DNA of 34,361 nt from Candidatus Binatia bacterium. GTDB taxonomy: Bacteria > Desulfobacterota > Binatia > UBA12015. Where the stretch lies: positions 1-34,361 of the forward strand of contig JAIEPK010000002.1 of the NCBI GenBank assembly GCA_019749875.1, written 5' to 3'. Shown piece after piece: positions 1 through 34,361 of the stretch (position 1 is the first letter of the stretch; the number at the start of each line of letters is the position of its first letter). A model generated the notes under the pieces. The model was not told the origin of the DNA. It saw only the letters and a list, made by a program, of their open reading frames with translations, and did not search any database. The position numbers and the translations under genes are program-made.

Positions 1-804
1 GGTCGCGCCGCGCCCACAACGCGCCCAGCGCTTCCGCGACGCAGAGCCACGCCGGCAGGAGGATGGTCTGTGCCGAGAGCTGCGTGAAGCGTCCCCAGTT
101 CACGTAGAACGCCGGCTGGTGCGAGACGAGGCCGGCGACGACGGCGCCGATCACCGCAGCGACGCGCCCCACGTGGCGGTCGAGAACCAGGTACACGCCG
201 AGCCCGCAGAGCCCGCTCAGCACCTGCGCGACCCAGGTCACCGCGGCGTACGCCGGCACGCCGGCGAGGATCTGCACCACGCCCGACAGCGCATAGAACC
301 CGACGTGATAGCGCTCCAGCGGCACCGGGAAGTACGGGTCCATCGAGTGCGGAAGACGCCCGGCCCGCGCCGTCAACTCGGTGAGAAGCACGTGATGCAC
401 CGAGTCCGACCAGGCGGGAAACGGATGCTCGTGCGCCACGACGAGACGCGTCGCGAGCGTCGCGACGATCACCACCAAGGCGATCTGCTCGAGGCGGACC
501 AGACGCAGCGGCGCGAGCGGCGCGTGCCGCAGTCCGGTCAGCGCGACCAGGCCCGACGCCGCCAGAACGCCGAGCAGCGCGCCACGGCCGAAGGCGAGAT
601 GACCCGGCAGCGCGCCGACGACGACGAGCAGCACCGGCCAGAACGCGATCCCCAGCGACAGCGCGAGCGCCCACGCCTGCAGCGCCGGCAGGCGGCGCCA
701 CGCCGGCGCTGCGACCAGCAGCGCCCAGCCGGGAGCCGCGAGCGCCACGAGCGTCACGAAGAGAACGCGCAGCTCGTCGGTCCACGGCACGAAGTCTGCG
801 ATCA
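1..804 (-). CDS. Multi-pass membrane protein, glycan/glycosyltransferase-like (partial; C-terminus beyond window start)
   Basis: Reverse-strand reading from GTG at 804 (VIADFVPWTDELRVLFVTLVALAAPGWALLVAAPAWRRLP...) stays open to the window edge with many hydrophobic segments and a YFPVPLERYHVGFYALSG stretch. Not in the ORF track because it runs off the edge. Confidence 0.7.
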
Positions 805-933
805 CACCGCCCCCGCGCGAGCCGCAGGCTCCTCAGACACCGGTCTCGCCCGCGTCGGGCCCCGCACGACGACGCCCGTCAACGTGCCGCGCGCCACGGC
901 GATCGGCGACCCCGACGAAGCTCGGCGCCCACG

Positions 934-3900
934 TCAAGCACCGCGCGCCAGCGCGCGGTCGAAGGCCCGCCCGAACGCGCGCTGCGAGCGATCGACGCGC
1001 ACGAACGCGTGCTCGGTGAGGATGCGCTCGAACTGGCGCGCGGACGCGTCCCAACCGCCGCGCTGCATCTCCGCCGCCGCGGCACGCGCGATGCGCAGCC
1101 GCTCGGCGTCGTCGTCGACCAGCGCACGCAGCGCGACGGCCACGCCGTCGGGATCGGGCCGGGCGAGCCGGCAGGTCTCGCCGTCCGTGATCATCTCGCG
1201 CACGCCGGGTACGTCCGCGTCGACCACCGCGCAGCCGCACGCCATGCCCTGGAACGGCACCCACGAGATGTTCGCCGACATCGAGAAGCACAGCAGCACG
1301 TGCGACGCGTTCATCTCGCGCGCGAGGTCGACGTGGCTCAGCACGCCGAGGTTCTCGATCGGGAAGTCGAGGTCGCCGAGCTCCTCGTCGGTCGCACCGA
1401 AGAAGGCGATGCGCACGTCCGGACGCTGGCGCTTGAGCTGGCGCAAGGCAGCGACGCCGAGCCCGTAGGCGCGACGCGGCAACGACGGCCGTGCAAAGAA
1501 CAGGATCCGCGTCGGACCGGGACGCGCCTCGGGTGCCGTGGTCACGTGGAAGACGTCGGAGTCGACGGCGAAGTCGATCGACGTCGTCGGCCGGTCGGCG
1601 TACGACTCCATGCGGCGCGCGAGCGAGCGGCCGATGGTCACGATCTGCAGCGGCAGGTCGTAGGTCGCCTCGGCCTTGCGGTAGAGCGGGTCGTCCTGTG
1701 CGTAGAACTCGGGCTCGAAGTCCTGCACGAAGTAGAACTTGAACAGCGAGCCGGGCAGCTGCGCGACGGTGTACGCGGTCGGCCAGTTGGTCGCGATCGA
1801 CACGTCCGCGGGCAGGATGTGGTCGTGCCCGACCTCCACCTCGACGTGCAGCGGGCCGAAGTGCTCGGCGACGAAGGCGAGGATGGCCTCGCGCGACAGG
1901 CCGTCGAGGTGCGCGATCGCCTCGACGTAGACACGCACCTTGTGCCCCGAGCGGCCGAGCGCGTTCGCCAGCCGGAAGATGGTCCAGTAGCCGCCGCCGG
2001 TGCCGGCGATCGGTGCACGCACGATCCAGTTGATGGTCAGCGGGCGGTCGCTCGCACCGCGGCTGCGCAGCGCCTTCAGCTTGGCGAGCAGGTCGGGCGC
2101 GATGCTCGCCGTCGTGTGGTGCGCGAGTGCGTCCTCGAGCGCGCGCTGGCCGATGCCCTGACGGAGGCTCGGCGACTCGACGAGCTGGCGCAGCGCGTCG
2201 CGCCACGCCTCCTTGCTGTCGGCGAGGCAGCCGTTGCGCTCGCTCTCGATCACGCGCTGGAAGTCGGCCAGAGGCGTGGCGATCGTCGGGACGCCGACCA
2301 GCGCCGCCTCGAGAAACTTGATCGAGCTCTTGCACTCGGTGAAGGGGTTGCAGCGCTCGAGCGGGGCGAGATTGACGTCGACCTCCGCCATCACTTCGAA
2401 CAGACGCTGCCACGGCATCAGCGGCAGATGCGAGTGGCGCGCGCCGAAGCGGCCGAACGTCTCGCGGACGTCGATGTGGCCCACCGTCAGAAGCCGCACC
2501 GCGGGGTAGCGCTCCATCAGCCAGAGCAGCGACGACTCCGCCTCGGCGAAGTCGCGCTTGTGGGTCGGCGTGCCGCTCAGATAGGCGAACGTCACCTCCT
2601 GCGAGACCCGACCCGTGGCGGCGCGCACCTCGCGCAGGCGCCGCGCGCGAGCCGCGAGACGGGTCATTTCGCGGCTCGCGACGTTCGGGTGCACGAACAC
2701 GCGCTGCAGCAGCGTGCCGATGCGCTGCGCCAGCGGCTCCGTCGAGACGATCGCACCGTCGCAGCGCAGGATCGTCGCGCGATAGCGCTCGAGCCCCTCG
2801 CGGTACAGCTCGCGATCCGCGGGGCGCATGTCCTCGAGCGCCGCCACGTGCGGCATCGACGCGACGTCGAACACCCAGTCGTCGGTGTCGAAGATCACGG
2901 TGCGTCCCGTGCGGCGCGCCTCGCGGATGAAGAAGTCGACGTCGGGCCCGAACGGCACGCGGTGCAGGACGAAGAACGCGTACGAGCGCACCGCCCACGA
3001 CAGATCGATCTCGCCGTAGATCGCGACGTCCGCGGTGACGCCGAGCAGGCCGAGCTGCTCCGCCTGATGATCGCAGCGGTAGCGCTTCGCGTCGCCCGGA
3101 CAGCCGCTCAGGAACAGCACGGCCTTGTGGGTCTCCCCGGCCGGTCCGGTCGGCGGACGGCGACGCGGCTCGCGTCGCGTCAAGCGCCGCGACACGTTCG
3201 ACAGCAGGCGTGCGGACTCGATGAACGTCCGCAACGGAGCCGTCAGCTTCCACGACTTCGAGCGCAGGATCTGGTCCATCGTCGTGCGCGCGTCGGCGAT
3301 CTGACGGTGCTGCTGATGGATGAACGACTCGTGGGCGGCGACGGTCTCGAGTGCGAGCCGGAGCCGCTCCTCGAGCTCCGTGCAGCGCGCGAGCGCCTCG
3401 TCGAGTGTGGGCCGCCGGTCGCTCTTCGCGATGCGCGCGCTCGCTGCCGCGGCGACGCCCCCGAGCAGGAGGCCCCTGCGCCCAGTGGGCGACAGCGCCG
3501 CCTCGATGCGCACGTTCTTCGCGGCCATCGCTTCGGCGACGGCGGTGAACGCCTTGCCCACCAGCACCGGCGGCGGCACGAGCGCTGCCGCTGCGTCCTT
3601 GCCGTTGCCCGACGCCGCTTCCGGCGCGGCATCCTGGTTCTCACGGACCAGCGCATCGAGTCCCGCACGCGCTCGCTCGTCGAGCGGGGCCACGGGAACG
3701 ACGTGGATCTGGCGATAGGGCACCGCGCCGGCGTCGCGATACGCGTCGAGGTGGCGGTTGTAGTCCTCGAAGAAGTCGCCGACCTGCGCGTCGAGGTCGA
3801 ACATGTTCAGGAAGATCAGCAGCTGGAACAGCAGCCAGTTGTGGATGTTGTTGCTGCCGAGGCGGTGGTACGTGCGCCCGGCGCGCGTCAGCTCCCCTTC

Positions 3901-4443
3901 GAGCCAATCGAGCGACGGCAGCCCGTAGCGCATGTGCTCGTCGAGCCAGTGGTGCGAGATGCCGTTGGTGCAGTAGCGGTGGAACTCGCGCAGCGCCTGC
4001 TCGGCGAGCTCGACCGCCTCCGAGCGGTACGGACCCGCAACGACGACCAGCCGCCGCGCGATCCGGAACAGCTCGCACAGCACGGCGCCGCGGTCGATCT
4101 CCGGCACGTGCTCGAGCACGTCGGAGCAGCACACGACGTCGAACGCGCCGTCGGGGAACGGCAGGCGGCGCGCGTCGCCGACCACGTTCACGTCGGCGCC
4201 GGCGCGCAGGTCGACCACGCGCACCCGGCCGAGGAATTCGCCGAGCATGCCGCCGCAGCCGCCGACGTCGAGCGCGGTGAACGATTCGCCGGGCCGGAAC
4301 ACCGCGGCGCACGCGCGCGCGATCCACCAGTTGCGGCTGTAGGTGTCCGGTGCGATCCGCAGCGGCGGCGTGGACGCGAGCGTGCCCGACGCCGCGTGCG
4401 GCGTACCGACGGTCGCGTGTTCCACGCCGGACGTTCCAGGCAT
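934..4443 (-). CDS. Tri-domain protein: class I SAM methyltransferase, coiled linker, GT4-like glycosyltransferase, WsaF-like C-terminal glycosyltransferase
   Basis: 1169 aa. N-terminal ALDVGGCGGMLGEFLG and VVCCSDVLEHVPE (methyltransferase). Linker with SKSWKLTAPLR. GT region TVIFDTDDWVFD...HKRDFAEAESSLLWLMERYP...MPWQRLFEVMAEVDVNLAPLE. C-terminal region TINWIVRAPIAGTGGGYWTIFRLANALGRSGHKVRVYVE...FKFYFVQDFEPEFY, which resembles WsaF-type rhamnosyltransferases. Confidence 0.85.
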   Translation of the reverse strand: MPGTSGVEHATVGTPHAASGTLASTPPLRIAPDTYSRNWWIARACAAVFRPGESFTALDVGGCGGMLGEFLGRVRVVDLRAGADVNVVGDARRLPFPDGAFDVVCCSDVLEHVPEIDRGAVLCELFRIARRLVVVAGPYRSEAVELAEQALREFHRYCTNGISHHWLDEHMRYGLPSLDWLEGELTRAGRTYHRLGSNNIHNWLLFQLLIFLNMFDLDAQVGDFFEDYNRHLDAYRDAGAVPYRQIHVVPVAPLDERARAGLDALVRENQDAAPEAASGNGKDAAAALVPPPVLVGKAFTAVAEAMAAKNVRIEAALSPTGRRGLLLGGVAAAASARIAKSDRRPTLDEALARCTELEERLRLALETVAAHESFIHQQHRQIADARTTMDQILRSKSWKLTAPLRTFIESARLLSNVSRRLTRREPRRRPPTGPAGETHKAVLFLSGCPGDAKRYRCDHQAEQLGLLGVTADVAIYGEIDLSWAVRSYAFFVLHRVPFGPDVDFFIREARRTGRTVIFDTDDWVFDVASMPHVAALEDMRPADRELYREGLERYRATILRCDGAIVSTEPLAQRIGTLLQRVFVHPNVASREMTRLAARARRLREVRAATGRVSQEVTFAYLSGTPTHKRDFAEAESSLLWLMERYPAVRLLTVGHIDVRETFGRFGARHSHLPLMPWQRLFEVMAEVDVNLAPLERCNPFTECKSSIKFLEAALVGVPTIATPLADFQRVIESERNGCLADSKEAWRDALRQLVESPSLRQGIGQRALEDALAHHTTASIAPDLLAKLKALRSRGASDRPLTINWIVRAPIAGTGGGYWTIFRLANALGRSGHKVRVYVEAIAHLDGLSREAILAFVAEHFGPLHVEVEVGHDHILPADVSIATNWPTAYTVAQLPGSLFKFYFVQDFEPEFYAQDDPLYRKAEATYDLPLQIVTIGRSLARRMESYADRPTTSIDFAVDSDVFHVTTAPEARPGPTRILFFARPSLPRRAYGLGVAALRQLKRQRPDVRIAFFGATDEELGDLDFPIENLGVLSHVDLAREMNASHVLLCFSMSANISWVPFQGMACGCAVVDADVPGVREMITDGETCRLARPDPDGVAVALRALVDDDAERLRIARAAAAEMQRGGWDASARQFERILTEHAFVRVDRSQRAFGRAFDRALARGA

Positions 4444-4473
4444 GCGCTCAGCCCCGGTGGTTCGCGTGCCGGC

Positions 4474-5709
4474 TCACTTCGCCGGCATGCGCCCGATGCG
4501 CGCGATCGCCTCCTCGACGTTCGCGCGCGAGTTGAAGGCGCTCAGGCGGAAGTAGCCCTCGCCCGACGGGCCGAAGCCCGAGCCCGGCGTGCCGACGACG
4601 TTCGCGGTCGCGAGCAGCCGGTCGAAGAACTCCCACGATGTCGTGCCGGACGGCGTGCGCAGCCAGATGTACGGCGCGTTGACGCCCCCGTACACCGTGT
4701 AGCCCGCGCGCTGCAGACCTTCCCGGATCAGACGTGCGTTCTCCATGTAGAACGCGATCACCTCGCGCGTCTGGCGATGGCCCTCGGGAGAGTACGTCGC
4801 CGCGGCCGCGCGCTGCACCGGGTACGAGACGCCGTTGAACTTGGTCGTGTGACGGCGGTTCCAGAGCCCGTTCACGGCGACGCGCTCGCCGTTGCCGGCG
4901 GACGCCGTCACCTCCTTCGGCACCACGGTGAAGGCGCAGCGCGTTCCGGTGAAGCCCGCCGTCTTCGAGAAGCTGCGGAACTCGATGGCGACCTCGCGCG
5001 CACCGTCGATCTCGTAGATCGAGTGCGGGATCGTCGGATCGGAGATGAACGCCTCGTACGCCGCGTCGAAGAGGATCACGGCACCGGTCTTCTTCGCGTG
5101 CTGCACCCACTTCGCGAGGTGGTCCTTGGTCGCGGCGGCACCGGTCGGGTTGTTCGGCGAGCACAGGTAGATGAGGTCGACGTGCTCCGTCGGCAGCGCG
5201 GGCGTGAAGTCGTTCTCCGCGGTCGTCGGCATGTAGACGATGCCCGCGTAGCGACCGTCGTCACCGGCGGTGCCGGTGCGGCCGGCCATCACGTTGGTGT
5301 CGAGATACACGGGGTACACGGGATCGGTGAGCGCGACCACGTTGTCGGTCGCGAAGATCTCCTGGATGTTGCCGCTGTCGCACTTCGAGCCGTCGGAGAC
5401 GAAGATCTCGTCGCGGCCGATCTCGACGCCGCGCGCCGCGTAGTCGTGCTCGCGGATCGCGTCGATCAGGAAGTCGTAGCCCTGCTCGGGGCCGTAGCCG
5501 CGGAAGCCGGCGTCGCTGCCCATCTCGTCGACCGCGGCGCGCATCGCCTCGACGACGGCAGGCACGAGCGGCCGCGTGACGTCGCCGATGCCCAGCTTGA
5601 TGATCTTCGCGTCGGCGTTCTGCTTCTGGAATGCGGCGACACGGCGTCCGATCTCGGGGAACAGGTAGCCGGCCTTGAGCTTCAGGTAGTTCTCGTTGAT
5701 CCGTGCCAT
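4474..5709 (-). CDS. dapL: LL-diaminopimelate aminotransferase
   Basis: 411 aa. [24 protein letters not shown]...[13 protein letters not shown]...[15 protein letters not shown]...[18 protein letters not shown]...[10 protein letters not shown]...[20 protein letters not shown] matches DapL closely. Confidence 0.95.
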
Positions 5710-5835
5710 CCCGCGGTCCTATCGTTTGTCGCGGCGGGGCGCCACGGGTCAGAAAAGGTCGAGATCCAGGGCGGCGATCCGTGCGATCGCGACGAGTTCG
5801 CGGTCACGCATATGCCATGGATGAGGTGTGATCAC

Positions 5836-7212
5836 TCACTCGCTGCCCGCGAGCTCCACCGGCGGCAGCGGGTCGCGCATCGTGACGAGCTCCTCGGCGG
5901 CGGTCGGATGGATGCCGATGGTCGCGTCGAACTGCGCCTTGGTCGCCTTGCACTTCACCGCGACCGCGAAGCCCTGCACGATCTCGCCCGCGTCCGGCCC
6001 GACCATGTGCACGCCGACCACGCGGTCGCTCGCCCTGTCGACCACCAGCTTCATCATCGTCGTCTCGCCGCGGCCGGTGAGCGTGTGCTTGAGCGGCCGG
6101 AAGCGGGTGCAGAAGATCACGACCTCGCCGTAGCGCTCGCGCGCCTCGTCCTCGGTGAGCCCGACCGTGCCGACGTTCGGGTGGCTGAACACGGCCGACG
6201 GGACGTCGCTGTGATCCGGCTTGACGGGCGCACCGCCGAACAGCGTGGTCGCGACCGCGGCGCCCTCGTGAATGGCCACCGGCGTCAGGTTGATGCGGTC
6301 GGTGACGTCGCCGACCGCGTAGATGCTCGGCACCGACGAGCACGAGTACTCGTCCACCAGCACCGCACCGGCCGCGTTGAGCTTGACGCCGGCGCCCTCG
6401 AGCCCGAGGCCCTGCGTGTTGGGCAGGCGTCCGGTCGCTGCGAGCACCTGGTCGACCTCGAGCACGCTGCCGTCGTCGAGCGTCACGGCGAGCGCCGCGC
6501 CGCGCTTCTCGATGTTGGTGAGATTGACGCCGAAGCGCAGATCGATGCCCTGCTTCTGCATCTCCTCGGCGAGCACGGTACGCACGTCGCGATCGAAGCC
6601 GCGCAGGAAGAGATTGCCGCGATAGATCTGCGTCACGTGCGAGCCCATGCCGTGCAGGATGCCGGCGAACTCGACCGCGATGTAGCCGCCGCCGACGATC
6701 AGGATGCGCTCGGGGCGTTCGGCGAGGCCGAAGATCTCGTTCGACGTGATCGCGAGCTCGCAGCCCGGTCCCGGCGGGACGTACGGCAGGCTGCCGGTCG
6801 CGATCAGCAGGTAGCGCGCGGTGATGCGCCGGCCGTCGATCTCGACCGTGTGCGGATCGACGACGCGCGCGGTGCCGTTCAGGATCTCGACCCCATTCTT
6901 CTCGAGGATCCCTTGATACACGCCGTTGAGGCGCGTGATCTCGCGATCCTTGTTGGCGATGAGCCGAGCCCAGTCGAAGCTGCGCGGACCGACGTTCCAG
7001 CCATAGGCTTCCGCATCGGCGAAGTCGGTGCCGTAGTGGGAAGCATAGACGAGCAGCTTCTTCGGGATGCACCCGACGTTCACGCACGTGCCGCCGAGGC
7101 GCTTGTCCTCGGCCACCGCGACGCGCGCACCGAATGCAGCCGCCATGCGGCTCGCGCGCACGCCGCCCGATCCGGCGCCGATGGTGAACAGGTCGTAGTC
7201 GAACTCCGCCAT
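5836..7212 (-). CDS. gor: Glutathione-disulfide reductase (FAD/NAD(P)-dependent)
   Basis: Start ATG at 7212 inside a longer ORF, with AAGGAAGCAAGGAA upstream. MAEFDYDLFTIGAGSGGVRASRMAAAFGARVAVAEDKRLGGTCVNVGCIPKKLLVYASHYG (redox CxxxxC), YRGNLFLRGFDRDVR, C-terminal GIHPTAAEELVTMRDPLPP. Confidence 0.92.
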   Translation of the reverse strand: MAEFDYDLFTIGAGSGGVRASRMAAAFGARVAVAEDKRLGGTCVNVGCIPKKLLVYASHYGTDFADAEAYGWNVGPRSFDWARLIANKDREITRLNGVYQGILEKNGVEILNGTARVVDPHTVEIDGRRITARYLLIATGSLPYVPPGPGCELAITSNEIFGLAERPERILIVGGGYIAVEFAGILHGMGSHVTQIYRGNLFLRGFDRDVRTVLAEEMQKQGIDLRFGVNLTNIEKRGAALAVTLDDGSVLEVDQVLAATGRLPNTQGLGLEGAGVKLNAAGAVLVDEYSCSSVPSIYAVGDVTDRINLTPVAIHEGAAVATTLFGGAPVKPDHSDVPSAVFSHPNVGTVGLTEDEARERYGEVVIFCTRFRPLKHTLTGRGETTMMKLVVDRASDRVVGVHMVGPDAGEIVQGFAVAVKCKATKAQFDATIGIHPTAAEELVTMRDPLPPVELAGSE

Positions 7213-7326
7213 GAGGGTTCCTTGCTTCCTTTCGAAGGTACGCTTCGTTAAGCTGCGCCCTCTTCGGTCCGATCTCTTTCGTCGGGCCGCACGTCGCCTG
7301 CCCCTTCCGCCCCGAGAGGATCCACG

Positions 7327-8187
7327 ATGGACCAGGAACAGATCCGCCAGAAGATCGCGAGCTTTCCGCGCTGGCACTACCAGTTCGATCTGGCGGGCAA
7401 CCTGACCCCGATCTATCGCGAGAAGTGGATCATCCGTCACCAGGAGCGCAAACGCTACTTCTTCGAGCCGGTAGTCGACCTGCTCGGCGGATCGCTGAAG
7501 GGCAAGCGCGTCCTCGATCTGGGCTGCAACGCGGGCTTCTGGTCGCTGAACGCGGCCGAGGCCGGTGCGGATTTCGTGCTCGGCGTCGACGGCCGGCAGA
7601 TGCACGTCGATCAGGCGAACTTCGTGTTCGAGGTGAAGGGCATCGACAAGAGCCGCTACCACTTCGACGTCGGCAACATCTACGAGTACGACTTCGCGGC
7701 GAAGGGCCCGTTCGACATCGTCTTCTGCTTCGGCCTGATGTACCACATCGCGAAGCCGTTCGGCCTGATCGAGATGATCTCCGCGATCAACTCGGACATC
7801 CTCGTCATCGACACCGGCATCATCCGCATGCCGGGCTCGTTCGTCCGCTATCGCTACGAGAGCACGAACGATCCGCGCGCGACGATGGAGTACGACCTCG
7901 TCAGCTCGCCGTCGAAAGAAGCGATCCGCGACATGGTGCGGCCCTTCGGCTACAAGGCCGTCACGCTGCGCCCGCAGTTCCGCAACTACGTCGGCTCGCG
8001 GCGCTACGAGGTGGGTCTGCGGCGCGCGTTCCTGTGCGCGAAGAAGACCGACCTCTCGAAGCTGCGCGCACCCGTCGAGGGCTGGGAGGAGCCGATGCGC
8101 TGGTTCCACTACCCGGCGTGGTACGGCTACCGCCTGGTGCAGGCGGCGCGGCGCGCGAGCCTGCCGGGCTTCCGCACGCCGACCTGA
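7327..8187 (+). CDS. Class I SAM-dependent methyltransferase (DUF1698/CmoB-like)
   Basis: 286 aa; GKRVLDLGCNAGFWSLNAAEAGADFVLGVDGRQMHVDQANFV; purine-rich RBS GAGAGGA upstream. Confidence 0.85.
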   Translation: MDQEQIRQKIASFPRWHYQFDLAGNLTPIYREKWIIRHQERKRYFFEPVVDLLGGSLKGKRVLDLGCNAGFWSLNAAEAGADFVLGVDGRQMHVDQANFVFEVKGIDKSRYHFDVGNIYEYDFAAKGPFDIVFCFGLMYHIAKPFGLIEMISAINSDILVIDTGIIRMPGSFVRYRYESTNDPRATMEYDLVSSPSKEAIRDMVRPFGYKAVTLRPQFRNYVGSRRYEVGLRRAFLCAKKTDLSKLRAPVEGWEEPMRWFHYPAWYGYRLVQAARRASLPGFRTPT

Positions 8188-8257
8188 CGCTGCGCCAGAC
8201 GGGCATCGACACCCGAGACGACGCGCGAGGCATGGCTCGGGCAGCGCGGCGCGTGCG

Positions 8258-10414
8258 TCAAGAGCCGGTCGCCTCCGCACGCGGTGGCGTCGACGGGAGC
8301 ACCACGCGAATCGGCGACTCGATGGTCGCGAAGCCGCAGCCCGCGAGCGGGCCGTCCTCCACCTGGACGAGCTCTAGGCGCACGACGTAGTCTCCGACCA
8401 CGGGCGGCAGCGGAACCGCGATCTGTGCCGGCATCTTGCCGTTTGCCGGCACGTCGAAGATCAGCCGCGCGCGCTCGTGGCGCGGCGGCACGGCGGCACG
8501 CGGACCTTCGGTCGTACGGGCCGGCGTCGATCGGGCGGCACGCACCTCGGCGTGCAGCATGACCAGGTGTCGCGGGTACATCGCCTGCGCGGGGAGCGGG
8601 GCCGGGCCGTCGTTGTACACGTCGAGCTTCGCCACCAGGCTCTCGCCGACGACGATGGTCTCCGGCAGCGGCGTCGTCAGGACGAGGCGTCCCGGACACG
8701 AGTCACCGAGCGGCGCCAGCGGCGTGCCCTCGATCGTCTCGGTCGTGCTGAAGAAGCGCTGGCGGCGGTCGCCCGGGCCCGGCTTCTGCTCGACGTCGAA
8801 CAGCAAGGCGTCGCCGAAGCGGCCGACCAGCGCGAGCCCGGGCGGTGGCGTGTCCCAGCGACGACGCTCGCTTTCGGCGAGCTCGTCGAGGTGGACGACG
8901 ATCCAGCCGATGTCGACCAGATCGACCAGCCGTTGCAGCGCACCCGAGTCGGGCAGCTCGCTCGCGACGGCGTAGATCCGCTGCATGCTCGGCGGCGGGT
9001 AGCCGCTGTAGCCCTCGACGATCGGCAGCCAGTGGTGCGTGCTCATCAGCATCCGGTGCGCCGCGCGCGGGAAGCGCTTCGCGGGCGGTAGCTCGAGCAG
9101 CGCACGCCCGCGTCCGTGATCGGCGAGCCAGCGATCCACCTCGGGCGCCGCCCCGCCGGCGATCTCCGGTGCGACGGTCAGCGGCGGCAGCGTGCGGAAG
9201 CTCCAGGCGAGCAGCAGCGCGACGATGGCCGCGGCAGCCCACGCGACCGGAGGCCGCAGCCGGCCGAGCAGGCGGCCGCTGCCGACCGCGGCCAGCAGCG
9301 CGAGACCGAGGTGCGCGATCACGACGAAGCGCGACGCGATGCGCACGGTCGCGAAGCCCGGCACCCATGCGACCAGCGCACGATACGGGGCACCCGTGTC
9401 GATCGACGACAGCACGCTCGCCGGGCCGCATGCGAGCAGCAGACCCGCAACCGTCAAGACCAAGCCGAGCACGCATGCCCAGGCCCGCTCCCGCCATGGC
9501 GGCAGCAGGGCGAGCGCCGCGAGCGCATAGCCCGCGGCCCCCGGGCCCGTCACGCGCAGGTAGTCGACCACCTGCGGCACGGCGAACAGCAAGCCGAGCG
9601 CGGGTCGGGAATTGACGGCGTCGTCGTACGACGGGATCAATCCGTAGCGGCGCAGCTCGAGATACGGCAGCATCGGCAGCCCGATCGCGATCGCCGCTGC
9701 GAGCACTGCCGCGCCGAGCCCCGCGAGCCGCCGCACGTCGAGCCGACGCCGCCAGCGGATCAGCGCGAGCGGCAGGTACACGCCGTACGCGACCAGGGTC
9801 GCGTAGGCGAGGTAGACCGACGACAGGCCCTGCATCGCCAGCGCGACCGCGATCAGCGCCGCGTCGCGGCGTCGCGGTGACGACGCGGCCAGCCAGCGCT
9901 CCGAGCCGAGCAGTGCGAGCGGCAGCCAGAACGTTCCCAGCATGTGGACGTGCGGCGGCAGCGCACGACGGAACGGCGCGAAGGCGAAGAGCAGCCCCGC
10001 GAGCGCTGCGGCCGGCGGCGCGGCGAAGCGCCGCGCGAGCGCGTACGCGGCGAGCGCGCACAGCGGATAGGTCAGGAAGACCAGGACGTTGACCGCGAGG
10101 ATCGGATTGCCGGTCAGCCAGTAGGTCGGCGCGAACAGCGGCAGGTAGCCGAGGAGATGCTCGGAGTAGGCGAGCGAGGACGGCGACGGGTAGAACGCGT
10201 TCGCCTGGAAGAGCGCCCACGGCTGCGTGACGATCGCGTGCGCGTCCCACGCGAGAACCCACGTGACGAGGTAGAAGTCGGCGAGCGGCGTCTCCTGGCG
10301 CTCGCCGAGCATCGCCGAGTGATCGCGCCACACGGACGGCAGCGGCCACAGCCACCAGATCGTGAACACGCCGAACACGAGCAGCAGGACGAGCGGTTCA
10401 CGCCATCTGCGCAC
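8258..10414 (-). CDS. Multi-pass membrane protein (GT-C/YfhO-like) with C-terminal beta-sandwich-like domain
   Basis: Long hydrophobic protein, probable GTG start at 10414 (VRRWREPLVLLLVFGVFTIWWLWPLPSVWRDH). Non-hydrophobic C-terminus ...VVGESLVAKLDVYNDGPAPLPAQ...VGDYVVRLELVQVEDGPLAGCG. Confidence 0.8.
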   Translation of the reverse strand: MRRWREPLVLLLVFGVFTIWWLWPLPSVWRDHSAMLGERQETPLADFYLVTWVLAWDAHAIVTQPWALFQANAFYPSPSSLAYSEHLLGYLPLFAPTYWLTGNPILAVNVLVFLTYPLCALAAYALARRFAAPPAAALAGLLFAFAPFRRALPPHVHMLGTFWLPLALLGSERWLAASSPRRRDAALIAVALAMQGLSSVYLAYATLVAYGVYLPLALIRWRRRLDVRRLAGLGAAVLAAAIAIGLPMLPYLELRRYGLIPSYDDAVNSRPALGLLFAVPQVVDYLRVTGPGAAGYALAALALLPPWRERAWACVLGLVLTVAGLLLACGPASVLSSIDTGAPYRALVAWVPGFATVRIASRFVVIAHLGLALLAAVGSGRLLGRLRPPVAWAAAAIVALLLAWSFRTLPPLTVAPEIAGGAAPEVDRWLADHGRGRALLELPPAKRFPRAAHRMLMSTHHWLPIVEGYSGYPPPSMQRIYAVASELPDSGALQRLVDLVDIGWIVVHLDELAESERRRWDTPPPGLALVGRFGDALLFDVEQKPGPGDRRQRFFSTTETIEGTPLAPLGDSCPGRLVLTTPLPETIVVGESLVAKLDVYNDGPAPLPAQAMYPRHLVMLHAEVRAARSTPARTTEGPRAAVPPRHERARLIFDVPANGKMPAQIAVPLPPVVGDYVVRLELVQVEDGPLAGCGFATIESPIRVVLPSTPPRAEATGS

Positions 10415-10613
10415 GCGAGCGTTCGAGCAGAGCGCGTGAAGGGCTGTCAACGCCGATGCGGTGCCGCGCGGACCCCGCTCGTCTCCACGTGCGACACGCC
10501 GACGCCCCGCGCGACGACGCCCGAGGCGTGCGAGAGCGCCGCCTCCGACGTCTCGCGCGTGCCACACCCGTCGGCGCTTCCCCGTCGCGCCGCGAAGCTG
10601 CTACGCAACCCGG

Positions 10614-12413
10614 ATGGACGCCGTCTCGCGCATCGCCACGCTGGTCGAGGATCTGATCGAGCTGCCGAAGTTCCTCGAGGTCAAGCGCGCGCTGCAGGGT
10701 GCCGGCGCCGGCGCGTTCCGCACCATGGGCTACGTCTGCCGCGACCAGGCAGAGAAGATCCCCGATCGCCCCGCGCTGCGCTTCGAGCGGGAAACCGTGA
10801 CCTTCGGCGCGTTCAACGCGGGCGTCAATCGCTACGCGAACCTGCTGAAGAAGCGCGGCGTCTGCAAGGGCGACGTCGTCAACGTCATGATGGAGAACTC
10901 GCCCGCCATGCTGATGGCGCAGGGCGCCTGCGCGAAGCTCGGCGCGATCGGCGCCCTGATCAACACGCATCTCGAGGGCGAGGCGCTGGCGCACGTGCAC
11001 CATGCGTCGAAGGCGAAGGTCGCGGTGGTCGATCGGCCGTCGGCGCGCGCGATGCTGCCGCTGCTCGACCGCCTGCCGGACCTCGCGGTGCTGGCCGACG
11101 TGCCGGAGCTGGTCGCGGAGGGGTCGCGTTTCCTGCCGCTCCTCGAGGAGCTCGACGCCTCGTCCGACGCCGAGCCCGACATGCCGGAGGTCAAGATCGG
11201 CGACGTCTTCCTCTACGTCTACACCTCCGGCACGACCGGCTTCCCGAAGCCGGCGATCGTGCGCCACGCGCGCTTCACCGCCGGCGGACACTCGCTCGCG
11301 ATCCTGCTCGGCGAGACCCCGGACGACTGCGTCTACGCGCCGACGCCGCTCTACCACGGCTACGCGAACTTCGTCGGCTTCTCGCCGGCGTTCCACACCG
11401 GCGCCTGCTTCGCGTCGCGGCGCAAGTTCAGCGCGAGCGAGTTCCTGCCCGACGTGCGCCGGCACGGCGTGACGATCTTCTGCTACGTCGGCGAGCTCTG
11501 CCGCTACCTGATGCGCACGCCGCCGTCGGCGGACGATCGCAAGCACAAGATCCGGATCGCGACCGGCCCGGGCCTGCGCCCGGACATCTGGCGCGCGTTC
11601 CGCGACCGCTTCGGCATCGACACCATCATCGACTCGTACGGCCAGACCGAGGGCAACATCAGCCTGCAGAACCGGCGCGGCCGCGTCGGCTCGTGCGGCC
11701 GCTGCGCGCCGTTCCAGCACGAGCAGCTGAAGCTCGCCAAGTACGACCTCGAGCGCGGCGAGCTGGTGCGCGGCGCGGACGGGTTTCTGATCGAGTGCGG
11801 CGTCGGCGAGCAGGGCGAGCTGCTCGGGCGGGTCGCGAAGAGCAGCCCGATGCCCTTCGACGGCTACGCCGACCCGAAGGACAACGAGCGCAAGCTGGTG
11901 CGCGACTGCTTCGAGAAGGGCGATCTCTATCTGCGCACCGGCGATCTTTTGCGCCGCGACTACGCGTCGTACTACTACTTCGTCGATCGCATCGGCGACA
12001 CCTTCCGCTGGAAGGGCGAGAACGTCGCGACGCTCGAGGTCGAGCACCTGCTGAACACGGCACCCGGCGTGCACGAGACCGCCGTCTACGGCGTGACCGT
12101 GCCGGGGACGGACGGCCGCGCCGGCATGGCGCTGGTGGTGCCGAAGGACGGCGCGGCGCTCGATCCGCACGCGCTCTACGAGCACGCGACGCGCGTGCTG
12201 CCGCCGTACGCGCGGCCGCTGTTCGTGCGCATCGCAGCCGAGGTCGACGTCACCGGCAACTTCAAGAACCGCAAGACCCGGCTGCAGGACGAGGGCTTCG
12301 ATCCGGCGCGCGTCGCCGACACGTTGTGGTTCCGCGACGACGTGCGCGGGTCGTACGTGCCGCTCGATGCGGCGCTGCGCAACGACATCATCGCGGGGCG
12401 CGTGAGGGTCTGA
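10614..12413 (+). CDS. Long-chain acyl-CoA synthetase, FadD6/FATP-like (AMP-binding)
   Basis: 599 aa from ATG 10614 inside a longer ORF; DVFLYVYTSGTTGFPKPAIVRHARF, YGQTEGNISLQNRRGRVGSCGR, DRIGDTFRWKGENVATLEVE, TGNFKNRKTRLQDEGFDP. Confidence 0.92.
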   Translation: MDAVSRIATLVEDLIELPKFLEVKRALQGAGAGAFRTMGYVCRDQAEKIPDRPALRFERETVTFGAFNAGVNRYANLLKKRGVCKGDVVNVMMENSPAMLMAQGACAKLGAIGALINTHLEGEALAHVHHASKAKVAVVDRPSARAMLPLLDRLPDLAVLADVPELVAEGSRFLPLLEELDASSDAEPDMPEVKIGDVFLYVYTSGTTGFPKPAIVRHARFTAGGHSLAILLGETPDDCVYAPTPLYHGYANFVGFSPAFHTGACFASRRKFSASEFLPDVRRHGVTIFCYVGELCRYLMRTPPSADDRKHKIRIATGPGLRPDIWRAFRDRFGIDTIIDSYGQTEGNISLQNRRGRVGSCGRCAPFQHEQLKLAKYDLERGELVRGADGFLIECGVGEQGELLGRVAKSSPMPFDGYADPKDNERKLVRDCFEKGDLYLRTGDLLRRDYASYYYFVDRIGDTFRWKGENVATLEVEHLLNTAPGVHETAVYGVTVPGTDGRAGMALVVPKDGAALDPHALYEHATRVLPPYARPLFVRIAAEVDVTGNFKNRKTRLQDEGFDPARVADTLWFRDDVRGSYVPLDAALRNDIIAGRVRV

Positions 12414-13378
12414 TGCTGACCGTGCTCGCGAACCTCGGCGGCACCGTCCACAAGGTCCCGGCGGTCGATCCCGTCTGGCTCGACCCGGAGAGCGGGGTGA
12501 CCTTCTGGGTCGACCTCGCCGCGCCGACGCCCGAGGAGTCGAGCATCCTGCGCAGCCTGTTCCACTTCCACGAGCTCGCCATCGAGGACTCGCTCGCCGA
12601 GTCGCACCATCCGAAGGTCGAGAGCTACGGGACGTTCCTCTACGTGATCCTGCACGGCATCGACTTCGAGGCGGCGAAGCACCGCTTCGCGACGCACGAC
12701 ACCGACTTCTTCGTCGGGCCCAACCATCTCGTGACCGTGCACGACGGCACGTCGCGCTCGATCGCGGCGATGCGCGAGGTCTGCGAGCGCAACGAGCACG
12801 TCCTGTCGAAGGGCCCGGTCGAGCTGCTGCACCGCATCGTCGACGCGATGGTCGACAACTATCTGCCCGAGGTCGAGAAGCTCTCGGACCGCCTCGAGCA
12901 GCTCGAGCACCGCGTGTTCGACGAGCCGAACGAGAACCTGGTCAAGCCGATCCTGGACTTGAAGCGCGACGTCGGGTCGCTGCGCCGCGTGCTGCTGCCG
13001 CAGCGCGACGTCGTCGGACGCCTCGCGCGCCGCGAGTTCGCGGTCATCACCGAGCAGCTCTCGTACCGCTTCCGCGACGTCTACGACCACCTGGTCCGGC
13101 TCACCGACGAGTCGATGCTGTTCCATGACCGCCTGAGCAGCCTCCTCGACGCGCACCTGACCAGCGTCTCGACGCGCCTCAACCAGGTGATGAAGGTCCT
13201 GACGGTCATCGCCACCATCTTCATGCCGCTCACCGTGCTGACAGGCATGTGGGGCATGAACGTCCCGCTGCCCGTCTTCCCCGGCAGCGAGGGGATGCAG
13301 TTCTGGTGGATCGTCGCGCTCATGGGGGTCACCACCGGCGCCATGCTGTGGCTGTTCCGGCTGCGGCGCTGGATGTAG
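12413..13378 (+). CDS. corA: CorA family magnesium/cobalt transporter
   Basis: 321 aa. C-terminal TVIATIFMPLTVLTGMWGMNVPLP carries the GMN signature followed by a second TM helix. Start overlaps the upstream stop (TGATG). Confidence 0.93.
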   Translation: MLTVLANLGGTVHKVPAVDPVWLDPESGVTFWVDLAAPTPEESSILRSLFHFHELAIEDSLAESHHPKVESYGTFLYVILHGIDFEAAKHRFATHDTDFFVGPNHLVTVHDGTSRSIAAMREVCERNEHVLSKGPVELLHRIVDAMVDNYLPEVEKLSDRLEQLEHRVFDEPNENLVKPILDLKRDVGSLRRVLLPQRDVVGRLARREFAVITEQLSYRFRDVYDHLVRLTDESMLFHDRLSSLLDAHLTSVSTRLNQVMKVLTVIATIFMPLTVLTGMWGMNVPLPVFPGSEGMQFWWIVALMGVTTGAMLWLFRLRRWM

Positions 13379-13477
13379 GCGCGCACCGATCGCCGAGCGT
13401 CACCGCGTCACGATCTCGACGGCGTGACGGCCAGCCGGCCATCCGTTACTCCCCGCGGGCCAGCATTTGCGGGCCTG

Positions 13478-13494
13478 CCGGCGTTGTACGCCGG
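13478..13494. other. Perfect inverted repeat (7-bp arms, 3-nt loop)
   Basis: ccggcgt-tgt-acgccgg in the 176-bp corA/metalloprotease intergenic region; no T-tract follows. Confidence 0.4.
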
Positions 13495-13554
13495 GCATGA
13501 GGCGTGCTTTGGCTGGCCGGCGAGAGCCGTCGCACGGCTCCGCAACCACGACGC

Positions 13555-15471
13555 ATGACCTCGCTCCGCGCATCGCTCCTCGCCGCAGCAGCGACCCTTT
13601 GCTCCCTGCTCGCACCGTCGCCGGCGACCGCGGTGCTGCCGAAGATCTCCGGGCCGGGTCGTCCGCCGGAGGTCTGCTTCGCGCCGAACACCGATGCGAC
13701 GCTGGTCGACGCGTACGCGCAGGCGCTCTCCAAGGCACGCGAGACGGCGGCTGCCAACTCGCTCGCCTCGCCGCTCGCGCAGGTCACCGACGGCAGTCGC
13801 TGGACGTCGACTGCGACCAACGGCTCGGGCCTCAAGCAGGGTGATCCGACGACGCTGACGTGGAGCATCGTGCCCGACGGCGTGGCGATCGCCGGTGCGA
13901 TCGGCGAGCCGGCCGCAGCGAGCAATCTGCGCGCGTTCTTGACCGGCATCTACGGCTCGGAAGCGGCATACCTTGCCGTGTTCCAGCAGGTGTTCGACCG
14001 CTGGAGCGAGATCACCGGAGTCACCTACGTCTACGAGCCGAACGACGACCGGGTCGCGATGCTGGGGGCGGGCGGCGTGCTCGGCGTGCGCGCCGACATC
14101 CGCATCGGCGGACACCCGATCGACGGCGGCTACGGCGTCCTCGCCTACAACTACTACCCGAACAACGGCGACATGGTGATCGACACCGCCGACGCCTTCT
14201 TCACCAACACCAGCAGCGGCTCGCTGCGTCTGCGCAACACGGTCGCACACGAGCACGGTCACGGGCTCGGCTTCTCGCACTCCTGCCCGATCAACCAGAC
14301 CAAGCTCATGGAGCCGTTCCTGAGCACCGCGTTCGACGGCCCGCAGCTCGACGAGATCGTCGGCGGCAATCGCCTCTACGGCGACGACCTCGAGCACAAC
14401 GACACCGTCGCGAACGCATCGGACCTCGGCAGCGTCGGCAACGGCACGCTCGCGCTGCACGACCTGAGCGTCGACGACGATGCGGACACCGACTGGTTCC
14501 GCTTCAACGTCGGCCCCGGCAAGACGGCGAGCGTGACGGTGACGCCGATCGGGGCGACCTACCTGAACGGGCCGCAGAACCCGGACGGCTCGTGCAGCGC
14601 GGGGTCGGGCTTCAACAGCCTGGTGCTGAACGACGTCGCGGTGCAGATCGTGGACAAGAACGGCAGCACGGTGCTCGCCACGGCCAACACGAAGCCGGCG
14701 GGCCAGGCGGAGACCACCGCCGGCATCAGCCTGCCGAGCGGTGCGGGAACGTACTACCTGCACGTGCTTGCCGGCACGAGCAACGCAGCCCAGGTCTATG
14801 ATCTCGGCTTGACGATCGGCGACGGCACGGTGCCGCCCGACGACATCTTCGCGAACGACTTCGAGGGCCCGACGCTCGACGCGTGGAGCGCGATCGTCAC
14901 GGGCGCGGGCGGCGTCACGACGTCGGCCGCGGCGGCGATGAGCGGCGCGCGCGGCCTTCAGGTGACGATCGACAGCACCAACCGCCGCTTCTTGCAGGAC
15001 GACTCGCCGCAGTCGGAGTCGCGCTATCGGGCGCGCTTCTGGTTCGACCCGAACGGCTTCACGCCCGGCACCGACACGCAGCGCGTGGTCCTGATGCAGG
15101 CGTTCTCGCGTACGCCGGGCCGCAAGAAGGTCCTGCAGATGATGGTGCGCCGCACGAACGGACAGTACCGGCTGCTGTTCAAGGTCCGCCGTGACGACGG
15201 CAGCTCCGCGACCACCGGCTGGCTGCCGTTCAGCGACGCGCCGCACTCGATCGAGATCGACTGGCAGCGCGCGGCGTCCGCGCTCAGCACCGACGGGCAC
15301 CTGCAGCTCTGGATCGACGGCACCAGCGTCGCGAACCTGACCGGCCTCGACAACTCGGACTACTTCCTCGATTTCGTGCGTCTCGGCGGCATCGGCCTGC
15401 GAACGACGACCAGCGGCACGATCTACTTCGACGCCTTCGCCTCCCGCCGCAGCTCGTACATCGGGCCGTAA
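13555..15471 (+). CDS. Secreted matrixin-like (metzincin) metalloprotease with PPC-like and LamG-like C-terminal regions
   Basis: Signal peptide MTSLRASLLAAAATLCSLLAPSPATAV; zinc motif HEHGHGLGFSH (HExxHxxGxxH) with a following Met (KLMEPFL); DTDWFRFNVGPGKTASVTVTPIG (PPC-like); FANDFEGPTLDAWSAI... (LamG-like). Confidence 0.85.
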   Translation: MTSLRASLLAAAATLCSLLAPSPATAVLPKISGPGRPPEVCFAPNTDATLVDAYAQALSKARETAAANSLASPLAQVTDGSRWTSTATNGSGLKQGDPTTLTWSIVPDGVAIAGAIGEPAAASNLRAFLTGIYGSEAAYLAVFQQVFDRWSEITGVTYVYEPNDDRVAMLGAGGVLGVRADIRIGGHPIDGGYGVLAYNYYPNNGDMVIDTADAFFTNTSSGSLRLRNTVAHEHGHGLGFSHSCPINQTKLMEPFLSTAFDGPQLDEIVGGNRLYGDDLEHNDTVANASDLGSVGNGTLALHDLSVDDDADTDWFRFNVGPGKTASVTVTPIGATYLNGPQNPDGSCSAGSGFNSLVLNDVAVQIVDKNGSTVLATANTKPAGQAETTAGISLPSGAGTYYLHVLAGTSNAAQVYDLGLTIGDGTVPPDDIFANDFEGPTLDAWSAIVTGAGGVTTSAAAAMSGARGLQVTIDSTNRRFLQDDSPQSESRYRARFWFDPNGFTPGTDTQRVVLMQAFSRTPGRKKVLQMMVRRTNGQYRLLFKVRRDDGSSATTGWLPFSDAPHSIEIDWQRAASALSTDGHLQLWIDGTSVANLTGLDNSDYFLDFVRLGGIGLRTTTSGTIYFDAFASRRSSYIGP

Positions 15472-15475
15472 CAAC

Positions 15476-15521
15476 GAGGGGGCACGCGCCCCCTCGCCCC
15501 ACGCGGCAAAGCCGCGCGGGG
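15476..15521. terminator. Tandem GC-rich hairpins between convergent genes, putative bidirectional terminator
   Basis: gagggggc-acgc-gccccctc (15476-15495, perfect 8-bp stem), then cccc-a-cgcggc-aaa-gccgcg-c-gggg (15497-15521, 10 of 11 paired), starting 5 nt after the metalloprotease stop. Confidence 0.6.
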
Positions 15522-15624
15522 CCCCACTTCCCGCGGTCGCTCACGCTCCGCGCTCGCCTGCGGCTCGCGTGCACGGGGTGGTACCGGGGGTGGTCGCAGG
15601 ATCTCGCGAGAGCCCTGCTCCCGA

Positions 15625-16040
<416 letters not shown>

Positions 16041-16044
<4 letters not shown>

Positions 16045-16589
16045 GCCTTGCCTCCGTCGAGCGCGTACGACGCTTCGCAGCGGTGCACGGCCCGCTTCGC
16101 GCCGAGGCTGCTCGAGTACAGGTGGAACTCGCGCACGACGAACGGTGCCGCACGAAACAGGCCGTTCATCGCGAGGAAGCTGCCGACCGCGCGCGACGGT
16201 GTGCCCTTGAGACGCGCGAGCGTGACGTGCGGTGCGAACTTGCGGTGCTCACCCTCGACGCCGGCGCGCACCAGCGCGCTCTCGACGCGGTCGTGCAGCA
16301 CCAGCAGGGCATCGCTGCGCTCCAGGCCTGCCCACAGGATCTTCGGCTCACCGCGCGGCGGAAAATGGCCGACACCCCGCACCGTCAGCTCGAACGGCGC
16401 GACGCACACGTCGTCGAGCGCCGACAGCACGTCCTCGTAGACCAGCCCGTCGACCTCGCCGATGAAGCGTACCGTCAAGTGCATCTCGTCGGCCTCGAGC
16501 CAGCGCGCACCCGGCACGTCGCCCGACAGGCGCGCGAGTGCCTGCTTGACGTCGTCGGGCAGCTCGATGCTGACGAACAGCCGGTACAT
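16041..16589 (-). CDS. thpR: RNA 2',3'-cyclic phosphodiesterase (2H phosphoesterase)
   Basis: 182 aa; [17 protein letters not shown]; two HxTx motifs, HLTVRFIG and HVTLARLKG. Confidence 0.93.
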
Positions 16590-16613
16590 GGCGGCGAGCG
16601 ACGCGCGGCGCGC

Positions 16614-17237
16614 TCAGTCGGGACCGGCGGCGGCCGCGTCGCGCTCGCCGACGCCGCGCACCAGCTCGAGGAAGCCCGACAGGATGCGATACGTCAGCCC
16701 CCAGATGGTCTTGCCCTCGTAGAGGAACGCCGGGAAGTCCATGCCGAAGCCGTCGCGCGAGAAGTGCGTCGTGCCCTGATGGCGCGCGTCGCGGAACACG
16801 CGCAGCGGCACCCACAGCGTGTCCGCGACCTCCGTATGATCGGGCGTGGTCTCGCGCGCGCGGTCGAGGAAGAAGAGAAACGGCGAGATCACCATGTCGA
16901 GGTTGCGGCCGCGCGCCTGCGCCTGCAGCTCGTCGAGACGCGCCACGAAGCGGCCGTGGCGCATCAGATCGATGCCGACCTCCTCCAGCGTCTCGCGGAT
17001 CGCGGTGCGCTCGAGCGACGGATCGGTCGCGTCGTGACGTCCGCCCGGGAACGCCATGTGGCCGGACCAGGGGTCGAGCGGGTGCTGCGCACGCTCGATC
17101 AGCAGCGCTGCGAGGTCGTCACCGTCGGGCGCCACCACCATCGCGACCGCGGCCCGCATCACGGGCTGCAGGTCGGCCACGATCGGCTGGTGCATGCGGG
17201 CGCGCTCCTCGATGAGCGGCAGATCGGCGACGGTCAT
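16614..17237 (-). CDS. NUDIX hydrolase, CoA pyrophosphatase-like
   Basis: 207 aa from ATG 17237; HPLDPWSGHMAFPGGRHDATDPSLERTAIRETLEEVGID (CoA-type Nudix region). Confidence 0.9.
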   Translation of the reverse strand: MTVADLPLIEERARMHQPIVADLQPVMRAAVAMVVAPDGDDLAALLIERAQHPLDPWSGHMAFPGGRHDATDPSLERTAIRETLEEVGIDLMRHGRFVARLDELQAQARGRNLDMVISPFLFFLDRARETTPDHTEVADTLWVPLRVFRDARHQGTTHFSRDGFGMDFPAFLYEGKTIWGLTYRILSGFLELVRGVGERDAAAAGPD

Positions 17238-17593
17238 TCGCCCGCCTCGTGTCCGTCGCCGCTGCCCACATCCGCGCCGTCGACCGCCGCCGGCGACCAT
17301 TCCGTCGGCAGGCTGTGCTTCTTCGCGGTGTTGCAGTCCTTGCAGGCGGGCACGCAGTTGCCGTGCGTCGAGCGGCCGCCACGGATGATCGGCACCAGGT
17401 GATCCATGGTCAGCGCCTTGGCGCCGACGCTCTTGCCGCAGTAGTGGCACACGCCGCTCGACCGGCGGCGCTTCCACCACTGCGAGTCGCGCAGCTCGCG
17501 CGCCTTGGCGCGCTCGCGGCGGACGTGCTCCTCGTCGACCGGGACGAAGAACGGCGTTCGTTGCGGCTCCTCCACGACCGACGATCTTGGCAT
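17234..17593 (-). CDS. HNH endonuclease
   Basis: 119 aa from ATG 17593; CHYCGKSVGAKALTMDHLVPIIRGGRSTHGNCVPACKDCNTAKKH; 4-nt ATGA overlap with the NUDIX gene. Confidence 0.9.
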   Translation of the reverse strand: MPRSSVVEEPQRTPFFVPVDEEHVRRERAKARELRDSQWWKRRRSSGVCHYCGKSVGAKALTMDHLVPIIRGGRSTHGNCVPACKDCNTAKKHSLPTEWSPAAVDGADVGSGDGHEAGE

Positions 17594-17595
17594 GC

Positions 17596-18378
17596 TCACC
17601 CGCTCGCCACCACCAGGGGCAGAATGACGAAGAGCTGGATCGCATCGAACAACGCATGCGCGACCATGCACGGCACGACATCGGCACGGCGTTCGAAGGC
17701 CCGCCCGAGCACGACCGAAACCGTGAACACGCCGACCAGCATGAACGGCATGCCGTAGCTCGCGTGGCTCGCGGTGAAGAGCAGCGTCGACAGCACGAGG
17801 CCGCCGCGCGCCTGCAGGAACGACCGGAAGAAGAGCTCTTCGAAGAATCCGGCCGACAGCACCAGTGCGAGCTTGGTCGCGAACGGCAGGGCGACGATCG
17901 CGCGCACCATCTGCGGGATCTCGGGCTTCACGCCGCCCGACGCGACGTCGCGCCCGACGCCGAACAGGCCACCGATCAGGGTCATCGTGAGCATGGTGAT
18001 CAGCCACCCGCCGAGGCCGACCTTGATGCCGGTGCGCAGCTGCTGCCGTGGGTCATCGAGCCGCAGGTGCAGGAAGGCCGCCAGGGGACGAAAGCCCGCG
18101 AGCGCCCACCAGGCGAGCAGCGAGCCGGCGAGGATCGCGTGCCCGAGGAACAGCTCGGGGGTCGACAGGCGCGCGAGATCGATGTCCGGAGCCGGATGCC
18201 CGATGCGCGACAGCGGCAGCACGGCGGTCACCGCGAGCGCGAAGGTCAGGACGAGATACGCGAGCAGCCGCCGCACGGCGCCGGGAAACTGCTCGACCAC
18301 GAGCCGCGGCCACGCGTCGCGCGAGGTAAGGCCGGCCGTGAGCACGGCCGATACGAGGAGTGCGCCGAGCAAGCTCAT
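17596..18378 (-). CDS. CPBP family intramembrane glutamic endopeptidase
   Basis: 260 aa; multi-TM; GFFEELFFRSFLQARGG and LLFTASHASYG (EExxxR and H motifs). Confidence 0.88.
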   Translation of the reverse strand: MSLLGALLVSAVLTAGLTSRDAWPRLVVEQFPGAVRRLLAYLVLTFALAVTAVLPLSRIGHPAPDIDLARLSTPELFLGHAILAGSLLAWWALAGFRPLAAFLHLRLDDPRQQLRTGIKVGLGGWLITMLTMTLIGGLFGVGRDVASGGVKPEIPQMVRAIVALPFATKLALVLSAGFFEELFFRSFLQARGGLVLSTLLFTASHASYGMPFMLVGVFTVSVVLGRAFERRADVVPCMVAHALFDAIQLFVILPLVVASG

Positions 18379-18419
18379 GGTTGGCGCGCGCAGGATCGAT
18401 CAGGCATAAGGCAGGTCGC

Positions 18420-19598
18420 GTGGTGACGACGATAACACGAAACGCAGACGGCAGCGGCAAGCTCGGCCTCGTGCTGTCCGGCGGGGGTGCACGCGGTCCG
18501 CTGCAGGTCGGCGTCTACGAACGCCTGCTGCGCGACACCCGCTTCGCCGACGGCCCGCAGGTGCTGAGCGGCACGTCCGCCGGCGCCCTCAACGCGGCGA
18601 TGATCTCGGCCGGCTTCACGCCGAGCGAGATGATGGACTTCTGGTACGGCGTCGCCGACGACCCGCCCGTGGTCGCGAGCTCGCGCTTCTTCCGGTCGCT
18701 GTTCCAGACGCTGCTGCGCATCTCCGCCCGCGAGCTGATCGACTTCCCGCGCCGCCTGCCGTCGGACGCGATGCGCCTCCTGCAGCGCGCACGCTGGTAC
18801 TGGCCGCCGCAGCTCGGCTCGCTGAGCGCACTGATCATGGACTTCGTGCTCACCAGCCGCTTCGATCTGGTGAGCGAGCTGCTCGAGGGCATCCAGGAGC
18901 CCTTCCTGGTCGACACGGGCCGGCTGCGCGACCGCCTGGTCAAGCTCTTCGGCGGCACGCGCATCCCGAACAAGCGCCGCGTCGCGATCAACGCGGTCGA
19001 CATCCACACCGGTCGCGTCGTGCGCTACGTGACCGGGCCCGTGCCCGCGGTGCCGGCGTCGGAGTACGTGGTGGTGCCGGCGATCAGCGTCGACATGCTG
19101 GTCGCGAGCGCCAGCATCCCGCTGCTGTTCAGCCCGGTGCCGATCGGCACGCGTCTCCTCTGGGACGGCGGTCTGCTGGTCAACACGCCGCTCGCGCCGG
19201 CGGTGGCGCTGGGAGCCGACCAGATCATCACCGTGCTGGTCACCGAGCAGTGCCGCACCGGCAACCTCGCGCGCTTCGGCCGCGCCATCGAGCGCACCGC
19301 CGACTCGTTCCTCGAGAACGCGTACAACGTCGACCGCATGCTGCTGCTCGATCGCAACCGGCTCGCGCACGTCGAGGGCAGCCCCTACCGCGAGGTCAAG
19401 CTGTACGAGGCGCTGCGCCCGGCGCACGACCGCGCGCTGTTCAGCGCCGGCTCGTACCTGAACTTCCAGCGCAGCTCGATGGCGGCGATGTACCGCGCCG
19501 GCCAGCGGGCGGCGACCGACTGGCTCGCGCAAGGTCCACCGGTCGATCGCCTCGACGCCCGGCAGGACGTCACGCGCCCGGCGGCGAACTCGAACTGA
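18420..19598 (+). CDS. Patatin-like phospholipase
   Basis: GLVLSGGGARGPLQVGVYE (oxyanion GGGxRG), VLSGTSAGALNAA (GxSxG), LLWDGGLLVNTP (DGG). GTG start chosen; exact start uncertain. Confidence 0.9.
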   Translation: MVTTITRNADGSGKLGLVLSGGGARGPLQVGVYERLLRDTRFADGPQVLSGTSAGALNAAMISAGFTPSEMMDFWYGVADDPPVVASSRFFRSLFQTLLRISARELIDFPRRLPSDAMRLLQRARWYWPPQLGSLSALIMDFVLTSRFDLVSELLEGIQEPFLVDTGRLRDRLVKLFGGTRIPNKRRVAINAVDIHTGRVVRYVTGPVPAVPASEYVVVPAISVDMLVASASIPLLFSPVPIGTRLLWDGGLLVNTPLAPAVALGADQIITVLVTEQCRTGNLARFGRAIERTADSFLENAYNVDRMLLLDRNRLAHVEGSPYREVKLYEALRPAHDRALFSAGSYLNFQRSSMAAMYRAGQRAATDWLAQGPPVDRLDARQDVTRPAANSN

Positions 19599-19639
19599 CG
19601 CCGGCGACCGCGCGCCCGGCAGGTCGCGCACGGCGAGCA

Positions 19640-19655
19640 CCTCCGCCGTCGGAGG
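19640..19655. terminator. Short hairpin between convergent genes, possible terminator
   Basis: cctccg-ccgt-cggagg perfect 6-bp arms, 42 bp after the patatin stop; no T-tract. Confidence 0.3.
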
Positions 19656-19686
19656 AGCCGCGCGGGTCGAGGCACGCAATGCGGCG

Positions 19687-21582
19687 TCAGGAGCGCGGCG
19701 CTGCGGCCGGGCCGACGTCGAGCCGCTCCAGGCGCTGCTCGATGTCGCGGCGCGTGAGCCAGTCGAAGCGCGCGTCGTGCGGGTCGTAGTCGCGATCCCA
19801 CGCGGCGAGGGCGCCCTCGAGCAACGGACGCAGGCGCTCGCTGCGAACACCGAAGTCGCGGTAGACGTCGAACAGCACCACCGCCACGTGCGGATCGCCC
19901 GGGTTCAGCGCCTCGGCCCGGTCGAGCGACGCGAGCCCGGCCGCCTCGTCGCCGAGCGCCAGCGAGCGCGCGCCGAGACGCGCGTGATACTCGGCGTAGC
20001 GTGCGCGCACGGCGTCGACGAAGAGGTCGTCCGGCGCGTCGTCGAGGCCCGCGTCGCGCGGCGGTCCCGGCAGCGGCACGAACTCGGCCCAGCGTCGCCG
20101 CGCGTCGCTCGGCGGCAGCGGGCCGTGCTCGAGCACGGAGAGCAGCCCGCGCGGCACGGCCACCCGATCGCGCAGCGCCGGCATCGCGTCGCGCATCGCA
20201 TCGCTCAGCGGGTCCCCGAGCAGCATCGAGTACGGCTCGCCGTGCCAGCCGTACTCGTGCGAGATCAGGTGCACGTCGGGCCGCAGGCCTTCGACGTAGC
20301 GTGCGTACAGCACCGGATAGACGACGGCGTCGCCGACCGGGAGGATGCCGGCGCTCGGCGGTGCCGAGTCCAGCAGGTCGAGCGCGAGATCGCGGGCGAT
20401 CCGATCGTTCCGGTGCGAGGCCACGTCGTAGCCACGCAGCACGCTCCATGCGACCGCGGCGGCGACTGCACCGGTCGCGAGGCGCCGTGCGGCAGCCCCC
20501 CGTCGCGTCGCAGCCACGCGCAACGCGTGCACGCCCGCGGCGATCCACAGCGCGATCATCGCGTGCACCTGGAAGTAGAAGACGCGCTGCGCATAGATCC
20601 AGAGCCGCGTGTGCGGTGCGCGCAGCTGCACGTTCAGCCCCAGCGTTCCGATGAGCGCGATCGCGAGCGTCGTGACCAGCACGTCGCGCATGCCGCGCGG
20701 CCAGGCGACGAGCCCGACCAGCGCGAGCAACGCGAGCGGCCAGCCGAACCAGCGCGCAGCATCGCGCCACGCGTCGCTCGTGTGCAGCAGGACGTCGCCG
20801 ACGCCGCCTGCCATGCGCTCCGACTCGACCGGCGTGAAGTAGGCGTCGCGACGTACGTGCGCGACGAAGGCTGCGAGCGTGCGCGGGTTGCCGACGTTCA
20901 GCGGTGGATCCGCCGCCGCGCGCAGCGGCAGATAGAGATAGACCGACAGGCCGAGCACCAGCAGCAACGCCCCGACCAGCAGCACGCGTGGCCGCAGCAG
21001 CGCACGCCAGTCCAGGTAGACGAGCAGCCCCAGCACCGGCAGCGCAACCAGCGCCAGCAGGAAGTGGTTCGTCATCCCGAGCCCGACCGTGAACGCCAGT
21101 GCGTACAGCCAGCGCGGCCGACGATCGTCGCGCCAGCACAGCGCGAGCAGGAGCAGCAGCACGCACAGCGCCGTGTTGAGCGCGTACACCTCGGCGATCA
21201 CAGCCTGCGACCAGAAGATCGTCGAGGCGCCGAGCGCCAGCGCGCCGAGCAGCGCGGCGCCGCGATCGTCGAGCACGCGCAGGGCGATGCGGAACACGAG
21301 CCACACCGCCGCCGCGGCGGCGACACCGCTGCTCCAGTGCACGCGCTCGGCGATGGTTCCGCCCGGCAGCCAGGTGAAGAGGTGCGCCCACAGGCACCAC
21401 AGCGGGTAGCCGGGCGGATGCGGAATGCCGAGACGGTACGCCGCGGTGATGAACTCGCCGGAGTCCTCGAGCGTCACCGTCGGTGCCGCGGTCCACACGT
21501 ACAGCAGCAGCGGCAGGCCGAACGCGGCGAGGTCGCAGGGTGCGTCGCGATCGCCGCGACGCCGATGCTCGCCGTCGACCAT
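19687..21582 (-). CDS. DUF2723 domain membrane protein (GT-C-like, protein O-mannosyltransferase-like)
   Basis: 631 aa; WTAAPTVTLEDSGEFITAAYRLGIPHPPGYPLWCLWAHLFTWLPGG is the DUF2723 N-terminal signature; multi-TM then soluble C-terminus. Confidence 0.88.
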   Translation of the reverse strand: MVDGEHRRRGDRDAPCDLAAFGLPLLLYVWTAAPTVTLEDSGEFITAAYRLGIPHPPGYPLWCLWAHLFTWLPGGTIAERVHWSSGVAAAAAVWLVFRIALRVLDDRGAALLGALALGASTIFWSQAVIAEVYALNTALCVLLLLLALCWRDDRRPRWLYALAFTVGLGMTNHFLLALVALPVLGLLVYLDWRALLRPRVLLVGALLLVLGLSVYLYLPLRAAADPPLNVGNPRTLAAFVAHVRRDAYFTPVESERMAGGVGDVLLHTSDAWRDAARWFGWPLALLALVGLVAWPRGMRDVLVTTLAIALIGTLGLNVQLRAPHTRLWIYAQRVFYFQVHAMIALWIAAGVHALRVAATRRGAAARRLATGAVAAAVAWSVLRGYDVASHRNDRIARDLALDLLDSAPPSAGILPVGDAVVYPVLYARYVEGLRPDVHLISHEYGWHGEPYSMLLGDPLSDAMRDAMPALRDRVAVPRGLLSVLEHGPLPPSDARRRWAEFVPLPGPPRDAGLDDAPDDLFVDAVRARYAEYHARLGARSLALGDEAAGLASLDRAEALNPGDPHVAVVLFDVYRDFGVRSERLRPLLEGALAAWDRDYDPHDARFDWLTRRDIEQRLERLDVGPAAAPRS

Positions 21583-21655
21583 CGCTCAGCCTGCGCGCCG
21601 TGCGGGTTCCCGTCGCGGCGCGGGATCTCGCCGCAGCACCACCCTCGCGCCGGCG

Positions 21656-23293
21656 TCAAGCATGAGTGTCGGCCGTCATGCGCGCCAGCAGCGCCGCCTT
21701 GTCGACCTTCATGCCGGGCGTGAGGGGCAGCTCCGCGCACACGACGACACGGTCGGGCGCCTTGTAGTCGGCGATGTGTCGCTTGACGAACGCACGTACG
21801 TCGTCGGCGTCCGGGGGCCGCGCGGGATCGCGCGGCACGAGGAAGGCCACGCCGCGCTCGCCGAGCACCGGGTCCGGAATCCCGATCACCGCCACCTGCG
21901 CGATCTGCGGGTGCTCGCCGAGCACCGCCTCGACCTCGACGGGATACACGTTGTAGCCGCCGCGGATGTACATCTCCTTCTTGCGCCCGACGAGCTTCAG
22001 GTAGCCGTCCTGGTCCAGCACGCCGAGGTCGCCGGTGTAGTAGAAGCCGTCGGCGTCGAGTACCTGTGCCGTCGCCTCGGGCTGCTTCCAGTAGCCGCGC
22101 ATCACGGCCGGCGAGCGGATCGCGACCTCGCCCACCTCGCCGGGCGGCAGCGGCCGGCGCGCGTCGTCGACCACGCGCAGCTCGGCGATGTCGCTCGCGC
22201 GCCCCACGGTGTTCGCGAGGCGCTCTTCGCCGTCGCCGCGTCGCGACCCGGTGCCGACCGCGGTCTCGGTGCAGGCGTAGCGCGTCACCAGCTCGATGCC
22301 GAGGCGCTCACGGATGCTGCGCACGAGCTCCGGCGTGAACGGCGCACCGCCGATCGCACCGGTACGCAGCGACGACAGGTCGAAGCGCTCGAGCTCGGGA
22401 TCCATGAGGATCAGCGAGAACTGCGCCGGCACGCCGCCGACGTACGTGATGCGCTCGCGCGCGATGGTCTCGAGGACGGTGCGTGCCTTGAAGGTCTCCA
22501 GCAGCACGGTGGTCTGCGCGCCGGCGACGTTGGCGACGATCTTGGTCATGAAGCCGACGTGCGAGAACGGCGTGCCGGTCGCGAGCGAGCGCTCCCCGTA
22601 CTCCTGCAGCATCTCGGCACGGGTCGGTCGGATCGCGTCGAGGTTCGCGTAGCTGAACGCGGCACCCTTCGGCTTGCCGGTGGTACCGCTGGTGTAGACG
22701 AGCGCCACCAGGTCGTCCGGCGACAGGTCGACCTTCGGCGGGTTCGGGTGTCGCGACGGCCCGCCCTCCTCGTCCACCCCTTCGACCGCGGCGAGCGTCG
22801 TCAGCGACGGCGCCCGCACCTCGGGGTCGCGGTTGCAGGCTTTCCCCGGCGCCTCACGTGTCCCGCCCGCGACGACCACGTGCTCGAGGGTCGCGATGCG
22901 CGCCCCGAGGCGCCGCACCAGCGACGCCAGCTCGCGCTCGCCCAGGCGCTCCAGCGTGACCACCGCGCGCGCGCCGCTGTCGCGCAGCACGTGCTCGATC
23001 TCGCCGTCGCCGAAGCGCGGATTGATCCCGGTGGTGATCACGCCGATCTTCGCCGCGGCGAGGTAGCAGAGCGCGTACTCGACCCGCGGCGGCAGCAGGA
23101 TCGCGAGCACGTCGCCCTTCGCGAAGCCGAGCTCCACGAGGCCGGCCGCGATGGCGTCGGAGCGGCGGTCCCAGTCGGCGTACGTCAAGCGGCGCTGCAC
23201 TCCGTCCGGATCGCGCGGATCGCGGTACACGAACGCATCGCGTGCGCCGTCGTCGCGCGCGATCTCACGCAGCCAGTCGCCGAGCAGCTTCAC
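21656..23293 (-). CDS. Class I adenylate-forming acyl-CoA ligase/synthetase
   Basis: 545 aa; LVALVYTSGTTGKPKGAAFSY, GYWKQPEATAQVLDADGFYYTGDLGVLDQDGYLKLVGRKKEMYIRGGYNVYPVEVE. Confidence 0.93.
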   Translation of the reverse strand: MKLLGDWLREIARDDGARDAFVYRDPRDPDGVQRRLTYADWDRRSDAIAAGLVELGFAKGDVLAILLPPRVEYALCYLAAAKIGVITTGINPRFGDGEIEHVLRDSGARAVVTLERLGERELASLVRRLGARIATLEHVVVAGGTREAPGKACNRDPEVRAPSLTTLAAVEGVDEEGGPSRHPNPPKVDLSPDDLVALVYTSGTTGKPKGAAFSYANLDAIRPTRAEMLQEYGERSLATGTPFSHVGFMTKIVANVAGAQTTVLLETFKARTVLETIARERITYVGGVPAQFSLILMDPELERFDLSSLRTGAIGGAPFTPELVRSIRERLGIELVTRYACTETAVGTGSRRGDGEERLANTVGRASDIAELRVVDDARRPLPPGEVGEVAIRSPAVMRGYWKQPEATAQVLDADGFYYTGDLGVLDQDGYLKLVGRKKEMYIRGGYNVYPVEVEAVLGEHPQIAQVAVIGIPDPVLGERGVAFLVPRDPARPPDADDVRAFVKRHIADYKAPDRVVVCAELPLTPGMKVDKAALLARMTADTHA

Positions 23294-23892
23294 GCATCAC
23301 CTCCCGGCGGAACGACGGCGAGCGCACGCAGGCGGAACAGCGCCGCCGCGACGTCGTTGAACACCAGGCTGCCGATCTGGAACACGTCGTCTCCGGGAAT
23401 CACGCGCGCGTACAGCGCCGACGTCGTCACGGTGAGCTCTCCGATCTCGAGCGTGCGGCGCTCGCCGGTCGCGAGGGCGAGCTCGATCGTCGCCTGCGGC
23501 GGATCGAGGCCGAAGTCGCTCATCGGCTTGCCGTCGGGCGAGAAGCGATCGATCTCCGCCATCCCGACGATCTCGCGCACCAGTCCGTCGAGCGCCTGAT
23601 CGACCTCCTGCTGCGACGGCGGCGGCGTGCCGGGCTCCGCAGGGCTCGTCCCGGGGCCGAGGCGGATCTCGTCCACCTGCCAGCCGGCGGCGGCGCGGTG
23701 GGCACGCAGCACGCCCTGCCAGCTGGTGATCGACAGCGCCCGGACGTCGCTCGCCGGCAGCTCGAGCACCGGCTTCGCCGCGGCACCCGGCGGCGGTGGC
23801 GGCGGCGGCTCGAGCCGCCACGCGACCCACGCGGCCGCGAGGGACAGCGCGATCACCGCGAGCGACAGCAGGCTCCGCCGGAGAGGCGACAT
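23290..23892 (-). CDS. DUF4340 domain protein
   Basis: 200 aa from ATG 23892; N-terminal TM then a proline run (EPPPPPPPG); VRALSITSWQGVLRAHRAAAGWQVDE...DFGLDPPQATIELALATGERRTLEIGELTVTTSALYARVIPGDDVFQIGSLVFNDV. Confidence 0.82.
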   Translation of the reverse strand: MSPLRRSLLSLAVIALSLAAAWVAWRLEPPPPPPPGAAAKPVLELPASDVRALSITSWQGVLRAHRAAAGWQVDEIRLGPGTSPAEPGTPPPSQQEVDQALDGLVREIVGMAEIDRFSPDGKPMSDFGLDPPQATIELALATGERRTLEIGELTVTTSALYARVIPGDDVFQIGSLVFNDVAAALFRLRALAVVPPGGDA

Positions 23893-23900
23893 GGCGGTTC

Positions 23901-25259
23901 CTAGCGGCGGCGCCGGCGGCCGACCAGCACCAGGACACCGATCAGCAGGACGACCGCCGGCTGCGCCACGGCCGCGCTCCAGAAGATGGTCTGCGCGAGC
24001 TCGTCCGACACGTACATCGGCGACATCGGCCCGAGCTGCGTCGCCGCGGTCTCCGGGCGCGCCCCCTCGGCCCCGGTCGGCACCAGCCAGCCGATGACGT
24101 TCACCAGCAGGTTCTTGTTGCCCATCAGCGAGAAGAAGGCGTCGCTCGCGAAGTCCGCGTCGCCGACGAGCGCGATGCGCCCAGGGCGGTCCGAATCGGG
24201 TGCGACCAGCGTCACCGCCATGATGCCGATCGGTCCTTGACGGTCGCGCTGCTCGTCGAAGGTCACCTCGCCGGCACGGGTGCGCGACGCGTCCCGTGCG
24301 GCGAAGCTCTCCTGCGCCGTGCGCGCGACGATGCTCGGACCACGCGTCACGTCGTCGTGGTGGCCCGGGGCGATGTCGACCGAGCGCGCCCGACCGAGCA
24401 CCGACGGCGTCGTCATCGAGCGCACGGCGGCGTGGTCGCGATAGTACGGCACGACGACGTTCGTACCGTCGCTGCCGTAGACGCGATTGGCGCGGTCGAT
24501 CACGACGTCGTCGCCGAGAGCGAATCCGTAGCCCGCCACCCACGCCTCGAGGCGCGGCAGCACCAGCGGATCGACCGCCACGAGAACCGCGCCGCCGCGC
24601 TCCAGATACGACGTCAGCGCGCGCAGCTCTCCTTCCGCGAGGTCGGTCTCCGGCCCCGCGAGCACGACCGCGCTCGCGTCGGACGGCACGTCGGTGAGCT
24701 GCAGCAGCGTCAGCGGGCGCAGCTCGTAGCCTTCGTTGCGCAGCACCTGCGACGCGCGCGACCAGGCCTCGCCGTTGCCGGCGCCGAGCGAGCGCTCCTT
24801 GTGGCCGTCGAGGAAGTAGAGCACACGCGCGCGCTCGGCGAGGATGCGCGCGATGCCGCCGACCAGCGACTCCTCGCTGCCGGCGAACACCACGACTTCC
24901 CGCCCGTCGTACTGCAGCACCGCGCGGTCGTAGTGGTCGACGCGGTGCTCCTTCGCCCGCGCGGGATTGCGGTCGAGGTCGACCAGCTCGTAGGTCAGCT
25001 GCGGGCAGTGGTCGCGCAGCAGCTCGACCAGGTCGCGCGAGCGCTGGCGCTCGCCGCGCTCGTAGTAGAGGTCGACGTGCAGCGGCTTCTTGACCTCGCT
25101 CAGCACCGACAGCGTGTAGGGCGACAGCGACAGCATCTGCGTCGCGGTCAGATCGACGCGGCGGTTGTACAGATCCGAGAATGCCTGCAGCGCGACCGCG
25201 ACCGCGAGCACGGCGGCGAGCGACAGCACGAACGCGACCGTGTTCGCGAGTCGCTTCAC
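23901..25259 (-). CDS. Gld-type ABC transporter auxiliary protein (GldG-like)
   Basis: 452 aa; N-terminal TM, VDLTATQMLSLSPYTLSVLSEVKKPLHVDLYY..., C-terminal TM AQPAVVLLIGVLVLVGRRRRR. Confidence 0.88.
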   Translation of the reverse strand: MKRLANTVAFVLSLAAVLAVAVALQAFSDLYNRRVDLTATQMLSLSPYTLSVLSEVKKPLHVDLYYERGERQRSRDLVELLRDHCPQLTYELVDLDRNPARAKEHRVDHYDRAVLQYDGREVVVFAGSEESLVGGIARILAERARVLYFLDGHKERSLGAGNGEAWSRASQVLRNEGYELRPLTLLQLTDVPSDASAVVLAGPETDLAEGELRALTSYLERGGAVLVAVDPLVLPRLEAWVAGYGFALGDDVVIDRANRVYGSDGTNVVVPYYRDHAAVRSMTTPSVLGRARSVDIAPGHHDDVTRGPSIVARTAQESFAARDASRTRAGEVTFDEQRDRQGPIGIMAVTLVAPDSDRPGRIALVGDADFASDAFFSLMGNKNLLVNVIGWLVPTGAEGARPETAATQLGPMSPMYVSDELAQTIFWSAAVAQPAVVLLIGVLVLVGRRRRR

Positions 25260-25287
25260 CGGGACTTCTCCGCGCCGTGCACGAGCA

Positions 25288-26025
25288 TTACTTGACGCCC
25301 CGCCAGCGGCGCGAGCCGAGCGCCAGGACGGTCCAGGCGAGGAACACCGCGCTGAACAGCACGAAGAACGTGACGTCGCGCGAGTCGATGCCGCCGCGCG
25401 AGAACACGTAGAAGCGATCGAAGAGCGACAGCTTCGACAGCACCGACAGCGCCGGCGCCCCGACCGCCGCCTCGTTCCAGGTCATCACCCAGAAGAGCAG
25501 CAGCAGCGAGAACGTCACCGCCGCGGCGAGCACCTGGCTGTCGGTCAGCGCCGAGATCAGGATGCCGCAGGCGAGGAACGCGGCGCCGAGGAGAAAGAGC
25601 CCGAGGTAGCCCGCGAGCAGGGCACCGATCGCGACCGGCGCGTGCGTCTGCGTGAGCAGCGCCGGGAAGAGCAGCGTCGGCGCGAGCATCAGCAGCAGGA
25701 CCAGCAGAGACGCGAGATACTTGCCGAGCACGATCTGCACGTCGCGCAGCGGATACGTCCACAGCAGCTCGAGCGTGCCCAGGCGACGCTCCTCGGCGAA
25801 CAGGCGCATCGTCAGCAGCGGCAGCAGCGTGAGCATGATCTGCCGCATGTCGTGGAGCTGGAACTGCCACAGGCCGCGCGCGACGTCGAAGCCGCCGCTC
25901 AGCAGGAAGAACGACAGGTTCGAGTAGAAGTAGAAGCCCGACACGCCGAGAAAGAGCGTGATCACGACATACGCGAGCAGCGAGCTGAAGTAGGTCACCA
26001 GCTCCTTGCGCAGGATCGCGATCAC
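25288..26025 (-). CDS. ABC transporter permease (GldF-like)
   Basis: 245 aa; MIAILRKELVTYFSSLLAYVVITLFLGVSGFYFYSNL...LLTMRLFAEERRLGTLELLWTYPLRDVQIVLGKYLASL. Confidence 0.9.
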   Translation of the reverse strand: MIAILRKELVTYFSSLLAYVVITLFLGVSGFYFYSNLSFFLLSGGFDVARGLWQFQLHDMRQIMLTLLPLLTMRLFAEERRLGTLELLWTYPLRDVQIVLGKYLASLLVLLLMLAPTLLFPALLTQTHAPVAIGALLAGYLGLFLLGAAFLACGILISALTDSQVLAAAVTFSLLLLFWVMTWNEAAVGAPALSVLSKLSLFDRFYVFSRGGIDSRDVTFFVLFSAVFLAWTVLALGSRRWRGVK

Positions 26026-26960
26026 GCGGCCCCCTGCCGCGGCTCGTCGCCGACGTGCACCAGACGCAGGAAGATCTCCTCGAGCGACAGCGACTCGCGC
26101 GACAGCTCGAGCAGCAGGAAGCCGCGCGCGGTCACCGCACGCGACACCTCGCGCAACACGGCCTCGTCGCGCGCGTGGAAGCGGAAGCGGCCGTCGACCA
26201 CCGCCAGGTCGTGCACGCCGGGCACCGACGACAGGAGCAGGCGCAGCTCGCTCTCGGGCGCCTCGGCGCGCAGGTGCACCGTCACCGCACCTTCGATGCG
26301 GCGCGCGAGGCCGTCGGGATGGTCCTCGGCGACCACCCGCCCGCGGTTGATGATCACCACGCGCTGCGCGACCTGGCTGACTTCCGACAGGATGTGGCTC
26401 GAGAAGATGATGGTGCGCTGGCCGCGCAGGCTCTTCACCAGCTCGCGGATCTCGGCCACCTGCTCCGGGTCGAGTCCCGAGGTCGGCTCGTCGAGGATCA
26501 GCACCTGCGGGTCGCCGAGCAGCGCCTGCGCGAGCCCGACGCGCTGCCGGAAGCCCTTGCTGAGCTTGCCGACCAGGCGGCGGCGCATCTCACCGAGCGA
26601 CGTCGCGCGGATCACGCGCTCGATCTCGCTCCGCCGCGCCGCTCGCGGCAGACGCTTCGCGCGCGCGACGAACGCCAGATACTCCTCGATGCTCATCTCG
26701 GGGTAGTACGGGGCGTTCTCGGGAAAGTAGCCGACCAGGCGCCGGGTCGCGTTGGGCTCGCGCTGCACGTCGTGTCCGCCGACGCGGACGGTTCCCGACG
26801 TCGGCGGAAAGATGCCCGCGATGACGCGCATCGTGGTGGTCTTGCCGGCGCCGTTCGGGCCCAGGAAGCCGACGCATTCGCCCGGCGCGATCGTGAAGCT
26901 CACGTCGCGCACGGCGGTGAAGTCGCCGAATTCCTTGGTGAGATGCGCTACCTCGATCAT
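26022..26960 (-). CDS. ABC transporter ATP-binding protein (GldA-like)
   Basis: 312 aa; GPNGAGKTTTMRVIAG (Walker A), LSKGFRQRVGLAQAL (signature), VLILDEPTSGLDP (Walker B). Confidence 0.95.
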   Translation of the reverse strand: MIEVAHLTKEFGDFTAVRDVSFTIAPGECVGFLGPNGAGKTTTMRVIAGIFPPTSGTVRVGGHDVQREPNATRRLVGYFPENAPYYPEMSIEEYLAFVARAKRLPRAARRSEIERVIRATSLGEMRRRLVGKLSKGFRQRVGLAQALLGDPQVLILDEPTSGLDPEQVAEIRELVKSLRGQRTIIFSSHILSEVSQVAQRVVIINRGRVVAEDHPDGLARRIEGAVTVHLRAEAPESELRLLLSSVPGVHDLAVVDGRFRFHARDEAVLREVSRAVTARGFLLLELSRESLSLEEIFLRLVHVGDEPRQGAA

Positions 26961-27092
26961 GCGCGCGAGGCAGCGTTATGCGGTTCGCGGGCGGCGGGCA
27001 AGTCAGCGGACGTTTGACCGGCCGCCGGCCCGCGCGCCATCGTGACGCGACCCGCCCGGTCCGCCGTGCAGCATCGCGAAGCCGTGTGACCG

Positions 27093-27935
27093 TCAGGCAC
27101 CATCGTCCCGCCCGCTGATCGAGTATCCGCTCGCCGGGCCGCGCAGCGGCTGCAGCAGCATGCGGTCGAGGCCCAGATCGCGCGCGCTGCGGAACTGCTC
27201 GATGCCGATGGTCATACCCCCGTGGCCGTCGACCGGCTGCGCCTTGTAGGTGCCGAGCAGGCGATCCCACCACGGGACGTTGAAGCCGAAGTTGCTGTTG
27301 GTCTCGTCGGGACGGATCGAGTGGTGCACGCGGTGCATGTCGGGCGTCACCACGAGCAGGCGCAGCACCCGGTCCACGTGCAGCGGCAGCAGCACGTTGC
27401 CGTGGTTGAACATCGACGTCGCGTTGAGCACGACCTCGAACACCAGCACCGCGACCGCCGGCGGTCCGACCGCGAGCACGAAGCCGAGCTTGAGCGCCAT
27501 CGACAGCACGATCTCGAGCGGGTGGAAGCGCACGCCGGTGGTCGCGTCGAGCTCGAGGTCGGCGTGGTGCATGCGGTGCAGGCGCCACAGCGCCGGCACC
27601 GCGTGGAACATCACGTGCTGCAGGTAGATCGTCAGGTCGAGCGCGAGCAGCGAGCCGACGAACGCGGCCCATCCCGACACGCCGAGCACGTTGAGCAGGC
27701 CCCAGCCGCGCTCCTGCGCGAGCGCCGCGAGCTCGACGGCGAGCACCGGGAATGCGATGCGCAGGACGAGCGTGCTCAGCACCACGACGCCCAGGTTGCC
27801 GGTCCAGCGCAGGCGACGGCCGATGCGGCGCGGGCGGCGCGGGGCAACCACCTCCCACCACGCCATCGCGGCGAGGACGCCGACGAAGGCGAGCATGCGG
27901 ACGAGCGGCTCGTGCGCCATCAGCGCGCCCTGCAC
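27093..27935 (-). CDS. Sterol desaturase / fatty acid hydroxylase family membrane protein
   Basis: 280 aa; histidine clusters HVMFH, HRMHH, MHRVHHS in a multi-TM protein. An alternative ATG start at 27920 is possible. Confidence 0.9.
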   Translation of the reverse strand: MQGALMAHEPLVRMLAFVGVLAAMAWWEVVAPRRPRRIGRRLRWTGNLGVVVLSTLVLRIAFPVLAVELAALAQERGWGLLNVLGVSGWAAFVGSLLALDLTIYLQHVMFHAVPALWRLHRMHHADLELDATTGVRFHPLEIVLSMALKLGFVLAVGPPAVAVLVFEVVLNATSMFNHGNVLLPLHVDRVLRLLVVTPDMHRVHHSIRPDETNSNFGFNVPWWDRLLGTYKAQPVDGHGGMTIGIEQFRSARDLGLDRMLLQPLRGPASGYSISGRDDGA

Positions 27936-27989
27936 GATCGTGCTCCGTCCGGCGTCATCGAGCCCTCGCCCGACGAGTACCCGATCCCT

Positions 27990-28595
27990 TCACTCCGCAC
28001 ACGCCAGCAGGAAGCCCGACGACAGCGCCTCGACCCGGACCTTCGCGAAGCCGGCCCGCGCGAGCATCTGCTCGACGTCGGCGCGCGCGTGGAAGCGATA
28101 GACGGCCTCCGGGAAATCCCGGCTCGCCTCGTCCTTCGGCCGGAACCCGAGCACCAGGCGGCCGCCGTGGCGCAGGACCCGCCTCAGCTCGGTGAGCTGC
28201 CGGAGCGGATCGGGCCAGAAGTACAGCGTGTTCATGGCGACCGCCTTGTCGAACGTCGTATCGCCGTACGGCAGGTCGCTGCTGTCGGCGCACGACAGGC
28301 GCACCCGCCCGCTCGCGACGAGCGGGCCGCAGAGCGCCGACGCGAGCGCGTGCATGTCCGCCGAGTGATCGATGCCCGCGACGAGGCCGTCGGGGACCGC
28401 GCGCGCGATCTCGAGGACGTTGTGCCCGTGTCCAAAGCCGATCTCGAGCACGTGGTCGGTGGGCGCCAGCTCCAGCAGACGACGGGCGGCGGCGTTCCCG
28501 CCGGCCGTCTCGCGCGCCATGATCCACGCGATCACGCGCCCGAGGATCCCGCTCGGCCGCGCGGACTGGCGTGCGATGAACTCGGGGCGACGCAC
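27990..28595 (-). CDS. Class I SAM-dependent methyltransferase
   Basis: 201 aa, GTG start; DHVLEIGFGHGHNVLEIARAVPDGLVAGIDHSADM, FDKAVAMNTLYFWPDPLRQLTELRRVLRHGGRLVLGFRP. Confidence 0.92.
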   Translation of the reverse strand: MRRPEFIARQSARPSGILGRVIAWIMARETAGGNAAARRLLELAPTDHVLEIGFGHGHNVLEIARAVPDGLVAGIDHSADMHALASALCGPLVASGRVRLSCADSSDLPYGDTTFDKAVAMNTLYFWPDPLRQLTELRRVLRHGGRLVLGFRPKDEASRDFPEAVYRFHARADVEQMLARAGFAKVRVEALSSGFLLACAE

Positions 28596-28793
28596 CTACG
28601 GCTCCCCGCGGTCGCGCAGCGCGGCCTTCAGCCCGAGCCAGTAGGTCACGCAGGCGCCGGCGATCGTGCTCGCGAAGCCGACCGTCAGCTCGTTGACCCC
28701 GGCGATGCAGCTCCGCGGGATCACGAATCCGTAGCCGATGACGACGGTGGGAACGACGAAGCCCACCAGCGGCATCAGGTGGCGCGGCTTCAC
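28596..28793 (-). CDS. Small (65 aa) two-TM membrane protein of unknown function
   Basis: VKPRHLMPLVGFVVPTVVIGYGFVIPRSCIAGVNELTVGFASTIAGACVTYWLGLKAALRDRGEP; GTG start overlaps the upstream stop (GTGA); its stop abuts the downstream methyltransferase start. Confidence 0.7.
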   Translation of the reverse strand: MKPRHLMPLVGFVVPTVVIGYGFVIPRSCIAGVNELTVGFASTIAGACVTYWLGLKAALRDRGEP

Positions 28794-30478
28794 GATCCCG
28801 CTCCGTCGCCCGCAGCGGACGCGTGCTGCTCGCACACGCTCCGCTCCGCGCCGACGCGGATCCACGTCGTCGTGCGGCCGAGCAGCGTGATGCCGAGGTA
28901 GCCGCGCACGTGCAGCCGGTCCGCACCGTCGAGCGACATGATGCAGCGATACGTGCGGCCGCTGGTCGGGTCGTAGATGCCCCCTCCGCTCCACCGGTCG
29001 GGCTCTCCCCGGACGGGCGTCAAGTCGCTGAGGATCTGCAGGCCGACGATCGGCCGCTGCTGCAGCGCCTCGTCGGAGTTCTGCCGGTCGGTCAAGGGAC
29101 AGCCGTTCTCGTCGAACGGCGACCGAAGCCACACGATCTCGCCGCACAGCGCCTCGCCGCAGGGTGCGATCTCGACCTGCGCCGCACCACCCTCGGCGTA
29201 CCAGCGACCTTCCGGGCTCGCCGCGTGGCCCGCGGACGCGCCCCACACGACGAGCAAGACCGGCAGCGCCACGGCCGCGCGCGCCGCCCGTCGCGGCAGC
29301 GCGCACGCCTTCGGCCGCAAGCCGAACAGGAAGCGCACGAGCGGCAGCTCGCGCACGACGAGGTGGTAGACCGCAAAGGTGATCAGCACCGCCACGCCGA
29401 CCAGCAGGACGAACTTCGCGGCGATGCCGAGCGGCAGCCGCACGATGAAGTGCCCCGGCACGACGATCGCGGCCTGGTGTAGGATGTAGACCGGGAACGC
29501 CGCCACGCTCAGGTAGTGCAGCGCCGCGTTGCCGAAGTCGAGGAAGCGACGCGCGAGTCCGAGGGCCGCGAGCACGAAGCACCATCCGGCGATCGCGCTG
29601 CCGGCGAGCAGCACCGGCGGTGCGTCGTACAGGCGCAGCACGCCCGCGAGCAGCACGCCGCAGGTCGCGGTGCCGAGCACCAGCGCCCTGCGCCACTCGC
29701 GCTGCGCGACTTCCTCGAGAGCGGGATAGCAGGCGAGCAGGAAGCCCGCGAAGAGATACGTCGAGTAGTACGCGACGTTCGCCCAGTCGTCGTACAGGTT
29801 CTGGATGCCGGGCCAGTACGGACGCAGCACCAGCTGCACCACGACGAGCGGCGCAATCGGCGCGTAGACCGCGAGCACCGGCACGCGCTCGATCTCGCCC
29901 GCGCGGCGCACGAGCCAGGCGAACGCCGGCAGGTAGAGCAGCGTGAACGTGAGCGGGTAGGCGACGAACCACAGGTGCGCCCAGGTGAAGCGCTCGAGCG
30001 TGAGGAAGCTCGGCAGGAACTGCACGAACGACTCGTCGAAGGGCGCCGCGACCGGCAATCCGTCGGGGATGACGAGCCGGAAGCCGGCTTGCAGCGCGGG
30101 GCTGACACGAAGGCCGGCGTGGTTCAGGTCGAGGCCGCTCGACAGCTCGAGATACTTGATGACGGGCATGAACAGCACGCAGCCGGCGAGGAGCGGCACG
30201 GCGAGACGCAGCGCACGCTCGCGCGCGACACCGAGCGCACCGCGCGCACGCAGCGACGGGACCAGCGACCAGCCGGCAAGCAGAAAGAACAGCGGCATGT
30301 GCCACAGGCTGATGAAGCCGCACAGCACGAGCAGGCCGAACGACAGGTCGGCGTTGCGCACGTGGTAGAACGGCGCCGGGTTGGAGACCATGCCGGCGTG
30401 AAAGACGAACAGCAGCAGCGTGGCGCCGATGCGCAGCCAGTCGATGTCGTAGCGACGAGCGGTGGCTCGGGAAGTCAT
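28790..30478 (-). CDS. Acyltransferase family 3 membrane protein fused to C-terminal DUF2147 domain
   Basis: 562 aa from ATG 30478. N-terminal RYDIDWLRIGATLLLFVFHAGM...FFLLAGWSLVPSLRARG (acyltransferase 3); C-terminal GRWYAEGGAAQVEIAPCGEALCGEIVWLRSP...GGIYDPTSGRTYRCIMSLDGADRLHVRGYLGITLLGRTTTWIRV (DUF2147). Confidence 0.88.
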   Translation of the reverse strand: MTSRATARRYDIDWLRIGATLLLFVFHAGMVSNPAPFYHVRNADLSFGLLVLCGFISLWHMPLFFLLAGWSLVPSLRARGALGVARERALRLAVPLLAGCVLFMPVIKYLELSSGLDLNHAGLRVSPALQAGFRLVIPDGLPVAAPFDESFVQFLPSFLTLERFTWAHLWFVAYPLTFTLLYLPAFAWLVRRAGEIERVPVLAVYAPIAPLVVVQLVLRPYWPGIQNLYDDWANVAYYSTYLFAGFLLACYPALEEVAQREWRRALVLGTATCGVLLAGVLRLYDAPPVLLAGSAIAGWCFVLAALGLARRFLDFGNAALHYLSVAAFPVYILHQAAIVVPGHFIVRLPLGIAAKFVLLVGVAVLITFAVYHLVVRELPLVRFLFGLRPKACALPRRAARAAVALPVLLVVWGASAGHAASPEGRWYAEGGAAQVEIAPCGEALCGEIVWLRSPFDENGCPLTDRQNSDEALQQRPIVGLQILSDLTPVRGEPDRWSGGGIYDPTSGRTYRCIMSLDGADRLHVRGYLGITLLGRTTTWIRVGAERSVCEQHASAAGDGAGS

Positions 30479-31179
30479 GCCGTCTCCTTGCTGCTCAGGG
30501 CGCGGACGACGAACTGCACGACGGTCGCGCGCGCGACGTCCTCGCCGACCTTCTCCGGTCGCGAGTCGAAGTGGCGGTGCACCGCCCAGAACACGATGGT
30601 CTCGAGGACGAGGCGGGCGGTGGCGTCGACGTCCGGCACGGGTGCGATCAGCCCGCGCGCGATGCGTGCCTTCAGGTAGCCGGCGAGGAGCTCGAGCAGC
30701 CCGCCACGTGCCCCCTCGAACCACAGCTTCGCCAGCTCGGGATAGTCGCGCGCCGAGGTGTCGATCAGCTTGATGCGCCGGCGATTGGCCGCGAGCTGGT
30801 CGTAGAGCTCGCCGACGATCGCAGCGATCTCGTCCGCCATGTCGCCCGGGCGCTTGCGGGCCACGGCCGCGCCGAGAGCCGGCACGCCCTGGTGACGCTG
30901 CAGCTCGTCGCGCACGTAGCGCAGCGTCGCGCCCGCCTTCGGCGAGCGGACCGGGAACGCGACGTCGCTCGCGGACTTCGGCGGCTGGTCCCCGTAGCGG
31001 CAGACGAGGTCGAACAGCGCCTCCTTGCTCTCGACGTAGAGGTAGAGCGTGCCCTTCGCGACGCCCATCGCGGCCGCGACGTCCGCCATCTGCGTGCGCC
31101 GGTAGCCCTGCTCGACGAACACCCGGGTGGCCGCGTCGAGCAGCTGCGGTAGCCGGTCCTCGGGAATCCGTCTGGCCAT
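30475..31179 (-). CDS. TetR/AcrR family transcriptional regulator
   Basis: 234 aa; LPQLLDAATRVFVEQGYRRTQMADVAAAMGVAKGTLYLYVESKEALFDLVCRY (TetR HTH); ATGA overlap with the acyltransferase gene. Confidence 0.93.
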   Translation of the reverse strand: MARRIPEDRLPQLLDAATRVFVEQGYRRTQMADVAAAMGVAKGTLYLYVESKEALFDLVCRYGDQPPKSASDVAFPVRSPKAGATLRYVRDELQRHQGVPALGAAVARKRPGDMADEIAAIVGELYDQLAANRRRIKLIDTSARDYPELAKLWFEGARGGLLELLAGYLKARIARGLIAPVPDVDATARLVLETIVFWAVHRHFDSRPEKVGEDVARATVVQFVVRALSSKETA

Positions 31180-31185
31180 GCGCAG

Positions 31186-31214
31186 CTTCTAAACTGACCG
31201 ACCAGGTCAGTCAA
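31186..31214 (-). promoter_or_regulatory. Candidate sigma70-like promoter for the TetR operon, apparently leaderless
   Basis: Minus strand TTGACT (31214-31209), 17-nt spacer, TAGAAG (31191-31186), then only 6 nt (CTGCGC) to the ATG at 31179. Confidence 0.5.
31193..31211. promoter_or_regulatory. Candidate TetR operator (inverted repeat)
   Basis: ACTGACC-GACCA-GGTCAGT, perfect 7-bp arms, inside the promoter spacer and 14 bp upstream of the TetR start. Confidence 0.7.
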
Positions 31215-31280
31215 TTACGTTCTCGACCCACTCGAAGAATCGTGGTCCTGGCTCGAGTCGCACGCTAGTCTGCCCTCGCC

Positions 31281-31679
31281 ATGGACGACGCGCGCGCGAC
31301 CCGGATCATCGGCGAGGCGGTTCCCGACGTCGTCGCCGTGTATCGCTTCGGCTCGACGATCCGCGGCGAGGAGCACACGGCCAGTGACGTCGACCTCGCC
31401 GTGCTCGCAGCGGGCCCGCTCGACCCGGTACGACGCTTCGCATTGCAGGAGGAGCTTGCAGTCGCCCTGCGGCGCGACGTCGATTTGGTGGACCTGCGCC
31501 GGGCGTCGACAGTCATGGCCATGCAGGTCGTCTCGACCGGCACGCCGATCTTCGTCGGGGACCCTGCCGAGCAAGAGCGTTTCGCGGACTACGTCTTTGG
31601 GTCTTACGTTCGATTCAACGAGGAGCGCCGCGCGATCCTGCAGCAGGCTCTGCGCGAGGGCACGATCCATGGTCGATGA
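31281..31679 (+). CDS. mntA: MntA-like minimal nucleotidyltransferase antitoxin
   Basis: 132 aa; VYRFGSTIRGEEHTASDVDLAVLAAG (GS...SDxDLAV) and third acidic residue region RRDVDLVDLRRAS; overlaps a HepT-like gene. Confidence 0.9.
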   Translation: MDDARATRIIGEAVPDVVAVYRFGSTIRGEEHTASDVDLAVLAAGPLDPVRRFALQEELAVALRRDVDLVDLRRASTVMAMQVVSTGTPIFVGDPAEQERFADYVFGSYVRFNEERRAILQQALREGTIHGR

Positions 31680-32100
31680 CGTCGTCCTGAACAAGGCCGC
31701 CGTGATCGAGCGCTGCGTCGCGCGTGTCCGCGAGGAGTACGCCGGTGATCCACGGCGGCTGCGCGACGACATCACCCGTCAGGACTCGATCATCCTCAAC
31801 CTGCAGCGCGCCTGCGAAGCTGCGATCGACCTCGCGATGCACGTTGTGCGGGTACGCCGACTTGGCGTCCCGCAGGAAACACGTGAATCGTTCGAGATGC
31901 TGCGCGACGCCCGCCTGCTCGACGATACGCTCGCCGACCGGATGAAGCGTATGGTGGGATTCCGCAACGTGGCGGTCCACGACTACCGCAAGCCCGACCT
32001 CGACGTCGTCGAGCGCATCGTCACGAACCACCTCGACGAGTTCATCGCGTTCTCGTCCGCGCTCGTCCGCTCGTCGGGCGCATCGACTGCCCCGCGGTAG
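31669..32100 (+). CDS. hepT: HepT-like ribonuclease toxin
   Basis: 143 aa from ATG 31669; contains RNVAVHDY (Rx4HxY) in an all-helical protein; 11-nt overlap with mntA. Confidence 0.9.
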   Translation: MVDDVVLNKAAVIERCVARVREEYAGDPRRLRDDITRQDSIILNLQRACEAAIDLAMHVVRVRRLGVPQETRESFEMLRDARLLDDTLADRMKRMVGFRNVAVHDYRKPDLDVVERIVTNHLDEFIAFSSALVRSSGASTAPR

Positions 32101-32124
32101 GCCGACCGCCGTTGCCCTCCGCGC

Positions 32125-33138
32125 CTACAGTCCCAGCTTGGCCAAGACGTCCGGGTTCGCCAGGAACGGCGGGCGCTCGCGGCGCAGGAACGTCTCGATC
32201 GACTCGCACATCATCTCGCCCTGGTGGACGATGACGTCGGTCGTCGCGCCGCCGATGTGCGGCGTGGCGATCACGTTCGGCAGCAGCACGAAGCGATTGT
32301 CCGGCTGCACGGGCTCGTTCCAGAACACGTCCATCGCGGCCGCCTTGATCTTGCCCGACTTCACCGCCTCGTAGAGCGGCTCCTCTTCGACCGCCGCCGC
32401 GCGCGCGGTATTCACGAAGTAGACGCCGTCCTTCAGCAGACCGAGCTCGCGCGCGCCGATCATGTTCTTCGTCTGCTCGACGTCGGGCACGTGGATGGTC
32501 AGGAAGTCGGCCGCGCGCAGCACGTCGTCGAGCTCGCCGCGCTGGACGCCCAGCTTCTCGAAGACCTCGGGCTTCGCGTACGGATCGTAGGCGACCGCCT
32601 TCGCACCGAACGCGAGCACACGTCGCGCGACGCGCTGCCCGATGGCACCGAAGCCGACCAGGCCGACCGTGCGGCCGTACAGCTCCACGCCGGTCATCGC
32701 CTCGTACATCTTCAGGAAGTCGCCCGCGCCGCCGAAGCGGTTCGCGCCGTTCTTGACGAAGCTCACCGCGTCGTAGACGTGGCGTGCGAGCGTCAGCATG
32801 AAGCACAACGTCAAGTCGGCGACGGCGTCGGCGTTGCGCGCCGGCGTGTGGAAGACCGGGATGCCCTTCTGCGTGGCGAGCGCGAGATCGATGTTCACCG
32901 GCTCGCCGCGACAGCAGCCGATCAGCTTGACGTCCACCGCATCGAGCACGTCGGCGTGCACGAGGTCGATCTCGCACAGGATGACGTCGCAGCCTTCGTC
33001 TTTCAGGCGCTGCGCGAACTGCTTGCCGTCGAAGAAGATGTTCTTGGTGACGCGCCAGTCTTCGACGTGGACGTCCATGTGCTTCTTGATGCGGGCGAGA
33101 CTCGTCGGATCGAACGACGCGGTGACGAACGCCTTCAC
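32125..33138 (-). CDS. D-2-hydroxyacid dehydrogenase (phosphoglycerate dehydrogenase-like)
   Basis: 337 aa; GRTVGLVGFGAIGQRVARRVLAFGAKAVAYDPYAKPE, YFVNTARAAAVEEEPLYEAVKSGKIKAAAMDVFWNEP, NVIATPHIGGAT. Confidence 0.93.
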   Translation of the reverse strand: MKAFVTASFDPTSLARIKKHMDVHVEDWRVTKNIFFDGKQFAQRLKDEGCDVILCEIDLVHADVLDAVDVKLIGCCRGEPVNIDLALATQKGIPVFHTPARNADAVADLTLCFMLTLARHVYDAVSFVKNGANRFGGAGDFLKMYEAMTGVELYGRTVGLVGFGAIGQRVARRVLAFGAKAVAYDPYAKPEVFEKLGVQRGELDDVLRAADFLTIHVPDVEQTKNMIGARELGLLKDGVYFVNTARAAAVEEEPLYEAVKSGKIKAAAMDVFWNEPVQPDNRFVLLPNVIATPHIGGATTDVIVHQGEMMCESIETFLRRERPPFLANPDVLAKLGL

Positions 33139-33169
33139 GGAGCGAAACCCCCTTGCGATGGAGCTGCGG

Positions 33170-33844
33170 TCAGCGGTGGGAATCGACGCCGAGCAGCGTG
33201 ACGACGAGCTGGATGACTTGACGCCGCACGCGCGCGCGGACCCCGGGGTCCTGCACGGTGCCGCCGAGCAGGCCCTCGACGAAGGGGCTCTCGAGCATCG
33301 ACATGAACAGCACGGACTGCACCGCCAGCATGAAGAACGACACGTCCTTCTCCGGCAGGCGATCGGGCGCGAAGCTGCGCACCCAGTCCGAGAAGACCTT
33401 CAGCGCCGGACCGACCGACTCGCGCATCGCCGACTTCTCGACCGGCTCGGTCTCCATCATGCGACGCATCAGCAGCTTCGGGATGGTCGGATTCTCGATG
33501 TAGAAATCGAACGTGACGCCCATCGCGCGCTCGATCACGGCGCGCGCGTCGTCCTCCGATTTCGGCGTCGCGACCTCGCCCTTCAGCAGCTCGACGAGCT
33601 GCAGGAAGATGCGCTCGAAGATCGCGAGGTAGAGCGTCTCCTTCGACTCCCAGTGGTAGTGCAGGCTCGAGATGTTGACCTCGGCCCGGGCGGCGATCTC
33701 GCGCGTCGAGGCGCCCTCGAAGCCCTTCGCGGCGAACACTTCCTGGGCGGCGTCGAGAATGCGCGCCTTGGTCGAACCCGGCGCCTCGCGCACCTTGTCG
33801 AGCGCGGACTTGACCGACACCGCAGGCCGCGTCGGGGCGCTCAC
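33170..33844 (-). CDS. TetR/AcrR family transcriptional regulator
   Basis: 224 aa; TKARILDAAQEVFAAKGFEGASTREIAARAEVNISSLHYHWESKETLYLAIFERIF. Confidence 0.93.
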   Translation of the reverse strand: MSAPTRPAVSVKSALDKVREAPGSTKARILDAAQEVFAAKGFEGASTREIAARAEVNISSLHYHWESKETLYLAIFERIFLQLVELLKGEVATPKSEDDARAVIERAMGVTFDFYIENPTIPKLLMRRMMETEPVEKSAMRESVGPALKVFSDWVRSFAPDRLPEKDVSFFMLAVQSVLFMSMLESPFVEGLLGGTVQDPGVRARVRRQVIQLVVTLLGVDSHR

Positions 33845-34361
33845 CGGACGCTCTCCAGCTTGGCGCCGGCCGCTGCCGCAGCGGCGGCGGCCAGCGCGGT
33901 CTTGGTGGCCGTCGCGTGGCGGCTGAACCCGCTGCGCGCCTTCGCCAGCTCGGCCTCGAGCTGGGCGCGCTCGGCGAGCCAGGCCTCCTCGCGCTCGGCG
34001 AGCTGCAGGTCGCGCACGCGCAGCTCGGTCTCGAGCGCCGGTACGCGGTCGATCAAATGCTTGATCTGACCGATCTCCTGTACCAGCCGCGTCAGCTGGG
34101 CCTCGAGCGACTCGTTCTCGCGGCGCAGCGCGGCAGTGGCGCGGCTCACGGCACGGCTGCGCTTCGCGTCGGCGTCGGCGACCTTCTCCTCGGCTGCGGC
34201 GACCTTCTCTTCGGCGATGGCGAGCGCGCGCTTCAGCGCACGGATCTCACGCTCGAAGGCGGCGACATCGGCCTCGCGGCTCTCCTTCGCGATCGACGGC
34301 TCCGCGACCGGAGCCGGTGCCGGCGGGGGTGCCGGTGCCGGCGTCGATGCCGCGACCACGG
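33841..34361 (-). CDS. Alanine-rich coiled-coil protein (probably partial; N-terminus at or beyond window edge)
   Basis: PAPAPPPAPAPVAEPS followed by a long heptad-like region AEEKVAAAEEKVADADAKRSRAVSRATAALRRENESLEAQL; GTGA overlap with the downstream TetR. Confidence 0.7.
   Translation of the reverse strand, partial: VVAASTPAPAPPPAPAPVAEPSIAKESREADVAAFEREIRALKRALAIAEEKVAAAEEKVADADAKRSRAVSRATAALRRENESLEAQLTRLVQEIGQIKHLIDRVPALETELRVRDLQLAEREEAWLAERAQLEAELAKARSGFSRHATATKTALAAAAAAAAGAKLESVR

Follow-up and report, generated by a model that had tools for sequence, protein, structure and literature searches.

The window, the 34,361-nucleotide stretch of DNA analysed here, carries five open reading frames on its minus strand (27093-31179). 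The cassette that they form is best explained as an autorepressed, inducible envelope-modification unit under a single-operator switch, an explanation to which, taken as a whole, we give a probability of about 0.55. Its most likely function is induced transmembrane acyl transfer to a hydrophobic acceptor of the envelope, the same pool being methylated and, in some hosts, hydroxylated. All five frames were called with the junctions as first described: the tetR and AT3 genes overlap by 4 nt (ATGA), the AT3 gene and the gene of a 65-aa protein overlap by 4 nt (GTGA), the methyltransferase gene follows with zero gap, and the hydroxylase gene follows after a gap of 54 nt. The coordinates thus bear out the five co-directional genes of the earlier note, and Pfam confirmed the domains TetR_N, Acyl_transf_3 with DUF2147, Methyltransf_11/25 and FA_hydroxylase.

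The cassette was compared in about 15 related loci, fetched via the AT3-DUF2147 protein, and in whole genomes (cited by L, G and C numbers for loci, genomes and contigs). The conserved neighbourhood which the earlier note proposed to look for is found in these relatives, and it includes both the 65-aa protein and the AT3-DUF2147 fusion. The genes for TetR, AT3-DUF2147, the 65-aa protein and the methyltransferase overlap or abut, are kept as a block and are duplicated as a unit. The further claim of one five-gene operon is only partly supported: it holds for this block, but the hydroxylase is a looser associate across the loci, being separated, convergent, unlinked or missing in relatives. That the unit is TetR-controlled and of the ligand-inducible type is supported.

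The promoter of the cassette (31186-31214, minus strand) consists of the -35 hexamer TTGACT (31209-31214), a 17-nt spacer and the -10 hexamer TAGAAG (31186-31191). Between the two hexamers lies the predicted TetR operator, the palindrome TGACTGACCTGGTCGGTCA (31195-31213). Eight of its nine positions pair, whereas random 19-mers of matched composition pair at 2.3 positions on average, and the inverted repeat noticed earlier in the promoter is therefore real. The first gene codes for the TetR-family autoregulator of 234 aa (30475-31179, minus strand, ATG start; PF00440, 2.2e-16). Nearly all of the 16 promoters read have the operator TTGACTGACN5CRGTCA in this same position between the two hexamers. 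In this shared layout TTGACTGA...TAta is conserved at the same position in 16 of 16 loci, with the -35 hexamer forming the left edge of TTGACTGA, and the second half of the palindrome, CNNNNNCRGTCA, is found in nearly all 16 promoters, the deviating ones being L010, L013 and L023. The -10 hexamer lies 16-18 nt past the -35 across these promoters, and the tetR ATG usually 6-11 nt past the -10 in the related loci (37 nt in L019). In the window the -10 ends 6 nt ahead of the ATG, which suggests that the tetR mRNA is probably leaderless. No ribosome-binding site was found before tetR in the window, whereas AT3 is preceded by AAGGAG. A generic promoter scan did not call the window promoter because of its weak -10.

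Across the 7.78 Mb of the genome, the exact sequence TGACTGACN5CRGTCA is found twice, once at each copy of the cassette, and at no other site; judged by sequence, the TetR of the window therefore appears to be a local switch dedicated to the cassette. The TetR-AT3 pair that is furthest from the others (L023, from Acidimicrobiia) has the recognition helix SSGTIYNYV in place of AKGTLYLYV, and its operator arms are also altered. This single case is consistent with co-variation of the recognition helix and the operator. The layout, with an operator overlapping its own promoter, no ribosome-binding site at the first gene and an ATG right past the -10, is of the acuR type. The cassette resembles acuR-acuI-dddL of Rhodobacter sphaeroides in having tetR first, an operator over the promoter, a leaderless mRNA (predicted here) and presumed autorepression (PMC3017554). 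However, its operator is different and its enzymes are unrelated.

TetR and AT3 are a strongly conserved pair, adjoining in all cassette loci with upstream sequence. The pair is sparse in the host order, where it is found in the own genome only (1 of 14), and sparse in the phylum, which indicates that the cassette is accessory; it is also present in other uncultured bacteria. A search of plasmids found neither the 65-aa protein nor the fused AT3-DUF2147. The own genome contains two copies, in the window and in contig C610, with AT3 proteins that are 85% identical and are sisters in the tree with 100/100 support. The similarity of the two copies extends from the operator almost as far as the end of the hydroxylase gene, their surroundings are unrelated, and in the C610 copy it is broken by the insertion of a YnfA/SMR-like gene and a GST gene in antisense orientation. 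Strain contamination as a source of the second copy was rejected on account of the flanks, which are unrelated beyond the cassette and this insertion, and of the sister relationship of the AT3 copies. Genome G408 has a second, contig-cut copy. In addition, a 94-nt AT3 fragment of 83% identity, a relic of a third copy, is located at L035 7115-7208 (G000:C678), a few kb from a gene also present upstream of the C610 copy.

The second gene (28790-30478, minus strand, ATG start) codes for a protein of 562 aa with an MdoC/OpgC-like AT3 part (Acyl_transf_3; PF01757, 1.9e-23) and a C-terminal DUF2147 (PF09917, 2.3e-31). The AT3 part scores 83.5 bits against PF01757, for which the gathering score is 31, and is 46-58% identical to its relatives. 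The residues R16-X10-H27 in TMH1 are invariant in 14 of 14 alignment rows, and the RXXR motif at TMH3 is R88xxR91 in the window and RxxK in L010. The best NCBIfam family is MdoC, with 79.9 bits compared with a curated cut-off of 338. The AlphaFold (AF2) model of the whole protein has a mean pLDDT of 81.7, and its AT3 core matches HGSNAT weakly (probability 1.00, E 0.0095); a profile search with AT3 against PDB sequences gave no match. We infer that the substrate is a lipid rather than a glycan. This is not implied by AT3 itself, since most AT3 proteins acylate glycans (PMC9558356).

The DUF2147 part of the model matches the lipocalin HP1028 of Helicobacter pylori clearly (PDB 4INN; E 1.4e-5, probability 1.00). 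The DUF2147/lipocalin-like fold is the same, but HP1028 is a separate protein. At the junction of the two domains there is a signal-peptide or TM-like helix (29215-29287, minus strand; residues about 398-421, ...VLLVVWGASAGHA followed by AS) with a hydrophobic segment at 398-416, and this helix is the counterpart of the signal peptide with which the free-standing DUF2147 proteins of relatives begin. Fusion of DUF2147 to AT3 is seen in the window, C610, L008, L010 (where DUF2147 seems to be frameshifted), L011, L013 and L019. In L009, L012, L015, L017, L018 and L024 DUF2147 has an ORF of its own directly after AT3 and carries a signal peptide, and AT3 has no adjoining DUF2147 in L014 and L016. 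The signal peptides of the separate proteins argue that DUF2147 is periplasmic and accompanies AT3 whether fused or not. The retained junction helix would place the fused domain in the periplasm as well, and in AT3-SGNH proteins an 11th helix likewise carries SGNH out of the cytoplasm (PMC9558356). Of the two roles offered for DUF2147 in the earlier note, sensor or binding module, the second is consistent with the ligand-binding fold of lipocalins and the first found no support; the domain is better explained as a binding or acceptor module of the periplasm.

The third gene (28596-28793, minus strand, GTG start) codes for the 65-aa protein, in which two hydrophobic stretches, putative membrane helices, surround an invariant loop IPxSCIAGxNELT (I25, P26, S28, C29, I30, A31, G32, N34, E35, L36 and T37). 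It belongs to no Pfam family and has no NCBIfam match over the curated cut-off. Its identity is 67-85% across six relatives, and outside the own genome 67-71%, so that it is better conserved than AT3 and also than the methyltransferase (43-54%). The latter is a class I SAM-dependent enzyme of 201 aa (27990-28595, minus strand, GTG start; PF08241, 1.2e-16), and its PDB matches (MitM, sugar- and CFA-type enzymes) are unspecific members of class I that point to no substrate. For the small protein and METHYLTRANSFERASE, six of the 14 cassette genomes contain methyltransferase orthologues (E < 1e-80), and it is these six that contain the small proteins as well. Each of these orthologues adjoins a small protein, and in the 14 genomes they are found only next to the small protein and AT3. 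Genome G414 has one extra, solitary small protein without methyltransferase. Remote standalone relatives (family f39, 32-39%) keep the helices and lack the loop, which indicates that only the AT3-associated branch and the G414 offshoot have the loop. Together the 65-aa protein and its relatives define an unannotated family of small membrane proteins. Standalone members outside the cassette are located at L063 8063-8260 (-), L064 6122-6304 (+) and L105 6734-6922 (-).

The last gene (27093-27935, minus strand, GTG start) codes for a membrane diiron enzyme of the fatty-acid-hydroxylase/sterol-desaturase type of 280 aa. It scores 93.5 bits against PF04116 (1.8e-26), where the cut-off is 31, and its three histidine boxes, H107-X3-H, H120-XXHH and H201-XXHH, are intact. 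It shares these boxes and the hydrophobic membrane segments with OlsE and the fatty acid hydroxylase superfamily. However, OlsE, its sole NCBIfam match, gives 71.2 bits compared with a cut-off of 475, and the enzyme is not an orthologue by this measure; a profile search against the PDB gave no match, and Foldseek found no significant PDB fold match for its model. Close orthologues were found in the own genome (two), G409, G412 and G416, and most relatives have none. They are rare, yet they adjoin the cassette in three of the four genomes having them, the unlinked one being that of G416. The gene is co-directional in the window, convergent in L009 and L012, and displaced by 1.3 kb in C610 by the inserted genes including the antisense GST. 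Hydroxylase relatives of 36% and 37% are found after AT3 in L019 and 2 kb upstream of tetR in L092. The hydroxylase is probably linked functionally to the cassette, though not as a fixed operon member.

These components suggest the following mechanism. TetR would repress its own operon until a ligand, probably lipophilic, releases it. With its R-X10-H centre, the AT3 domain would draw an acyl group through its pore in the membrane, acyl-CoA of the cytosol being the donor, and the 11th, signal-peptide-like helix, possibly cleaved, would bring the lipocalin-fold DUF2147 to the periplasm. There DUF2147, in a role like the one that SGNH has in AT3-SGNH enzymes, may receive or present a hydrophobic molecule, either the acceptor or the product. 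The two-helix protein of 65 aa could act as a subunit that partners AT3 or the methyltransferase. The cytosolic methyltransferase, with the membrane hydroxylase in some hosts, may act on this same lipid-like substrate, either ahead of its acylation or afterwards. AT3-SGNH enzymes (OafA, OafB, OatA) have the same AT3 pore, R-X10-H and a C-terminal extracytoplasmic domain attached via an additional 11th helix (PMC9558356, PMC9833829). In the cassette, however, the AT3 core is MdoC/OpgC-like and the C-terminal partner is DUF2147 with its lipocalin fold, often a free secreted protein, instead of an SGNH hydrolase domain. It is tentatively proposed, as a possibility short of even odds, that this is a distinct AT3 machine in which a lipocalin-type periplasmic domain replaces SGNH and which, with the 65-aa IPxSCIAGxNELT subunit, acylates an undescribed methylated, sometimes hydroxylated, hydrophobic envelope molecule.

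Among the other explanations, a detoxification or solvent-stress unit is unlikely but the least so. Here TetR would sense a toxic hydrophobic compound, which the enzymes conjugate or modify with acyl, methyl and hydroxyl groups together with neighbouring GSTs. In the second copy and in L014 a GST gene faces the methyltransferase gene in convergent orientation, in G009 one stands beside a DUF2147 remnant, L010 has SDR, GST-like and AurF-like genes next, L016 has a DsbA-type gene, and the analogous autoregulated acuR unit senses acrylate, the compound its operon handles (PMC3017554). However, the window copy and most loci are without GST, and AT3 acceptors are extracytoplasmic, which is not an obvious route of detoxification.

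Succinylation of osmoregulated periplasmic glucans (OPG) by AT3 as an MdoC/OpgC enzyme appears less probable still. Among curated families MdoC comes nearest to the AT3 core, OPG succinylases belong to the stand-alone AT3 proteins (PMC9558356), and the own genome has three MdoG-family genes; these are, however, on other contigs, and MdoG is present in 6 of the 14 TetR-AT3 cassette genomes (the own included) and missing in 8, two of which have the small protein, methyltransferase and hydroxylase. The MdoC score is also far under the cut-off, and the cassette AT3 differs in being TetR-controlled and fused to or beside DUF2147. Slightly more doubtful again is the remodelling of ornithine or other amino-lipids, with an OlsE-like hydroxylase, an OlsG-like N-methylase and AT3 adding a further acyl group. 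The OlsE match would suit it, as would the trimethylornithine lipids known from planctomycetes (PMC7828035), but that score is far under its cut-off and the OlsB-type acyltransferase (PF13444) was not found in the own genome, G408, G409 or G412. The OPG succinylation and OlsB-type ornithine-lipid routes were set aside, as host gene content does not track the cassette.

The bacterial AT3 fusions described in reviews are with SGNH and alanine-racemase domains (PMC9558356, PMC9833829), and a literature search found no paper naming both DUF2147 and Acyl_transf_3; the coupling of AT3 to a lipocalin with a dedicated small protein is therefore new, as far as could be checked. How a stand-alone AT3 without an SGNH partner recognizes its acceptor is an open question (PMC9558356). 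In the cassette, fusion and gene order link AT3 to a conserved set of partners (lipocalin-fold domain, small membrane protein and methyltransferase) under a single-operator switch, which makes the question testable in a laboratory host. The association with AT3 also suggests a role for DUF2147.

Several neighbouring genes were noted. Divergent from tetR in the window are an MntA-type nucleotidyltransferase gene (31281-31679, +) and a HepT-like gene (31669-32100, +), a probable toxin-antitoxin pair with no counterpart in the gene calls of other cassette loci. The hydroxylase gene is followed directly, in the same orientation, by genes (23901-26960, -) for an ABC ATPase, an ABC-2 permease and an ABC_transp_aux (Gld-type) protein; no cassette locus contains a match to the ATPase. 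The same GST family is convergent to the cassette end at L034 (G000:C610) 6619-7392 (-), L014 8149-8922 (-) and L004 (G009) 1924-2709 (-), the GSTs of C610 and G009 being 75% identical; in G009 the DUF2147 remnant is all that is left of the cassette. The SDR, GST-like and AurF-like diiron genes of L010 (8650-11443) stand in line after the methyltransferase. In L013 (7683-9029) the place of the small protein and methyltransferase is taken by an adenylate/guanylate cyclase gene, which overlaps the stop codon of AT3-DUF2147.
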